A program made the translations under genes and the position numbers. Positions 1 through 64,000 of a stretch of 64,000 bases of DNA are shown here, in pieces. Origin of the DNA: Psychrobacter sp. JCM 18900. Lineage in GTDB: Bacteria > Pseudomonadota > Gammaproteobacteria > Pseudomonadales > Moraxellaceae. The stretch covers positions 186,001 through 250,000 of the forward strand of contig NZ_CAJHBL010000002.1 in NCBI RefSeq assembly GCF_904846625.1, in the 5' to 3' direction. Numbering within the stretch: position 1 is the stretch's first letter; each line of letters begins with the position of its first letter. Under the pieces are notes generated by a model that saw only the letters and a list, made by a program, of their open reading frames with translations, did not search any database and was not told the origin of the DNA.

Positions 1-10
1 GGATATTGTT

Positions 11-1054
11 ATGCATGACGTCGTACAAAATTACTATGGCAAAGAGTTACAGAGTACCGATGATTTAAAGACTTCCGCTTGTTGTGATGTCAGCAATATG
101 CCTGAGTGGCTTAAGCCGCTACTGGCAAATATTCACGATGAAGTATTGAGTCGTTATTATGGCTGTGGTCTGGTGTGTCCAGCACTGCTTGAGGGCTGCC
201 GAATTTTAGACTTGGGCAGTGGCTCAGGCCGAGATGTCTATGCATTAGCGCAACTGGTTGGTGAGAGTGGGTATGTGGTCGGTGTGGATATGACCGATGA
301 GCAGCTAGCGGTCGCCAAAGAGCATCAGCAATATCACATCGACAAGTTTGGTTATGACAATGTGACATTTTTGCATGGCTATATCGAGAAACTAGATGAA
401 CTAGAGCTGGCGGCTGGTAGCTTCGATATTATCGTCTCAAACTGCGTTATCAATCTATCACCAGATAAAGCCGCGGTTATGGCCAGTGTGCAGCGTTTGC
501 TGAAACCTGGTGGGGAGTTTTATTTTTCTGACGTCTATGCTGATCGCCGTATCCCGCAACACTTAATCGATGACCCAGTCTTATATGGAGAGTGTTTGAG
601 CGGTGCATTGTATTGGAAGGATTTTAACCGTTTGTCACGAGATGCAGGTTTCTTAGACATACGTTTGGTTGAAGATCGCCCACTTGAGATTACAGATCCT
701 ACCTTATCAGCTAAAATTGGTGATATTCAGTTTTTCTCTGCGACTTACCGTTTGTTTAAGATAGCATCGCTTGAGGATGCTTGCGAAGATCACGGACAAG
801 CGGTGATATATAAAGGAACTATCGAGCAGTCACCGCATCGGTTTGATTTAGATAAACATCATGCTATCGAAGCTGGTCGGGTATTCCCAGTATGTGGCAA
901 TACGTTTCGCATGCTGAAAGAGTCTCGCTTTGCACCGCACTTTGAGTTTATCGGTGATGACAGTCGTCACTACGGTATTTTTGCGGGTTGCGGTGAGCTA
1001 CTGCCATTTAATCAACCTATGATGCTGGCATCTGGTGCAGGTGGTTGTTGCTGA
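11..1054 (+). CDS. arsM: Arsenite S-adenosylmethionine methyltransferase (ArsM-like)
   Basis: Predicted cytosolic SAM-dependent enzyme that methylates As(III) to methylated arsenicals. The SAM-binding motif LDLGSGSGRD is at residues 66-75. Three cysteines fall where ArsM proteins bind arsenite: C52 in YYGCG, C145 in SNCVINL and C195 in GECLSG; the 50-residue spacing of the last two matches characterised ArsM. There is an extra CC pair at residues 24-25 and the protein ends in GGCC, which may also touch metal. Length 347 aa is normal. The upstream neighbour (often arsR or an ars operon) is outside the window. A strong terminator follows. Function is by family resemblance. Confidence 0.88.
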   Translation: MHDVVQNYYGKELQSTDDLKTSACCDVSNMPEWLKPLLANIHDEVLSRYYGCGLVCPALLEGCRILDLGSGSGRDVYALAQLVGESGYVVGVDMTDEQLAVAKEHQQYHIDKFGYDNVTFLHGYIEKLDELELAAGSFDIIVSNCVINLSPDKAAVMASVQRLLKPGGEFYFSDVYADRRIPQHLIDDPVLYGECLSGALYWKDFNRLSRDAGFLDIRLVEDRPLEITDPTLSAKIGDIQFFSATYRLFKIASLEDACEDHGQAVIYKGTIEQSPHRFDLDKHHAIEAGRVFPVCGNTFRMLKESRFAPHFEFIGDDSRHYGIFAGCGELLPFNQPMMLASGAGGCC

Positions 1055-1105
1055 TACTAAAGAGAGATAGTTAGCATACGTTCTAAATATACAGATTAAA
1101 ACCAC

Positions 1106-1142
1106 AAAAAGGGCCGTTAGTTCATATAACGGCCCTTTTTTA
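1106..1142 (+). terminator. Intrinsic terminator between arsM and mtnP
   Basis: A perfect 9-bp stem (GGGCCGTTA at 1111-1119 with TAACGGCCC at 1127-1135) is followed by a T-run and preceded by an A-run, so it can serve arsM on plus and mtnP on minus. Confidence 0.9.
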
Positions 1143-1215
1143 TATGCATAGTATTATAACGTTTCTCTTGCTATCTTTATTTCAGATAAACATCTATTCA
1201 ACCACTTTTTATTGT

Positions 1216-2109
1216 CTAAGGTAGCAAGGCGGCCAGTCTAATCTTGGTATGCTCGTCCATCGCATCTATAGGTGTGACCAATGCTTGCGCAAGGGCATTA
1301 TGGGCGATTGACTCAGGCAGCTCAGCGGCAATCAAAGCGACGGCTTCTTTAATCACTTTTTGAGCATTGTCCGCATTTTTCATGAGGTTTTTTATTGCAT
1401 AGTCGGCACTGACGGCTTCTTCAGTCGGATGCCAACAATCAAAATCTGTCACCAGTGCCAGCGTAGCATAGGCAATACTGGCCTCACGAGCCAATTTGGC
1501 TTCTGGCATATTGGTCATACCGATAATATCTGCCTGCATTTGGCGATACCACTCTGACTCTGCACGAGTTGAGAACTGTGGCCCTTCGATACAGACATAA
1601 GTCGCCTGTGGGTGACTAGTGCCTTCTGTAATATCCGCTTGGTCATAAGCACGCGTCAAGATATTTGCTAGGGCAGGACATAGTGGGTCTGCCATTGATA
1701 CATGGGCGACGGCACCTTCACCGAAGAACGTACTCACTCGCTGCTTGGTCATATCAATCATTTGATCAGGCACGACCATATCTAATGGCTTAAGCGATTC
1801 TCGTAGAGAGCCTACTGCTGAGACGGAGACGATGTAGCGCACGCCTAATGTTTTTAGTGCGTAGATATTGGCACGATAGGGCACTTCAGACGGGGTCAGT
1901 CTGTGGCCCTGACCATGCCGTGTTAGAAATGCGACTGTCACTCCCTCAAGCTCACCTAAGACAATATCATCAGATGGACTGCCATAAGGCGTCTGTATCG
2001 TCACACTGCGTTTGTTGGTCAGCGATGACATTTGGTAGAGACCGCTGCCACCGATGATAGCAATATCAGCAGATAACGTTGCCAGTACTTCCGTGTGGGG
2101 TATTGTCAT
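1216..2109 (-). CDS. mtnP: S-methyl-5'-thioadenosine phosphorylase
   Basis: Cleaves methylthioadenosine with phosphate to adenine and methylthioribose-1-phosphate in methionine salvage. The phosphate-binding start IIGGSGLY (about residues 18-25), TRHGQGH, PSEVPYRANIYALK, CIEGPQFSTRAES and GMTNMPEAKLAREA are all present. The base-binding stretch reads VTDFDCW, with the two Asp expected for an adenine-type MTA phosphorylase rather than an inosine-type enzyme. Length 297 aa is typical. It stands alone on the minus strand, convergent with arsM. No mtnA or other salvage genes are in the window. Confidence 0.9.
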   Translation of the reverse strand: MTIPHTEVLATLSADIAIIGGSGLYQMSSLTNKRSVTIQTPYGSPSDDIVLGELEGVTVAFLTRHGQGHRLTPSEVPYRANIYALKTLGVRYIVSVSAVGSLRESLKPLDMVVPDQMIDMTKQRVSTFFGEGAVAHVSMADPLCPALANILTRAYDQADITEGTSHPQATYVCIEGPQFSTRAESEWYRQMQADIIGMTNMPEAKLAREASIAYATLALVTDFDCWHPTEEAVSADYAIKNLMKNADNAQKVIKEAVALIAAELPESIAHNALAQALVTPIDAMDEHTKIRLAALLP

Positions 2110-2308
2110 AAGGACTATCCGAATGGGTTAATAAAAGAGAGACACAGACTAGTGCCATGTAACATCCTGAACCAAAAATAGCTCAGATAAAATATAGCAG
2201 AACTTTTGCCCTTATAGTTATAAATCGAGAATTCTCATTAATTTGCTATATCTAAAAATTCTTAAGAAATAATGGGATATGACAATATTTTTCAGATATC
2301 GATAAAGG

Positions 2309-2337
2309 TTTACAATAGCGACAATTTTTGTTTTAAT
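2309..2337 (+). promoter_or_regulatory. Predicted sigma-70 promoter for the TRAP-TAXI operon
   Basis: TTTACA (2309-2314), a 17-bp spacer and TTTAAT (2332-2337) each match consensus at 5 of 6 positions. A start near 2344 would give a leader of roughly 230 nt before the ATG at 2576. The 466-bp gap 2110-2575 is AT-rich and shows no credible gene. Confidence 0.45.
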
Positions 2338-2575
2338 GTTTATTAAATGGAACTTTGTTTCGCATAGCAAAACATACGTATATATTAGCTCAATTAATGA
2401 ATTGCCTATATTTTCTCTGATAGCTTTAAATATAAGGTATTGAAAGAAAAAGAGAAAGTAAGCTAAGGTTTATTTATTGACAGAATTACTATATTATTAC
2501 TCGTCTGTAACGTATTTATGTATAAATACGGATATTGTTAAACGTATAAAACCGATCACTTCAAGGATGAATTCA

Positions 2576-3595
2576 ATGCTTAATTCTTTAAAATCCCCAT
2601 TACTTTTGTCAGCTATGTTGAGTGCTGCGTTAGGTCTAACCGCATGCTCATCTCCAAGCTCAGAGGGCAATGATACTGCATCTGCAGATAGTGCGGCAAC
2701 AGATACTGCAGCAGCTAAGCTTGATACTAAGTTTTTGACCATCGCTACTGGCGGTGCGTCTGGCCCTTACAACATTATTGGTACTTCATTGTCTGAGGTC
2801 TATGTCAAAACTTTTGGCGTAAACTCAAAAACTCAAACCACTGGCGCATCGGTTGAAAACGTTAATCTATTGACCCAAGGCAAGGTCGACATGGTCTTGG
2901 CATTGAGTGACGTGGTGACGGATGCTGTCGAAGGTAAAAACAACTTTGAGCAGCCAATCACTAACATTCAGCAGATTGCTGTTTTGTACCCTAACGTGGT
3001 GCAAATCGTAACCTCGAAAAAATCTGGTATCAAAAATATTGAAGATTTGCGTGGCAAGCGTATTGCTGTAGGCGATCAAGGTTCTGGTACAGAAGTCAAT
3101 GCTCGTACTCTACTTGAAGGGTTCGGTATCACATATGATGATGTCACCGTTGATTATCTAGGCTTTGCTGAAGCTGCTGATGGTATGAAAGCAGGTAAGA
3201 TTGAAGCGGCATTCTTTAGTAGTGGCCTACCAAACTCATCTTTGATGGAGTTAGAGCAAGGTTTAGATTTACAGATTGTCACTATCAACCAAGACAAGCT
3301 AAAAGAAATCATCGCGACCAAGCCTTATTTCAAAACCTTTGAGATTCCTGCTGGCACTTATGGCAACGAAACAGCCGTACCAACTGCAGCAATCATGAAT
3401 GCATTATTGGTTAGCTCTGATCTATCTGAAGCGGATGGTTATAAACTAACCAAAGCATTATTTGATAATTTAGATGGTCTAAAAACAGCTCACCAAGCGG
3501 CCAATGATATCAGTCTAGAAACCGCTCGTGATGGCATGGTAGCCCCAATCCATCCTGGAGCTAAAAAGTACTATGACGAACAAGCAGCCAAGTAA
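2576..3595 (+). CDS. TAXI-family TRAP transporter solute-binding lipoprotein
   Basis: Extracytoplasmic receptor that delivers a substrate (family members bind glutamate or other organic acids) to the fused TRAP permease encoded two genes downstream. The frame opens upstream with a TTG at 2477, but the ATG at 2576 has AAGGA 8 nt before it and begins a clean lipoprotein signal: hydrophobic run, then LTAC followed by SSPSS, with lipidation predicted on that Cys. The mature part shows TAXI features such as TIATGGASGPYNIIG and GKRIAVGDQGSGTEVNARTL. Its 3' end overlaps the DUF1850 gene by 23 nt, indicating one operon. The substrate cannot be read from sequence. Confidence 0.9.
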   Translation: MLNSLKSPLLLSAMLSAALGLTACSSPSSEGNDTASADSAATDTAAAKLDTKFLTIATGGASGPYNIIGTSLSEVYVKTFGVNSKTQTTGASVENVNLLTQGKVDMVLALSDVVTDAVEGKNNFEQPITNIQQIAVLYPNVVQIVTSKKSGIKNIEDLRGKRIAVGDQGSGTEVNARTLLEGFGITYDDVTVDYLGFAEAADGMKAGKIEAAFFSSGLPNSSLMELEQGLDLQIVTINQDKLKEIIATKPYFKTFEIPAGTYGNETAVPTAAIMNALLVSSDLSEADGYKLTKALFDNLDGLKTAHQAANDISLETARDGMVAPIHPGAKKYYDEQAAK

Positions 3596-4136
3596 TTCAT
3601 TATGGTTATCAACTGGCGCGGCATTTATTGCAGCGCTGGTTTTTTTTACGCTATGGTTAGGCTCTACGCTTCAGTCTGTCGTTGAAGTGCGAGTCGCAGG
3701 CGTAGACGGTGCTGATGATAAGGTTTGTTATTTCACTGAGCCTGATTTTCAGCTACGTTGGATACATTCTGTAGAAAAACAGTGGTGGGAAGAGCAGTAT
3801 CAACGTATAGACGGCAGCAGTACAGCAGGTGCGGAGCTGTTACTGACCACGACCTATTTTGAAGCGTTCGGTGCAGGGACACCCTCCACCGAAATGCTCG
3901 CTCCTATACAAAAGCCTGGCTATCTGGGTTATCAAATCAACGAAAAACTGCCTCGCCTTAATTGGGTCGTATCTAGACTAACCAAAGGTGAAATGGATTA
4001 TGGTGGTCATCGTGTCTTGATTCACCAGTGGGTGCCAGACTATTCTGAAGTGGTGATCATGCCTAAGACGTATGATTTAATTGATAGATTTAAAAAGGAC
4101 TTTTGTCATGAACTCCCAAGTGACGGATCAAGGTAG
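3573..4136 (+). CDS. DUF1850 domain protein of the TRAP-TAXI operon
   Basis: 187-aa protein with one N-terminal membrane segment (about residues 12-35), the rest probably outside the cytoplasmic membrane. The WIHSVEKQWWEEQY stretch is the DUF1850 hallmark. DUF1850 genes recur beside TAXI-type TRAP transporters, where the role is unproven; assembly factor or accessory subunit is a guess. The start overlaps the receptor gene by 23 nt and the end overlaps the permease gene by 29 nt, suggesting tight translational coupling. Confidence 0.8.
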   Translation: MTNKQPSNSLWLSTGAAFIAALVFFTLWLGSTLQSVVEVRVAGVDGADDKVCYFTEPDFQLRWIHSVEKQWWEEQYQRIDGSSTAGAELLLTTTYFEAFGAGTPSTEMLAPIQKPGYLGYQINEKLPRLNWVVSRLTKGEMDYGGHRVLIHQWVPDYSEVVIMPKTYDLIDRFKKDFCHELPSDGSR

Positions 4137-6150
4137 TGTGACTACCATGCCAGATGCTCAAGTTGATAACGATGCTGAGGCGGATGCGGTCAACCGAGCA
4201 GTATTGGAAAAATATGACCGAGAGTCAATCACGCGTCATATCACTCAAGGACCAGTAAAATATTTTATCGCTGGCATTTGTATACTCTATTCACTGTTTC
4301 ATTTATATATCACTTTTAATCCAATGCCAGCACTGTTGCAGCGCTCTGTGCACGTGGGCGTTGGTTTTGCATTGATATTCCTAATTTTTCCAGCCAGTAA
4401 AAAAAGCAGTCGCAAACGAGTGGCATGGTATGACTGGATTTGGTTTGCCCTGTCTCTATCCGGTATGGGCTATCTCATCTATGAATATCAAGATATCGTG
4501 ACCTCGCGTGGCGGTATGGCCAATCAGGTCGATGTGATATTTTCTTTGATTACGGTAGTCTGCGTGTTAGAAGGCAGTCGCCGTATTACTGGTTGGATTT
4601 TGCCAATCTTGGCCGGCATATTTTTGGCCTATCCATTTGTTAGTCATTTAGACTTTATGCCTGACAGGCTTTTGACTCGTCCTTATGATATGGGTGATAT
4701 TTTTGGTCAATTGTTCTTAAAAACAGAAGGTTTATATTCTGTCGCGATTGGGGCATCGGTAACATTCATTTTCTTATTCATTCTCTTTGGTGCATTCTTA
4801 GCACGTTCGGGAATGGGGCAGTTGTTTAATGATTTGGCATTGGCTATCGCTGGTCATAAAAAGGGCGGGCCTGCAAAAGTAGCGGTTATTTCTAGTGGCT
4901 TTATGGGCAGTATCAACGGCTCAGCTTTATCGAATGTGGTTAGTACAGGTGCCTTTACCATTCCGTTGATGAAAAAGGTCGGCTATCACAAAGATTTCGC
5001 AGGTGCAGTTGAAGCCAGTGCTTCGGTTGGCGGACAGATTTTGCCACCGATTATGGGTGCCAGTGCTTTTATTATGGCTGAGACAACAGGCTTGCCGTAT
5101 AGCACGATTGCCTTAGCAGCATTATTGCCAGCGATATTGTACTATTTAGGCGTCATTGCACAGGTGCATTTCCGCGCTGGACGTCGCGATCTAAAAGGCA
5201 TTGCTAAAGAAAATTTACCAGCGGTCAAAGAAGTATTAAAAGCCCGCGGTCACATGCTATTGCCGATTGTCTTCTTGATTTTCTTATTAATCAGAAACGT
5301 ACCTGTGGGATATGCAGCAGCTTATACCATTGGCTTTACGGTTGTGATCAGTATGCTACGTGCTGAAACGCGCATGAGCTTTTCTGATATTTTGGGTGCA
5401 TTAGAAGATGGCGCGCGCCAGTCACTAGCGGTCATGGCGGCTTGTGCCGTCGTCGGTATTATCATTGGGGTGGTGAGTCTGACCAGTTTTGGTACGGTGA
5501 TGACATCCTCTATCGTCACGCTAGGCGCAGGATCGCTATTCTTTACGCTTATCTTAACAATGTTGGCATCAATGGTTTTGGGCATGGGGCTACCCTCTAT
5601 TCCTGCCTATATCATTACGGCGACGATGGCTGCACCAGCATTGGCCGGTTTTGATATTCCAATCTTATCAGCGCACATGTTTGTTTTCTATTTTGGTATT
5701 TTTGCCAATATTACACCGCCTGTGTGTCTTGCAGCCTTTGCGGGTGCAGGTATATCCGGTGGTGATCCGATGAAGACAGGGTTCTTGTCCCTCAAACTTG
5801 CCCTCGCGGGATTCATCGTGCCGTTTATGTTTATCTATAATCCAACGATGTTGATGATAGATCCAACTGGCCTAGCAGTCACGGCAAAAGATTTCCCGCT
5901 GCCACCTATTGTAGATATTATTACAGTGGTAGTGACTTCGGTGACAGGTGTCATTGCGCTGAGCTCAGCACTTGAAGGCTACTTCAGAGGCGGTATGAAT
6001 ACGGTAACTCGTATCATCTTAGCTATTGGTGCTTTACTATTGATTTATCCTGAGATTACGACTGGTATCGCAGGTGGTATTGTTGTCCTTGGTATTGCTG
6101 CATTCAATATAAAAACAGCTGGAAAGCCAACGCCAACTTTAACCGTGTAA
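4108..6150 (+). CDS. TRAP transporter fused permease (DctQ-DctM type, TAXI family)
   Basis: Multi-pass inner-membrane permease of about 680 aa in which the small (DctQ) and large (DctM) subunits are fused, using an ion gradient to import substrate handed over by the TAXI receptor. An upstream TTG (4081) is possible, but ATG 4108 has AAGGA 8 nt before it. N-terminal helices lie at about 60-160. The large-subunit core includes GFMGSINGSALSNVVSTG and GGQILPPIMGASAFIMAE, which are TRAP 4TM-12TM signatures. It ends the operon and is followed by a terminator. Confidence 0.9.
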   Translation: MNSQVTDQGSVTTMPDAQVDNDAEADAVNRAVLEKYDRESITRHITQGPVKYFIAGICILYSLFHLYITFNPMPALLQRSVHVGVGFALIFLIFPASKKSSRKRVAWYDWIWFALSLSGMGYLIYEYQDIVTSRGGMANQVDVIFSLITVVCVLEGSRRITGWILPILAGIFLAYPFVSHLDFMPDRLLTRPYDMGDIFGQLFLKTEGLYSVAIGASVTFIFLFILFGAFLARSGMGQLFNDLALAIAGHKKGGPAKVAVISSGFMGSINGSALSNVVSTGAFTIPLMKKVGYHKDFAGAVEASASVGGQILPPIMGASAFIMAETTGLPYSTIALAALLPAILYYLGVIAQVHFRAGRRDLKGIAKENLPAVKEVLKARGHMLLPIVFLIFLLIRNVPVGYAAAYTIGFTVVISMLRAETRMSFSDILGALEDGARQSLAVMAACAVVGIIIGVVSLTSFGTVMTSSIVTLGAGSLFFTLILTMLASMVLGMGLPSIPAYIITATMAAPALAGFDIPILSAHMFVFYFGIFANITPPVCLAAFAGAGISGGDPMKTGFLSLKLALAGFIVPFMFIYNPTMLMIDPTGLAVTAKDFPLPPIVDIITVVVTSVTGVIALSSALEGYFRGGMNTVTRIILAIGALLLIYPEITTGIAGGIVVLGIAAFNIKTAGKPTPTLTV

Positions 6151-6188
6151 AGCGTTAGGTTTAGTCATTCGTAAATCTAATAAAGCTC

Positions 6189-6228
6189 AAAAAAAGGGTG
6201 AATAGCAAATCTGTTATTCACCCTTTTT
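6189..6228 (+). terminator. Terminator between TRAP operon and lipA
   Basis: GGGTGAATA (6196-6204) pairs with TATTCACCC (6215-6223), flanked by A- and T-runs, so it is usable from both converging genes. Confidence 0.88.
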
Positions 6229-6294
6229 AACATTCTTAAGAAATGTTTTAGCGACTGCTGTTCGCAACTACTTTCATATCACTTTATTAATAAA

Positions 6295-7338
6295 TTAGCA
6301 GCCAAGTTTGCCTTCAGCTTCTAATGCTTTTTTGCTACGGATAGGTGCTGGGCAGTCTTCGCCATAGTACTGACGATCGGCAAAGTAGCTTGAGCGTACC
6401 ATTGGACCTGCCCAAATGCTAAAGAAGCCAATTTTTTTCCCGTAATCCATATAGCGTTGGAACTCGTCTGGATGGACATAACGATCAACAGGTGCGTGGT
6501 TTTTACTAGGCTGTAGATACTGACCGATAGTAATCATATCTACATCATGAGCTTTTAGATCATCGAGTAGGGCATAGATCTCTTCTTCTGTCTCACCAAG
6601 ACCAACCATAAAGCCGCACTTGGTGGCGATATCAGGACGACGCTCTTTATAAATCTTAAGTAAATCTAGCGAATGCTGATAGTCAGAACCTGGACGGAAA
6701 GCTTTGTATAGACGTGGCACCGTTTCGATATTGTGGTTAAACACATCTGGTGCGGTCTCTGTCAATAAATCCAACGCAATATCCATACGACCACGGAAAT
6801 CTGGTACTAGGATTTCAATCAAGCAGTTTGGGCTAAGTGCTCTTGATTCGTTTAGGACTTCTACAAAATGTCCCGCACCGCCGTCTTTGAGGTCATCGCG
6901 ATCGACAGAGGTGATTACGGCATATTTAAGCTGTAAACCTTGAATCGTCTCAGCGGTATGACGCGGCTCATCCTTGTCTAACTCATTAGGACGACCATGA
7001 CCTACATCACAGAATGGGCAGCGACGCGTACAGATATCACCCATGATCATAAAAGTGGCTGTACCATCAGCGAAGCACTGTGGCAGGTTAGGGCAGGCCG
7101 CTTCTTCACAAACGGTATAAAGCTTTTGCTCACGTAAGGTTGCTTTGATACGAGCAACTTCAGCAGGCGAGGACATTTTTACCCGAATCCAATCAGGCTT
7201 TTTCTTTGCCTCGACAGTCGGGATCACCTTAATTGGGATACGGGCAACTTTGTCATAGCCACGCAGCTTTTCGCCTTGGATGGCTTTTTTTGGTTTGGCT
7301 TTAGCAGCAGGTACATGTGTTTGTACGGCAGTTGTCAT
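6295..7338 (-). CDS. lipA: Lipoyl synthase
   Basis: Radical-SAM enzyme that inserts two sulfurs into protein-bound octanoyl groups to make lipoyl cofactor for 2-oxoacid dehydrogenases and the glycine cleavage system. Both [4Fe-4S] sets are visible: the auxiliary cluster C77, C82, C88 ([12 protein letters not shown]) and the radical-SAM motif C103, C107, C110 (CTRRCPFC). The conserved C-terminal RSSY motif is present. The N terminus carries a Lys/Ala-rich stretch. Length 347 aa is slightly above average. No lipB is adjacent. Confidence 0.96.
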
Positions 7339-7354
7339 AATGGAGTTATCTCTT

Positions 7355-7376
7355 AACCCTTTATATTATAAGGGTT
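7355..7376 (-). promoter_or_regulatory. Inverted repeat enclosing a TATAAT box upstream of lipA
   Basis: AACCCTT (7355-7361) and AAGGGTT (7370-7376) form a 7-bp inverted repeat. Read on minus, a perfect TATAAT (7365-7370) lies inside it, about 27 bp before the lipA ATG. No good -35 is visible, so this is either an operator over the -10 box or chance. Confidence 0.3.
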
Positions 7377-7486
7377 TATGGAATTATCAGAATGTTTTAT
7401 GAGTGCAGATATTATAGCAGAAATTTGGTCGTCAATTTTTAAACAATATTGTTAAGATTACTATGATTGCTCGGACGACCATAGTT

Positions 7487-7897
7487 TTAAATATCTATAT
7501 CGATTTCCAACTCATTCAGTATATCTATGGCGGCGCGAAACGCTTCTTGAGTAGCAGGTGCACCGCAGTACGGCAAGCTATGCATGAGCACTTCTCTAAT
7601 CTCGGCGACACTAGCCCCGTTGTTAATGGCACCGCGTATATGACCTTTCAACTCGTTTGGGCTTTTTTGGGCAATTAAAAAGGCAATAGTGATTAATGAG
7701 CGATACTTACGCGGTAATACTGAGTCATCTTGCCAAGTGCTGCCCCAAGCGTGTTCGATAATCCAGTCTTGCAGCGGTTGGGTAAATCCTGTGGCAGCAT
7801 CAAGCGAGCGTTTGACATGCTGCTCACCCATCACCTCAGTGCGTACCTTGAGACCATTGTCATAGTTAGGAGTGTTGTCCGTATTGCCATCAGTCAT
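7487..7897 (-). CDS. Carboxymuconolactone decarboxylase family protein (PcaC-like)
   Basis: 136-aa AhpD-like fold protein. GLKVRTEVMGEQHVKRSL, the WGSTWQ stretch, ELKGHIRGAINNGASVAEIREVLMH and YCGAPATQEAF closely follow 4-carboxymuconolactone decarboxylase of the protocatechuate branch of the beta-ketoadipate pathway. No other pca genes are nearby, so a true PcaC role is not assured. The region lacks a CxxC redox pair, arguing against an AhpD-type reductase. AAGGA lies 7 nt before the ATG. Confidence 0.75.
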   Translation of the reverse strand: MTDGNTDNTPNYDNGLKVRTEVMGEQHVKRSLDAATGFTQPLQDWIIEHAWGSTWQDDSVLPRKYRSLITIAFLIAQKSPNELKGHIRGAINNGASVAEIREVLMHSLPYCGAPATQEAFRAAIDILNELEIDIDI

Positions 7898-8302
7898 ATC
7901 GTCGTCCTTAATATTTTTACCAGAATGTTTTTACCAAATCGACTACTAATAAATCGATGCTGCTACATTTCTTTAAGAGAAATTTTATCGAAGTTATGTC
8001 TTACAAAATCGTATATCAGTCATATGGTGTCTGCTCAGTCATAAAGCAAGTACTTATTGGTAAGTGTAATCAGGCAAATGCCAGTTATAATGAGCATTAC
8101 AATCATATTATTGATGGCACTATTTTTATAATAAATGTTCAATATGGCCTTACTATGCGCCTTTTCAGAGCTGAGCCATTAACATTTAAAGCGTTTTAAG
8201 CTATGATTGCACGGATAATTATTTCATATAGTATATAGACGCAGGCAGTCATGCTGACTACCCACGTAATGTGCTACACCCCAACTGACGAGGACGACTA
8301 TT
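7898..8302. other. Intergenic region upstream of acnB
   Basis: 405-bp divergent gap between the PcaC-like gene and acnB. Short frames here lack coding character. It probably carries the acnB promoter, but I could not assign convincing -35/-10 boxes. Confidence 0.5.
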
Positions 8303-10906
8303 GTGTTAGAAGCTTATCGTAAACATGTCGAAGAACGTGCTGAGCTAGGAACTGTACCCCTACCACTAAATGAAAAACAAGTAGTAGAGTTGGTTGAATT
8401 ATTAAAGAACCCGCCTGCAGGCGAAGATGCGTTCTTGATGAACCTATTAGAAAACCGTATTCCTGCTGGTGTTGACCAAGCAGCATACGTTAAAGCGGCA
8501 TTTTTGGCTGCTATCTTAAAAGGTGAAACGTCATCACCACTTATCAGCAAGCAAAAAGCGGTTGAAATTCTAGGCACTATGCAAGGTGGCTACAACGTTC
8601 AGCCATTAGTTGCTGCACTAGATGATAGCGAAGTTGCACAAGACGCTGCTGAAGCACTAAAGAAAACTTTGCTAGTATTTGACGCGTTCAATGACGTGAC
8701 TGAAAAAGCAGAAGCTGGCAACACTATTGCGAAAGAAGTGATTCAGTCTTGGGCTGACGCAGAATGGTTCTTGAACCGTGCTGAAGTACCAAAGAAAACC
8801 ACTTACACGACGTTCAAAGTAACTGGCGAAACCAATACGGATGACTTGTCACCTGCGCAAGACGCATGGAGCCGTCCTGATATCCCATTGCATTCACTAG
8901 CTATGCACAAAAACTCTCGCGACGGCATCAATGCTGACGAAGAGGGCATTGTTGGCCCAATGAAGCAAATCGAAGCGCTGAAAGAAAAAGGCCATCCGCT
9001 AGCCTATGTTGGTGATGTTGTTGGTACTGGTTCTAGCCGTAAGTCTGCAACCAACTCAGTATTGTGGTTGATGGGTGAAGATATCCCTAACGTGCCAAAC
9101 AAACGTGGCGGCGGTCTCGTACTTGGTAACAATATCGCTCCTATCTTCTTCAACACGATGGAAGATTCTGGCGCATTGCCAATCGAAAAAGTGGCAGTCG
9201 ATAACCTAAACATGGGTGATGTATTTGACATCTATCCATACGAAGGCAAAATCACTAAGCATGACTCTGATGAAGTATTATCAACGTTCTCACTAAACTC
9301 ACCAACATTGCTTGATGAAGTTCGTGCTGGCGGCCGTATTCCATTAATCGTTGGTCGTGGTTTGACTAACCGTGCTCGTGAATACATGGGTCTTGGTCAT
9401 TCAGACATCTTTGCTAAGCCAGAAGAGCCAGCTGATACTGGTAAAGGCTTTACGCTTGCACAGAAAATGGTTGGTAAAGCTTGTGGCCTGACAGGCGTAC
9501 GTCCAGGTATGTACTGTGAGCCTAAGATGACGACTGTCGGCTCTCAGGATACGACTGGTCCGATGACGCGTGATGAGCTAAAAGACTTAGCATGTTTGGG
9601 CTTCCAAGCGGATCTCGTGATGCAGTCATTCTGTCATACTGCCGCTTATCCAAAGCCAGTTGACGTTGAGACTCAGCACACACTACCTGACTTTATCATG
9701 AACCGTGGCGGCGTAAGCTTACGTCCAGGTGATGGTATCATTCACTCATGGTTGAACCGTATGCTACTTCCAGATACCGTTGGTACTGGTGGTGACTCGC
9801 ATACCCGCTTCCCAATGGGTATCTCGTTCCCAGCGGGTTCTGGTCTAGTTGCTTTCGCAGCTGCAACTGGTGTTATGCCACTTGATATGCCTGAATCTGT
9901 TCGTGTTCGTTTTGTTGGTGAGCGTCAAGCTGGTATCACCCTACGTGACCTAGTACATGCTATCCCTTATCAAGCCATTAAAGAAGGTTACCTGACGGTT
10001 GATAAGAAAGGTAAAATCAACGAGTTCAACGGCCGTATTCTTGAAATCGAAGGTCTAGAAGATTTGACCGCTGAGCAAGCGTTCGAACTATCTGATGCCT
10101 CAGCTGAGCGTAGTGCTGCTGGTTGTACCATCACTTTGTCTGAAGCGTCAGTGACTGAGTACCTAAACTCAAACATCACGCTGCTTAAGTGGATGATCTC
10201 AGAAGGCTATGGCGATGCACGTACGATCAGCCGCCGTGTTGAGCAAATGCAAGAGTGGTTGGCTAACCCAAGCCTCATGCGTGCTGACGACGATGCTGAA
10301 TACGCTATCGACATCACTATCGATATGAGCGAAATCAAAGAGCCTATCCTTTGCTGCCCGAACGATCCAGATGATGCAAAAACGCTAGCAGACGTGGCTG
10401 GTGATACCATTGATGAAGTATTCATTGGTTCATGTATGACTAACATCGGTCACTTCCGTGCCGCTGGTAAATTGCTACAAGACGTACCAGCAGGTAGCCT
10501 GAAAACTCGTCTATGGATTGCACCACCTACTAAGATGGATGCACGCCAGTTGATGGAAGAAGGTTACTACAACATTTATGCACAAGCCGGCGCTCGTACT
10601 GAAATGCCAGGTTGTTCACTATGTATGGGTAACCAAGCACGTATCGCACCGAAATCTACAGCGGTATCGACCTCAACTCGTAACTTCCCGAACCGTCTAG
10701 GTCAAGGCGCTAACGTATACCTAGCTTCTGCAGAGCTTGCAGCAGTCGCAGCGGTACTTGGTAAATTGCCGACTAACGATGAGTATCAGCAGTATGCTGG
10801 CATGCTAAACAGCATGGGTGATGAAGTCTATCAATACATGAACTTCGATCGTATGGAAGACTATACTGAAGAAGCAGATAAGATCAACGTTGCTCAGTTG
10901 ACCTAA
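8303..10906 (+). CDS. acnB: Aconitate hydratase B
   Basis: TCA-cycle enzyme interconverting citrate and isocitrate with a [4Fe-4S] cluster. The GTG at 8303 is chosen because the product begins [13 protein letters not shown] as in characterised AcnB proteins, and GAGGA lies 8 nt upstream. The N-terminal HEAT-like domain is followed by the swivel domain and the catalytic core. Cluster cysteines are visible in [10 protein letters not shown] and GCSLCMGNQ near the C terminus, and [10 protein letters not shown] is intact. 867 aa is full length. Monocistronic, with its own terminator. Confidence 0.97.
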
Positions 10907-10964
10907 TCTTGAGTATACAAGCTTTTAAAATTAGAAGCTTTATACTAAAAACTTTATACGTAAA

Positions 10965-11002
10965 ACAAAAAACCCCGTATCGTCATGATGCGGGGTTTTT
11001 TG
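10965..11002 (+). terminator. acnB terminator
   Basis: ACCCCG pairs with CGGGGT around a short ATC/GAT extension, and a six-T run follows. Confidence 0.88.
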
Positions 11003-11030
11003 TTAATGACTCTAAGAAAACTAGTACTCA

Positions 11031-11059
11031 TTTACAAATTTTTATTGAGTATCTATAAT
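11031..11059 (+). promoter_or_regulatory. Sigma-70 promoter for the DUF805 gene
   Basis: TTTACA (11031-11036), 17-bp spacer, perfect TATAAT (11054-11059). The predicted start near 11066 leaves about 60 nt before the ATG at 11125. Confidence 0.6.
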
Positions 11060-11124
11060 CAAAGCCAATTGTTGATAATCTTCATTGACAACTTCTACTT
11101 TCTACGACTGAGATAAAAAGCCCT

Positions 11125-11568
11125 ATGGAAAATAATATTAAGCTTGATAAAGCGACTCCGCCGCCACTGCCCAGATCTACGATGGCTAACAATCATAGCG
11201 CTGAAGCAAATTACGGCATCATTGATTGGTTTAAAAAGGGCATGAGAAATTACACGAATTTTTCTGGTCGTGCTCGCCGTAAGGAGTATTGGTATTTCTT
11301 TCTAGTGCAAATGGGGGTGATGATCGTTGCAATGCTGCTAGACGCAATAATATTCAGCTCAGAGACAGGTTTATTTTACATAGTAGCGGCACTTGGTTTA
11401 TTTCTGCCTGGTCTTGCCGTGACTATCCGTCGCTTGCATGATACTAGCCGCTCAGGATGGTGGTTTTTGATAGGGATAGTGCCACTGATAGGCTCTATTA
11501 TATTACTGGTATTTCTAGCGAGTGATACCAAGCCTGAAACCAATAAATGGGGTCTACCAGCGAAATAG
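11125..11568 (+). CDS. DUF805 family inner-membrane protein
   Basis: 147-aa small membrane protein. The DUF805 pattern is clear: a YTNFSGRARRKEYWYF entry before the first helix, then IRRLHDTSRSGWW between helices, and a KPETNKWG end. Three or four hydrophobic segments lie between residues 55 and 135. The N-terminal 35 residues are polar with a PPPLP patch. Function of the family (YhaH/YhaI-like) is unknown. Single gene with its own predicted promoter. Confidence 0.85.
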   Translation: MENNIKLDKATPPPLPRSTMANNHSAEANYGIIDWFKKGMRNYTNFSGRARRKEYWYFFLVQMGVMIVAMLLDAIIFSSETGLFYIVAALGLFLPGLAVTIRRLHDTSRSGWWFLIGIVPLIGSIILLVFLASDTKPETNKWGLPAK

Positions 11569-11651
11569 TCCGGTTAAAACAGGCGATAATCGTTAATAAA
11601 ACGGCTTACGTCTGTATAAATGTACAGGCTGATTTTTTATGCCATCTTATG

Positions 11652-11657
11652 TATAAT
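11652..11657 (+). promoter_or_regulatory. Possible -10 box for the PACE-type gene
   Basis: A perfect TATAAT lies about 118 bp before the chosen ATG. The sequence at -35 (CTGATT) is poor, so the call is tentative. Confidence 0.3.
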
Positions 11658-11774
11658 ATAGGGGCAGGCGGAAACCGTGGCTCTGCACTTTATTTATCTT
11701 TTCTAACTCGGGACGGACCGATACTTTGATATGCACTTTGCTGTTTAAATACAGGTGCTTTGGAGTCTTGGTTG

Positions 11775-12215
11775 ATGACCTTATCACCGCTTAAACGTCG
11801 CTTAATTTATGTGACCGCTTTCGAAATTATCGCGATTATCTTATCTACCCTCATATTGATGAAACTCAGTCACAGTGATGCATCAGAATCCTTACCAATC
11901 GCCGTAATGATGTCGGTAGCAGCCGTCGTTTGGAACTTTATATATAATACCGCTTTTGAAGCGTGGGAACGCCGCAGACGTATTGTACGTCGCACGTTAT
12001 GGATACGCAGTGTTCATGCTTTTGGTTTTGAGGGTGGGCTAGTGTTGATCTGCTTGCCACTGTATATGATTTGGTACGATGTTGGTCTAGTAAAAGCCTT
12101 TATGATGGAAGTAGCGCTACTGCTGTTTTTCTTAGTTTATACGTTTACGTTTACTCTGATCTTTGACAAGATATTTACTTTACCTCATCATTCTAAACCA
12201 GCGACCGCTTCTTAA
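11775..12215 (+). CDS. PACE-type multidrug/biocide efflux protein (bacterial transmembrane pair)
   Basis: 146-aa protein with four membrane helices in two repeated halves, as in the proteobacterial antimicrobial compound efflux family (AceI-like). Family motifs are RRLIYVTAFEIIAI in helix 1, WNFIYNTAFEAWERRR after helix 2, HAFGFEGGLVLICLPLYMIW in helix 3 and a FxxxYTFTFTLIFDKIF end. The Glu/Asp in FE positions fits the proton-coupling acidic residue of helix 1. An upstream TTG (11760) exists, but ATG 11775 has GGAG 9 nt before it. No AceR-type LysR regulator is adjacent. The substrate is unknown. Confidence 0.82.
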   Translation: MTLSPLKRRLIYVTAFEIIAIILSTLILMKLSHSDASESLPIAVMMSVAAVVWNFIYNTAFEAWERRRRIVRRTLWIRSVHAFGFEGGLVLICLPLYMIWYDVGLVKAFMMEVALLLFFLVYTFTFTLIFDKIFTLPHHSKPATAS

Positions 12216-12229
12216 TTAAAGGCATTAAC

Positions 12230-12263
12230 AAAAAAAGGGCTACCATATTGGTAGCCCTTTTTT
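12230..12263 (+). terminator. Terminator between PACE gene and crotonase gene
   Basis: GGGCTACC (12237-12244) pairs with GGTAGCCC (12250-12257), flanked by A7 and T6, and can act in both directions. Confidence 0.9.
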
Positions 12264-12285
12264 GATAGCATCATTGCTTATCTTC

Positions 12286-13083
12286 TTATTTACCTTGATA
12301 TACAGGCTTACGCTTTGCTATAAAGGCGCTAACCCCTTCGATAAAGTCATCGGTTTTTGCCATCACTGTCTGTTGCTCTACTTCCGTATCTAAAGCCGCG
12401 CTCAAACCAGCGAAGGCGTGTACATTGAAGCTCTCTTTCATAGCGGCCAACGCTTTGCCTGGTAATTGGCTCAATCGTAGCGCCAATGCTTGTACGGTGG
12501 CTTCTAGCTCGTCAATACTTACCACGTTGTTTACTAGGTTTAAGCGTGCCATATCTTCGGCTTTCAGTTTATCACCTAGCATTACAAGTTCAGTGGCTTT
12601 TGCTGCACCAACCAATTGGTTTAATAAGTAAATACCACCTGCATCTGGAACTAGGCCGATATTGACGAACGCTTGTACAAACTTCGCATTGTCTGCGGCA
12701 ATTCGGAAGTCACAAGTAAGCGCCAAGTTCATGCCAGCACCAGCTACAGCGCCTTCTAATTTAGCAATAATCGGCTTATGGATATGACGTAATTTTAAGC
12801 TGACTTCGCCTGCGCCTTCTACCATGCCTCTTAATTTGTTTGAAACAATATCCTTGTCTAATCCTTCAGACAACATCTCTTTAATATCGCCGCCGCTTGA
12901 GAAGTTACCACCAGCCCCTTGCAAAATAATTACACGCACTTGATCATCTGCAGCCGCTTTATCTAGCGCTATCAAGACTTGGTTTTTTAAAGGTGTGCCA
13001 AAGGCATTTAAGCTTTTTGGATCGTTAAATGTAATGGTAGCAATGTGCTCTGCAACTTGATAATCGACGAGAGACTGTGACAT
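12286..13083 (-). CDS. Crotonase-fold enoyl-CoA isomerase/hydratase (PaaG-like)
   Basis: 265-aa member of the enoyl-CoA hydratase/isomerase superfamily. The oxyanion-hole regions are present (FSSGGDIKEM at 61-70; EGAVAGAGMN at 110-119). The two catalytic glutamates of true hydratases are not: the equivalents are N119 and F139. Instead VPDAGG supplies D147, the position of the catalytic Asp in PaaG-type isomerases. A double-bond isomerase acting on acyl-CoA is therefore more likely than a hydratase. No phenylacetate or beta-oxidation genes flank it. Confidence 0.85.
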   Translation of the reverse strand: MSQSLVDYQVAEHIATITFNDPKSLNAFGTPLKNQVLIALDKAAADDQVRVIILQGAGGNFSSGGDIKEMLSEGLDKDIVSNKLRGMVEGAGEVSLKLRHIHKPIIAKLEGAVAGAGMNLALTCDFRIAADNAKFVQAFVNIGLVPDAGGIYLLNQLVGAAKATELVMLGDKLKAEDMARLNLVNNVVSIDELEATVQALALRLSQLPGKALAAMKESFNVHAFAGLSAALDTEVEQQTVMAKTDDFIEGVSAFIAKRKPVYQGK

Positions 13084-13421
13084 TTGAGATTTCCTTATTT
13101 TAAATGACTGTTTTAATATTTTGTATCAATGACAATACTTTGAGATAAAGGTAAAAATGGTTCAATGCTGATTACTATAGCAGCTTGCTATGATTATAAA
13201 AGCGTGTTTTGTGGGCGCTTAAGACACATCTACATACTGGTAAACTTTACTATTCTATCGTAAAAGCTGATGCTAGCTAATGAGACAAAACGACTGGCTC
13301 GTAAAAAGGCTATGACCTAAGGGGTTAATGGATTATGCTAATATGCCAGGTTGAGCGTAAAAGAGTCGTAAAAGACACAAGGGTACGCTCGAACTTTCAT
13401 TGATCAAACAAGGATGTGGTT
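13084..13421. other. Divergent intergenic region
   Basis: 338-bp region between the crotonase gene and the alpha/beta hydrolase. It should contain both promoters. A TAATAT-like box near 13338 is the only weak candidate, and no gene is seen. Confidence 0.4.
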
Positions 13422-14234
13422 ATGCCAACTATAACTGTAAATAACGCTGATATTTATTACGAAGACAGTGCACCGAACGACACACAAAAGCCCGTTATCG
13501 TATTTGCTCACGGTCTATTGTGGAGCTCACAGATGTATGATAAGCAAGTAGAGCATTTTCAAACAGACTATCGTTGTATTGCTTTTGATTTTCGCGGGCA
13601 AGGTCAGTCGCAGGTTACTAAGTCTGGCTATGATATGGAGACGCTGACTGAAGATACGCTTGGCTTACTTGCAGCGCTTGGTATAGATAAATGTCACTTT
13701 GTTGGGCTATCTATGGGCGGGTTCGTGGCTCAACGTATTGCGCTCAAACGCCCTGAGTTACTGTTGTCATTAACGCTGTTAGAAACCTCTGCTGACCCTG
13801 AAGATCCAAAAAATATACCTCAGTATCGTAAGCTGGTCAAAGCGATTCGCTGGTTAGGTATGAAGCGTGTGAGTAATAAGGTGATGCCAATTATGTTTGG
13901 CAGTACGTTTTTGGCAGATAAGCTGCGCAAATCTGACCGTAAGCAGTGGCTAACGATGCTACAAAGCAATCGTAAGGGCGGTGTGGTCAAAGCAACAATG
14001 GGCGTGATTGAGCGTACCGGTACTTATGAGCAGTTGGGTGAGATTACAACGCCGACACTGATTGTAGTAGGGGATGAAGATGCCGCCACGCCTTATGCCA
14101 AATCTGAACGCATGCATTTTGCTATCGCTGGGTCCAAGCTTGCTATTATCAAAGGTGCAGGTCATACATCGACAGTAGAAGAGCCTGATCAAGTGAATCA
14201 AGTACTTCGTCAGTTTTTGGAAAGTTGTGCTTAA
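13422..14234 (+). CDS. Alpha/beta-fold hydrolase
   Basis: 270-aa cytosolic hydrolase. It has the oxyanion HG motif in FAHGLLWSSQMYD, nucleophile elbow GLSMGG (Ser97), acidic residue region VVGDEDAATPY and His in GAGHTSTVEEP. The arrangement resembles 3-oxoadipate enol-lactonase-like or small-ester hydrolases; the substrate is not inferable. A GTG at 13416 is in frame, but ATG 13422 has AAGGA 7 nt before it. Followed by a strong terminator. Confidence 0.85.
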   Translation: MPTITVNNADIYYEDSAPNDTQKPVIVFAHGLLWSSQMYDKQVEHFQTDYRCIAFDFRGQGQSQVTKSGYDMETLTEDTLGLLAALGIDKCHFVGLSMGGFVAQRIALKRPELLLSLTLLETSADPEDPKNIPQYRKLVKAIRWLGMKRVSNKVMPIMFGSTFLADKLRKSDRKQWLTMLQSNRKGGVVKATMGVIERTGTYEQLGEITTPTLIVVGDEDAATPYAKSERMHFAIAGSKLAIIKGAGHTSTVEEPDQVNQVLRQFLESCA

Positions 14235-14298
14235 TATAGATACTGTTCGAGAGCTTTAAAGCCTTATATCTATAGAAAATCCCAAACAAATATCTATA

Positions 14299-14336
14299 TA
14301 AAAAAGCCGCTACCTGTATTTGATAGCGGCTTTTTG
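14299..14336 (+). terminator. Terminator between hydrolase and the Ter biosynthetic operon
   Basis: GCCGCTA (14306-14312) pairs with TAGCGGC (14324-14330) with flanking A- and T-runs. It also lies 50 bp past the end of the minus-strand CitE-like gene and may terminate that operon. Confidence 0.88.
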
Positions 14337-14387
14337 TATGGTGTAAGTTGTTAAATGGCAGACAGTTATCTGTGTTAGCGATGACAG

Positions 14388-15464
14388 CTACATTCGTGAG
14401 CTGTATTGGCTATGTCCGTCATCAATGGTTCCAAAGGCTTCTGCACGATTGACAATCTCAGTCGCCCAAGCACGGTGCGTCGCAGGCTCTAGCATTGTAT
14501 TATTGTACTTAAATACCGCTTTGGCCTCAGTGTGAAGGATCGCTTGTGCTTCATCCAGTGTACTCAGTGGCACACAGTAAGCTTGCTGTACTAGGGCGAT
14601 TTGGCTTGGATGAATGACAGTTTTGCCTACCATCCCTAAGCTGACGTCTCGGTTCAGCTCTTGCATAAACAGCGTCGGCTGATCCAAGTACTCAAATACT
14701 GGCGCGGTAAGATAAAAACCATGCGGCACAAAACAGCCAAGCATTTGATAAGCCAATGTACCGATAGGCGAGTCATAGACAATACTGTTTTTTGGGCGGC
14801 GTAAGCGCAATGCTGCGAACAAGTCATTACCGCCGATACGCAATGCAAAAACTGGTTGGCTAAACGCTTCTTTAAAAGCGATGGCAAGCTCCTGATTGTG
14901 ATGCGGATTAAACAGCGCTGCGGTTTCGAGCGTCGGCATAAGTAGTTGATCTACTTTTAGGTTCTGACAAGCCATGCGCCAGTTAGATAAGCTATACATA
15001 TCAACTTTTGGCATAACGAAACCATCGATAAGATTGATATGGGTATAGTCAGCCAGTTGCTGTAGCATCATCGGGCTACGTGGACGTATAAAGACTAGTG
15101 GACGTGTCGGATGCTGGGCATGAATTTTCGCCGATTTAGATGGCGCATTAATGCTATTCACATGCTCAGCCCACGTATCCAGTAGAGTGCGCAAACGCTC
15201 AAGCGCTAACTCTACATCTTGCTGACTGACCGCATCCTCTAGACAGATAATAATACTATTAATCGTCGGTAATTTATCCCGCTTGATGACTTGCCAAATA
15301 TCTTGGCGAGTCGCAGGCATGTACAAGCTAGCACCGAGCTGATATGGATGGTGCGTGTGTGGTTTGACCATCGCATGACGCTCAGTGATCAGGTGCGCAT
15401 AAGATTGGGTATCATTGTAAAGGTCTGACTCGGTTTTTAGCATATCTGACATAATTGGCATCAT
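14388..15464 (-). CDS. HpcH/HpaI aldolase / CitE-like C-C lyase of the Ter locus
   Basis: 358-aa TIM-barrel protein, last gene of the five-gene minus operon. Family landmarks are IICLEDAV, VFIRPRSP, GFVMPKVD, PTLETAALFN, LRIGGNDLFAALR and the late GKTVIHPSQI. The acidic residues in LEDAV and LETAA are the usual Mg2+ ligands. A CitE-like lyase in ter operons is proposed to split or join a C-C bond in a nucleoside-like product. The start is uncertain within MMPIMSDM, and no strong ribosome site is visible. The gap to the upstream gene is 53 bp. Confidence 0.85.
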   Translation of the reverse strand: MMPIMSDMLKTESDLYNDTQSYAHLITERHAMVKPHTHHPYQLGASLYMPATRQDIWQVIKRDKLPTINSIIICLEDAVSQQDVELALERLRTLLDTWAEHVNSINAPSKSAKIHAQHPTRPLVFIRPRSPMMLQQLADYTHINLIDGFVMPKVDMYSLSNWRMACQNLKVDQLLMPTLETAALFNPHHNQELAIAFKEAFSQPVFALRIGGNDLFAALRLRRPKNSIVYDSPIGTLAYQMLGCFVPHGFYLTAPVFEYLDQPTLFMQELNRDVSLGMVGKTVIHPSQIALVQQAYCVPLSTLDEAQAILHTEAKAVFKYNNTMLEPATHRAWATEIVNRAEAFGTIDDGHSQYSSRM

Positions 15465-15517
15465 AAGTAGAGGGTATAAGAGAGCGAAAAAGAAAGTATT
15501 TAATACTGGTAAATGTA

Positions 15518-16699
15518 TTAAGTGTCTTGGGAGCGCTGCTTGATAAGCGTGATGGCTTGATAAGGCAGTATTTTATCACCTAATACACTGATAGTGATGT
15601 TTCGTTGCGCACATAAATGGCGTAGCAGTACGGTATCAGGGTGCTCAGCAGTGGCGAGCAATATACGCTCTGGATCACGGCGTAATATGGCACGTGTTGC
15701 CTCGGCAATAGTCGGCTTAATACGGTTGCGATTGACAATATGATAATCTGCTGCCAGCGTCTCTATCAACGCCGCAGTCTGGTAGCGTGGCTGCTGGTAA
15801 GTCGGTAAACGCGCTGGAGTAGTAGCCAATGATCGTCTCGCTGCATCGATATGATTAATAAATGCTAAGCTGTGATCTACCTCAATTAAATCATCATAAA
15901 AGACACTGCGATGCAGGCCTGATGACGGCTCCATGTATAAGCTGCGCGAAATTAATCCTGATACGGTGCTGTTTAACAAACCCGATGGGATTAACCAGTC
16001 TTCTTCACTTGCCGCCAGCCAAGCAACGCCAGCCGGATCGGCAAGAGTCAGTAGCGGAATGACGTCAGCGCCTTGATGAAAAATGTTGGCAAAATTAACA
16101 TGGGTGGAATCACTAAACGTCTCTAGACTACGAGCCAACTCTTGATAAATAGCGCCTTTACCTGTCCAACCATCGACGAATACGATTGGACTGTTTGGAT
16201 AAGCATCCAGTAGCATTTGCAGGGCCACTGGATCAAGACCACGATCACGAATGATACTGATGCCATAATGCACACTTGGCAGGTGATAGCTACTGTCTGT
16301 ATCCGACAGCGCACGTTGCAATAATACCCCGATCGGTAGACCAGCTCGCACCAAACTGACCAAAACCAGTGGGTGCTCATCACTCACATTCTGCTGAAAA
16401 ACCTGATGTAGCGTATGAGACAAATGAGCGATATCGGTCGCGGTCCTTGTTGACCCTTGCTCTAACGCCTGTATGTATAGCTGCTCATGCATTGCAGTAG
16501 GTGCTTGCTCTAAGGTCAACATGTCAGAGTAATGGCGTTGTCCACTTTGGATAAGCGCTTCTTTTTGACTGACTGGTACATCAGCAACCGCGTCCTTATC
16601 TACCATATCGAGTAAGACAGTGACATCGCTTGCAAGATAGCTGCCTGAGCCATAGTTTTGCAGAGCAGCTCTTTTTATCTGTATATTAGGTAAAGTCAT
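15518..16699 (-). CDS. StiP/PRTase_1-type protein with PELOTA-like C-terminal domain
   Basis: 393-aa protein of the family labelled in databases as 'cysteine protease StiP' or PRTase_1. The core has LVLVSLVRAGLPIG (about 111-124) and VFVDGWTGKGAI (173-184), resembling a phosphoribosyltransferase PRPP loop. The C-terminal ~90 residues (IKPTIAEATRAILRR, LLATAEHPDTVLLRHLC, ITISVLGDKI) look like a PELOTA-type RNA-binding fold. Only one Cys exists (in RHLCAQ, in the C-terminal domain), so protease activity is not supported. It lies in the Ter operon between CitE-like and HAD genes. Confidence 0.85.
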   Translation of the reverse strand: MTLPNIQIKRAALQNYGSGSYLASDVTVLLDMVDKDAVADVPVSQKEALIQSGQRHYSDMLTLEQAPTAMHEQLYIQALEQGSTRTATDIAHLSHTLHQVFQQNVSDEHPLVLVSLVRAGLPIGVLLQRALSDTDSSYHLPSVHYGISIIRDRGLDPVALQMLLDAYPNSPIVFVDGWTGKGAIYQELARSLETFSDSTHVNFANIFHQGADVIPLLTLADPAGVAWLAASEEDWLIPSGLLNSTVSGLISRSLYMEPSSGLHRSVFYDDLIEVDHSLAFINHIDAARRSLATTPARLPTYQQPRYQTAALIETLAADYHIVNRNRIKPTIAEATRAILRRDPERILLATAEHPDTVLLRHLCAQRNITISVLGDKILPYQAITLIKQRSQDT

Positions 16700-16764
16700 A
16701 GTATGAATAATAGCACTCGGAATGATAACAGTGGATTTGCGTGGCTGTTGTTTAAGCTGATGGT

Positions 16765-17595
16765 TTAGCCTGACGATTTAGACTGGTATTGCTCATGCAG
16801 TTGGCCATGATTGGGCATACCGTACCAGTCCAATAACTGCAAGAAAGGCAGATCAGCTAAGCTATCACCAAAGCCAAAACTGGGACGCTGATGGTCTAAA
16901 TGATGCTCTAATAAAAACTGTACCGCATGACGCTTATGAACTCCATGGGGCAATATCGCTAGGTTATTAGCATTCACATGTACATAGAAATCTTGATCAA
17001 AATCACGTATCAAAGTGGGCAGTTTCTCAGCTAAATCTACGAGCGCTTGATGATCTTTCTGTGCATGTTTGATAGCCAGATAAATGGTGAGCTCTTCATC
17101 CGTAGAGCCATTGTTAAAGCTATCGATATGCGGTGTGAATACTAAATGACTTTGCTCGCTTTGACTATGACTGGCAAACAATTCGCTTAACTTATTAAGC
17201 TTATCTTGCAATGGCGCGAGCTTACTATACATATGCTGCTGCCAACTGCTTAGCAGCGCTCCGTCAGACGTTAAAATAATCGCCCCATGGGTCAATACCT
17301 GCCAGCTATCAAACGGCAGCTTGACGCGTTTTATTTCACTACGATCCCGTGCCGTCACTACAATTAATTCAGTGCTAGCAAGCAACCAATTAAAAAAGAT
17401 TGCTTGACGCTGGCTCATAAAGCTCAAAGGCTCGTCTTGTTTATTGACTGTCGCACATATCAAAGATTCAGGCTCAGTAGTGGGCAAATCCCAAGCGTCG
17501 ATTTTACGCTGAGTTTGGAAAAGCGTATCATCTAGATCCATCAAGGCATAAGGCTTAATAATGTCTGGGTTGGCTTTAAAAAAGGAGGTAGTCAT
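16765..17595 (-). CDS. HAD-family phosphatase of the Ter operon
   Basis: 276-aa hydrolase. Motif I MDLDDTLF (nucleophile D20, acid/base D22), motif II VVTARDRS and motif IV FGFGDSLADLPF are intact, with a cap insertion between. The frame opens with TTG 17610 (MTDDA...), but ATG 17595 has a GGA element about 10 nt upstream and starts just before conserved sequence. The upstream PRTase gene ends 30 bp away. In the proposed ter pathway this enzyme removes a phosphate from the nucleotide-like intermediate (inference). Confidence 0.85.
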   Translation of the reverse strand: MTTSFFKANPDIIKPYALMDLDDTLFQTQRKIDAWDLPTTEPESLICATVNKQDEPLSFMSQRQAIFFNWLLASTELIVVTARDRSEIKRVKLPFDSWQVLTHGAIILTSDGALLSSWQQHMYSKLAPLQDKLNKLSELFASHSQSEQSHLVFTPHIDSFNNGSTDEELTIYLAIKHAQKDHQALVDLAEKLPTLIRDFDQDFYVHVNANNLAILPHGVHKRHAVQFLLEHHLDHQRPSFGFGDSLADLPFLQLLDWYGMPNHGQLHEQYQSKSSG

Positions 17596-17625
17596 GGCGT
17601 CGTCCGTCAATAATAGGTTTGAAAG

Positions 17626-18933
17626 TTAGAGAGCAATTTTAGGGCTCACCATCAGCACGTTATCCAAACCTCGCCACATAGCATCCACACTATCAGCTGA
17701 TGTTTCTATACACAACACTATCAAATCCCAATCACTAGGCTCGACGTTATAAGCAAAATTGGTCATACCAAGCCCGTAATTGTCACTAAAGCTCAGCATC
17801 GTGGTAATCGCTCCACCAAGCGCAATCGGTGAGCGGGTTAATGCGCTAAAATTAACCATGGATGCTGTATCGTCGTTGAGCTTGTCGGACTCTGTTTCAA
17901 GCCATTCAGCCAATAGAAACGGCAACCAAACAAACTCATTGCTGCCCAATACTAAGATTCTTCTTGGCAACTGAGTAACATCAAAGTTTTCTTGATCATT
18001 AAAACGGGTAAATGCAGCCTGAAAACTCGAAAGATAGTTAGCAAATCCCTTTGTACTGTCTAGCGTTGGAAAACGCCCCCAGTTGCCCGTATAACCAAGC
18101 GCTTGACTACCAGCGGCCGTAGTATCAACTGATGGCATCGTAATGGGTTCAGGGTTGGGTGCGTCTGTCCATTGCCATGCGCCAGACAATAAATGATGGC
18201 GATGAAACTCAATACCAGCGAGACGATCGGCCATACGTGCAGGTTTAGCATCTGACTGTGGATTAGGTTTCTCTTGATCTAATGACCAGTCGACCAATGT
18301 TGTTAGATGCACTTGCTCTAACTGGTTAAATCCTGCTTCACGTAGGGCCGTGACGACATTAACACAGGTATTGCCTGTTGAGGCTTCATCATCGACCATA
18401 ATTAGTGTTTTACTGGCCAGTAGCTGCGCCTGAGTAACGCTATCTTTGCTCTGATAAATCAAATGCTGGCTGGCATGACTATGATCTTCACAAAACGTCG
18501 TCAGCAAGGAGTCGGTACCATTGGCATCACTACTTTCATCGTGCTGTGCATGACGCGTAGAGTTCAATAGCAGAGCTTGAGGATAGCGCGTTTGTAGCGC
18601 TTGATGGACACCAGCAGATAGACCAACAGCGGTCTCTGCCATACCAATGACTAGCACTGGCTCGGCCAAGTCATTAGGCACTAAATCAGCCAAATCAGTA
18701 AATGCGTTTCGCATAGTGCTTGGCGCAACGGGAATATGACGACCTAGCACTTTTGAGACAAACAAAAATGCCCGTTTTGGATTAATACGCTGGGCAAATC
18801 CAAGTAAATCTTCTAACTGATAATGGGCGCGTTGTTCTGCGCCATTTTTATTGGTGGCTGAGTTGGTTTGATAAGTTAGATCTAGCGTACCACGGGGTAG
18901 GGTGATGGTCGTACTGTGTTGCTCATTTAACAT
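17626..18933 (-). CDS. PRTase_2-TRSP domain phosphoribosyltransferase of the Ter operon
   Basis: 435-aa protein with an N-terminal type-I phosphoribosyltransferase-like domain. FVSKVLGRHIPVAP (58-71) and LVIGMAETAVGLSAGVH (94-110) precede the PRPP-binding signature IMVDDEASTGNT (178-189). The C-terminal TRSP domain contains RILVLGSNEFVWLPFLLAE and MLSFSDNYGLGMTNFAYNV. It is predicted to transfer or release a ribose-phosphate group. AAGGAA precedes the ATG by about 6 nt. The TerD-trypsin gene upstream ends 42 bp away. Confidence 0.88.
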   Translation of the reverse strand: MLNEQHSTTITLPRGTLDLTYQTNSATNKNGAEQRAHYQLEDLLGFAQRINPKRAFLFVSKVLGRHIPVAPSTMRNAFTDLADLVPNDLAEPVLVIGMAETAVGLSAGVHQALQTRYPQALLLNSTRHAQHDESSDANGTDSLLTTFCEDHSHASQHLIYQSKDSVTQAQLLASKTLIMVDDEASTGNTCVNVVTALREAGFNQLEQVHLTTLVDWSLDQEKPNPQSDAKPARMADRLAGIEFHRHHLLSGAWQWTDAPNPEPITMPSVDTTAAGSQALGYTGNWGRFPTLDSTKGFANYLSSFQAAFTRFNDQENFDVTQLPRRILVLGSNEFVWLPFLLAEWLETESDKLNDDTASMVNFSALTRSPIALGGAITTMLSFSDNYGLGMTNFAYNVEPSDWDLIVLCIETSADSVDAMWRGLDNVLMVSPKIAL

Positions 18934-18975
18934 TCATATTCCTTGGCGCTTTTAATTATATGTCGTCGTAGATTT

Positions 18976-20202
18976 TTAACCCTGACAGCCAACCAGCCAT
19001 AAGGCACTGCGACTTTGCTTGCTTAGCTGAGGTGTGGTAAGAGGCGTAGCATTGGTCAAATCAGTCGTGTTCTCCAAGCTGACGCCAGCGCTCGCCAGTA
19101 GGGCAGATAATAACTGAAATTTCACCGCATAGTTCATATTTTGTGCATGTTCATGAACCAGACTTGATGTGACCATACCGACTACCTCTCCAGTCGGCAA
19201 TAATAAAGGACTACCACTAGATCCAGGCTGAATGGGTGCGGTGAATTGCATATGACGGATATCGTTATTTAAACCTGTCAATCCTGATATACAGCCTTGA
19301 GTGACTTGCAGTTGGCTACTCAGTCCTGACAACGGAAACCCCAGTGTGGTGATGGTCTCACCCAATATATCAACACACTGCTGCGCCAATGGAAGGTAGC
19401 TAGGCAAAGGATCACTAACTCTAATAATAGCTGAGTCGCTTCCGATATCGCTGAGCACGACTTGTACCTCGCGATCAGGCTGACCTTGCTGACGTACGCC
19501 AACCATCGCTGCTGACTCAATCACATGATAGCAGGTGAGCAGATGATAGGGATCAATAGCAAACGCTGTTCCTGTCCAAGTTTCGCCTGCTTGTACTTGA
19601 CGGGGAGGGCGAGCTTCGTTGTTTGGTTGAGTACGCTGCTGATGCTGAGCTTCTTGAATAAGCGTATGTGTGCTAGGTGGACGCACATCCAGACTAACCT
19701 GTACATGATGTTCAAGGCTCGCCAAGCCTTGCGTTGATGCTTCGCCAAGTGCTCGACATTTGAACTGTCCATTACGATGATATATTTCTAATATAATCGC
19801 CGCTTTGATATGCCGCTCGTTTGTTGTGAAGTTATATTGAATATCTCCGTTATTGAGCGTGAGACTTACGTCGTTTAACTCTACCGCTGGCAATTTTAGG
19901 CTTGGCTCATGATAAACATAGGCAATCAGTTGTAAGAAACTAACGCCAAGTGTATCAAATAACTGGGGTAAATCTAACTGCCATGTATTTGGATTATCCT
20001 TGTTATCGAGCTGAGCCCAGTCTTTAGACTCATGTAAATAAGCAGGACTACAAACGGCTTTACGATTGGCATCTAATGGCAACCATAATAGCCCAAGCTG
20101 CTGTCCAAACTCTAATGGTTTAGTAGTAGAAAATGCGATCGAACATTTAGTGTTTTCGATAACCGTATTGGCCCCTAGCCTTAACTCAACTTGCTTCGAC
20201 AT
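18976..20202 (-). CDS. TerD domain - trypsin-like serine protease fusion
   Basis: 408-aa, first gene of the five-gene Ter operon. Residues 1-165 are a divergent TerD domain (ends FKCRALGEASTQGL) without the acidic Ca2+ motif of classical TerD. A Gln/Pro-rich linker spans 175-205. Residues about 206-375 form an HtrA/trypsin-like domain: His226 in TCYHVIE, Asp256 in DIGSDSAII, Ser329 in QPGSSGSP, and a GFPLSG turn. No signal peptide or PDZ domain is visible, so a cytosolic regulated protease is inferred. In-frame GTG 20203-20205 precedes ATG 20202; AAGGA sits 6-7 nt before the ATG. Confidence 0.87.
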   Translation of the reverse strand: MSKQVELRLGANTVIENTKCSIAFSTTKPLEFGQQLGLLWLPLDANRKAVCSPAYLHESKDWAQLDNKDNPNTWQLDLPQLFDTLGVSFLQLIAYVYHEPSLKLPAVELNDVSLTLNNGDIQYNFTTNERHIKAAIILEIYHRNGQFKCRALGEASTQGLASLEHHVQVSLDVRPPSTHTLIQEAQHQQRTQPNNEARPPRQVQAGETWTGTAFAIDPYHLLTCYHVIESAAMVGVRQQGQPDREVQVVLSDIGSDSAIIRVSDPLPSYLPLAQQCVDILGETITTLGFPLSGLSSQLQVTQGCISGLTGLNNDIRHMQFTAPIQPGSSGSPLLLPTGEVVGMVTSSLVHEHAQNMNYAVKFQLLSALLASAGVSLENTTDLTNATPLTTPQLSKQSRSALWLVGCQG

Positions 20203-20924
20203 CACATTTCCTTAGTTTATTTACGCGATTATAGTTATTTTTATTGTTTAATGATTTTATCCTTGAGACTAAAGTCTGACCACATAAAGGGTTTTGATTT
20301 TATTTTGAAACTATCATTCTACAAAGAGAAAACAGTAATAGGTGTTTTAATATACAGTTAAGATTAATTGCATAATAGATATATCAAGATATATAGGTTT
20401 TAATAGTTTCGGAATTCCTTTTAATAATTAATTACTTTTAGAAAATAATAATGAGGTTTTATAGTCTAGCCATTTGTCGGCTAATGTAGCCACTTATCGG
20501 ACAAAGCCGTATAGTGTATTGCTACAGAACAAGATTCCGGTGATAATACAATCAAAATCTATTGCTGTTTAGTAACTTTACTGTGACCAAGTGTTATTTA
20601 TAAAGTTTAAGAATAGTATTTGATTCAAACCTATTTATCTCAATCTTATTTTCAAGCTTATTACTGTTTTTCGATTAATGAATTTCTAGTAGTTAGAGCG
20701 CTTGTATGCTTAATAACTATAAAAATCGAAGTTTCGTCTACTGAAGATATTTCATTTCTTATAATATAAAAGATATATAGAAACTGTTACATGGTTGATG
20801 TCTGCATATCTTTTATATTGTGAGAAAGCCAGTTGGTCGGACCTTTGAAACGTTATTCACATTAGTTTATCTAGATAGCTTGATATAAGAAAGCGTAGCA
20901 GTATTTTAAGAAAAGGAGTGCTCT
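20203..20924. promoter_or_regulatory. Divergent control region between Ter operon and V4R-MHYT pair
   Basis: 722 bp, strongly AT-rich, no gene. On minus a perfect TATAAT (forward 20228-20233) lies 23 bp before the TerD-trypsin start, without a good -35. TAGCCATTTGTCGG (20467-20480) is repeated as TAGCCACTTATCGG (20487-20500), exactly 20 bp apart, and AGCCAGTTGGTCGGAC (20827-20842) resembles both. These may be binding sites of a shared regulator. Confidence 0.45.
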
Positions 20925-21632
20925 GTGAAATTCTCTTGTGCATTAGAAACGTCTTCTGAACGTATTCGTCTGGTCAATGTTATTTCGCCGCTTATCAAAG
21001 CAGGTTATCAGCTGGTCTCCCAAAGACAAGAGGCTTCAGAGAATGGTGGTAATATCATTCATGTGATCGCAAGAAGTCTAGGCTCTAAAACGCAAGCAGA
21101 TCTAATCGATGACTTATCTTCAATTGAAGGTTGTACGCTTTTTAATCTAGAAATAGATGAAGAGGGCGGATCGTCAACTGCCCCTGCAAAAAAGACATTA
21201 GATGAAAAAAGCGTCTTATCAGCCATTGGTGCTTATTACCCTAAAATAGCAGATATTGTCAGTCAGTATGAAGATAGTTTACCTATTGAGCGACGTGTGA
21301 CGGCATTGCAGGAGTTGGGTCGCAAGGTTGGCGGCGGTATTTACCAGCGTGATTATTCACTTGGTAGTCCACTAAAGATGCCTACTACTATCACTCGTGA
21401 GCTTGTACCAGCACTAAAAGGTCTGTCTAAAGTTAAAGCAAAGAATAATGTAATTTATTTAATCAAATGTCCGTTCTGTAAGTCGTCAGATCATACTCAC
21501 TCAGGATGCCATTTTATTGTGGGCTATATAGAAGGCTTTTTGGCAAGCAACCCTGCTATAGATGTGGTTCAAGTTGAAGAGACTAACTGCGGCGCAGGTA
21601 GTACCAATATTTGTGAATTTACCATTGGGTAA
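20925..21632 (+). CDS. V4R (4-vinyl reductase) domain protein, sensor-like
   Basis: 235-aa soluble protein. The C-terminal half (about 110-235) is a V4R domain, a small-ligand or metal-binding fold, with C182 and C185 (CPFC), C195-H196 (GCHFIVGY), C222 and C230 (NCGAGSTNIC) as likely metal ligands. Residues 1-78 have an ACT-like alternation of strands and helices (tentative). GTG start with AAGGAG 6 nt upstream. It is followed after 119 bp by the MHYT gene on the same strand. I infer an input module; no enzymatic motif is seen. Confidence 0.72.
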   Translation: MKFSCALETSSERIRLVNVISPLIKAGYQLVSQRQEASENGGNIIHVIARSLGSKTQADLIDDLSSIEGCTLFNLEIDEEGGSSTAPAKKTLDEKSVLSAIGAYYPKIADIVSQYEDSLPIERRVTALQELGRKVGGGIYQRDYSLGSPLKMPTTITRELVPALKGLSKVKAKNNVIYLIKCPFCKSSDHTHSGCHFIVGYIEGFLASNPAIDVVQVEETNCGAGSTNICEFTIG

Positions 21633-21751
21633 AAAATTATGCATAGATAATTTCATGTCTATGCAAAAAATCAACGAGCGAATGACGCACCGTGTTGCAA
21701 TAAAAGTAACGTTATTTGACTCAATTCTTATGATAGATAAAAGGCAAAAAA

Positions 21752-22492
21752 ATGATGGAAGTTGAATATAACTTACTTTTGGTGTTGGTCTCATACGCCA
21801 TTGCAGTATTTGGTTCTTATGTTGGCTTAAACCTTGCCATTCGAGTACCTTCTGCTAAGCCAGGAACGGATTTGTATTTCTGGGTAGCGCTATCATCGAT
21901 TGCTATCGGTGGTGCGATTTGGTCTATGCATTATATCGGTATGATGGCAGTAGATATGAAAATGCCTGTGACTTATGACTTGGGTCTGACGATTGTCTCA
22001 ATGTTACTCGCGATTTGTTTCGTTGCAGTCGGTATTGTCATCGTAGGTCGCGGTGAATCAAGCGTTGCTAAGTTAATCGGTGGCGGCGTACTTACTGGAC
22101 TGGGTGTTGCAGCCATGCATTATACCGGTATGGCCTCTATGCAAATGGACGCTACTATGTCATACAATATACCGCTGCTTATCTTATCGATTGTAATTGC
22201 TATTGCAGCCGCTATCGCTGCGCTATGGTTGGCATTCAATCTACGTGGTACATTACAGCGTTTTGGTAGTGCGTTTATCATGGGTCTTGCAGTTTGTGGT
22301 ATGCATTACACTGGTATAGCCGCGATGGAAATGACGATGACTGATCACTCAATGTCTATGGATTATACGCATGCAGGTGCCATTTCTTCATCGATTATGA
22401 TCTTCATCGGTTCAGCAATCGTATTGAGCTTACTATGGGTCATTGCTTCTAAAAATGCACCTAAGCAAGCGACACTAGCATTTGGCGAGTAA
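21752..22492 (+). CDS. MHYT-domain integral membrane sensor protein
   Basis: 246-aa, seven predicted helices. The three MHYT repeats are complete: SMHYIGMMAV (His60), AMHYTGMASM (His123) and GMHYTGIAAM (His185), each at a helix end with nearby Met and acidic residues that are thought to bind copper and sense O2, CO or NO. There is no GGDEF, EAL or kinase domain attached, so output must pass to another protein, possibly the V4R protein encoded upstream. The start is one of two adjacent ATGs; AAGG lies 7 nt before the first. Confidence 0.88.
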   Translation: MMEVEYNLLLVLVSYAIAVFGSYVGLNLAIRVPSAKPGTDLYFWVALSSIAIGGAIWSMHYIGMMAVDMKMPVTYDLGLTIVSMLLAICFVAVGIVIVGRGESSVAKLIGGGVLTGLGVAAMHYTGMASMQMDATMSYNIPLLILSIVIAIAAAIAALWLAFNLRGTLQRFGSAFIMGLAVCGMHYTGIAAMEMTMTDHSMSMDYTHAGAISSSIMIFIGSAIVLSLLWVIASKNAPKQATLAFGE

Positions 22493-22532
22493 TTTTAAAC
22501 GCTCATTTTTAATACCAATTGAAAGTGAAAAT

Positions 22533-22571
22533 AAAAAAAGGTTTTTAGATTAATATCTAAAAACCTTTTTT
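22533..22571 (+). terminator. Terminator between MHYT and ATP-grasp genes
   Basis: A 14-bp perfect stem (22537-22550 with 22555-22568) with four-base loop and terminal T-run; convergent genes can share it. Confidence 0.9.
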
Positions 22572-22620
22572 CGTGTTTGTTCAAATCCTCTGCTAATCAC
22601 ATGCATGCTTAGCGGACTAT

Positions 22621-23772
22621 TTATTCGTCATCCTTTTCAATTTTGACACTCATCATAATAGAGCGTACTTGGCATGGTTCAATATGCTGAATATTGGTCT
22701 CTAAGTTAGGTCTCTCTGATAACCCCAACCAATAAGAAAAGCCGACTTGCGTCAGGTCAGTTCCACTATGAGAAGTATAACCAATACCACCTGATGGACG
22801 ACTATTGATCTCAAGAACACGGTGCTGACCGCTATCATCAGCTTTGGTCTGTACACTGACGATACCATCACAGCCAAAAGCCCTAATCAATGGGATTACG
22901 ACATCCATGACAGACTGCTCATAACCAACATGTTGTATTTTTCCTGTTTTATGACGAGTGACAGCAGCTAGGACTTCACCATATTCACAAACTACATCGA
23001 TAGAGTACTCTTGCCCTGACAGATAAGGCATAAGCAACATTGGAATAGGGCGATCGTGTACCATTTCGCTGTTAGCATAGGCATTCACAAATTGGGCTGT
23101 ATTTATTTTTTTCTCTTCAGTGAAATATAAGTGCTCAAAGCTATCGTACGTAGTACTATCTGCTTTACCCGTGTCTAGTCGCCAAAACCCTTGGGCGAAA
23201 ATACCGACGACAGGTTTCACACATAGAGGCTGGTCACCATGCTCGGCTAGTAAAGCCTCAAGCTCTACCGTATTGTCAAAACGCCATGCGTCTGCCACTG
23301 GGATATTATGAGTGTGACAATGCTGCATAAAAGCAAATTTATCATCGATCGACTCTAGTGCCGCCACGCTGGTTGCGCCCGTCAATAAGCGAATACCAGC
23401 AGCGTCAAATTTTTCACGATGCGCTTCATAGTCAATACCATTGCGCCCAGTCAGTAGTACTTTTACGTTATACTTTTGAGCTTGTTCTAATACGAACTGC
23501 CAGCGTGGTATGGCAGTTTCATCAGTCATTTGGATATCAGTATCTACGATCGAGTCAGATGGCTCGCGATAAATCATATCGGCGAATTCAAAAATTTCAG
23601 GTCTATCATGACGGTGTGAGGCAATAACTTGAAAAGGGTTGTTTGAAGGACTGCTTGATTTGCTCTTTAGACTTTGTAAGCTCTCTAACATATCACGCTG
23701 GCTAGATTGGCCTTCAGCTAACCACGCCGCTACTGGTATTGAAGGGTTACTATTGTCAGCAAGATTATTCAT
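22621..23772 (-). CDS. ATP-grasp ligase of the Ter locus
   Basis: 383-aa ATP-grasp enzyme. An N-terminal Rossmann-like part (1-135) is followed by the ATP-grasp core: SIDDKFAFMQHC, PLCVKPVVGIFAQGFWRL (nucleotide-binding Lys), MPYLSGQEYSIDVVCEYG, and the Mg2+/phosphate segment LEINSRPSGGIGYTSHSGTDL. It presumably joins a carboxylate and an amine in the proposed metabolite pathway. GAGAG precedes the ATG. It is transcribed divergently from the terA-like gene and not in the main biosynthetic operon. Confidence 0.85.
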   Translation of the reverse strand: MNNLADNSNPSIPVAAWLAEGQSSQRDMLESLQSLKSKSSSPSNNPFQVIASHRHDRPEIFEFADMIYREPSDSIVDTDIQMTDETAIPRWQFVLEQAQKYNVKVLLTGRNGIDYEAHREKFDAAGIRLLTGATSVAALESIDDKFAFMQHCHTHNIPVADAWRFDNTVELEALLAEHGDQPLCVKPVVGIFAQGFWRLDTGKADSTTYDSFEHLYFTEEKKINTAQFVNAYANSEMVHDRPIPMLLMPYLSGQEYSIDVVCEYGEVLAAVTRHKTGKIQHVGYEQSVMDVVIPLIRAFGCDGIVSVQTKADDSGQHRVLEINSRPSGGIGYTSHSGTDLTQVGFSYWLGLSERPNLETNIQHIEPCQVRSIMMSVKIEKDDE

Positions 23773-24060
23773 AATTCTCTCAGCGTTATCATTAGGTATC
23801 GGGGAATGGGTAGGTCAATATTGCTACTGCAAATCTAGTAGTAATATTAGCAAAGGTATACGGTTTAATAGGACGTATTATATACAAATGATATGCGTTA
23901 TAAACGCCTCTAATAAAATAGTCATAGGGATTTGTAAGGATGACTTTATCGCTTATATCACGATTGCCTGATTCAAAACTTTCATAATATCCATGCTACT
24001 ATATGATGATAGTCGGCATGACAATGACAACAGCATAATAAATAATCTAAAGGATGTATG

Positions 24061-25335
24061 ATGAGTCAAAACCAACCTCAAAAACTAATTGCAGGTGCCA
24101 ATGCGCCACTACCGACTGACAATATTAGCATTCGTATTTTAAGCCAAAATGCTATTGATTGTGCCGCTTATCGCCTGACTAATGACGGCAAAGTACGCGG
24201 TGATGGAGACATGATATTTTATGGTCAGACACGTAGTGATGATGGTAGCGTTAGCTTCCGTGGTCATGACAGTGATGGATTTTTTGATGTCAATTTGTCT
24301 GCACAGCCTGCAAGTATTGAGAAAATTGCCCTAGCGTTCTCTAGCGCGCAAACACTGTCGCAAGTTGGCGATGTGGATATTCAAGTATTACAGGGCAGTC
24401 AAGTGCTGATGACCTGTCAGCTGAGTAGCGCAGGCCGTAATGAAAAAGCCATTATATTAGCTGAATGCTATCGCAGACAAGGAAGCTGGAAATTTCGTTT
24501 TATCGCCCAAGGATTTGAGGGAGGGTTAAAACCTTTATCTGAGCATTTCGGTGTGGAAATAGCTGATGACGCACCTGCCCAAAATCATAACCCTGAACAA
24601 AGCCAACCTCAACCTATCAACACGCAGCGATCAATCAATACGCAAAAAGCAGGCAGCACGTCTCAAGCTAACAACCCGCCACCGATTCCTGCTAACCCTT
24701 CGATTAACTTAAGTAAAATAACATTAACTAAAAACCAATCTAGCATCAATCTTAAAAAACGTGATGACTTTGGCAAAATTTCGGTCAATTTAGATTGGAA
24801 TCAACGCCCGCAAAATGATAAAGCAGCGCCCAAGAAAGGCATACTGGGTGATTTATTTAAGCAGCATCAATCAAGCGGTATCGATCTAGATGTCGGCGCT
24901 ATGATTCATCTAAAAAATGGTGAAAAAACCCTTATTCAAGCGTTGGGTAATCGCTTTGGTAGTTTACAATCAGCGCCTTATGTTTGCCTACGTGCGGATG
25001 ATAGAACGGGGCAGGTAAGTGGCGGTGAATGGCTGGATATCAATGGTCAGCAATGGTCACAGATTGAAGAAGTATTTATCTTTGCGTTTATTTACGAAGG
25101 CGCACCCAACTGGGAAAAAACCGATGGGGTTGTGACTATTCATGTCCCAGAGCAATCACCGATTGAGACACGTTTGACCGAAGGTGCAGGCAATCTACCA
25201 ATGTGTGCCATTGCCCGTTTGGTTAATCAGCAAGGCAGTATTAATGTTGAGCGTATCAACCAATATTTCAAAGGTCACCAAGAAATGGACAAAGCATTTA
25301 ACTGGGGCTTTAGCTGGAAGCGTGGACGTAAATAG
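24061..25335 (+). CDS. terA: TerA-like protein with two TerD domains
   Basis: 424-aa. First TerD domain about residues 8-167 (ends KFRFIAQGFEGGLKPLSEHFGV), an Asn/Gln/Pro-rich linker to about 213, then a second TerD domain ending FNWGFSWKRGRK as in TerA. Neither domain has the full acidic [12 protein letters not shown] motif: the first reads GHDSDGFFD and the second DDRTGQVSGGEW. The second carries KKGILGDLF (258-266) before IDLDVGA. ATG 24061 is preferred over 24058 because AAAGGA is 6 nt before it. Soluble Ca2+-dependent tellurite/stress scaffold by family. Confidence 0.85.
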   Translation: MSQNQPQKLIAGANAPLPTDNISIRILSQNAIDCAAYRLTNDGKVRGDGDMIFYGQTRSDDGSVSFRGHDSDGFFDVNLSAQPASIEKIALAFSSAQTLSQVGDVDIQVLQGSQVLMTCQLSSAGRNEKAIILAECYRRQGSWKFRFIAQGFEGGLKPLSEHFGVEIADDAPAQNHNPEQSQPQPINTQRSINTQKAGSTSQANNPPPIPANPSINLSKITLTKNQSSINLKKRDDFGKISVNLDWNQRPQNDKAAPKKGILGDLFKQHQSSGIDLDVGAMIHLKNGEKTLIQALGNRFGSLQSAPYVCLRADDRTGQVSGGEWLDINGQQWSQIEEVFIFAFIYEGAPNWEKTDGVVTIHVPEQSPIETRLTEGAGNLPMCAIARLVNQQGSINVERINQYFKGHQEMDKAFNWGFSWKRGRK

Positions 25336-25361
25336 TATTCTTAACTATAAATAATAAGCAT

Positions 25362-25403
25362 AAAAGAGCGGCCCAACTATTGATAGATGGGCCGCTCTCT
25401 TTT
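25362..25403 (+). terminator. Terminator between terA and terZ
   Basis: A 10-bp GC-rich stem (GAGCGGCCCA 25366-25375 with TGGGCCGCTC 25388-25397); T-runs are short on both strands. Confidence 0.8.
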
Positions 25404-25456
25404 GAAATAAACTATTTAACTAGATTGGTAATAATCCAGTCAAAGTCTCAAATCAA

Positions 25457-26065
25457 TTATGCATGCGGTGTGATAGCAGGCATTAAGTCGTGGAAGGTGC
25501 GGCCAGAAGCTGTCTCGCCAATCGCATGCATTTTCCACTCATTATTATGACGATAGACCTTTGCCATTACCATCGCTGTGTGTCCACCTTGCGCAGACAA
25601 GTTATAACGTGCTACTTCGCTATTATTATTGGCATTAACGATACGGCAAAACGCATTTTCTACGGTTTCAAACGTTTGACCAGTAAAGCTATTGACCGTA
25701 AATACCAATGAAACCACATTGGCAGGTACTCTTGAGAGATCGACGTTGATGACTTCATCATCACCATCACCGTCGCCAGTACGGTTATCGCCAGTATGCA
25801 CGATACTGCCGTCTTTCGATTTTAGCTGACTGAACCAAATGGCATCGACTGCTTGCTTATTAGCATCAAACATAATGCATGAAGCATCTAAATCGATAGA
25901 ATCGCCGCCAGAACCGCCGCCGAATAATTTTCCTAAGAAACCACCTTTTTTATCCTGTGGCCCTTGAGCGACATCCCAACCTAGACCCAATTTAACTTGA
26001 GTAAGCTCGCCACCAGCTTCTTTGCTTAGGGAGATTTTTTGACCTTTTTGAAGACTAACTGCCAT
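25457..26065 (-). CDS. terZ: TerZ-like TerD-domain protein
   Basis: 202-aa TerD-family protein. The Ca2+ motif DNRTGDGDGDDE is at 93-104. A glycine-rich insertion KKGGFLGKLFGGGSGG (39-54) before SIDLDASC, plus SFTGQTFETVENAFCRIV, makes TerZ the closest classical relative. It lies 76 bp downstream of the AIM24-family gene on the same strand, so a two-gene unit is likely. AAGGATA precedes the ATG. Confidence 0.85.
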   Translation of the reverse strand: MAVSLQKGQKISLSKEAGGELTQVKLGLGWDVAQGPQDKKGGFLGKLFGGGSGGDSIDLDASCIMFDANKQAVDAIWFSQLKSKDGSIVHTGDNRTGDGDGDDEVINVDLSRVPANVVSLVFTVNSFTGQTFETVENAFCRIVNANNNSEVARYNLSAQGGHTAMVMAKVYRHNNEWKMHAIGETASGRTFHDLMPAITPHA

Positions 26066-26141
26066 GTGAGTATCCTTATAATAATTGTGAGTAAAATCGT
26101 TTAAAAATAAAGTTAGAAATTGGTATAAATTGCGAAATGCA

Positions 26142-26894
26142 CTATAAGATATTGTCTAAGAAGCCACCGCCGCCGCCACGTCCGCCTGAGCTACTACCTA
26201 GGACGCTTTGTATCCAACCTTGATAACTGTCACGATTGCGTGAGCAAATAATGACTTTACCACTTCCTGAGAAGTTCAGAACCATACCTTCACCACTAGT
26301 GACGGAGTTGATAATATTGCTCATGATGCCTTTTTTCTTACTGGTCGAAACTGACAACTTGTATTCAAGATTTGAGTCCCAGCAGACCACATGACCGTTA
26401 TCAATAATGACGTCTTTGTCTGGTGTAACATCAATCTCAAACAACGAGCCAAAACCAGATACCACGACTTGACCTTGGCCTTGGGTCTGCATCACCATAA
26501 AGCCGCCTGTATCACCGAATACTGCACCGCCTAAATTGCGCTGAATATTGGCTCTGATATCGACGCCAGTTTGAGCCGCGACAAACGCACCATCACTCAA
26601 TGTATACTGCTGCTTGCCAACTTCTATAATTTGCATATCACCATCAAGCGTGGGCGCAAGCAGACAATCGCCCTCACCATTAACCGCTTCAATTTGCTGT
26701 TGAAACAACGATTCATCGTTTGCAAAGCGGCGCATCAGTGACTGCATCAGGCCACCTTGTAGCTTACCTTTCAGCTCAAGATTGGACTCCATCATCACCA
26801 TCGCATTGGCTTCACAATAAATTGAATCGCCTTTTTTAAGATTACAATGCAAAAAAGGTTCAATAGTACCGATTAAACTGAATGTTGCGGCCAT
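26142..26894 (-). CDS. AIM24 / TIGR00266 family protein
   Basis: 250-aa beta-rich protein of the AIM24 (DUF124) family, common in ter loci but of unknown biochemistry. Typical parts are EPFLHCNLKKGDSIYCEANAMV, GDTGGFMVMQTQGQGQVVVSGFG and ENFSGSGK-like glycine turns. It ends in a Gly/Arg-rich tail (SSSGGRGGGGGFLDNIL) that may be flexible. A TTG at 26903 is in frame but crowds the AAGGA site; ATG 26894 is taken. Confidence 0.85.
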   Translation of the reverse strand: MAATFSLIGTIEPFLHCNLKKGDSIYCEANAMVMMESNLELKGKLQGGLMQSLMRRFANDESLFQQQIEAVNGEGDCLLAPTLDGDMQIIEVGKQQYTLSDGAFVAAQTGVDIRANIQRNLGGAVFGDTGGFMVMQTQGQGQVVVSGFGSLFEIDVTPDKDVIIDNGHVVCWDSNLEYKLSVSTSKKKGIMSNIINSVTSGEGMVLNFSGSGKVIICSRNRDSYQGWIQSVLGSSSGGRGGGGGFLDNIL

Positions 26895-27100
26895 GGCTTG
26901 CAAATCCTTATTCTAATATCTTTGTTAAATGCTTTTAATGTGTGCGTGTGCTTTTATGTGCTCTATAGCTTTTAATGATAAGCCAATTAAATTTAAAGCC
27001 ATCAAATGCGTTAAAGGGGCACACTTGATGGCTCATTAGATCATAACCAGACGTCTGTTTATGATAATTGGCTTGCTAAACGTTTACGTTGGTTTTAACG

Positions 27101-27676
27101 TTAAACATTTACGCCATAAGAGGCTGCTAATGGTCCAAGACCACCGCTGAAGCCTTGACCAACCGCACGGAATTTCCAATCACCGCTGTGACGATATAAT
27201 TCACCGAAAATCATCGCTGTTTCAGTGCTGCCGTCTTCTGATAGGTCGTAACGAGCGATTTCAGACTCACCATTGTCGTTTACAACGCGGATGTAAGCAT
27301 CACCCACTTGACCGAAGTTTTGGTTACGTGCTTGGCCTTCATAAATGATGGCACAGATAGCTACTTTGTTGACGTCAGCTGGGATGCTCGCAAGATTGAT
27401 TTTGATTTTCTCATCATCGCCATCGCCTTCGCCAGTACGGTTATCACCAGTATGCTCAACAGCGCCGTTGTCTGATTTTAGGTTATTGAAAAAGATAAAA
27501 TCTTGGTCGTTACGGACTTTGCCTGCTTCGTTAATCAAGAAACCGATTGCATCTAAGTCAAACTCTTGGCCGTCAGTGGCACGTGGATCCCAGCCTAGAC
27601 CGACTGTAATGTTAGTTAAACCTGGCGCTTCTTTTGATAAGTTTACGTTGCCGCCTTTTGTTAAGCTAATAGCCAT
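27101..27676 (-). CDS. terE: TerD-domain protein, TerE-like
   Basis: 191-aa single-domain TerD-family protein, predicted cytosolic and Ca2+-binding. GLGWDPR, EFDLDA, the full [12 protein letters not shown] motif (78-89) and the end [19 protein letters not shown] are present; the end is closer to TerE than TerD. It is separated by about 200 bp from the AIM24 gene and by 454 bp from the glutaminase gene, so it probably has its own promoter. Confidence 0.87.
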
Positions 27677-28130
27677 ACAAATATCCTTTGGATTAATAGT
27701 TAAGTGGATTGATTGATAAAAAATAAACTAAAAGTTGTGCAGTGACTGATATCTCAGAGCAAATAATAAAAACTTACCTGTACGCTATGCCCTGCATATC
27801 ATTAGGTTTTACTATACTAAGCGTTTGCTCACTAAGCAAGGCGTATTTTGTGCGCTTACTATATGCTTACTAAGGGACATAATACTTCTGTATCTTTGAT
27901 AATTTCTAATCAACTTAGCAATAGTCGTTAAGATATTGTTATGAAAAGTAATGTTTCATACAAAAGGGATTTAGCACAAAGGTAGCTTAGATAAAACAAT
28001 CGCTTTAAAAAGCACCGACTGACTATATAAGCTTAGAATAAACCAACTCATGCCTTAGGTATGCTTCGCAGCTAGTATGAGAGCTTGGCATTATATAAAA
28101 AACCTATTTAGACAAATAGACATGTATATC
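27677..28130. promoter_or_regulatory. Region upstream of terE with repeated CTTACTA/ACTAAGC elements
   Basis: 454 bp without a gene. GCTTACTA occurs at 27854-27861 and 27865-27872 (11-bp period), and ACTAAGC at 27816-27822 and 27831-27837. The cluster lies 140-200 bp upstream of terE and could be regulatory. Confidence 0.35.
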
Positions 28131-29051
28131 TTATTCTGCAAAAACCGACCAGCCAGTTTTTTGTACGAAGCGCTCTAGTGCTTTTAGTCCAAGCTTGGAG
28201 TTACCTACATGATCAAGCCCTGGTGACCAGACAGCGATAGAACCTTTACCAGGTGCTATCGTCAAAATACCGCCACCAACACCACTTTTGCCTGGTAAGC
28301 CCACGCGGTAAGCAAATTCGCCAGAACCATCATAATGACCACACATCATCATCAATGAGTTAATACGGCGTGCTCGTTTTTCATTGATTACACGTACTCC
28401 TGAGTGCTTATCAACTCCATTAGACACTAAATAAAGACCGGCACTGGCCAACTGTTGGCAGTTCATTGCAATTGAGCACTGATGAAAATACGTACCTAAT
28501 ACATTATCCACATCGTGTCTTAAACGACCAAAGGATTTCATAAAGTGCGCCAGAGAGGCATTTCGGTCCTTGTGCGCCATCTCAGAAGCCGCTACTTTAT
28601 GATCAAAGCGAATTGACTCATCATCTGCAATGAGGTGAACAAACTGCAGGATTTCACCCAGTGTTTCTTTGGGTTTATGCCCCATCATGATGGCGTCGAC
28701 AACTGCGATTGCCCCAGCATTGATAAATGGGTTGCGCGGTCGGCCAGACTCATGCTCGAGCATCACAATTGAATTAAAAGGATCGCCAGATGGTTCGCGT
28801 CCGACGTGTGTCCAAAGTGTATCGCCTAGCTTGCCAAGACCAATGGTTAAGGTAAATACCTTAGAGATACTTTGGATGGAAAACAGAGTGCTTGCATCAC
28901 CTGCTGCATACATATGCCCATCAGGAGTCGCTACGGCTATACCGAACTGATTAGGATCAATATGAGCCAATTGAGGGATATAATCTGCGACTTTGCCGCG
29001 GTCAGTTTCTCTTGCCATCTCTGCGGCAATATCATCAAGAATTTTTTGCAT
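28131..29051 (-). CDS. glsA: Glutaminase
   Basis: 306-aa serine-dependent beta-lactamase-fold glutaminase that hydrolyses glutamine to glutamate and ammonia. The active-site SxxK motif is S61-I-S-K64 within [34 protein letters not shown] and [11 protein letters not shown] are all canonical. Cytosolic, with no signal peptide. It sits inside the Ter locus between terE and the DUF475 gene with more than 200 bp on either side, so co-regulation is not proven. It may supply ammonia or raise pH in acid stress. Confidence 0.95.
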
Positions 29052-29219
29052 ATCGTTTATAGGGTCTTATTTCGACAAGTTATTTAAAGATGAGGATTTT
29101 AACTGAAGATAGGACAATAGTAACAGGGCGAACGTAACTTTAACCATTGATTGTCTCAATTATCGGTTATTCCGATATTTTGGGGCTTCAATATGACCTA
29201 ACAGTAAGGCAAAATTGTC

Positions 29220-29258
29220 AAAAAAAACAGGCCATACCTGATGATATGACCTGCTTAG
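29220..29258 (-). terminator. Terminator after the DUF475 gene
   Basis: Read on minus: an 8-bp stem with one mismatch (29228-29236 with 29245-29253) followed by an eight-T run. Confidence 0.8.
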
Positions 29259-29295
29259 ATGTATAACTAGATACAGACTACACTGAGAACATGCC

Positions 29296-30363
29296 TTAGT
29301 TCAGGCTTGCTTTCTCAGCTTTACGATGCTGAAGTGACGCTAGCAGCGCCCAACCAATAAAGGCAATACCAATCAGACCAGTGATAATCTCTGGTACATG
29401 GAACTTCACTGACAATAGCATAATCAGTGCCAATGCGCCGATGGCATAATGTGCGCCATGCTCAAGATAGATGAACTCGTCAAGCGTGCCTTTGTCTACC
29501 AAGAAGATAGTCATAGAACGTACGAACATCGCACCAATCGCAAGACCTAACATGATAACAATCACGTCATTAGTGATTGCAAATGCGCCAATCACACCAT
29601 CGAAACTGAATGAGGCATCTAGAACTTCTAAGTATAAGAAACCAATGATACCGCCCTTCATAATGGCACTGGTCGCCGCAGCGCCCGAACCATTCTCTTC
29701 GTTTTCTAGGTCTTCTTCCAGATCGCCCTCAAGCATACCTGATACAACCTGTACGCCCAGATAAACCAAGATACCCCAAACACCTGCGATTAGAACAGCA
29801 CTTGACTGCTCTGCATTAGCCCACGATACCGCAATCATCAAGACGATAAGCGCTACAAATACGCTCATGGCATCGACTTTACCTAGCTTGGCTAAACGGC
29901 TCTCAAGCCAGTCAAACCAATGTACTTCTTTGTCATCAAAAATAAAGTTCAAGAATACCAATAGCAAGAAGATACCACCAAATGCTGAGATTTCCGCATG
30001 GTGTGCCATCAGTCTTGCTGAGTACTCTTCAGGGCTATATAAAGCCAAGTTGATGACTTCCATCATACCAAGGTCGGCAGTAACCGCGACGATGACAATA
30101 GGGAAGACCAATCGCATACCGAATACGGCGATCAGGATACCAACGGTTAAAAATATCTTTTTCCAAAATTCGTCCCAGCCCTTAAGGACTGAAGCATTGA
30201 CCACCGCATTATCAAAAGATAATGAAATCTCCATGACGGCCAAAATAGCGGTAATAGAAAGAGTGGCTATCATGCCACCCATACCGCCATGTGAATATCC
30301 CCACCATGCTGCTATTGCCAAAGCAATTGCGGTAAAGATAAAGTCTAAATAAAAATGTCTCAT
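29296..30363 (-). CDS. DUF475 integral membrane protein (TerC superfamily)
   Basis: 355-aa protein with about nine membrane helices. Two TerC-superfamily motifs with acidic residues in helices are visible: MEISLSFDNAVVNA (about 46-59) and EVLDASFSFDGVIGAFA (about 250-266). A cytosolic acidic loop lies between them (EGDLEEDLENEENG). Such proteins are linked to metal-ion (Mn/Ca) export, and TerC is the membrane partner of TerB/TerD. AGGA precedes the ATG by 7 nt; its own terminator follows. Confidence 0.87.
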   Translation of the reverse strand: MRHFYLDFIFTAIALAIAAWWGYSHGGMGGMIATLSITAILAVMEISLSFDNAVVNASVLKGWDEFWKKIFLTVGILIAVFGMRLVFPIVIVAVTADLGMMEVINLALYSPEEYSARLMAHHAEISAFGGIFLLLVFLNFIFDDKEVHWFDWLESRLAKLGKVDAMSVFVALIVLMIAVSWANAEQSSAVLIAGVWGILVYLGVQVVSGMLEGDLEEDLENEENGSGAAATSAIMKGGIIGFLYLEVLDASFSFDGVIGAFAITNDVIVIMLGLAIGAMFVRSMTIFLVDKGTLDEFIYLEHGAHYAIGALALIMLLSVKFHVPEIITGLIGIAFIGWALLASLQHRKAEKASLN

Positions 30364-30590
30364 GACACATCCTGTATGGTTGCGTAAAGCTAAGGTCTAC
30401 CTAGTATAGGCATGAACCGCAAAAAAGCGGTTATTACTAACCACTTTTTATGCATAATTTTAAACGAAACGTAAAGCATTACTAGTGATTTGGCCATTAA
30501 AAATTGTGACTATTTGCAACGATGGCGGTTTGCTATTTTGGACGTGATGACGGTGACTAATAACAGACTAAATACCAGTAAATAATAGTT

Positions 30591-31166
30591 TTAGATATCG
30601 ACACCGTATTGCTGACACATCGCTTGCAAGCCGCCTGAATAGCCTTGACCAACAGCACGGAATTTCCATTCGCCGTTGTGACGATATACTTCGCCAAACA
30701 CCATTGCTGTCTCTACAGAGTAGTCTTCTGCTAAATCAAAACGTACGACTTCAGTACCTGTTTCTTCATTAACGACACGGATAAAGGCGTTGGCGACTTG
30801 ACCAAAGTTCTGGCTACGCGCTGCAGCGTCATGAATAGTCACTGTCACGACTACTTTATCTACGTCTGCAGGTACTTGAGTGAGGTTGACTTTGATAACT
30901 TCATCATCACCGTCGCCTTCGCCAGTACGGTTGTCACCAGTATGCTCGACAGCGCCATTGTCAGACTTCAGCTGATTGTAAAAGATAAAGTCATGATCGC
31001 CGCGCACTTTGCCTGCGCCATTTAGCAGAAATACGCTAGCATCCAGATCGAACTCAGCACCAGAAGTGGCACGCTCATCCCAACCAAGACCAATAAGTAG
31101 CTTGGTTAAATTTGGGTCAGTTTTCGTTAGCGATAAATTACCGCCTTTATTAAGTGATAAAGCCAT
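30591..31166 (-). CDS. terD: TerD-domain protein, TerD-like
   Basis: 191-aa single TerD domain starting [18 protein letters not shown]. An in-frame extension upstream is not used: AAGGA lies just before the ATG at 31166 and family homology begins there. The Ca2+ motif [12 protein letters not shown] is complete, and the C terminus [19 protein letters not shown] is like TerD. The 5' leader contains a terminator-like hairpin. About 227 bp separate it from the DUF475 gene. Confidence 0.88.
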
Positions 31167-31205
31167 GGTGTTATCCTTTTTATTAGACGTTAGTGGTTTA
31201 TGAGG

Positions 31206-31254
31206 GCATCGAAAAAAGGCGATGCTTACGCAATAACTGCGCAAATCCATCGCC
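31206..31254 (-). promoter_or_regulatory. Terminator-like hairpin with competing arm in the terD leader
   Basis: On minus, GGCGATG (31254-31248) pairs with CATCGCC (31224-31218) around an inner TTGCGCA/TGCGTAA stem, followed by six T (31217-31212). Directly after, CGATGC (31211-31206) can instead pair with GCATCG (31225-31220), destroying the first stem. It lies about 40-90 nt before the terD ATG and could act as an attenuator, or simply be a second rlmKL terminator. Confidence 0.5.
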
Positions 31255-31266
31255 TAGTAACGCTCT

Positions 31267-31295
31267 ATCATAGCAACAAAAAATGGCCCAATCAA
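31267..31295 (-). promoter_or_regulatory. Predicted terD promoter
   Basis: On minus: TTGATT (31295-31290), 17-bp spacer, TATGAT (31272-31267). The -35 box lies in the rlmKL terminator stem. Transcription would begin near 31260, immediately before the leader hairpin. Confidence 0.45.
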
Positions 31296-31311
31296 AGCTG
31301 ATTGGGCCATT
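31276..31311 (-). terminator. rlmKL terminator
   Basis: A perfect 13-bp stem (31282-31294 with 31299-31311) and a T-run on the minus strand, 134 bp after the rlmKL stop. Confidence 0.88.
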
Positions 31312-31444
31312 GTTATATTTCATATACATTCGGCAAAAAACAGAAGTTTCAGGTACTTATACTGCCACTATAAATCTATAGTTTTATTTATCAAAATCCT
31401 ATTTACGGACTTTAGATTCTAAACTGTAAATCTAAAACTTCGAG

Positions 31445-33751
31445 TTATAGACTTTGACGATGACGAATCTCAAAGCTTTGATGAATCGGTTTTTTGATAT
31501 TGAAATCAAAGCCAATGGTTTTTTGCGTGATATCAATGATGTCATAACGCTGAGTCAACTGCTCATCTAACTCAAAACGCGTAAAGTTGTTAGAAAAGTA
31601 CAAGACACCATCAGAGGTGAGGCGGTTCATGGCACGATTAATCAATGCAGCATGATCACGTTGCACATCAAAAGTACCTTGGAATTTTTTAGAGTTTGAG
31701 AAGGTCGGTGGATCAATAAAGATAACATCGAACTGTTCGGTATTGTCTTTAATCCACTCAAAGATATCGGCAGCAACGAATTGGTATTTATTGCGGCTAA
31801 CGTCCAAACCGTTCAAGACAAAGTTTTGTTTGCCCCAATCTAGATAGTTCTGTGACAAATCGACGCTAGTGACTTTTTTCGCACCAGCAAGCGCTGCATG
31901 CACACTTGCAGTACAAGTATAAGCGAACAAGTTAAGTACGGCTTTACCGCGGCTGTTGTCCTTGATACGAGCACGCATATTACGGTGATCGATAAACAGA
32001 CCAGTATCTAAATAATCTGTAAAGTTGACATACAGATAGGCACCATCTTCGCGCGCAACATGGAACTTACCACGTTTTTCTGTGGTGTTCTGCTTGCTGT
32101 ACTGATCGTTGCCAGACTGACGGGCACGCGTTTTGATAAAGATCTGTTCACGGTTAATATCAAAGACTTCACGGATACCCATTAACGCCAAGTTAAAGCG
32201 CTTTTTCGCAGTCTCAGGTGGGATAGTCTTTGGTGGTGCATATTCTTGCACATGCGCATAATCACCGTACAAGTCGATCGCGACTTTAAAATCAGGTAAA
32301 TCAGCATCGTAAACACGAATATTGCTTACGTTGTCTTTTTTGGCCAGTTTCTTAAGCTTAGCAAGGTTTTTTTGCAGACGATTAATAAAGTCTTGACCAT
32401 CTTCTACTTCAATCTCGCGTTTCTCAAAACGACTAACAAGATTACCCGTTTGTCCAGCGATAAGCGTTCCGTAGCGGAAATAGACGGTAATAGCACCATT
32501 ATGACAGCGTAAGGTTTTTGGTTCTTTAATCGGTAGAATATCTACTTGTTCGACATGAGAGGCCAATATGCCAAGCATCGGGTCAATGCCACTACCGGCA
32601 AAGCTGTCTTGCAATATCAGCCCAATCGCTTGATACAACGGCTTAATCATTTCTTCATCACCCAAACGCTCACCATACGGTGGGTTGGTAATGACCAAAG
32701 GATTGCTCAATCGACCATCATTGACTAATGGCTTGAGCACGTTACTAAGTTGGTCAAGCGCACGATGCTCAATATCGAGTAACGGTAAAAGGTCTTGTAG
32801 ACCTGCGGCAATTAAGTTTTTTTCTGTGGCGAGGATCGCACCACTATCAGCATCAAAGCCCAGCATAAGTGGCAACGTATCAGGCTGCTCGTTGGCAATC
32901 TCTAATGCTTCGCGGAAACGCGTTTGAGCATCATCAATCATCTCTTGCCATAGCGTCTCATTATGATGCTGCCACTGGTAAAAACCAAATTGATTGGCAG
33001 CTTTGTCGATACCCACAGCATAGTCACAATGCATCAATAGCGCTTCAATAAGGAACGTTCCAGAGCCGCACATTGGATCGATTAACGCATTATAGAAAGG
33101 TGCGTCGCCAGCTTCGTTTTTCTTGTGCCAACCAGCGCTATAGAGCAGGGCGGCTGCCAAGTTTTCTTTCAGTGGTGCTTCTGTCATGGCCACACGGTAA
33201 CCGCGGCGATGCAAACTGGTACCAGATAAATCTAGATATAGCTCGGCTTGCTTATCATTGATAGTGGCAAAAACCGAGAAGTCTGGGTTTTTACTATCGA
33301 CGTTAGGACGGCTGTCGTAAACTTCGTTAAAGGTATCGGCAATCGCATCTTTGATACGTAGCATCGCAAACTGCTGACTGACAGCGACACGCTTATCGAC
33401 AGACAGACGGATAGCAAAGGTTTGCTCTAGGCTAAACTGCTCAGTCCAATTGACCGATTTTGCCAAGCCGTATAGCTGCTCCGCAACGTCGTATTCTGCA
33501 TTGATGTTTTTACGTTTAATCAGCATCAATACCCGCGAGGCCACGCGTGACCATAGGCAAATAGTATATAGCTCACGTAAGCCACCAGTGACAGCTAGAC
33601 GGCCGGTACTTTTGATTTCGCTGTCAATGCCAAAACTGGTTAGCTCAGTCTGCAGTGGTGCCTCAAGCCCATCGGCACAGGTAATAATAAGATCAAGCGA
33701 CAACTCTGGTGAAGCTGCTGTTAGAGATGCGGGCGCGGTTTGTTCGGTCAT
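31445..33751 (-). CDS. rlmKL: Bifunctional 23S rRNA m2G2445/m7G2069 methyltransferase
   Basis: 768-aa fusion. The N-terminal THUMP domain and RlmL half contain FYNALIDPMCGSGTFLIEAL and the catalytic ITNPPYGERLG. The C-terminal RlmK half has LNLFAYTCTASVHAALAGAKKVTSVDLS and VIFIDPPTFSNSK. It modifies two guanines in 23S rRNA domain V during large-subunit assembly. Length exceeds E. coli RlmKL (702 aa) modestly. Single gene, own terminator. Confidence 0.95.
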   Translation of the reverse strand: MTEQTAPASLTAASPELSLDLIITCADGLEAPLQTELTSFGIDSEIKSTGRLAVTGGLRELYTICLWSRVASRVLMLIKRKNINAEYDVAEQLYGLAKSVNWTEQFSLEQTFAIRLSVDKRVAVSQQFAMLRIKDAIADTFNEVYDSRPNVDSKNPDFSVFATINDKQAELYLDLSGTSLHRRGYRVAMTEAPLKENLAAALLYSAGWHKKNEAGDAPFYNALIDPMCGSGTFLIEALLMHCDYAVGIDKAANQFGFYQWQHHNETLWQEMIDDAQTRFREALEIANEQPDTLPLMLGFDADSGAILATEKNLIAAGLQDLLPLLDIEHRALDQLSNVLKPLVNDGRLSNPLVITNPPYGERLGDEEMIKPLYQAIGLILQDSFAGSGIDPMLGILASHVEQVDILPIKEPKTLRCHNGAITVYFRYGTLIAGQTGNLVSRFEKREIEVEDGQDFINRLQKNLAKLKKLAKKDNVSNIRVYDADLPDFKVAIDLYGDYAHVQEYAPPKTIPPETAKKRFNLALMGIREVFDINREQIFIKTRARQSGNDQYSKQNTTEKRGKFHVAREDGAYLYVNFTDYLDTGLFIDHRNMRARIKDNSRGKAVLNLFAYTCTASVHAALAGAKKVTSVDLSQNYLDWGKQNFVLNGLDVSRNKYQFVAADIFEWIKDNTEQFDVIFIDPPTFSNSKKFQGTFDVQRDHAALINRAMNRLTSDGVLYFSNNFTRFELDEQLTQRYDIIDITQKTIGFDFNIKKPIHQSFEIRHRQSL

Positions 33752-33901
33752 ACGGGTACCTGTGGGCTAAATTGACAAAAAAGCAAATAATAAGATAATC
33801 GGTGTAACCAGCAATTTTACCATAATTCACAGTAGGATGGTTCAAAGTAGCCGTGTTTAAGATTTTAAGATGTGATAGTCAAATACGGGAAAACAAATTC
33901 T

Positions 33902-35098
33902 CTACTCACCTTTCGTCAGTGGTAATTCCTCTGGGACGATTTGAGTGGTGGTTGCAAAGGGTTTGGTTGCAATAGGGTAGTCGACATCTTTTGGCATCAG
34001 CAAGCGCATATGCGGATAGGGCGTAGAGATATTAGCCGCGTCAAACGCGATTTTAATCTCTTCTTGCAGCACTTCTTTAATTTTGGGGATGCGGGCAACG
34101 GCTGCTGGTTTGACCCAAAAGCGTACGATAAAGAACACCCCGTACTCGCCGATTTCTGCTACGGTCGCTGAGGTCTCAGGACGATTAAGCACCGCATCGG
34201 TATCGCTGAGTACTTGCAATATTTCCTTGCGAGCCGTTTCTATATCATCTTCGAACGCGATACGTACACGAATATCAAAACGGATAAAGTTTTTGGAAGT
34301 CAGGTTGATGACTTCTGATGAGGCAACATTGGAATTTGGGATAATGACAGTAATATTGTCTCGAGTGAGAATATGAGTGGTGCGCAACGCGATAAGTACC
34401 ACCCGCCCTTCATTGTCATTGATATGAATCCAATCACCGACTTGAAAAGACTGCTCAAGCAGAATGGTGATACCAGCGATAAAATTAGCAAGGGTAGACT
34501 GAGCGGCGAAACCAACCGCTAAACCAACAATACCTAAACCCGCCACTAACGATACAATGTCAAAGCCAAATTGAGCCATGACGCTGGCAAGCCCGAGTAC
34601 CAATAGTAGTACAGATAAAATATTTTTGAGCAGCTGCTCTATGGAAGCATTGAGACCATAATGCTGTAGGACTCTGTGAATGATTTGTCCTGATGATGCC
34701 CAAAGTACGTAATAGATACCTGCCCAAGTGCTTGCCTTTGCGGTGGCTTTGATGGTCTCTGGTTCAAAGTTTATCTGACTCATAATCGCTATCAGACTGG
34801 CGACAATCCAGACATAGCGCAAAACTGAACGTACAATCTTGGTGCGGCGCTCATTTAATCGAATTTTGGCACGGCTTTGTCTAAGGATATAATTGGCCAA
34901 CCAATAAAAAAATCCCAATACCGCAAGCAGTATTAGGATTTTGATGCCAGTGCTCGCCAGTTCTACTGCCTGAGAGGACCAATTAAGTGACTCTTCATCG
35001 ATAGAGCCGCCGAGAGCAAGATATAGGCTAGTATGTAAGTCGCGAATGATCTCTTCAAAAAAGTCAGTAACACTAGCGATTGGCATTTTTTCGTCCAT
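33902..35098 (-). CDS. MscS-family mechanosensitive channel
   Basis: 398-aa inner-membrane protein with three or four N-terminal helices (about 45-70, 95-115, 125-145, 165-190), then the pore-lining helix with Gly/Ala packing (VAGLGIVGLAVGFAAQSTLANFIAGI). A beta domain follows with FQVGDWIHINDNEGRV and FIRFDIRVRIAFEDD. It releases solutes on hypo-osmotic shock. It is longer than E. coli MscS (286 aa) through the N terminus. Two in-frame starts (MDEK, MPIA) cannot be separated by ribosome sites. Confidence 0.9.
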   Translation of the reverse strand: MDEKMPIASVTDFFEEIIRDLHTSLYLALGGSIDEESLNWSSQAVELASTGIKILILLAVLGFFYWLANYILRQSRAKIRLNERRTKIVRSVLRYVWIVASLIAIMSQINFEPETIKATAKASTWAGIYYVLWASSGQIIHRVLQHYGLNASIEQLLKNILSVLLLVLGLASVMAQFGFDIVSLVAGLGIVGLAVGFAAQSTLANFIAGITILLEQSFQVGDWIHINDNEGRVVLIALRTTHILTRDNITVIIPNSNVASSEVINLTSKNFIRFDIRVRIAFEDDIETARKEILQVLSDTDAVLNRPETSATVAEIGEYGVFFIVRFWVKPAAVARIPKIKEVLQEEIKIAFDAANISTPYPHMRLLMPKDVDYPIATKPFATTTQIVPEELPLTKGE

Positions 35099-35246
35099 GC
35101 AGGATGTGTTTGTACAAAAAGTTATAAAAGAATATCTATTTATAAATTACCTCAAGTCGTCAAAGCAATCAAATAAAGTAATGGTTAAGACTAGCTACTA
35201 TTAATTTAAAGGCATTGCTGACTTGAGGACTTAGCTAAAGGGTCGA

Positions 35247-36737
35247 TTAAGAATTATCCTTTTGGGTATCTAGAGATTGGAAAGGTATCTCCATTTTATA
35301 CTGCACATCACGTAACGCCGTACGTAGTCCCTCTAGTATTGTCGGATGATAAAAAGGGGTGTCGAGCATATCTTTGATGCTCAAATCATTGGTAATCGCT
35401 GTAGCAAGTATATGACCGATATATTCAGCATCAGGACCGACCATACTGGCGCCTAAAATTCTGTCTGTCTTTTTGCAGCCATAGATATGTAGCAATCCGC
35501 AATTGACACCCATCACACGGCTACGTCCTTGATTATCAAAGCTCACACTACCGATAACAAATTCGAGTTCTGAATCTTTTTGAATCTCTGGTAGCGACAT
35601 ACCAACATTGACGATTTGCGGTGAGCAAAATACGATAGAAAACGGCGTTGCAGGTGGACGAATATAGGCTGCTTCTGTGTTTTCGCAGACCATACTGCCC
35701 GCACTATAGCCTTCATCGCTGGCCACGTGCAGTAACGGAATATTAGCATTGGCATCACCAACGATATAGACGTTTAAGTCACCAATCTGACCTGTTTTTT
35801 TACTCAAGTTTTTTGGGCGGTTCTTATCGTCTAGCTCGACACCTAAGTTTTCAACACCTAGCTGCTTAATATTGTTGCGACGACCAGTAGCAACTAATAC
35901 GTACTCGCCTTGCCATTGCTGAGACTCACCAGAGCTGTCTTCATACTCGATAAATGCATTTTTATTACCGTCATCTGCTGTTGTACCTACATCGGTAATT
36001 TCGCTGCCTAGATGCATGGTTAATTCATGACTTAAGCAATCCATGGCTTTATTATTAATATCATCGTCTTTTAGACCAGCCACTTGTTTGGCACGGTTTA
36101 GCAGCGTGACTTCTACACCCAAGCGTGTAAACGCTTGTGCAAGCTCTAGACCAATAGCACCAGCACCGACGACAGCCATAGTCTTTGGCAAATCTTCAAG
36201 CTCAAAGACACTATCAGACGTTAGCATGGTATCACCAAGCTTGTCCGCCCATCCATCAGGAATAAATGGCGAGCTACCGGTGGCGACAATGATTTGCTCA
36301 GCAGCAATTAGCTCATCATTGACCTCGATTAGCCCTTGCTCATTAATACGAGCACGACCGTCGATTTTCTTATGATCAGGCCAGCTGTCTACTTGCTTTT
36401 TAATATAGCTGGCAAAATGACTGCGTTCGTCACGCACACGCTCCATGACTCGTTTGCCATCAATTTGCGCGGTCGCATGAATACCAAACTCAGCAGAATG
36501 GTTGGCATCATGTGCGCGATCAGCAGCTGTAATTAACAGCTTACTAGGCATACAGCCGACCGCAATACAGGTCGTGGTCCAAAACCCTTCATTAATAATG
36601 ACTACGTCATCTTTGATTTTACTCGCTTGGCGAAAAGCGTTTTGACCTGCGGTACCCGCGCCAATAATAGCGACAGATACTTTACGTGTGACTTCTTTCG
36701 GCGTATCGTCGGTGGTCGTGTCAGATTGTTTATTCAT
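35247..36737 (-). CDS. Dihydrolipoamide dehydrogenase-like flavoprotein
   Basis: 496-aa FAD/NAD(P) disulfide oxidoreductase (COG1249). FAD site VAIIGAGTAGQNAFRQA, redox disulfide CIAVGCMPSK, second nucleotide site MAVVGAGAIGLELAQAF, and the C-terminal His/Glu dyad FYHPTILEG. The motif CIAVGC differs from the CVNVGC of typical E3 subunits, and no 2-oxoacid dehydrogenase genes are adjacent, so the electron partner is uncertain. A TTG at 36758 is in frame, but ATG 36737 (MNKQSD) with AGAG upstream is favoured. Confidence 0.83.
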   Translation of the reverse strand: MNKQSDTTTDDTPKEVTRKVSVAIIGAGTAGQNAFRQASKIKDDVVIINEGFWTTTCIAVGCMPSKLLITAADRAHDANHSAEFGIHATAQIDGKRVMERVRDERSHFASYIKKQVDSWPDHKKIDGRARINEQGLIEVNDELIAAEQIIVATGSSPFIPDGWADKLGDTMLTSDSVFELEDLPKTMAVVGAGAIGLELAQAFTRLGVEVTLLNRAKQVAGLKDDDINNKAMDCLSHELTMHLGSEITDVGTTADDGNKNAFIEYEDSSGESQQWQGEYVLVATGRRNNIKQLGVENLGVELDDKNRPKNLSKKTGQIGDLNVYIVGDANANIPLLHVASDEGYSAGSMVCENTEAAYIRPPATPFSIVFCSPQIVNVGMSLPEIQKDSELEFVIGSVSFDNQGRSRVMGVNCGLLHIYGCKKTDRILGASMVGPDAEYIGHILATAITNDLSIKDMLDTPFYHPTILEGLRTALRDVQYKMEIPFQSLDTQKDNS

Positions 36738-36881
36738 ATTATTCTCTAATAGGGGCAAAGTTATATTCAGTAATAGACTGAATGCTTGGCTTATATTTGC
36801 TATTCGGTTTTTATCGTTCTTATGATCAATACTGATTTAACTACAACATCAATAATACTGACTTAATTACAAAACCAGTAA

Positions 36882-37379
36882 TTACGGCGCCAATATAGTC
36901 AGTAAGCGGCTGGTGTAGTCTTTGGCACGTAGGTTACGCTGGGCATGAGTCAGTTCACTGTTTTTATTGAATACAAATGCCGAACGTACAAGGCCTAGCG
37001 TAACTTTGCCATACATGTTTTTTTCTTTGATAACATCAAAATACTGGCATAGCTTTTCATCAGCGTCACTGATGAGAGGAATCTGTAAGTCATATTTGTC
37101 GATAAATTTTTCATGAGATTGAACACTGTCACGAGAGACGCCAATAATGTCGTAGCCCAATTCATCGAAGTCGTGAAGGTGCGAGGTAAACTCTGTTGCC
37201 TGTGTGGTGCAACCTGGCGTGTTGTCTTTGGGATAAAAATAGAGAATAAGGCCTTTATCAGTATTGGCGACCATTTCTTTTAAATTGATTTCATCATGAA
37301 TAAAGTTACCAGCAAGTTTGCGTACTATGGTTACTGGAAAATCAGGTAGGCGAATGGTTTCTGTTGTTGGCTTGGCCAT
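36882..37379 (-). CDS. bcp: Peroxiredoxin, Bcp/PrxQ type
   Basis: 165-aa thiol peroxidase reducing H2O2 and organic peroxides. Peroxidatic C57 is in KDNTPGCTTQAT. The usual second Cys five residues later is Thr62, so the classic alpha-2 resolving Cys is missing. C108 (EKLCQYF) is at the place of a third Cys in E. coli Bcp and may serve instead, or the protein may be 1-Cys. It lies 144 bp downstream of the bcp-unrelated queC-side genes on the same strand as the flavoprotein, with its own AAGGA site. Confidence 0.88.
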   Translation of the reverse strand: MAKPTTETIRLPDFPVTIVRKLAGNFIHDEINLKEMVANTDKGLILYFYPKDNTPGCTTQATEFTSHLHDFDELGYDIIGVSRDSVQSHEKFIDKYDLQIPLISDADEKLCQYFDVIKEKNMYGKVTLGLVRSAFVFNKNSELTHAQRNLRAKDYTSRLLTILAP

Positions 37380-37505
37380 TATAAAATCCTTATTAGTTTT
37401 AGTTATGTGTATTGGCTTAATGATGGTTCTATTTATAGTGTTCTTATTATAGGCAGATTAGTAGAAATAAATAATCAGTTTTACACTTTGCCCATTCATT
37501 GGCAA

Positions 37506-37535
37506 CAAAAAAGACTGGCAATGGCCAGTCTTTTG
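37506..37535 (-). terminator. Terminator after the small secreted protein gene
   Basis: AAAGACTGGC (37510-37519) pairs with GCCAGTCTTT (37524-37533); a T-run follows on minus. Confidence 0.82.
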
Positions 37536-37554
37536 TATATCGAACGATTAGAGG

Positions 37555-37884
37555 TTACGCAGGTTTTTGTGGCTTCTTCAAATCCAAGCCAACGGTGCAC
37601 TGCTGCAAATCTTTTTGCATCGCTTTCACATATGGCAGATTAGAAGGGTCTTTCTTATCTTGCGCGTAGCTTTCGATTTCCCACATTTGACCGATAGTCA
37701 TGTTGCTGCGCACGCCAATAGTACAGTTACATAGTTTGGTTGCGTTGCTTTTGTCAGCGACTTTGTATTTGACTGCGCCATTGACACATGAATTAATATT
37801 GTCTTGCTTAATGTCAGCAGCGTTGGCTTGTGGCATGGCAAACAGGGCCGCTAAGGCTAGGGGTAGTACTGGCAACAACTTCAT
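37555..37884 (-). CDS. Small secreted protein with four cysteines, function unknown
   Basis: 109-aa. A standard signal peptide (1-22, cleavage after ANA) predicts a periplasmic product of about 87 residues. Cysteines are C33, C52, C54 (CNC) and C96, probably two disulfides. I do not recognise a family. It has good gene features: signal peptide, terminator and coding character. The neighbours (peroxiredoxin, queC) say nothing clear about its role. Confidence 0.7.
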   Translation of the reverse strand: MKLLPVLPLALAALFAMPQANAADIKQDNINSCVNGAVKYKVADKSNATKLCNCTIGVRSNMTIGQMWEIESYAQDKKDPSNLPYVKAMQKDLQQCTVGLDLKKPQKPA

Positions 37885-38228
37885 AAATTTCCTCTTACGG
37901 GTAGCGTCAATTTTTTATCTTTTGCTCAATGCAAAGTCAACTCATCAATATATGAGTGACCGATATCGTCAGTTACATCTTTCGATAAATATAATCGTTC
38001 ATACGATAGCAAGTATGTCGATTAGAATACAAGAACGACGTGCTGTGTTAATGCAAGCGAATGTTGCGCGAATGTTGATGCATATAATCATACCACGCAA
38101 CATTTAGCGTTAATACATAGTCGGCCTTATATGATTTGGGTACAAGGGAGATAAGTAGACGTACTGCAAGTAGTGGACTAAGCACGCCTTATACCGTATA
38201 TAACTGATATAGGACTGACTAAAATTAA
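37885..38228. other. Intergenic region between secreted-protein gene and queC
   Basis: 344 bp; I see no gene, RNA or convincing terminator in it. Confidence 0.4.
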
Positions 38229-39005
38229 TTAAGACTGATAATGAGTAGGGTCAGTGACGCCAGCTTGGGCGAAGCCCTGACGACGTAATGCACAGCTATC
38301 ACAAACACCGCAAGCAAGACCATTGGCATCTGCGCGATAACAAGAAATCGTCTGGCCGTAATCGACACCTAGTGACAGACCAAGCTCGATAGTCTGTGCC
38401 TTTGACAATTGCTGCAATGGCGTTTGAATCGATAAGCGATGACCAGTAACGCCTGCTTTTGTCGCAAGGTTGGCCATATGTTCAAAGGCAGCTATATACT
38501 CTGGGCGACAATCAGGATAGCCAGAATAGTCAACTGAGCTGACACCGATGACGATATGGTTGGCATCAGCGACTTCGGCGACTGCTAACGCGTATGATAA
38601 GAATATTGTGTTGCGCGCAGGCACGTAGGTATTAGGAATAGCGTCGTTATCAATCTCATCGCGCTTTTTGCTAGGGAATTTATCCGAATCACCGTCTGGC
38701 ACAATCATGCTGTGATCTGTTAGTGATGAACCACCCAGTTGTGCGATATCAATATCGATGATTCTATGATTGACACCTGCTGTCTCAGCGATGGTCTTTG
38801 CGGCCACAAGTTCACTATTATGACGCTGACCATAGTTAAAGCTGACTGCTGTCACTGATGCATAGCGCGCTTTTGCCCAATATAAGCAAGTCACCGAATC
38901 GAGACCGCCTGATAAAAGGACAACCGCATTTTGGCTTTTGGTAAGAGCAGCTAAATCAGCATCTGATACTTGATTGGGGGTGTCTTGCAAAGTAACGTTA
39001 GTCAT
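38229..39005 (-). CDS. queC: 7-cyano-7-deazaguanine synthase
   Basis: 258-aa ATP-dependent enzyme making preQ0 from 7-carboxy-7-deazaguanine in queuosine synthesis. The PP-loop SGGLDS is at 32-37, [17 protein letters not shown] is conserved, and a zinc site lies near the C terminus ([17 protein letters not shown]). An extended N terminus of about 25 residues precedes the PP-loop. It is divergent from ttcA, another PP-loop tRNA-modification enzyme; no other que genes are in the window. Confidence 0.95.
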
Positions 39006-39176
39006 AGTGATATCTATTATTGGTTTACGAAAACGGCTATTTTAGCAAAAATACGTCTACTACAGAACCACGAAGCGACCAATCACCCGTCACTAAGCTG
39101 CCAAAGCAAATTTAAACAGCATCGTAATAAAATAAAGTAGGTATTACTGTCATCTTTTCAATCTGTTAGCAATATT

Positions 39177-39185
39177 TGTTATAAT
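39177..39185 (+). promoter_or_regulatory. Extended -10 promoter for ttcA
   Basis: TG-T-TATAAT (TATAAT 39180-39185) is a perfect extended -10 element. The -35 is weak (TTCAAT). It leaves a leader of about 100 nt before the ATG at 39293. Confidence 0.5.
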
Positions 39186-39292
39186 CGCAGCTTTTAAAGT
39201 ATCAGTCACATGACATCGGTGATAATGCTTTAAAAGCTTTATCGCAAATCGCTTTATAGTAAAATCACCCTTATAAAGATATTGAGTAACTT

Positions 39293-40462
39293 ATGACCGC
39301 AGCAACCTTATTTACGCCAAATATTCCTTCTCAAGCTGATGACGTATCGGATGCAACGAGCTTTGATAGTCAGGCTTTGGACACCGATACTGATAATAGA
39401 GAGTACGATGACGTCTCTGAAGATGGCAATGATGAGGACATGATTGACGAGCAGTGTGCCGATGCGCAAGCACCTACTGAATCAGCGTACTTTCGTAAAC
39501 TACAAAAGAAGCTGCGTCGCCAAGTTTCTTGGGCAATCCGCGATTTTAATATGATTGAAGATGGCGATGTGGTGATGGTCTGTGTTTCGGGTGGTAAAGA
39601 CAGTTATACCTTACTCGATATTTTATTGCTGCTAAAACGCATTGCGCCGATTCATTTTGATATCGTCGCGGTCAATCTCAACCAAAAGCAGCCAGGCTAT
39701 CCAGAAGATATTTTACCTGCGTATCTAAACGAGCAGGGCATCGCCCACTATATTTTAGAAAAAGACACGTATAGCATCGTCAAAAGCGTAGTGCCAGAAG
39801 GCAAGACTTACTGCTCTGCGTGCTCACGTCTGCGCCGCGGTTCATTATATGGCTTTGCCAAACAAATTGGCGCGACTAAGATTGCCCTTGGCCATCATCG
39901 TGACGATATGCTGGCGACCTTCTTTTTGAACTTATTCCATGGTGGTGCGCTCAAATCCATGCCGCCCAAACTGCTGAGCGATGACAAGCAAAATATGCTG
40001 ATTCGCCCATTGGCTTATGTCGAAGAAAAAGACATCATCGAATATGCCAAATTAAAGGAATTTCCAATCATTCCTTGTAACCTATGTGGCAGTCAAACCA
40101 ATCTACAGCGTGCCATCATCAACGATATGCTGCGTGAATGGGATGACGCTCACCCGCAGCGTCTGGCTTCTATCTTTAAGGCAATGCAAAACGTAGCGCC
40201 ATCACAGTTAGCTGATCGTGAATTGTTTGATTTTGAAACACTCAGTCTTGATCGTGATAATGATGAGCGTTTATTTGAAGGCGACAATATTCAAGCTGGG
40301 CAGATGGATAGTTTGGCTGAGATTGGTTTACCTGTATCGCCAAGGACGCAAACGTTCAATCCTAAGTTTGCTAGTGACAAGCCTTATTCGACAGAGACGG
40401 ATAAAGCCGCGCAAAACGAGCGTAAAGCACAGAAAATTCCAACGATTAATCCTGTGATTTAG
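39293..40462 (+). CDS. ttcA: tRNA 2-thiocytidine(32) synthetase
   Basis: 389-aa Fe-S dependent enzyme that thiolates C32 of certain tRNAs. PP-loop SGGKDS is at 99-104, with cluster cysteines in [10 protein letters not shown] and [13 protein letters not shown]. It is about 75 residues longer than E. coli TtcA, owing to an acidic, probably disordered N-terminal tail (residues 1-62) and a polar C-terminal tail after the FDFETL region. Expressed alone, followed by a terminator. Confidence 0.93.
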
Positions 40463-40495
40463 TAATTGAAAAATTAGTACGATATTAAATAGCTC

Positions 40496-40536
40496 AAAAA
40501 AAACCAGCCGATCTCTGACGAGTGGCTGGTTTTTTT
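40496..40536 (+). terminator. Terminator between ttcA and fixH-like gene
   Basis: AACCAGCC (40502-40509) pairs with GGCTGGTT (40524-40531); A8 and T7 flank it, giving a bidirectional form. Confidence 0.88.
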
Positions 40537-40559
40537 ATGTCTGGATGCTACTAACAGCA

Positions 40560-41141
40560 TTAACTTTTAGCGAAAACTGGTAGCGGGTCAAAGCTGACCT
40601 TTGAACGAGGCAGTTTTGCGACATCTTGCATACGCCAATCATCTTTACCGTCGTTGCTAACCTGTAGGTAATACTTGGCTTTTACAGGATCGATATCGAC
40701 TTGTGCGCTGTATTTATTGCCCTCAACATGCTTAAGGACAACGTCGCGGTCTTTTTTGATATCCGTTGCATGAGAAATAGAAAGCTCTAACGTATCAGGA
40801 TAGGTAAGGGGAGTACCATTTAACAGCTTGCCTGACTGGACGCTTTGCTCAGGGTAGTTAAGATAAAACACAATATCGCCATTTTCTGCAAACTGCATTT
40901 GTCCATGCAAGTCTAAGTCATACGTGAGCTTGTCACGAGACACATCGTGATAGAGCGTTTTGCCATCCATATACCAGTCGTCACGTACCACGCTATCACG
41001 GATCTGGTAAGAGTAATAAACAAACCAGATACAAGCGATCACGACCGCAGCAGGCATGCCAATCACAAAGATAACGACCATGTAATTTTTATACCATGGC
41101 TGTTTATCTTGATGTTTAAAGTTCGGTGCTGGAGTAGACAT
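40560..41141 (-). CDS. FixH-like protein
   Basis: 193-aa protein with one N-terminal helix (about 22-43) and a large extracytoplasmic beta-rich domain, ending in VSFDPLPVF. FixH proteins work with CcoG and the CcoI pump in cbb3 oxidase assembly. This gene follows ccoG on the same strand after 214 bp. The frame opens upstream (41186), but ATG 41141 (MSTPAPNF) has AGGT close by and fits homologues. No ccoI or ccoS is in the window. Confidence 0.8.
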   Translation of the reverse strand: MSTPAPNFKHQDKQPWYKNYMVVIFVIGMPAAVVIACIWFVYYSYQIRDSVVRDDWYMDGKTLYHDVSRDKLTYDLDLHGQMQFAENGDIVFYLNYPEQSVQSGKLLNGTPLTYPDTLELSISHATDIKKDRDVVLKHVEGNKYSAQVDIDPVKAKYYLQVSNDGKDDWRMQDVAKLPRSKVSFDPLPVFAKS

Positions 41142-41355
41142 AAAATACCTATGCATCAGATACGCATTCAATAGATAGCTGTTCATTAGACATCTACAAA
41201 TGGTATCAACGGATAATTTGGCGGCTAAGCGCTACCAGTTTAATGGTAAAACATTTATTCGATAGTCTTTAGCTAGAATAGTCATTTAACTACTTGCCCT
41301 AACTACAGACGACCGAATGATATACATGAAATTAAACAATAGGTCTGCTAATCAT

Positions 41356-42765
41356 TTACTGACCTTGGGTTGTAAAGATATTTTGCTTACTTACCTTGTA
41401 CTTACCATTTTCGCTGCTCACATTTAGCGTGACAGGCGTTTGGCCAAACTCTATCACATCAGGATCACCATAAATACTGACTGGCATATCAAAGCTTTCG
41501 CCCGCTTCTAATGGTACATCATTAAAGCGTAGCTCTAAGCTCAGCCCTTTTTGCGGTGCAAGCGTTATCGTATAGGTATGAGCATCCTGTGTCTTATTGG
41601 TTAGCTTGACGATATAGCTGTTTTCGATCATGCCTTGATTGTTGATAGACGATAACTGATTGCGGTCACGGCGGATATCAATTTCCAAGGGCACGCGATC
41701 GGTTAACGCATATATCACACCGCCACATAGTACGGCTAATAATGTCAAATAAGCAAATAGTCGTGGGCGCAGTACGCGGCTTGGCTCTTTTTCTGCCAGC
41801 TGACGTTCGGTCGTATAACGAATCAGGCCACGCGGATAGCCGACCTTGTCCATCACTTCGTTACAGGCATCGATACAAGCCGCACACTGAATACAGGCAA
41901 CTTGCAGACCATCACGAATATCGATACCAGTAGGGCAGACCTGCACACACATGGTACATTCAATGCAGTCGCCTAAGTGCTCTGGATTTGTGCCTTTTTT
42001 ACGAGCGCCGCGCGGCTCACCGCGTTCATAGTCATAAGATACGATCAATGTGTCTTTATCAAACATCACACTCTGAAAGCGGCCATAAGGACAAATCTGT
42101 ACACACATCTGCTCACGCATGTAGCCTGCATTGGCATAAGTAGCAAAGGTAAAGATAAACATTGAGACCCATACCCACGTTGGCCAATCAGGGAACGGAA
42201 TCATTCCTATTGACTGCCAGCTATGATATAGAGAGTCTGTTCCCGCCACATAACTAACAAAGGTCGCTGCTGTAATCACAGAAAGCAAGAACCAAATTGA
42301 ATACACAACCGTGCGTTTGAATACTTTGCTCGCACTTAATGGCGCTTTATCAAACTTGATGCGTTTATTACGATCGCCAATCACCCATTTTTCAACATAT
42401 TGGTATAGATGGGTCCATATCGTTTGAGGACAGGCGTAACCACACCAAACGCGTCCTGCATATACCGTCACCATAAACAGCGTAAACGCTGCAATAATGG
42501 CAAATGCAGCAATAAAATAAAAATCTTGCGTCAAAAACGTCATGCCAAAAATATAGTAATGCTGCGATGGCACATCAAACCATATCGCTTGTCTATCATT
42601 ATAGCGCAGCCATGGCAAAAGTAAAAAAGCCGCCAAAAGAGCATACATCGTGATGACACGAATATTTTGATAAAAACCTGTGACAAACCTTGGGTGTACA
42701 CGATGCTTGGTTGCATCAAGATCGACTTGTTGTACAGGAATTTTATTGGATTGTTGTGCTGACAT
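41356..42765 (-). CDS. ccoG: Cytochrome c oxidase accessory protein CcoG
   Basis: 469-aa membrane Fe-S protein needed for cbb3 oxidase copper/heme assembly. Helices lie at about 35-55, 82-105, 155-175 and 195-215. Two 4Fe-4S ferredoxin motifs follow (CIECTMCVQVCP and CIQCAACIDAC), plus CGYACPQTIW and CVQICPYGRFQS earlier. The C-terminal part after one more helix is an Ig-like periplasmic domain (NKTQDAHTYTITL). It sits between ccoP and the fixH-like gene, 527 bp after ccoP. Confidence 0.94.
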   Translation of the reverse strand: MSAQQSNKIPVQQVDLDATKHRVHPRFVTGFYQNIRVITMYALLAAFLLLPWLRYNDRQAIWFDVPSQHYYIFGMTFLTQDFYFIAAFAIIAAFTLFMVTVYAGRVWCGYACPQTIWTHLYQYVEKWVIGDRNKRIKFDKAPLSASKVFKRTVVYSIWFLLSVITAATFVSYVAGTDSLYHSWQSIGMIPFPDWPTWVWVSMFIFTFATYANAGYMREQMCVQICPYGRFQSVMFDKDTLIVSYDYERGEPRGARKKGTNPEHLGDCIECTMCVQVCPTGIDIRDGLQVACIQCAACIDACNEVMDKVGYPRGLIRYTTERQLAEKEPSRVLRPRLFAYLTLLAVLCGGVIYALTDRVPLEIDIRRDRNQLSSINNQGMIENSYIVKLTNKTQDAHTYTITLAPQKGLSLELRFNDVPLEAGESFDMPVSIYGDPDVIEFGQTPVTLNVSSENGKYKVSKQNIFTTQGQ

Positions 42766-43292
42766 AAACGTGCCTCTTTAAAAAAAGAATCAGTCTGCTG
42801 GCATGATGAACAAACACCTCTAGCGTCGAGGTATATGAGTGTATGATGTTATCAATGTCAGTAAATAGCGGATAAAAAATTCGATAAAAAATCTTCTAAT
42901 CTGCTTACCAAATGATCGATTGTAAATATAGTCGGTTCAACATAATCTTGATACAAGCAAAGGGGAGCAAAGGTACTACAAATAGTAGACTAAACAAGCC
43001 TGTATCTAATTTATGTGAAGTTGACTATCGTGTTATGTGATTGAGTCAGAGCGATATAAAGCCATGACCAATAGACTATTTTAAAAAATAGCTATTCTAA
43101 CATTCTCCCTACTAATAATGGGGTGATAATCGTAAAAAGCAACGAATATATGAGAACGTTTTATAGTGTTTATAGCCGCTCATCATCGTCATTTCTAAAT
43201 GAAAATCAATACCACTATACGCAAAAGGGAGAACTGCAATAACAGTTCTCCCTTCATTAAATCTCGTCCATATTCAGTACAGTAACAACGTC
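42766..43292. other. Intergenic region between ccoP and ccoG
   Basis: 527 bp. Apart from the ccoP terminator (43221-43254) I see no gene and no clear FNR-type TTGAT-N4-ATCAA site. It probably holds a ccoG promoter. Confidence 0.4.
43221..43254 (-). terminator. ccoNOQP terminator
   Basis: A perfect 12-bp stem (43225-43236 with 43243-43254) followed on minus by TTTT, 38 bp past the ccoP stop. Confidence 0.82.
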
Positions 43293-44441
43293 TTAGTTAG
43301 CAGTTGCTTCTTCAGTTGCTACAGGCTGAGTAGCAGCAGTAACCGGTGCTGCTTCAGGTGATTTGCCTGTTTTATCTGATAGTGAGTAGATATAAGCAGC
43401 AAGTAGCATGATACGCTCATTACCTAGCTTAGTTTCCCACTGAGGCATAACGCCAGCACGGCCATAACGTAATGTATTACGTACAGTCTCACGCTCACCG
43501 CCATATAACCAGATATTGTCAGTCAAGTTCGGTGCACCTGCTGAAATCATACCTTTACCGCTTTCAGAGTGACAAAGTGCACACTGTTGCTTAAAGATCG
43601 CTTCGCCTTGATTAACCAAAGTTTGATCAAGTTCACCGTTACTCTTACTACCGTTGTTTGGAGATAGTGACAATACATATTCAGAAGCTGCACGTACACC
43701 GTCTTCGCCGATCTGATCACGCCAAGCAGGCATACCGCCAATACGACCATTGTGTAGCGTGGTCAGAATGTTGCTAGCTTCGCCGCCATATAACCAATCA
43801 TTATCTGTTAAGTTAGGGTAGCCTGTCGCACCTTTGGCGTTAGAGCCGTGACATACAGAACAGTTCTGTAAGAACAAGCGGCTACCAACTTTTAAAGCAT
43901 TTGGATTTTCAGACAGTTTTTCGACATAAGGAGCAAGTTCTGCAACTTTTTCGTCAATTTTAGTCTGTAGATCTGCTGGTGGGTTTTCGCTACGACGCAT
44001 GGTCGCTTGTAACTCATTCAACGACCCTAATGTCGCAGTCGCGCCTGCAGCATCTGCTTTTACCAAAATGCTTTTTTCAAAGTTATCAGTAAATACTTTG
44101 TTGTTGCTTTCAAGCTCACTGAACAACTCGTTTTTAGAGGTCCACGGTACAGTTTCACCGTCAACTTCTACGGTAGCGATACCTTTCCAATGTGCTGGGA
44201 ACATAGCTGGAAAGAATACCCAGTAAGCCACACCCCAAACGATTGAACCAAAAAATATCACCAACCACCATTTAGGAAGTGCTTTGTCGTATTCTCGGAT
44301 ACCATCGTATTCATGACCAGTGGTACCGTCTTCCTCAACGTCTGGTTTGTATTTTAGTACAAACAGCAGAACGCCAAGAATAAAAAGCCAGCAACCGAAA
44401 CTGATTAGCGTGATCCAAGAACTCCAAAAAAATGTCATCAT
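43293..44441 (-). CDS. ccoP: cbb3-type cytochrome c oxidase subunit III (diheme)
   Basis: 382-aa membrane-anchored diheme cytochrome c that passes electrons to the CcoN core. Two N-terminal helices (about 5-28 and 57-78) are followed by two CxxCH sites: CSVCHG (axial partner Met in GGMPAW) and CALCHS (Met in GVMPQW). The C-terminal tail is Ala/Thr-rich. Longer than average CcoP (~300) because of the inter-helix loop and a coiled region before the first heme. Its ATG overlaps the ccoQ stop by 4 nt. Confidence 0.95.
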   Translation of the reverse strand: MMTFFWSSWITLISFGCWLFILGVLLFVLKYKPDVEEDGTTGHEYDGIREYDKALPKWWLVIFFGSIVWGVAYWVFFPAMFPAHWKGIATVEVDGETVPWTSKNELFSELESNNKVFTDNFEKSILVKADAAGATATLGSLNELQATMRRSENPPADLQTKIDEKVAELAPYVEKLSENPNALKVGSRLFLQNCSVCHGSNAKGATGYPNLTDNDWLYGGEASNILTTLHNGRIGGMPAWRDQIGEDGVRAASEYVLSLSPNNGSKSNGELDQTLVNQGEAIFKQQCALCHSESGKGMISAGAPNLTDNIWLYGGERETVRNTLRYGRAGVMPQWETKLGNERIMLLAAYIYSLSDKTGKSPEAAPVTAATQPVATEEATAN

Positions 44442-44617
44442 TTATCCTTATTGCGCTGCTCTTCAGACAGAGATTTTATATCCTCGTCATCAAGCGCAAG
44501 TTGTGCATCTTCTTCGAAGCGTTTTTTGTTTTTTGGCGAATACGCCCACCATGCAACGCCTACGAAGGCAATAAAGGCAGAAACGGTCGCAATTGTTTGT
44601 AATTCACCAATACCCAT
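44438..44617 (-). CDS. ccoQ: cbb3 oxidase small subunit CcoQ/FixQ
   Basis: 59-aa protein read directly from the sequence: begins [20 protein letters not shown], one membrane helix (about 8-26), then WAYSPKNKKRFEEDA typical of CcoQ and an acidic tail ending EEQRNKDK. Its ATG overlaps the ccoO stop (TAATG) and its TGA overlaps the ccoP ATG, so the three genes are translationally coupled. It stabilises the complex. Confidence 0.9.
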   Translation of the reverse strand: MGIGELQTIATVSAFIAFVGVAWWAYSPKNKKRFEEDAQLALDDEDIKSLSEEQRNKDK

Positions 44618-45255
44618 TAGCGCTGTCCTTCCATTGCGGTACCTAACTGCTGTAGATAGGCGACCAAAGCGTCAAGCTCAGTAGCGCCAAGCACTGCATC
44701 TGGAGCGCCTTCAATGTCTTCTTCAGTATAAGGAACACCGAAGCGATCGCGGAATAGACGCATTTTAGCTTGAATGTTTTCGCCATCTACTTCGTTAGTC
44801 GCCAACCAAGGGAAACCTGGCATAACTGATTCAGGCACTAGCGAACGTGGATTGATCAAATGTTGCTTTTGCCAATCTTCAGAATAACGGCCACCAACAC
44901 GTGCTAAATCTGGTCCAGTACGTTTCGATCCCCATAAGAATGGATGATCCCACGTCGACTCAGCGGCACGTGAATATGGTCCATAACGTTCAACTTCTGC
45001 ACGTAATGGGCGAACCATTTGAGTATGACAAACGTGACATCCTTCACGGATATAAATATCACGACCTTCAAATTCAAGCGCTGTCCAAGGCTCCATAGCG
45101 GGAAGGGGAGCGTTCACCCCACCTTCTTCAGGACCCTTGTTGTCATAGATCAATGGCACGATTTCAACTAGCGTTGCAAAACTAATAGCAATCACGATAC
45201 CAATGACTAACAAGCCTGTATTTTTTTCAATAATTTCATGCGGTGTACCAGCCAT
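44617..45255 (-). CDS. ccoO: cbb3-type cytochrome c oxidase subunit II (monoheme)
   Basis: 212-aa membrane-anchored cytochrome c. One N-terminal helix (about 15-35), heme site [13 protein letters not shown], downstream [12 protein letters not shown], and the axial Met in [16 protein letters not shown] lies just before the ATG, 9 bp after ccoN. Part of the ccoNOQP operon. Confidence 0.96.
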
Positions 45256-45264
45256 GATCGCTCC

Positions 45265-46746
45265 TTATACGTTAGCTGTCGAAGGTTTTTCGACACTAGG
45301 TTCATGATCCGTTGGATCAGCGACATCTACAGGCTTACCTTCTGGCATTTTGAGTGTTTTATAGCAGTTATAAGCCATTACAAACATACCCGATACATAT
45401 AAGAAGCCACCAAATGCACGGCCAATATATGGGAAATGCGAGAATTCAACAGTATCAACGAAGCTATATACCAAAGTACCGTCTGGGTTAGTAGCAAGCC
45501 ACATCATGCCTTGGCCAATACCTGAGATCCACATAGACACGATATAGAAGATCGTTCCTGCAGTCGCTAGCCAGAAATGCGTGGTGATTAAGCTGATAGA
45601 GTACATCTTCGGTTTGTTATAAATACGTGGTAACAATACGTATAGCGAACCAATAGTAATCATACCAACCCAGCCAAGTGCGCCTGAGTGTACGTGACCA
45701 ACTGTCCAGTCAGTGTTATGCGATAGCGCATTCACTGTTTTGATAGACATCATTGGGCCTTCGAACGTCGACATCGCGTAGAACGACAATGCAACAATCA
45801 TAAAGCGAATGATCGGATCGGTACGCAGCTTATCCCAACTACCTGATAGCGTTAGTACACCGTTAATCATACCACCCCAAGATGGTGCGAATAGGATGAT
45901 TGAGAAGACCATAGCAAGAGACTGCGTCCAATCAGGAAGCGCTGAATAATGCAAATGGTGACCACCAGCCCACATATATGAAGCAATCAATGCCCAAAAG
46001 TGAACGATAGACAAACGATAAGAATAGATAGGACGGCCAATCTGTACAGGAACGAAATAATACATCATTCCAAGGAAGGCTGCCGTTAAGTAAAAACCTA
46101 CCGCGTTATGCCCGTACCACCACTGCACCATCGCATCAGTTGCACCGCCAAATAGCGAGTAAGATTTGAACGCACTAACAGGAATCGCCATGCTGTTTAC
46201 GATGTGTAGTAGTGCAATCGTAATGATGAAGGCGGCAAAGAACCAGTTAGCCACATAAATATGTGAGGTTTTACGTTTGATGAGTGTACCGAAAAATACG
46301 ATGGCATAAGAAATCCATACCAAGGCAATTAAGATATCGATAGGCCACTCAAGCTCAGCGTATTCTTTACTTGAAGTCAAACCTAGAGGAAGCGTGATGA
46401 CGGCAGCAACAATGACTGCCTGCCAACCCCAAAAGGTGAACCAAGCCAAGTATGGCGCAAATAAGCGCGTTTTACAGGTACGCTGAACGATGTAGTAAGA
46501 CGTTGCGAACAGGGCAGAACCACCGAACGCAAAAATCACCGCATTGGTATGCAGTGGTCTTAAATGACTAAAGGTCAGCCATGGAATGTCAAAGTTGAGT
46601 GCTGGCCATGCTAACTGTGAAGCAATGAACACACCAAGACTCATGCCGACGATGCCCCAAACGACAGCCATGATCGTAAAAAATCTTACGACAGTAATTT
46701 CATACTCACGGTCAACTGGGGCGACTGCTGTGTTTTGTAAACTCAT
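45265..46746 (-). CDS. ccoN: cbb3-type cytochrome c oxidase subunit I
   Basis: 493-aa, about 12 helices, high-affinity O2-reducing core with hemes b and b3 and CuB. His ligands are visible in [37 protein letters not shown] and [25 protein letters not shown] precedes the ATG. First gene of the operon. It supports respiration at low oxygen. Confidence 0.97.
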
Positions 46747-47612
46747 TGGATGATTCCTTTACAGCCCGAATTATCAACAGAATTAACCAACAATCTATGC
46801 TGTCTGCACTATAAATACTCTCAAATTCATATTTATACTGGTGCCAACACATGTTGTTTTTTGACTTACTTAGCGCAATGACATCATTAAATATCGATTC
46901 AGGCCCTTGCTGTCTATCAGTTAATACTAATAAATAGAAATAGGCACTTCATGCACCTTACTCAAGGTCAATCGATAATAGGATTGTTAATAGATCATCA
47001 AGGTAAATAAGAAGACGCGCCGTTTTGAGCATCAAACATCTCATAAGGCTAAATATGTATCTTAATTATTACGAAAAAATCTGTACTAATGAAGATAGAT
47101 ACCCATATCTATAGGGCTATTAAAACGCATTGACCATAGATGTATGCTAGCGGCGGCTGACAAAAAACACGATTATGTAATGTTTGGTTAAAACTCCCGA
47201 CTCTGTTTAAGGGTATTGTAACGCAATCCTAATTAAATATCATCAGAACTATGCGCCAAAATACAAACTCTTTGGTATAAATGTTAGCGAGCAACTTATT
47301 ATTGCTGTGCTACTCCTCTATTTTATACACAATTTTGTCACTATTCTAGATGCTCATCTTGATTGAATAGGGGAGGCGCTCGCTAAACATAAGCGTAGAC
47401 CTGCAAAGAATTTTTGTAACAATAACATTGCTGAGCCGATAAATAGGTTTTACTTCTTATCAAGTCGCCCTTTATAATGAGGCTGAACGTCATTAATGGC
47501 TATGTATTGCATAGGTCTATTGATAGCAATCATTTTAATAATTCTAATAGTTAGGCCAATAGTGCCTCAAGGGATATTGGTCTGACATAATATCAATTAA
47601 GGATAATATAAT
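46747..47612. other. Long intergenic region upstream of ccoN
   Basis: 866 bp between divergent ccoN and the SCP2 gene. No frame with coding character was seen. No convincing FNR/ANR half-site pair and no terminator-like hairpin was found by eye. It is unusually long for this window and may hold promoters or a small RNA. Confidence 0.4.
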
Positions 47613-48002
47613 ATGGCAGTTTTTTTGACAGATGAATGGTTTGAGCAAGTAGAAAAAATGGGCAACGAAGCAGGTGAGTTAAACTTACCGCCAGTACTTG
47701 CCAATATGGTCGTCAACTTAAAAGTGGCTGAAGCTGATAAAACTATCGAAGCCAATTTTGCAAATGGTCTGCTGCATCGCGGCTTAAACGATAATGCAAC
47801 GACGACGCTGCTATTAGATCGCGATATCCTACAGTCTATCATCACTGATTTTGATACCAATCAAATCATGGGTGCATTTATGAGTGGTAAAATCCGTGTT
47901 GAAGGCGATATGTCACAGCTAATGGCAGTACAGACTGCTCGACCAAGTGCAGAGCAAAAAGAGCTATACACTCGCATCAAATCGATGACGACGATGGCTT
48001 AA
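47613..48002 (+). CDS. SCP2 sterol-carrier domain protein
   Basis: 129-aa single SCP2-like domain, a hydrophobic-ligand-binding fold. Supporting residues: the LTDEWFEQV start, FANGLLHRGL, TTLLLDRDILQSII and the characteristic GAFMSGKIRVEGDMSQLMAVQ. Cytosolic lipid or acyl carrier by family; the ligand is unknown. Terminator follows. Confidence 0.85.
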   Translation: MAVFLTDEWFEQVEKMGNEAGELNLPPVLANMVVNLKVAEADKTIEANFANGLLHRGLNDNATTTLLLDRDILQSIITDFDTNQIMGAFMSGKIRVEGDMSQLMAVQTARPSAEQKELYTRIKSMTTMA

Positions 48003-48060
48003 TCGTATATTTATACGAATTTTACGTTACGTTTTTGGTTTGTAAGAATCCATAAGACAC

Positions 48061-48095
48061 AAAAAAGCCCCTAATTCATATTAGGGGCTTTTTTA
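48061..48095 (+). terminator. Terminator after the SCP2 gene
   Basis: AAGCCCCTAA (48065-48074) pairs with TTAGGGGCTT (48081-48090), with A- and T-runs on either side. Confidence 0.9.
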
Positions 48096-48134
48096 TTGCG
48101 CAATCAAATAGGCATAAAAAGTCTCTCAAACAGC

Positions 48135-49109
48135 CTAGCTAGCTTTTGATTGCTGCGTCGCATTTGATTGGTTTTCTTTGTATATTGCTGCTTGCAGCCA
48201 TACGTTTGCTTGGACGTAGTCATGTACTTTGATGCTATTGGTTTCAGCAGTATTAAGCGCACCGATACGCACCACAAAAGGATCTGCATCTTGCTCACGT
48301 AGCGTCACCACGTCAAACAATATGATAGATTTACCATTAAATACGGTTTCTTGCTTGCCAAGCACTTGACCCTGACACCAAGCTTCATCTTCTTGTCCTA
48401 GCGTATCGCCAAACAAGTAAGCGCACATATGGCCTAAGTTGATCTCGACAGGTGCCATTTGCTCTTTAGTTTCAGGCTTCCATTCGCTGATTTGCTCTTG
48501 TAGGTCATCAGGGATTTTTCCGTCATTTGCCGCCACAATATCGTTAAAGGCACGATGATAACGGATAGACTCTTGGTCTTCGACCATGATGACTTCGTTT
48601 TGCTCGCTTAGCTTAATTTCGTGCGCCCAAGCACTAAAGTTCACATAGTAAGAGGTGTCGCGTTGATAGAGATGGCGATTAGTCGTATAGAGTTGATCAA
48701 ACGCATAAATAATGCTGCCATCAGCAGTACGTAAGCGCAACACGGCATCGTGTGAGTTGTCATTAGCGATGACACGCTCAATTTTGCAGTTCAATCCGTA
48801 AGGGCTATCGACACAAGGATAGGCGTTGATGAAGCATTCTGGCTTACCATCTTTCATCGCGAGCACTTGATTAATATGACAAGGCTGATCTTCTGATAGA
48901 AGCAGGCAGCTGTCTTTTGCACTGACGTTGTTGTTCAGGCCTTTAGGCATCGCCGCGACTTCGATCATTTTTTGTAGCCATTCAGGCACATCATGACTCA
49001 TATCATCGGTCAGAATACGCCAGTGATCGGCGTGACCTGCAGACTGCTCATCGGTCAACGTGATCTTGGTGGGAGATTGAATGTTTTTGTATTGATAATT
49101 TATGGTCAT
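48135..49109 (-). CDS. Uncharacterised 324-aa protein
   Basis: I do not recognise this family. Cytosolic-looking: no signal peptide or helices. Visible parts are an N-terminal region with WLQKMIEVAAMP, a middle part with several Cys (C76-type DSCLLL, QPCHINQ, YPCVDSP, NCKIERV) and regular beta-strand alternation (DAVLRLRTADGSIIYAFDQLY). The last ~90 residues look OB-like (GKSIILFDVVTL, FVVRIGALNT, DYVQANVWLQAAIY). The longer TTG start at 49121 is possible; ATG 49109 is taken with GAG 9 nt upstream. Single gene. Confidence 0.65.
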   Translation of the reverse strand: MTINYQYKNIQSPTKITLTDEQSAGHADHWRILTDDMSHDVPEWLQKMIEVAAMPKGLNNNVSAKDSCLLLSEDQPCHINQVLAMKDGKPECFINAYPCVDSPYGLNCKIERVIANDNSHDAVLRLRTADGSIIYAFDQLYTTNRHLYQRDTSYYVNFSAWAHEIKLSEQNEVIMVEDQESIRYHRAFNDIVAANDGKIPDDLQEQISEWKPETKEQMAPVEINLGHMCAYLFGDTLGQEDEAWCQGQVLGKQETVFNGKSIILFDVVTLREQDADPFVVRIGALNTAETNSIKVHDYVQANVWLQAAIYKENQSNATQQSKAS

Positions 49110-49553
49110 GAAAATACTCAAAATTAAGTCAGCGTGAGGTTTGTATCTAATACTGTGTTTGCTTGTGTACCATCCAACATTTTAAATGATTGGTTTATGA
49201 TGGTCAGCGATATTATCAGTAAATAGTGAGTAAACCTCAATGAGGGGTTAATGACAATTGTCTTTAGCATATAATATATAGGTATTGGTACAGCTAATAG
49301 CAAGCCCCCTATAAAAAATAATAACAAAACCCAGTTTTTTGGTAAAAAATACTCTCAGTTGTTGCTAATGACTGGCACATATCAGCTAGTTTGTGTCAAA
49401 CTAGCTCCCTTTTGACAGCTGTTATTGGCTCGTCTGACACCCTGTTTTTGTGTTTGATTTATATGTGAGTAGTAGCAACTGTATGATGCATTTACTACTG
49501 CTCGTTATGCAACCTATATAAAGTCGCACGTAGATAAGATAAAGAGTTTGAAT
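49110..49553. other. Intergenic region upstream of the lol genes
   Basis: 444 bp divergent region. A minus frame at 49124-49327 starts with TTG and lacks a ribosome site, so it is not called. It contains a perfect inverted repeat at 49384-49406. Confidence 0.4.
49384..49406. repeat. Perfect 10-bp inverted repeat with 3-bp centre
   Basis: AGCTAGTTTG (49384-49393), TGT, then CAAACTAGCT (49397-49406). It could be an operator for a dimeric regulator or a hairpin; only a short CCCTTTT follows, so it is a poor terminator. It lies about 150 bp before the Lol permease gene. Confidence 0.55.
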
Positions 49554-50789
49554 ATGTTTCGTCCTTTAGCGTTATTTATCGGCTTACGATATACCCGAGC
49601 AGAACGTAGTAATGGCTTTATCTCCTTTATATCACTCATCTCGATGATTGGTCTGACGCTTGGGGTTGCCGTATTGATTACGGTGCTATCAGTGATGAAC
49701 GGCTTTGACCGTGAACTGAAAACCCGTATTCTGGGAATGGTACCGCAGGCTACTGTGGTCTCATCAGAAATTATTGGCGACTGGGAACAGCTAGCTGATC
49801 AGATCAAAGAAGACCCAGAAGTGGCAGCTGTGGCACCATTCATTCAACTGCAAGGAATGCTGACATCAAATGGTCAGGTCGCAGGTATCATGGTGACAGG
49901 CGTCGAGCCTGAATACGAGAAAAACGTCTCCATCATCAATGAGCACATGATTGAAGGTAGTATTGACACCCTGAAAAGTGGTGACTTCAGTATTGTGTTG
50001 GGCGAGGAGATGGTGCAGTCTTTGGGTCTGCAAATAGGGGATAAGGTGACGCTGGTATTGCCAGAAGCGTCACCATCACCAGCAGGCGTGATACCGCGAT
50101 TTAAGCGATTTACTCTGACAGGCATCTTTACGATCAGCCCAGAAGTAGACAGTCTCATGGCGTTTATCCCGATGGGAGATGCGGCAAAGTTACTGCGTCT
50201 GCCAGAAGGCGCACAGGGCGTACGCATGAAGCTTAACGATATCTTTACTGCGCCGATAGCTGCGGAAAAAGCGGCTGCTATCGCACCTGAAAAGCTATAT
50301 CCAAATGACTGGACACAGACTCATGGCAATCTATTTGGGGCAATTCAAATGGAAAAAGCCATGGTCGGCCTATTACTATTTTTGATTATCTTAGTTGCTG
50401 CTTTTAACATTGTCTCAAGTTTGGTCATGCTAGTGACCGATAAAAAAGCAGATATCGCAATCTTAAAAACCTTTGGTGCGTCTCCTCGCTTGATTACGCA
50501 AGTCTTTATGGTCCAAGGTGTGGTCATCGGGGTTATCGGTACTATCGCTGGCACGATACTGGGTGTGATATTTGCGCTTACGGTCAGCGATATTTTAGGC
50601 TTTATTAACCAAGCCTTTGGTCTGAACCTATTTGATGCGTATTTTGTCAATTACTTGCCATCGCAGTTGCGTTTGTTAGATGTGGTATTAATTACAGGTG
50701 CATCGTTTGTACTGAGCTTTTTGGCAACGATTTATCCAGCGCGCCGAGCGGCTAAGATTCAGCCTGCTCAAACGTTACGCTATGAGTAA
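49554..50789 (+). CDS. Lipoprotein-releasing ABC transporter permease (LolC/E/F family)
   Basis: 411-aa MacB/FtsX-like permease. N-terminal signature LFIGLRYTRAERSNGFISFISLISMIGL with helix 1 (about 20-45), a periplasmic domain (45-270), and three C-terminal helices (about 270-300, 320-350, 375-400) ending YPARRAAKIQPAQTLRYE. It extracts lipoproteins from the inner membrane for LolA. Only one permease gene accompanies lolD, so a LolF-type homodimer is possible. ATG 49554 has AAGAG 7 nt before it; TTG 49548 is less likely. Confidence 0.88.
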   Translation: MFRPLALFIGLRYTRAERSNGFISFISLISMIGLTLGVAVLITVLSVMNGFDRELKTRILGMVPQATVVSSEIIGDWEQLADQIKEDPEVAAVAPFIQLQGMLTSNGQVAGIMVTGVEPEYEKNVSIINEHMIEGSIDTLKSGDFSIVLGEEMVQSLGLQIGDKVTLVLPEASPSPAGVIPRFKRFTLTGIFTISPEVDSLMAFIPMGDAAKLLRLPEGAQGVRMKLNDIFTAPIAAEKAAAIAPEKLYPNDWTQTHGNLFGAIQMEKAMVGLLLFLIILVAAFNIVSSLVMLVTDKKADIAILKTFGASPRLITQVFMVQGVVIGVIGTIAGTILGVIFALTVSDILGFINQAFGLNLFDAYFVNYLPSQLRLLDVVLITGASFVLSFLATIYPARRAAKIQPAQTLRYE

Positions 50790-50846
50790 TCGCAAACGCC
50801 TAAATGTTGAAATAAATACCGAAATAAATAAAATAAAGGAAGCGCT

Positions 50847-51527
50847 ATGTCTGCCATTTTAGAAGCGACCAATATCAATAAGATATATGATGAAGGCGCG
50901 GTCAGTACACAAGTATTGACTGGTCTTGATCTGACTGTTCATGCGGGTGAGCGCATCGCTATCGTTGGAACCAGTGGTTCAGGTAAAAGTACGTTGCTAC
51001 ATTTGCTTGGTGGTCTAGATACGCCAACCAGTGGTGAGGTTTGGTTGCATGGTCAGCTATTAAATAGCATGAATGAAACTGAGCGCGGGGCAATGCGTAA
51101 CAAGCATTTGGGTTTTATTTATCAGTTTCACCACCTGTTGGCAGAGTTTACAGCAATCGAAAACGTAGCTATGCCGTTGCTTATGCGTCCAGAAGTATCA
51201 ACGACTGATGCTCGTAAGCAAGCGGTTGAGATTCTAGAAAATGTCGGTCTTGAGCATCGTTTGATGCATAGACCAGGTGAGCTATCAGGTGGCGAGCGTC
51301 AACGTGTGGCAATTGCACGCGCGCTAGTGACTAAGCCATCGCTTATTTTGGCGGACGAGCCAACAGGTAACTTGGACTATGACAATGCACAAAGCGTCTT
51401 TGGCCTGTTGTCAGAGCTACAAAGCACTATGCAAACGGCGCTACTTATGGTGACGCATGATCGCAATTTGGCGGCGCTTGCTGACCGTCAGTTGTTGCTA
51501 CGCAATGGGCATTGGGAACAGTATTAA
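50847..51527 (+). CDS. lolD: Lipoprotein-releasing ABC transporter ATPase
   Basis: 226-aa ATP-binding subunit. Walker [10 protein letters not shown] (41-49), signature LSGGERQR, Walker [14 protein letters not shown]-loop VTHD; family-typical [22 protein letters not shown] identifies LolD. It follows the permease by 57 bp with AAGGAAG before the ATG. Powers lipoprotein release at the inner membrane. Confidence 0.95.
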
Positions 51528-51705
51528 TAATTTTTTATATTATGTTGAAAAACTGACCGAAACGCCATCTATTGGCGTCTGTCATAGATGTGATGGCTAT
51601 TATATTGAAAAGTTATTGTTGTATTACTAAGAAAACATATCATAGAAACTAGCGATTAAGCGGTTGTGAGCCAGCCGCCTTATCTATTTTATAAGGATGC
51701 GTAAA

Positions 51706-52011
51706 ATGCGTGAAGATGATAATCCAATTGCGGCTTTTGGCAGTGCGGAAGAGGGTGATGAGCCGTTAAAGCCTTACATCGATCCAACTTTGTTTGAAGC
51801 GCTCGATAGACAGGCACAAACTGAGCTACTGACCCCTGTGTTTGATGCTATCACTTTGGCTGGGGTTGATTATGACCTAAAAGTCCAAGATAGCGCGACA
51901 GGTAAGCGTTATACGCTCTGTAAAAATGATGAAGTCATTGAGATCGTACCGATGGATAGTAATTTCACTGACAAAGTTTTGAATGCTATAGAGAACAGTA
52001 AAGAAGAATAA
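51706..52011 (+). CDS. Small acidic cytosolic protein, function unknown
   Basis: 101-aa acidic protein (many Asp/Glu). No signal peptide or helices. AAGGA lies 8 nt before ATG 51706, so the in-frame ATG at 51697 (inside the ribosome site) is rejected. Predicted alpha-beta with IDPTLFEALDRQAQ helix and YDLKVQDSATGKRYTLCKND strands. I do not recognise a family. It lies 178 bp after lolD. Confidence 0.7.
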   Translation: MREDDNPIAAFGSAEEGDEPLKPYIDPTLFEALDRQAQTELLTPVFDAITLAGVDYDLKVQDSATGKRYTLCKNDEVIEIVPMDSNFTDKVLNAIENSKEE

Positions 52012-52069
52012 GCTGTGTTAGTTTAGCTAGGGCGTAAGCGTTATAGCCGTGTAATAAAGATAGATTGCC

Positions 52070-52663
52070 TTATAATTTGTCAGATTCATCAGAAGGTTTT
52101 TGCTGACGTTTCTGCCAGCTCGCCACGGTCTTATAACGCCAAATGGCCTTAAATGCCAAACCGCAAATAAGACTGGTGACTACGGCTAAAATCGTTAGCC
52201 CGATACAAAATGCAGCAAGTGATACTGTACCGCGATAAGTAATGAACGGATTGGCACCGTTTGATAATGCCCATAAGCTAAAATCAGCAATCATTCTACC
52301 GATGAATCGCAAGCTAATCACAGGTGCATCAATAATTTTTGCGCCGATATAGTATCCAGCATAAAATATTGGCAAGCTAGTGACTGGGTTGGTAATCCAT
52401 GTTAAACCAAGCGCCATAGGGACATTGGCACGAAAAATAAGCGAGCCAATAAGTGCCAGTAACATCTGTCCTGGCAGCGGAAAAAATGCACTTAGTACAC
52501 CGATATAGACGGCCTTATTTAGGCTGTGTCGATTGAAATGCCATAGCCTTGGATCAGCCAAGTGCGGTGCAAACAGCTTTAAAGTGCGACTTTCTAAGAT
52601 TTTCTCTGGTGTAGGAAGTAGGTCTTTTAGACGTTTTTGGGGCACAGGATTGCCTTTAATCAT
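52070..52663 (-). CDS. DUF2062 membrane protein
   Basis: 197-aa inner-membrane protein of unknown function. DUF2062 hallmarks: LWHFNRHSLNKAVYIGVLSAFFPLPGQ before helix 1, FRANVPMALGLTWITNPVT between helices, and three or four hydrophobic segments. Ends with a polar tail. Convergent with the small acidic gene. Confidence 0.87.
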   Translation of the reverse strand: MIKGNPVPQKRLKDLLPTPEKILESRTLKLFAPHLADPRLWHFNRHSLNKAVYIGVLSAFFPLPGQMLLALIGSLIFRANVPMALGLTWITNPVTSLPIFYAGYYIGAKIIDAPVISLRFIGRMIADFSLWALSNGANPFITYRGTVSLAAFCIGLTILAVVTSLICGLAFKAIWRYKTVASWQKRQQKPSDESDKL

Positions 52664-52890
52664 TAACTACAGTCTACTCAATGGTATTGAGAAGCTGGTA
52701 TAAAGTAATATATGGTGAGTAGGATAAAGGTTAGAACACACAGAATGGTGGTGTCAGATAGTTACCACCTAATACGTTGCCTCAGTATAGGGTAATATAA
52801 ATATAAATGCTATTGCATCGCGTACCATTTGCTATAGTAAGTAACCATATTTGGCCGAATAATATCTAAGTCATCAAGCAAGGAGTGCTG

Positions 52891-55851
52891 GTGTACTGGT
52901 TGATTGGTAGCCTCATAATTATAGTTATGATGGGCGTATTGGCAGTCGCAGATAATGTGATAATGCCAACCGACTTATCTTTGCTAGATATGATTGATCC
53001 GTCTAATCTGTCGTTGGCGCTGATTGTATTTGCTACGTTTCTGTTGGCGTCTGCTCAACTCAACATACCTTCGATAGACAGTCACAGCGCTGATAAAAAG
53101 ACCTCTAACAACGCAACTCTTCATACTAAACTTCCTTTCCGTATTATTAGATATTTAGTCTTAGCTTTGCTAACGGCTGCATTAGTGATAGGCAGCGCAC
53201 TGCAAGCCTTGGTTACTCATCAACAAGCAGAAAGCGCTGAAATAACTGCACCGATACGAGTACAAGCACTCGTTCGTATCGAAGGGTTGAGCGACAGTGT
53301 TTATGATGCCACTACAGATAGCGGGTATCGCCAAGTAGCGGTGATAACGAATATCGCTCCGTTAGTCGCTGAGCTAACGCCCCAAGAGTTAGCAACTAAA
53401 ACATCCGACTATTTAGAGGTTAATAAAAATAGCCTAAGCACTAATCACGATGTTAATCCCAATGAAGTTAATATCAAAGTCAGCGAGCACCGAGTCCTAC
53501 TTAACGCCTATCCAAGAAAGTCTGCGAATAAGAGCCAGTTTGCATTCTTAAACGATTTGCAGCCCGGTGATGAGATATTCATGAGCCTAGCACTAGCGCC
53601 ATTGGCTACTTCTGAACAAGCAGTCAATAACCCTACTGGTTTTGACAGTTATCGCTGGTTGCGAGGTCGGCATATTGATGGCGTTGCGAATATTTTGGCC
53701 ATTAGTCCTACATTGGTAAACAGTAACGAAATTAGCAATGAAATCATCGATGAAAAATATTCGAAGCAGTCGCTAGATTCTGACTCATATCTTCAGCGCT
53801 TTCGTACTCGTATTGATCAAGGGCGTTGGCGATTACGACAGCATTTCTATCAAGACTGGTCAGCGCAAACGATAGCAGAGCAACAAGCAAAAGCCGTCAC
53901 ATTAAGTTTGCTTACGGGTGATCGTAGCTTGATTAATCGTGATACTAAGGATTTATATCAACTGGCGGGTATCTCACATCTGCTCGCTATTTCAGGCACG
54001 CATGTACTGTTTTTAGCTATTGTGTTAGCAGGTATAGTTGTACTGCTGTTTGATCGTAATTATTCGGCGATTTACCGTCGTATTCCGCGCTGGCAAGTGC
54101 GCTGGTGGGTAATGATTGGCGCCGCTTTTATTTATGCGCTATTTACTGGTTTTGACGTGCCTGCTGCCCGTACGGCTTGGATGTTATTAGCGATTGGATT
54201 TGTCAGATTAACATTGCTCCCTATTAGTACAATGCGCGTGCTATTGGCGCTAGCTGTGTTGATGGTTTGGCGTGAACCTTACGTATTGTGGCAGGCAGGT
54301 TACTGGCTATCTTTTATTGCAGTGGCATTATTACTCAAGTATGACGATAAGTCGTATCAGCATCAGACTACTGCTGCAACGACTGTACATGATAGTAAGC
54401 CACGTACTCATATCAATAACGCGCTATCTGACCGTGTTTGGCAAACGTTCAAGCGAGTGTTTAAGCTACAGTTTTGGCTGTTTCTTACTTTATTACCCGT
54501 TACGTTGCTTTTATTCGGTAAGGCGTCGTTATGGGGTCTTTTTATCAATTTATTTGCTATCGGGCTATTTGGTTGGGTGATTGTACCACTCAATTTATTA
54601 GCAGGGTTGTGTTACCTTTTAATGCCGAGTATTGCTGATATTCTTTGGATGGTTATTAGTACGATTGTCGGTCATCTACACGATTTGATGAGTTGGCTGA
54701 CGTCATTGCTAGCGTTGTCGGATGCGTGGCTCTATACACCAGTTAATATCGCGATACTATCGATGGCTTTGCTAAGTGCATTGCCTTGGCTACTGCCACA
54801 AGGTTTGCTTAGTCGTTGGTTAACGTTGCCACCATTAACGTTGCTGATGATGACGGTGTATGCCAATCAGCAGTCATTTGTCACGATGCCGACCCTATAT
54901 ATTTTGCCAACGGGTGATTCGTATATAACGGCGGCATTGCTACAATATCCTACCGTCAACGAAGAAAATACCAATTGGTTGTTCTTAGCTGATCATAGAC
55001 CAGCCTCTACACGAACGATGCCAAGCAGCCTGACAGCAGACAAATTATCTGAAAATTTAAAGCAGCAACTGGGCAGTTTATCTGTCAACAATTTAGAGAG
55101 TATTGTCGTACAGAGTAGCAGTGTCGGCCTGACTGATACGTTAATTCCTGACGATAAGAATATTGCTAGTACCAAAAATTCTGAATTACTACCAATGACC
55201 GTTGCGCAATTAAACGAGCAGTTATCTATTAGCCAATATTGGCAAGCAGGGCGCTCCGATCGTTGGTCTGCATTTCAGCAAGCTTACAAAACAGTTAAGC
55301 AGTCTGAATATACGCCCACTATCAGTGCCCAACGTTGTGAGCAAGGCAAAATATGGCAGTCGGCCAACGATGAGTTGTCAGTACAAGCCATCACTGGTTG
55401 GAATGAAATAGGTGATACCAGCGTTTGGGATTGTACAATTGCTCTTGATACTAATCTGCCTATACGCGTTCTTAGATACAATGCAGCAGATCCACTCAAT
55501 TCGTTACCTGCCAATTCACCTGTTAACCCTCAAGCACAAATAGCATCTAACCAGTTAACTGGCAAACAGTCAGCGTCTTCCCAGTCGCGTTTGATTCTAG
55601 ATACTGCTACTCATCAACGCGTTTGGCAACTGTGGTCATTACTATGTTCAGTTGAATCGAATAATGAGAATATGCTATTCAAAAATACACGTTGGCTTGG
55701 TCATAGTGCCTCGCAAATTACAGGCGATATCACAAGTCGTCAGAGAATCGATGAAGTTATAACCTATGATAATAAGCCGTTAGAAGCTGCATTATCGCTA
55801 AATAACATTAATAGCACTCCCAATGCCGAAACTACTCACCCTCAAAAATAA
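52891..55851 (+). CDS. comEC: ComEC/Rec2 family DNA-uptake channel
   Basis: 986-aa inner-membrane protein that passes single-stranded DNA into the cytoplasm in transformation. N-terminal helices and OB/DUF4131-like region (1-320), then the Competence core with LTGDRSLINRDTKDLYQLAGISHLLAISGTHV and about eight helices (to about 650). The C-terminal ~300 residues occupy the beta-lactamase-like position but show no HxHxDH metal site. GTG 52891 has AAGGAG 5 nt before it; GTG 52885 overlaps that site. No other competence genes are adjacent. Confidence 0.9.
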   Translation: MYWLIGSLIIIVMMGVLAVADNVIMPTDLSLLDMIDPSNLSLALIVFATFLLASAQLNIPSIDSHSADKKTSNNATLHTKLPFRIIRYLVLALLTAALVIGSALQALVTHQQAESAEITAPIRVQALVRIEGLSDSVYDATTDSGYRQVAVITNIAPLVAELTPQELATKTSDYLEVNKNSLSTNHDVNPNEVNIKVSEHRVLLNAYPRKSANKSQFAFLNDLQPGDEIFMSLALAPLATSEQAVNNPTGFDSYRWLRGRHIDGVANILAISPTLVNSNEISNEIIDEKYSKQSLDSDSYLQRFRTRIDQGRWRLRQHFYQDWSAQTIAEQQAKAVTLSLLTGDRSLINRDTKDLYQLAGISHLLAISGTHVLFLAIVLAGIVVLLFDRNYSAIYRRIPRWQVRWWVMIGAAFIYALFTGFDVPAARTAWMLLAIGFVRLTLLPISTMRVLLALAVLMVWREPYVLWQAGYWLSFIAVALLLKYDDKSYQHQTTAATTVHDSKPRTHINNALSDRVWQTFKRVFKLQFWLFLTLLPVTLLLFGKASLWGLFINLFAIGLFGWVIVPLNLLAGLCYLLMPSIADILWMVISTIVGHLHDLMSWLTSLLALSDAWLYTPVNIAILSMALLSALPWLLPQGLLSRWLTLPPLTLLMMTVYANQQSFVTMPTLYILPTGDSYITAALLQYPTVNEENTNWLFLADHRPASTRTMPSSLTADKLSENLKQQLGSLSVNNLESIVVQSSSVGLTDTLIPDDKNIASTKNSELLPMTVAQLNEQLSISQYWQAGRSDRWSAFQQAYKTVKQSEYTPTISAQRCEQGKIWQSANDELSVQAITGWNEIGDTSVWDCTIALDTNLPIRVLRYNAADPLNSLPANSPVNPQAQIASNQLTGKQSASSQSRLILDTATHQRVWQLWSLLCSVESNNENMLFKNTRWLGHSASQITGDITSRQRIDEVITYDNKPLEAALSLNNINSTPNAETTHPQK

Positions 55852-56073
55852 GGCTTATATTATCAGCGTTACAATATAGTGATATTTCACAGTTATACTA
55901 TTGAACCATTATCGAAATACCACCATACTTAGCAGCCTATTAATACAGGTCACTGACTATTAACATAGGTCACAGGTATGGTGAGACAGTATAAGGTATA
56001 CACTACCGCTTTAACTGTATTTCTCAACAACCTCATTTTATTGTTTTAGATTGTTTCTAACTTAGGAAGTTAT

Positions 56074-57126
56074 ATGCCCAACTGGCCACCAGACCCTAAC
56101 AAACGTCCTGATAACTCGGCAAATCAGCCAACGCAACTGCAGCAACCAAGCCCGCCAAGTGGACAAGAATGGAAGGTGCTGGAAAACACGTTATTAGCGA
56201 GTGTGGTTGAGCAGCGCCGCGCTCGTCGCTGGAGTATCTTTTTTAAACTACTGACCTTTGGTTATATCCTATTGATATTTTTGACCCTTGGTCGTGGTTG
56301 CAGCAGTGCACCAACAGGTATGGACGCAGTCGATACTAGCGATCCGCATTTGGCAGTGGTTGAGCTACAAGGCGTCATCAGTAATGATGATGTAGCGAAT
56401 GCGTATGATGTCAATGAAGCATTGAGAGATGCCTTTGCAAACAGTAACTCAAAAGCAGTGGCCTTAGATATCAATTCACCTGGCGGTTCACCGGTACAGT
56501 CTGACGAGATTTGGCAGACCATGATGGACTTACGCCAAGAATACCCAGACAAAAAGCTTTATGCGGTGATTGGTGATATCGGTGCGTCAGGTGCTTATTA
56601 TATTGCGTCTGCCGCCGATGAGATTTATGTCAATCCATCAAGTTTGGTCGGCTCTATCGGTGTCATCATGCCAAGCTACAACGTTAAAGGTTTGATGGAC
56701 AAAGTTGGCGTAGAAGATCGTACGATTACGGCTGGTGAGTATAAAGATATCTTAAGTTTATCTCGTCCGTTGACTGATTATGAAGAAAATCATGTCGAAA
56801 AAGTACTAGCAAACACGCATAAGCATTTCATCAACGCTGTCAAAGAAGGTCGCGGTGACCGTCTGAAAAATCCTGAGCAAAACAAACTGTTCTCAGGGCT
56901 ATTCTGGACAGGTGAGCAGTCTATTGAGCTAGGCTTAGCAGACAAAACAGGTAGTATCACAAGTCTAAGTAAGCAACTTGACCTTGATACAATCATTAGC
57001 TATAGCCCAACCGATCCGTTCCAAATGTTTATGGATCGTTTTGCAGTGAAGTTAGGTGCAGGTATTGGCTCTAGCGTTAGTCTTGATGTATTGCCACAAG
57101 AAAGCAACACTGGGCAGATGCGTTAA
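56074..57126 (+). CDS. sppA: Signal peptide peptidase, S49 family
   Basis: 350-aa membrane-anchored serine protease that degrades leftover signal peptides. Cytosolic Pro/Gln-rich start (1-50), one helix (about 56-74), then one S49 domain with INSPGGSPVQS, catalytic Ser172 in DIGASGAYYIA and Lys224 in GEYKD. The single-domain form (no tandem copy) is usual in this group. Confidence 0.92.
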   Translation: MPNWPPDPNKRPDNSANQPTQLQQPSPPSGQEWKVLENTLLASVVEQRRARRWSIFFKLLTFGYILLIFLTLGRGCSSAPTGMDAVDTSDPHLAVVELQGVISNDDVANAYDVNEALRDAFANSNSKAVALDINSPGGSPVQSDEIWQTMMDLRQEYPDKKLYAVIGDIGASGAYYIASAADEIYVNPSSLVGSIGVIMPSYNVKGLMDKVGVEDRTITAGEYKDILSLSRPLTDYEENHVEKVLANTHKHFINAVKEGRGDRLKNPEQNKLFSGLFWTGEQSIELGLADKTGSITSLSKQLDLDTIISYSPTDPFQMFMDRFAVKLGAGIGSSVSLDVLPQESNTGQMR

Positions 57127-57160
57127 GCGTTTTATGTTTTAGATATAATGTGTATGATTG

Positions 57161-57196
57161 TTAAGGCTGAGCATATGATTGTGCTCAGCCTTAATT
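57161..57196 (+). terminator. Possible sppA terminator
   Basis: A perfect 11-bp stem (57163-57173 with 57182-57192) but only a short T-rich end (AATTGTAT). Confidence 0.55.
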
Positions 57197-57406
57197 GTAT
57201 GTAATACCAAATAAAAAACCTTGGCCCAAGTGATAGCCTGATTAAATTAGCTATACAACTATAACCATCAAACACAGTCGTCAAATTTGTCATATAAACA
57301 TGGTTAGTTTTGAAGGGATTAGTTTTGATGCTGTTGGTTTTGAAAATAGTACAAGGTTCAATCATTAGAATAATATATAACATAAACGATCCCACGAGAG
57401 TCTGTC

Positions 57407-58297
57407 ATGAGTGATGAAATAAATTTGCAGTCCTTTGCTAAACTACCTGTCTCTAAAATAACCAATAAACCTGTGCTGCATTTTGCTCATGCTAATGGAA
57501 TGCCAAGCGCGGTATATGAGCCATTTTTTAAAGGTTTATCAAAATTTTTTACGATTGAATATATTGCGATGTTGGGTGATACGCCTGATTATCCAGTGGA
57601 CGATCATTGGCGTAGTCTGACGCAGCAAATCATTGATAGCGTAAACAGTGCCTGCGAAAAGCATGGCGTAGCGCAGGTGGTAGGAGTAGGGCATTCGCTT
57701 GGAGCCATGTGTACGTTGCAAGCCACGTATCGCCAGCCTGAACTATTTGCACAAGCAGTACTTATGGACCCGCCTTGGATTTATGGCAAAGTCAGCTTGT
57801 TATGGCATTTGGCAAAGACAGCAGACAGATTACCGCTTATGAATAATCGTCTGATGGACAAACTGTCACCAGCTGGCGTGTCTAAGCATCGCCGTGATGT
57901 GTGGGATAGCCGGGATGAAGCATATGAGAAAATGCGACATAAAGGGTTTTTTAAGAATTTTGATGAGCGTAGCTTTCAAGGATATATCGATCACGGATTA
58001 CATGAGCGTGCTGATGGCAAAGTGACATTGGCTATCCCTAAAGCTAGCGAAGTCGCTGTGTTCCGTACCAATCCATCTTGGTATTGGCTGTCACCGAATC
58101 GTGGCCCCAAAGTGCCTGTAACTTTAATCATTGGTCAAGACAGCATCTTTTTGAAACGTCGCTTTCCGCAGCAGATAAAATCGCGCTTGGGCATTCCTTA
58201 TGAGACTCACGAAGGGGGCCATATGTTCCCACTTGAGTATCCAGAGTCTGTCTCAAAGCTAGTGTTAGGATTGATCAAGCAGCAATTGTCCAAATAA
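57407..58297 (+). CDS. Alpha/beta hydrolase
   Basis: 296-aa. HFAHANGMPSAVY carries the oxyanion loop, VGVGHSLGAM the nucleophile Ser97, and HEGGHMFPLEYP the catalytic His. The broad lid includes WDSRDEAYEKMRHKGFFKNFD. No signal peptide. Substrate unknown. It precedes the CPBP gene by 68 bp, so the two may be co-transcribed. Confidence 0.85.
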   Translation: MSDEINLQSFAKLPVSKITNKPVLHFAHANGMPSAVYEPFFKGLSKFFTIEYIAMLGDTPDYPVDDHWRSLTQQIIDSVNSACEKHGVAQVVGVGHSLGAMCTLQATYRQPELFAQAVLMDPPWIYGKVSLLWHLAKTADRLPLMNNRLMDKLSPAGVSKHRRDVWDSRDEAYEKMRHKGFFKNFDERSFQGYIDHGLHERADGKVTLAIPKASEVAVFRTNPSWYWLSPNRGPKVPVTLIIGQDSIFLKRRFPQQIKSRLGIPYETHEGGHMFPLEYPESVSKLVLGLIKQQLSK

Positions 58298-58365
58298 ACG
58301 CAACATACCATCAGTCATGCTTGTAATGGATATGAGCTGCCAGAGTATTTTTAAGTGATACCTTT

Positions 58366-59154
58366 ATGCCAAAGAACCTAACTGCGCCATCTAGTAAGAC
58401 TGTCTCACCTAAGTCTCTGCCGCTATTTTCGCGCGTGGCTACATTCGTGCTAACAGTAGGAATGGTGCTTGCGTTTTTTATCAGTCAGTTGGTAGGTGTT
58501 TATGTCGCTGGCAAGCTGGTATTACCTGCCGATGAACAGACATCGATAGGGCGGATATTCTATTTTGGTAGTAATGATGGAACGGTTGTGAGCCTGTCTA
58601 TACTTATCGGCTGTGTATTGCTAGTGACAATTAGCATGCTTATCATTCGTTTAAAAGGTGGCAGTCTGCGTCAATATCTAGCGCTAAAGCCGTTCTCACT
58701 GTCGGTAGGTATAGGCATGCTTGGGCTACTACTGATATTTATGATTGCCAGTCAGGCACTGACGTATGTACTCGATATGGCGCCGTTGGTGTTTGTCGAT
58801 CCTCTCTACCAGTCAGTAAGTTCGGTTTGGCTATTGGTCTTTGCCATGGTGGTCGTCGCACCAATTTATGAAGAGGTTATCTTTCGCGGTATATTGTGGT
58901 CAGCCATCGCAGAACAGTTCATAGCACCATCATATTCAGCGAATCATGGGGCGATTGTCGCCAGCATTGTGACAAGTTTGATATTCGCTGTGATCCATGT
59001 GCAGTATGGTATCTACGAGATTAGTACCATCGTAGTGTTGGCATTGATATTTTGCTATGCACGGATTAAATCAGGCTCGCTATTACTGCCAATCGTACTG
59101 CACATTGTCAATAATGGCGCGGCGATGTGGCAGTATATTGCGCAAGCGACGTAG
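58366..59154 (+). CDS. CPBP-family intramembrane glutamic protease
   Basis: 262-aa, about seven helices. The ABI/CAAX-protease motifs are intact: PIYEEVIFRG (169-175 core EExxxR), IFAVIHVQYG (His) and LPIVLHIVNNGAA (His/Asn). Members cleave or modify membrane proteins; the target is unknown. Confidence 0.88.
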   Translation: MPKNLTAPSSKTVSPKSLPLFSRVATFVLTVGMVLAFFISQLVGVYVAGKLVLPADEQTSIGRIFYFGSNDGTVVSLSILIGCVLLVTISMLIIRLKGGSLRQYLALKPFSLSVGIGMLGLLLIFMIASQALTYVLDMAPLVFVDPLYQSVSSVWLLVFAMVVVAPIYEEVIFRGILWSAIAEQFIAPSYSANHGAIVASIVTSLIFAVIHVQYGIYEISTIVVLALIFCYARIKSGSLLLPIVLHIVNNGAAMWQYIAQAT

Positions 59155-59235
59155 ATAAAATGCTGTCCACAACAACGGCTGGCATGTAAATTCTATCGAG
59201 ACAGTCAGATATGAAAATTTAGCTACGCGTTAGGA

Positions 59236-60219
59236 TTATGCATCAGGATTTAATAGTAGCACTTCATCGGCCGCTCGCTTAATATCATCAATCGTCAGCT
59301 GAGGTTTGCCGCTCAATGCTTGGCGCCATTTACGCGCGCCCATCAAACCTTGGAAGAGTCCCAAATAATGCCTTGTCATCGTTGGTAGCGCTTCGCCTTT
59401 TGCGAGTTGTTCTTCTAGGTAAGGATATAGCTGCTCTAAAATCTCTGAGCGCTTAGGTATTGTCTCAGGAGTTGCCTCGTTCCATAAGCTATTGGCCTCT
59501 GCTAATAGATAAGGATTGTGATAAAACGCCCGGCCAATCATCACGCCATCGATATGCTGTAGATGCATTTTTATATCTTCAATTGTATCGATACCGCCAT
59601 TGATTTCGATATCCAGCTCAGGAAAGTCCTGCTTTAGACGATACACATCATCGTAACGCAGCGGTGGTATTTCGCGGTTTTGCTTAGGGCTGAGCCCCTG
59701 CAACCATGCTGTACGCGCATGTACGATAAAGCGGGTACACCCTGCCGCTGCGACTGTCTGTACAAAGTCCACCATAAACTCATAACTATCAAAGTCATCG
59801 ATGCCAATACGATGTTTGACCGTCACTGGAATATCGACTGCGGCTTGCATATGCTTGACCAAATCAGCGACAGTCTGAGGTTCTGCCATCAGACAGGCAC
59901 CTATCTTGTTGTGCTGTACGCGATCTGAGGGGCAGCCAACGTTGATATTGACCTCGTCATAGCCATACTGCTGAGCAAACTCTGCGCATTGTGTCATCTC
60001 ATTGATATCTGCACCGCCGAGCTGCAATACAAGAGGATGCTCAAGTGTATCGAAGCGCAAGTGGCGTGCTCGATTGCCATGAATCAATGCACCAGTACTG
60101 ATCATCTCAGTATATAGATAGGTATGCGGATTAAACAGTCGTGCAAAATAACGATAGTCTGTCGTAGTCCAGTCGATCATTGGCGCAACTGAGAGGCGTT
60201 TGTTGGTCATATCAACCAT
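59236..60219 (-). CDS. dusA: tRNA-dihydrouridine(20/20a) synthase
   Basis: 327-aa FMN enzyme reducing U20/U20a in tRNA. MIDWTTTDYRYF at the start, NINVGCPSDRVQ (catalytic Cys), RTAWLQGLSPKQNREIPPL, INGGIDT and GVMIGRAFYHNP mark DusA. TTG 60228 is in frame, but ATG 60219 with AAGG 10 nt upstream is chosen. Confidence 0.94.
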   Translation of the reverse strand: MVDMTNKRLSVAPMIDWTTTDYRYFARLFNPHTYLYTEMISTGALIHGNRARHLRFDTLEHPLVLQLGGADINEMTQCAEFAQQYGYDEVNINVGCPSDRVQHNKIGACLMAEPQTVADLVKHMQAAVDIPVTVKHRIGIDDFDSYEFMVDFVQTVAAAGCTRFIVHARTAWLQGLSPKQNREIPPLRYDDVYRLKQDFPELDIEINGGIDTIEDIKMHLQHIDGVMIGRAFYHNPYLLAEANSLWNEATPETIPKRSEILEQLYPYLEEQLAKGEALPTMTRHYLGLFQGLMGARKWRQALSGKPQLTIDDIKRAADEVLLLNPDA

Positions 60220-60257
60220 GGTTATCAAGCCTTAATATTTATGTCTTAAATAAATGG

Positions 60258-60298
60258 AGAAGGTGCAATGGATGAGACAACCCATTGCACCTTATTTT
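60258..60298 (-). terminator. Hairpin between MFS gene and dusA
   Basis: A perfect 12-bp stem (60260-60271 with 60282-60293) lies 59 bp past the MFS stop. The minus-strand T-run is weak; the plus strand has ATTTT. Confidence 0.6.
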
Positions 60299-60351
60299 CA
60301 ATCGTTTCCAGAGCTTCAAGCGTTATGCAAAGCGGCGATTGACTATCTTAC

Positions 60352-61656
60352 TTATACAATAACGTGGTCAATCTTTTTCAACTCGGGCAAATTATAAAAA
60401 TAAAGCCCCATGATAATACCGATAAAGCCAATAAAGGCAATGTACAGTGCTGGTGAAAAACTGACTAGAGTCGTGGCGTATCCAAGACCAAAAGGTATTA
60501 GCACACCAGTAATGCCCTGTGTGACATTGTTGCAAAAAGCAACGCCAGTTAGACGTACATTGGTCGGAAACAGCTCTACAAGGATAGCAGGGACCATACC
60601 AATCACGCCAGCACAGAAGCCCAAAATCGCATACATGATCAGTATATAATCACCGCCCGCCTGCAAATGGTAAAAGAACGCCAGCATTTGGGCAATCAGT
60701 AAAATCGAACCGATTACCAACACTTTACCAAAATTCTCATGATTAGAAATCATCCCATAGAATATACAGCCAAAAATGATAAATATGATGCCTAGACTAT
60801 GGGAAAATCCGAATAAATCACTGTCCAACGAAAAGTTTATCTCTATCAAGTCTGGTAAGAGCAAAACGATAACAGTAGAAATACTAGAGATTACTAACGT
60901 CAGCACCATACCGATAAAAATAGAATGTTTGCAATGTTTAAAAAGTAACGTCAGCGGCTTGCCTGCATTTTTACCTGTCTTCGGTTTTACGAGTGCCAAG
61001 AAGAAAGGCGTCTCTCCAACCATGCGCCACACCAATAACGGCAAAGCACTTAGTACAGCGGCCACTAAAAATGGCAAGCGCCATCCGTACTCGGTTAACT
61101 CGGCTGTAGTCATAAAGCTAGAGAGCCACATGAAAAATGCATTTGAGAATAAAACGCCCACAAAGAAGCTGGCAGTCACGTAGCTACAAGCTACTGATAA
61201 ATACTGCCTAGGCACATGCTCTGCCACAAATACCCAAGATAAGGGAACATAAAGTCCGTATGCCATACCCTGTATGATTCTTAACAAAATGAATAAAGCA
61301 GGCGCAAAGATGCCCCATTGTGCATAAGTGGGCAAAAATGCCATTGCTAGGAGACTACATGCGGTGACTACGATACTTAGCAATAAAACGGGTTTTCTAC
61401 CTTTTATATCACCATAACGACCGATGAGAACACCTCCGATTGGACGTGCTAAATAACCGATAACAAAAAGCCCCATTCCTTGCAGCTTAGCAACTCTAGG
61501 GTCAGCATTAGCAGGAAAAATCGCCGCTGAAACAATATCTGAGATATACAAATAAATCAAAAAATCAAAAAATATCACAGCGCTGATGAAGCTAATGAAC
61601 ATCACTATGTTTTTGTCTTTAGTAGACATTAGGGCGTATTGAGAACGAGACGGCAT
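60352..61656 (-). CDS. MFS transporter, metabolite:H+ symporter (MHS) type
   Basis: 434-aa, 12 helices. The MFS motif GRYGDIKGRKPVLL follows helix 2, and the layout GLFVIGYLARPIGGVLIGRYGD is typical of the MHS branch (ProP, citrate, ketoglutarate permeases). The repeat motif in the second half is weak. Substrate unknown, probably an organic acid or osmolyte. Start uncertain between MPSRS (61656) and MSTKD (61629). Confidence 0.85.
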   Translation of the reverse strand: MPSRSQYALMSTKDKNIVMFISFISAVIFFDFLIYLYISDIVSAAIFPANADPRVAKLQGMGLFVIGYLARPIGGVLIGRYGDIKGRKPVLLLSIVVTACSLLAMAFLPTYAQWGIFAPALFILLRIIQGMAYGLYVPLSWVFVAEHVPRQYLSVACSYVTASFFVGVLFSNAFFMWLSSFMTTAELTEYGWRLPFLVAAVLSALPLLVWRMVGETPFFLALVKPKTGKNAGKPLTLLFKHCKHSIFIGMVLTLVISSISTVIVLLLPDLIEINFSLDSDLFGFSHSLGIIFIIFGCIFYGMISNHENFGKVLVIGSILLIAQMLAFFYHLQAGGDYILIMYAILGFCAGVIGMVPAILVELFPTNVRLTGVAFCNNVTQGITGVLIPFGLGYATTLVSFSPALYIAFIGFIGIIMGLYFYNLPELKKIDHVIV

Positions 61657-61879
61657 AATAGATCACATATCCACAGAGTAAAGTGGTCATTAAGACGATC
61701 ATCGTTTGGATAACCGGCCATGGTAAAAACGGCAAATCAAGATATATAAAAGATGATTTGCCGAAACAATAAGTTGGGTGTTTAAAATAAAAGCACTTTG
61801 AATAGTACTTTGTTTACTTAATACAACTGAGTCGCAAAACTAAATTTTCTATAATTGTCGAAATTAATAAGTTATGTAT

Positions 61880-63514
61880 TTACAATAGCCAGTCAATGGG
61901 TAACCAAGACATAATGGTTAGCCAAACATGGTCACCCATGTCCACTCGTGGCTCGGAGTCATAGACTACTTTTTCGCCTTTCTCCATGGTATGCCATTGC
62001 AGGTTGCCATTTTCTAGCAGCTTGACCTCATACGCTTGATTTAATAGATCGTCGCTCAAAGCACCATGCAGCTGCCTTGCTAGCTCATCATCATTAATAA
62101 TCACGCCCATTTCGGTATTGATATTGGCAGAGCGTGGGTCAACGTTGTATGAACCAATAAAGACTTGATAATCATCTACTGCAAACGTTTTTGCGTGCAA
62201 ACTGGTCGATGATTGGCTACGTGCTCGCCACAGTTTATTGTCACGCTTTTCTTCAGCAGCGGTCGATTTAAGTTCATATATTTTGACGCCTGAACGAAGC
62301 AGTCGAGGTCGCCACTGGCTATAACCAGAATGCACGGCAGTCACATCGGTCGCATCAAATGAGTTGGTTAATATTTTGATATCGACACCAGCTTCAGCCA
62401 GTTTAACCAACGTATCGACGCCATCTTTGGTCGGTACAAAATAAGAAGAAATAATCGTCAATTTCTTGGTTGGACTACCAAGCAAGTTACGCAGCTGATG
62501 AACCAAGTTGGTATCGGCAGGAACCGTTTTGCTTAGTTTGCCAACATCATCACTTAAGAACTGCATGTCGGTCCAACGGAAAGGCACACGTTTATTGATC
62601 AAGTCACTATCGATCGTAGAGTCTTTGATCGCAGCTTTATAAACCGTCAAGCTGCTGCCTTCGTTGTTTTCTTCATCCAGGCCGAGCTTATCTAAAGCTT
62701 TTAAAAAATCAGGCGTAACGTCATCATCAAATTTCGCTAAGGTCTCGATATCAAATGATAAAGGCGATGACCAATAGTCATAAAAACTGTTATCAATATC
62801 TGCGACGACTTTACCGATAAGTAAGACATCTAAATCTGCAAACTGGCTGCTTTGGTCATTGCTAAGATATTCGTTGCCGATATTACGCCCACCGATGATT
62901 GTAATTTGCTTATCAAAGGTCATGCTCTTGTTGTGCATACGACGATTGATACGTGGCAAACCAGTCACATAGTTCAACGTCGGAAACTTACGATGCATCA
63001 AAGGATTGATAATACGCACCGCGATATTGGGATGACTGGCAAAACGTAATAAATGCTGGTCGAACTTGGCACTATTATTAAAATCATCTAACAATAAGCG
63101 CACGATTACGCCGCGCTCAGCCGCGTCCCATAAGTCTTTTAACAGAAGCTGGCCAGCCTGATCGTTATGCCAAATATAGTACTGCGCATCAATATTACGC
63201 GTGGCCATATCCGTCAGGATGCTACGTGCCGCAAAAGCATTTGCTCCTGTCACGATTGGGTGATAGCCAGACAAGTCAGGATGAATATCGTTCTGCGCAC
63301 TAATAGCAGAGACCAAATCCGTACTGCTGGTCTTAATCGGCTCACCTTGCGTCGTTTGCTTATCTGAATATAGCGCCTCTATACGCGCTGATAGTGCTTG
63401 GCTTTCCGGTAAATGTGGCTGCTTGGGCAAACTCTGGCAAGCACTAAGACCTAAAGTCAGTCCTAGGGTTAGACTCAACGATAAGCTGCTTGGTTCTATA
63501 CTGAACATCGACAT
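61880..63514 (-). CDS. Phospholipase D-family lipoprotein, ClsC-like
   Basis: 544-aa with lipoprotein signal ending LSAC (lipidation Cys about 26). Two HKD sites: MHNKSMTFDKQITIIGGRN and LHAKTFAVDDYQVFIGSYN, as in cardiolipin synthase C, which joins phosphatidylglycerol and phosphatidylethanolamine. The C terminus carries WLTIMSWLPIDWLL, as in ClsC. Longer than E. coli ClsC (473 aa) because of an N-terminal linker. A general phospholipase D is the alternative. Confidence 0.87.
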   Translation of the reverse strand: MSMFSIEPSSLSLSLTLGLTLGLSACQSLPKQPHLPESQALSARIEALYSDKQTTQGEPIKTSSTDLVSAISAQNDIHPDLSGYHPIVTGANAFAARSILTDMATRNIDAQYYIWHNDQAGQLLLKDLWDAAERGVIVRLLLDDFNNSAKFDQHLLRFASHPNIAVRIINPLMHRKFPTLNYVTGLPRINRRMHNKSMTFDKQITIIGGRNIGNEYLSNDQSSQFADLDVLLIGKVVADIDNSFYDYWSSPLSFDIETLAKFDDDVTPDFLKALDKLGLDEENNEGSSLTVYKAAIKDSTIDSDLINKRVPFRWTDMQFLSDDVGKLSKTVPADTNLVHQLRNLLGSPTKKLTIISSYFVPTKDGVDTLVKLAEAGVDIKILTNSFDATDVTAVHSGYSQWRPRLLRSGVKIYELKSTAAEEKRDNKLWRARSQSSTSLHAKTFAVDDYQVFIGSYNVDPRSANINTEMGVIINDDELARQLHGALSDDLLNQAYEVKLLENGNLQWHTMEKGEKVVYDSEPRVDMGDHVWLTIMSWLPIDWLL

Positions 63515-63960
63515 AACGAATTTACCTTAATGAGCCTAAATGTACTGATAAATAATGATTCTGAGTGCTTAAATCACTCTTGTTAGATGAATTACCAAAC
63601 TGTTGTTGTATTACGCGTGGCAAAATCTAAATCGTCGCTAAGCTTAGCAGCTGTTGCGATATCTGCCTATTATAAATACGTTATTTTTGTTAGATTTAGC
63701 GCACGAAATCATTGTTTTTTAAGTAGTGTTTAATTGTATATGTGGCAGATTTTAAGCATTAAAATTGATACATCTTTGGTATTCGAAAATAATATTTAGT
63801 GGCCATTTGAAACCAGCTGTGCGGAATAAGTCGACATGATATGATAACGCTGATAGATTCGGTCGATAATCAGAAGAATAAGCAGTCATTTTATTTCAAT
63901 TAAAAGACCAACCAATAAAGTATTAACCAATAAAATACCAACCAAAGTAACGGAACGTTT
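63515..63960. other. Intergenic region at right edge
   Basis: 446 bp AT-rich, no gene. AACCAATAAA at 63910-63919 and 63925-63934 and AACCAAAG at 63940-63947 are spaced 15 bp apart just before the next start codon. Confidence 0.4.
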
Positions 63961-64000
63961 ATGAGTCAGTCGCAAAACCATGATGAGAGCAGTTTGAACA
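63961..64000 (+). CDS. Possible start of a gene running off the window
   Basis: ATG 63961 opens a frame (MSQSQNHDESSLN...) that stays open to the window end, with a GGA element about 9 nt upstream. Too short to identify. Confidence 0.4.
   Translation, partial: MSQSQNHDESSLN

Follow-up and report, generated by a model that had tools for sequence, protein, structure and literature searches.

The window, a stretch of 64,000 nucleotides from Psychrobacter sp. JCM 18900, carries within a Ter locus a gene whose product joins a TerD-like domain to a serine protease. The gene lies at 18976-20202, as the first-pass annotation had it, and is on the minus strand, the plus strand of this region being riddled with stops. 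It starts with an ATG at 20202, just 5' of which is the sequence AAGGAA that resembles a ribosome-binding sequence, and its stop codon is at 18976-18978. The order within the protein is a TerD-like domain, a linker, an HtrA-like protease and a conserved C-terminal helix and strand. The gene, its parts and its neighbours are as follows.

18976..20202, minus: TerD-protease fusion gene, 408 aa, stop codon counted in the coordinates
19693..20202, minus: divergent TerD-like domain, residues about 1-170 (hhalign and fold match; sub-threshold in Pfam)
19078..19596, minus: HtrA/DegS-like serine protease domain, residues about 203-375 (Pfam Trypsin_2, fold and motifs)
18979..19035, minus: C-terminal helix (390-400) and strand (401-407), from model and conservation, with Trp402 near-invariant
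17626..18933, minus: PRTase_2 and TRSP protein (Pfam), the next gene after the fusion, 42-base gap
16765..17610, minus: HAD-type phosphatase (Pfam Hydrolase_3), TTG start as listed mechanically
15518..16699, minus: StiP and PELOTA_1 protein (Pfam)
14388..15464, minus: C-C bond lyase, TIM barrel (Pfam PF15617)
22621..23772, minus: ATP-grasp of the Ter biosynthetic pathway (Pfam ATPgrasp_Ter)
24058..25335, plus: TerD-domain protein, 425 aa (Pfam TerD, 102.9 bits)
25457..26065, minus: canonical TerD
26142..26903, minus: AIM24-family protein of the Ter core
27101..27676, minus: canonical TerD
29296..30363, minus: TerC/DUF475 membrane protein
30591..31250, minus: canonical TerD

The fusion heads an operon, as had been proposed, with gaps of 42, 15, 65 and 53 bases across the next four genes. 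The Ter biosynthetic operon reportedly described by Anantharaman in 2012 is said to consist of ATP-grasp, PRTase_2-TRSP, HAD, StiP-PELOTA and C-C lyase genes. By Pfam that operon, as known through citations of Anantharaman 2012, is complete in the window with the same gene content (PRTase_2, TRSP, StiP, PELOTA, C-C lyase and ATPgrasp_Ter), the difference being that the protease fusion is here an optional extra. Fifty-nine relatives have a same-strand ATP-grasp gene upstream of the fusion, and in 37 of them it is no more than 176 bases away; in the window it is 2.4 kb upstream, past two opposite-strand genes (V4R-like and MHYT). This pair occupies 20925-22492 on the plus strand, the equivalent gap is likewise about 2.4 kb in eleven of the 59 relatives, and by eye similar pairs are found in some Psychrobacter without the fusion. 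Pfam and PLSDB call the StiP protein (15518-16699, minus) a cysteine protease, but by eye its motif VFVDGWTGKG is phosphoribosyltransferase-like. A scan of the sequence gave 25 promoter-like sites against 15.4 expected and 4 terminator-like sites against 6.0 expected, with zero of either on the minus strand in the gap that separates the fusion from PRTase_2, and the scan is no evidence of function.

The C-terminal half is matched by Pfam Trypsin_2 at 75.9 bits over residues 211-343 (cut-off 27.6); two further Trypsin_2 proteins are found in the source genome. A full-length AlphaFold2 model, built from 34 aligned sequences, has a mean pLDDT of 83.0 and a pTM of 0.52, with linker residues 187-197 below pLDDT 50, and at this low pTM the mutual packing of the TerD and protease domains is not fixed by the model. 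The predicted structure had been proposed as a check on the protease; judged at the level of the fold, the protease half is predicted to fold in an HtrA-like manner, aligning with Deg2 (5ilb_B, Z 20.5, 171 residues, rmsd 2.4 Å) and DegS (3lgv_I, 165 residues, 2.5 Å). Among the 50 matches listed for this part of the model (Z 18.3-20.5) the best are HtrA-type proteases, one of the 50 being a V8 protease (18.4). His226, Asp256 and Ser329 are at the places claimed for them and align with the His, Asp and Ser motifs of Deg2 and Deg9. The triad is kept in 75/75 aligned members, the His being partly built in to the scan patterns used (LTC[YA]HVIE and [ML]QFTAPIQ) and Asp256 and Ser329 being free of them, and the QFTAPIQPGSSGSP block is near-unchanged across these members. 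The 75 are 74 loci and the window, with L082, L088, L093 and L097 left out as broken or cut. The stretch leading up to Ser329 (TAPIQPGSSG) is similar to that of HtrA proteases, and a guess by analogy would be that small or middling hydrophobic residues are preferred at P1.

The statements that the protein has no signal peptide and no PDZ also hold. In the window protein the 19-residue Kyte-Doolittle means, for starts in the first 40 residues, reach a maximum of 0.55, hence there is no hydrophobic N-terminus and by simple hydropathy no export signal or membrane anchor; Pfam gives zero PDZ matches, the C-terminal PDZ of HtrA type being missing. The fusion thus shares its protease fold (Z 18.3-20.5, among the matches listed) and catalytic motifs with the HtrA-type proteases DegS, DegP, Deg2 and MarP (Rv3671c), and is unlike them in having neither a PDZ match nor a hydrophobic N-terminus and in having a TerD domain in front. 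From its sequence and model the fusion is probably an active, cytosolic protease. NCBIfam has no model for a TerD-protease fusion as such, members match HtrA-type and other protease models, and the window protein is far under all cut-offs. By eye a similar C-terminal tail, with a Cys-containing end strand, is common to the unfused protease relatives L164, L165 and L166, whose N-termini are different (by eye Sel1-repeat-like or lipoprotein-like), and the tail seems to be part of a wider protease family.

The N-terminal half has the TerD fold in a divergent form, which confirms the proposed joining of TerD and protease, the TerD half being genuine yet divergent. In the window protein Pfam TerD scores 21.7 bits over residues 121-163 and does not reach the gathering cut-off of 25.3; under an E-value criterion (E 0.01 or better), which is not the gathering cut-off, TerD is matched by 30/34 aligned members. 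Comparison by hhalign of 22 N-terminal domains with the four TerD-family proteins of the genome gave a probability of 98.2 and an E of 2.7e-14 over 161 columns. As Foldseek with the full-length model gave protease matches only among the 50 matches listed, the TerD domain was folded and searched alone. Residues 1-172 (AlphaFold2, 22 sequences) gave a pLDDT of 86.5 and a pTM of 0.84, and this model matched the solved TerD-family structures 3ibz, 2qz7, 2kxt and 2qng at Z 10.4-11.9 and two more chains, 9a6r_B and 7jtk_A, at Z 14.9 and 12.5, with the next unrelated structures below the TerD-fold matches at Z about 4.5.

Like canonical TerD (2KXT, 3IBZ) the fusion has, besides the fold, the C-terminal E-Y-R-K-R signature, with E139, Y141, R143, K148, R150, A151 and L152 invariant in 34 rows and W62 and Y95 likewise. 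Unlike canonical TerD, and in addition to the score of the window protein under the Pfam cut-off, the fusion lacks the acidic loop DNRTGxGDGDDE, which we take to be the calcium site of TerD and which is found in 0/75 aligned fusions. The loop is present in the three canonical TerDs of the window and missing from its 425-aa TerD protein. The Klebsiella TerD binds calcium, according to the part of PMC8123226 consulted, which cites Pan 2011. Calcium gating through the TerD half of the fusion is therefore unsupported, the loop being absent from all 75, and since this domain is divergent, below the Pfam cut-off and without the loop, docking fits better than calcium gating. Other residues of this TerD fold could still provide a site for a metabolite or metal. 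The protein had been read as a cytosolic protease whose activity is gated by the TerD part or by recruitment to a Ter complex; of this, a probably active cytosolic protease stands, given the complete triad and the HtrA-like fold, and gating by calcium is weakened. To judge from the gene neighbours, the TerD half more likely serves to recruit the protease to Ter-family partners.

When contigs were scanned with an alignment of five members, 164 relatives were found; the best 80 were retained and represent 78 distinct loci. The hosts among these best 80 are Psychrobacter, Moraxella, other Moraxellaceae, Fluviicoccus, Pseudomonas, Burkholderia, Enterobacillus, Thiothrix, Ventosimonas, a Pseudomonadota MAG and one contig filed as Streptomyces, with named Psychrobacter relatives up to 96% identical to the window protein. 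The contig filed as Streptomyces cinereus (L085) is a Moraxella-like TerD-fusion contig, probably contamination or a misfiled genome. Of 72,556 plasmid records 133 match at E 1e-15; at least 80% of the protein is covered in 127, and 126 of the 133 are from Pseudomonas; among the matches listed the PLSDB name is mostly 'trypsin-like peptidase domain-containing protein'. Phage records gave no match to the fusion (50,697 records, E 1e-8).

In most loci the fusion is linked to the PRTase_2 operon. The PRTase_2-TRSP gene comes after the fusion, in the same orientation, in 69 of the 78 loci, within 200 bases in 46. The loci without it are L052, L085, L087, L089, L092, L100, L101, L104 and L116, with the contig of L052 ending shortly past the fusion and the operon of L104 preceding the fusion. 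In three samples of genomes type-I fusions are confined to PRTase_2-positive genomes. In the order sample (293 genomes) PRTase_2 is found in 15 and the fusion in 5, all 5 being PRTase_2-positive and 10/15 being fusion-less (Fisher p 1.7e-7, kinship ignored). The class sample (369 genomes) has PRTase_2 in 9 and the type-I fusion in 3, 3/3 with PRTase_2, the end of the copy in G380 being broken. In the genus sample, which holds 105 Psychrobacter genomes, PRTase_2 is found in 98 and the fusion in 63 (59 near full length and 4 partial), 63/63 being PRTase_2-positive (p 0.0012). Exceptions come from beyond these samples, with Moraxella oblonga L092, the Moraxellaceae MAG L101 and Ventosimonas gracilis L116 carrying the fusion in genomes, of completeness not given, that have no PRTase_2 or StiP match.

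The fusion is an optional accessory and not a pathway enzyme, because 35 of the 98 PRTase_2-positive Psychrobacter genomes are without it at E 1e-60, two of these keeping remnants. That it is an essential part of the operon is therefore not upheld. In the 35 fusion-less neighbourhoods the ATP-grasp gene is directly followed by PRTase_2 in 14 (in one of which, L195, a fusion remnant lies on the opposite strand), NYN-OST-HTH genes are found in six, other genes in 14 (in L181 one is transposase-like, by eye), and L194 has the fusion remnant only. On a PRTase tree of 85 rows presence and absence of the fusion requires at least 15 changes, at least 6 of them forced by well-supported branches, and an earlier FastTree run on 88 rows gave 17; in the tree of a single gene, such as this, the count may be raised by gene transfer.

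Moraxella-type loci (L085, L087, L089, L092, L100) have a TerD gene upstream of the fusion on the same strand, within about 3.1 kb, and in all of these except L085, a short contig, the fusion is inside the Ter core cluster. The fusion directly follows this TerD, a relative of that at 25457..26065 in the window, in L085, L092 and L100, thus direct adjacency holds in three only of the five. In L087 (7082-9954) and L089 (7054-9954) LemA-like and M48-peptidase-like genes, so called by eye, stand between TerD and fusion; the M48-like gene is a second peptidase near the TerD-protease. In L100, L085 and L087 PRTase_2 is on a contig other than that of the fusion; in L085 different genes follow the fusion, and in L087 a contig break means that the two might still be adjacent. 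In L089 PRTase_2 is either on a different contig or about 90 kb or more away. These loci mildly favour a tie of the fusion to TerD proteins. The order on plasmid pRBL16 (ATP-grasp, fusion, PRTase, HAD-type phosphatase, StiP, lyase, HAD, then TerD-family, TerB and TerC genes) also suits an association with the biosynthetic module.

The place between ATP-grasp and PRTase_2 has further occupants. An NYN-OST-HTH gene separates the fusion from PRTase_2 in 13 Psychrobacter loci (L051, L064, L066, L067, L069, L071, L072, L073, L078, L082, L084, L095 and L096, the NYN part of L082 being hidden by Ns), follows the fusion in Moraxella L092, and does so in broken or frame-incomplete form in L087 and L089. 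The products are predicted RNases, often with a TerD domain, among them the following.

L067, 11318-12637: NYN-OST-HTH-TerD predicted RNase
L064, 11319-12653: NYN-OST-HTH-TerD predicted RNase
L092, 11141-12703: NYN-OST-HTH-TerD predicted RNase

In the five such proteins run against Pfam, TerD is above the cut-off in these three, weak in L051 (16.8 bits) and not found in L069. In these proteins the acidic residues D13, D15, D77, D102 and D104 (numbered by the first row) are invariant in 10 aligned rows. In the parts of the literature on NYN, OST-HTH and TerD consulted no description of an NYN-OST-HTH-TerD fusion was found. A DnaJ-domain protein follows the fusion in L053 (11644-12714), L059 and L090, with Pfam run on L053 only, the L053 protein having a hydrophobic N-terminus by eye. 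A TerD-vWA protein is in this place in Thiothrix L108 and L112 (Pfam on L112 only). According to species the place thus holds a TerD-tagged HtrA-type protease, an NYN-OST-HTH protein (often with TerD), a vWA-TerD protein, a DnaJ protein or nothing. It is conceivable, if rather doubtful, that this is an effector slot and that the worn TerD domain is a docking tag for exchangeable effectors on one Ter platform. If so, TerD would be a plug-in tag for effectors, and Ter loci would be modular stress or defence systems, beyond mere metal-resistance genes.

The reading tentatively preferred here, with slightly less than an even chance of being right, is that the fusion serves the Ter stress system as an accessory serine protease of the cytosol, docked through TerD and cutting a TerD-associated client. 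We infer that an HtrA/DegS-type protease may have acquired a TerD domain where such enzymes usually have a PDZ sensor and an export signal. Without the acidic loop this domain would most likely be a docking module, and docking would set the protease on the TerD-family proteins of the Ter complex, where under stress it might cut a client associated with TerD. The protease could instead act on the operon that follows it (PRTase_2-TRSP, HAD, StiP-PELOTA, lyase) by processing or regulating one of the enzymes or products, as the position of the fusion before PRTase_2 in 69/78 loci, the confinement of type-I fusions to PRTase_2-positive genomes in three samples and its contiguity with ATP-grasp and PRTase on pRBL16 would suggest. 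This is nonetheless unlikely, as the fusion is missing from 10/15 PRTase_2-positive genomes of the order sample and 35/98 of the genus sample, is unlinked from PRTase_2 in Moraxella L100 and by all signs in L089, and occurs in the L092, L101 and L116 genomes (completeness not given) without a PRTase_2 or StiP match. A catalytically dead protease serving as a peptide-binding scaffold has a precedent in the inactive trypsin-like domains of other conflict systems, as reported in the part of PMC7159879 consulted, but a triad kept in 75/75 members across several genera and an almost constant QFTAPIQPGSSGSP block make this most improbable.

A further and quite unlikely possibility is that the fusion works alongside RNA-cutting partners as the effector in a Ter-linked response, either against phage or leading to cell suicide. 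The predicted RNases in the adjoining slot of the 13 Psychrobacter loci and of Moraxella L092, L087 and L089 are in keeping with it, as is the resemblance of the protease domain to proteases of defence systems, namely that of RT-Protease_XI in PADLOC (62.5 bits) and that of Avs1b, matched by 9/34 members. The protease of Avs1b is partnered by a STAND ATPase part. The likeness is limited to the protease domain, the fusion having no reverse transcriptase or STAND ATPase part, and PADLOC-DB gave no full-length match of the fusion to a defence protein, the protease part alone matching. Nine other proteins, one NYN protein included, had no PADLOC match at E 0.001, and the phage records gave zero matches. 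By hand-read counts NYN genes are no commoner with the protease (14/63) than without it (6/35; Fisher p 0.61), which also argues against an obligate protease-nuclease pair. A direct role in tellurite resistance is very unlikely. The fusion does sit in ter loci, that of pRBL16 among them, and loss of pRBL16 cuts the tellurite MIC from about 250 to 40 µg/mL according to the part of PMC8779313 consulted, yet the terZABCDE clones that confer resistance do not include the fusion gene. In that same part of PMC8779313, combinations of cloned pRBL16 terZABCDE genes gave E. coli DH5alpha high resistance with terCD (or terCE), and because terCD suffices there, tellurite resistance as such does not, on this account, need the fusion.

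The architecture itself has been known since 2008, as the first-pass annotation guessed when it supposed that domain surveys might list it, and the Psychrobacter protein adds a member to a known kind. In the part of PMC2605481 (BMC Genomics 2008) consulted, TerD-Tryp is listed for YP_273108.1 of Pseudomonas syringae, a protein stated to be functionally uncharacterised. Compared by description, both have an N-terminal TerD module and a C-terminal trypsin-family protease; YP_273108.1 is a single protein filed under the trypsin family, whereas here the protease is HtrA/DegS-like and the TerD divergent, and fusions are found in Psychrobacter, Moraxella, Pseudomonas, Burkholderia, Thiothrix and others. 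Psychrobacter ter clusters are described in PMC5822837, in whose main text 'trypsin' is absent and 'protease' occurs once, in the introduction. Within the literature searched, as far as its text was covered, PMC2605481 alone names the fusion, Anantharaman 2012, the paper likeliest to discuss it, being outside that scope. A conserved cytosolic protease tied to Ter loci, also present on Pseudomonas plasmids, offers a handle on what these loci do beyond tellurite resistance, since to identify the client would be to identify one molecular output of the Ter system. The natural presence and absence in Psychrobacter (63 with and 35 without, of 98 PRTase_2-positive) of the fusion makes the comparison direct.

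A class search at E 1e-35 gave a second type of TerD-protease, in G374 (L122:1132-2349) and G504 (L163:1495-2715), which by eye adjoins biotin-synthesis-like genes and not PRTase_2; TerD scores 94.9 bits in L122, and G504 has no PRTase_2 match at E 1e-12. The same search gave G382, G451 and G522, proteases with other N-termini (domains by eye). Independent origins of the fusion are tentatively rejected, as in a protease-domain tree 27 type-I fusions group in a single clade (SH-aLRT 99), which type II joins (94), in a tree with long branches among the unfused rows; of 15 extra sequences sought, L018, L019 and L039 yielded none with the required motifs and were left out. By eye the type-I fusion of Ventosimonas L116 too adjoins a bioA-like gene.
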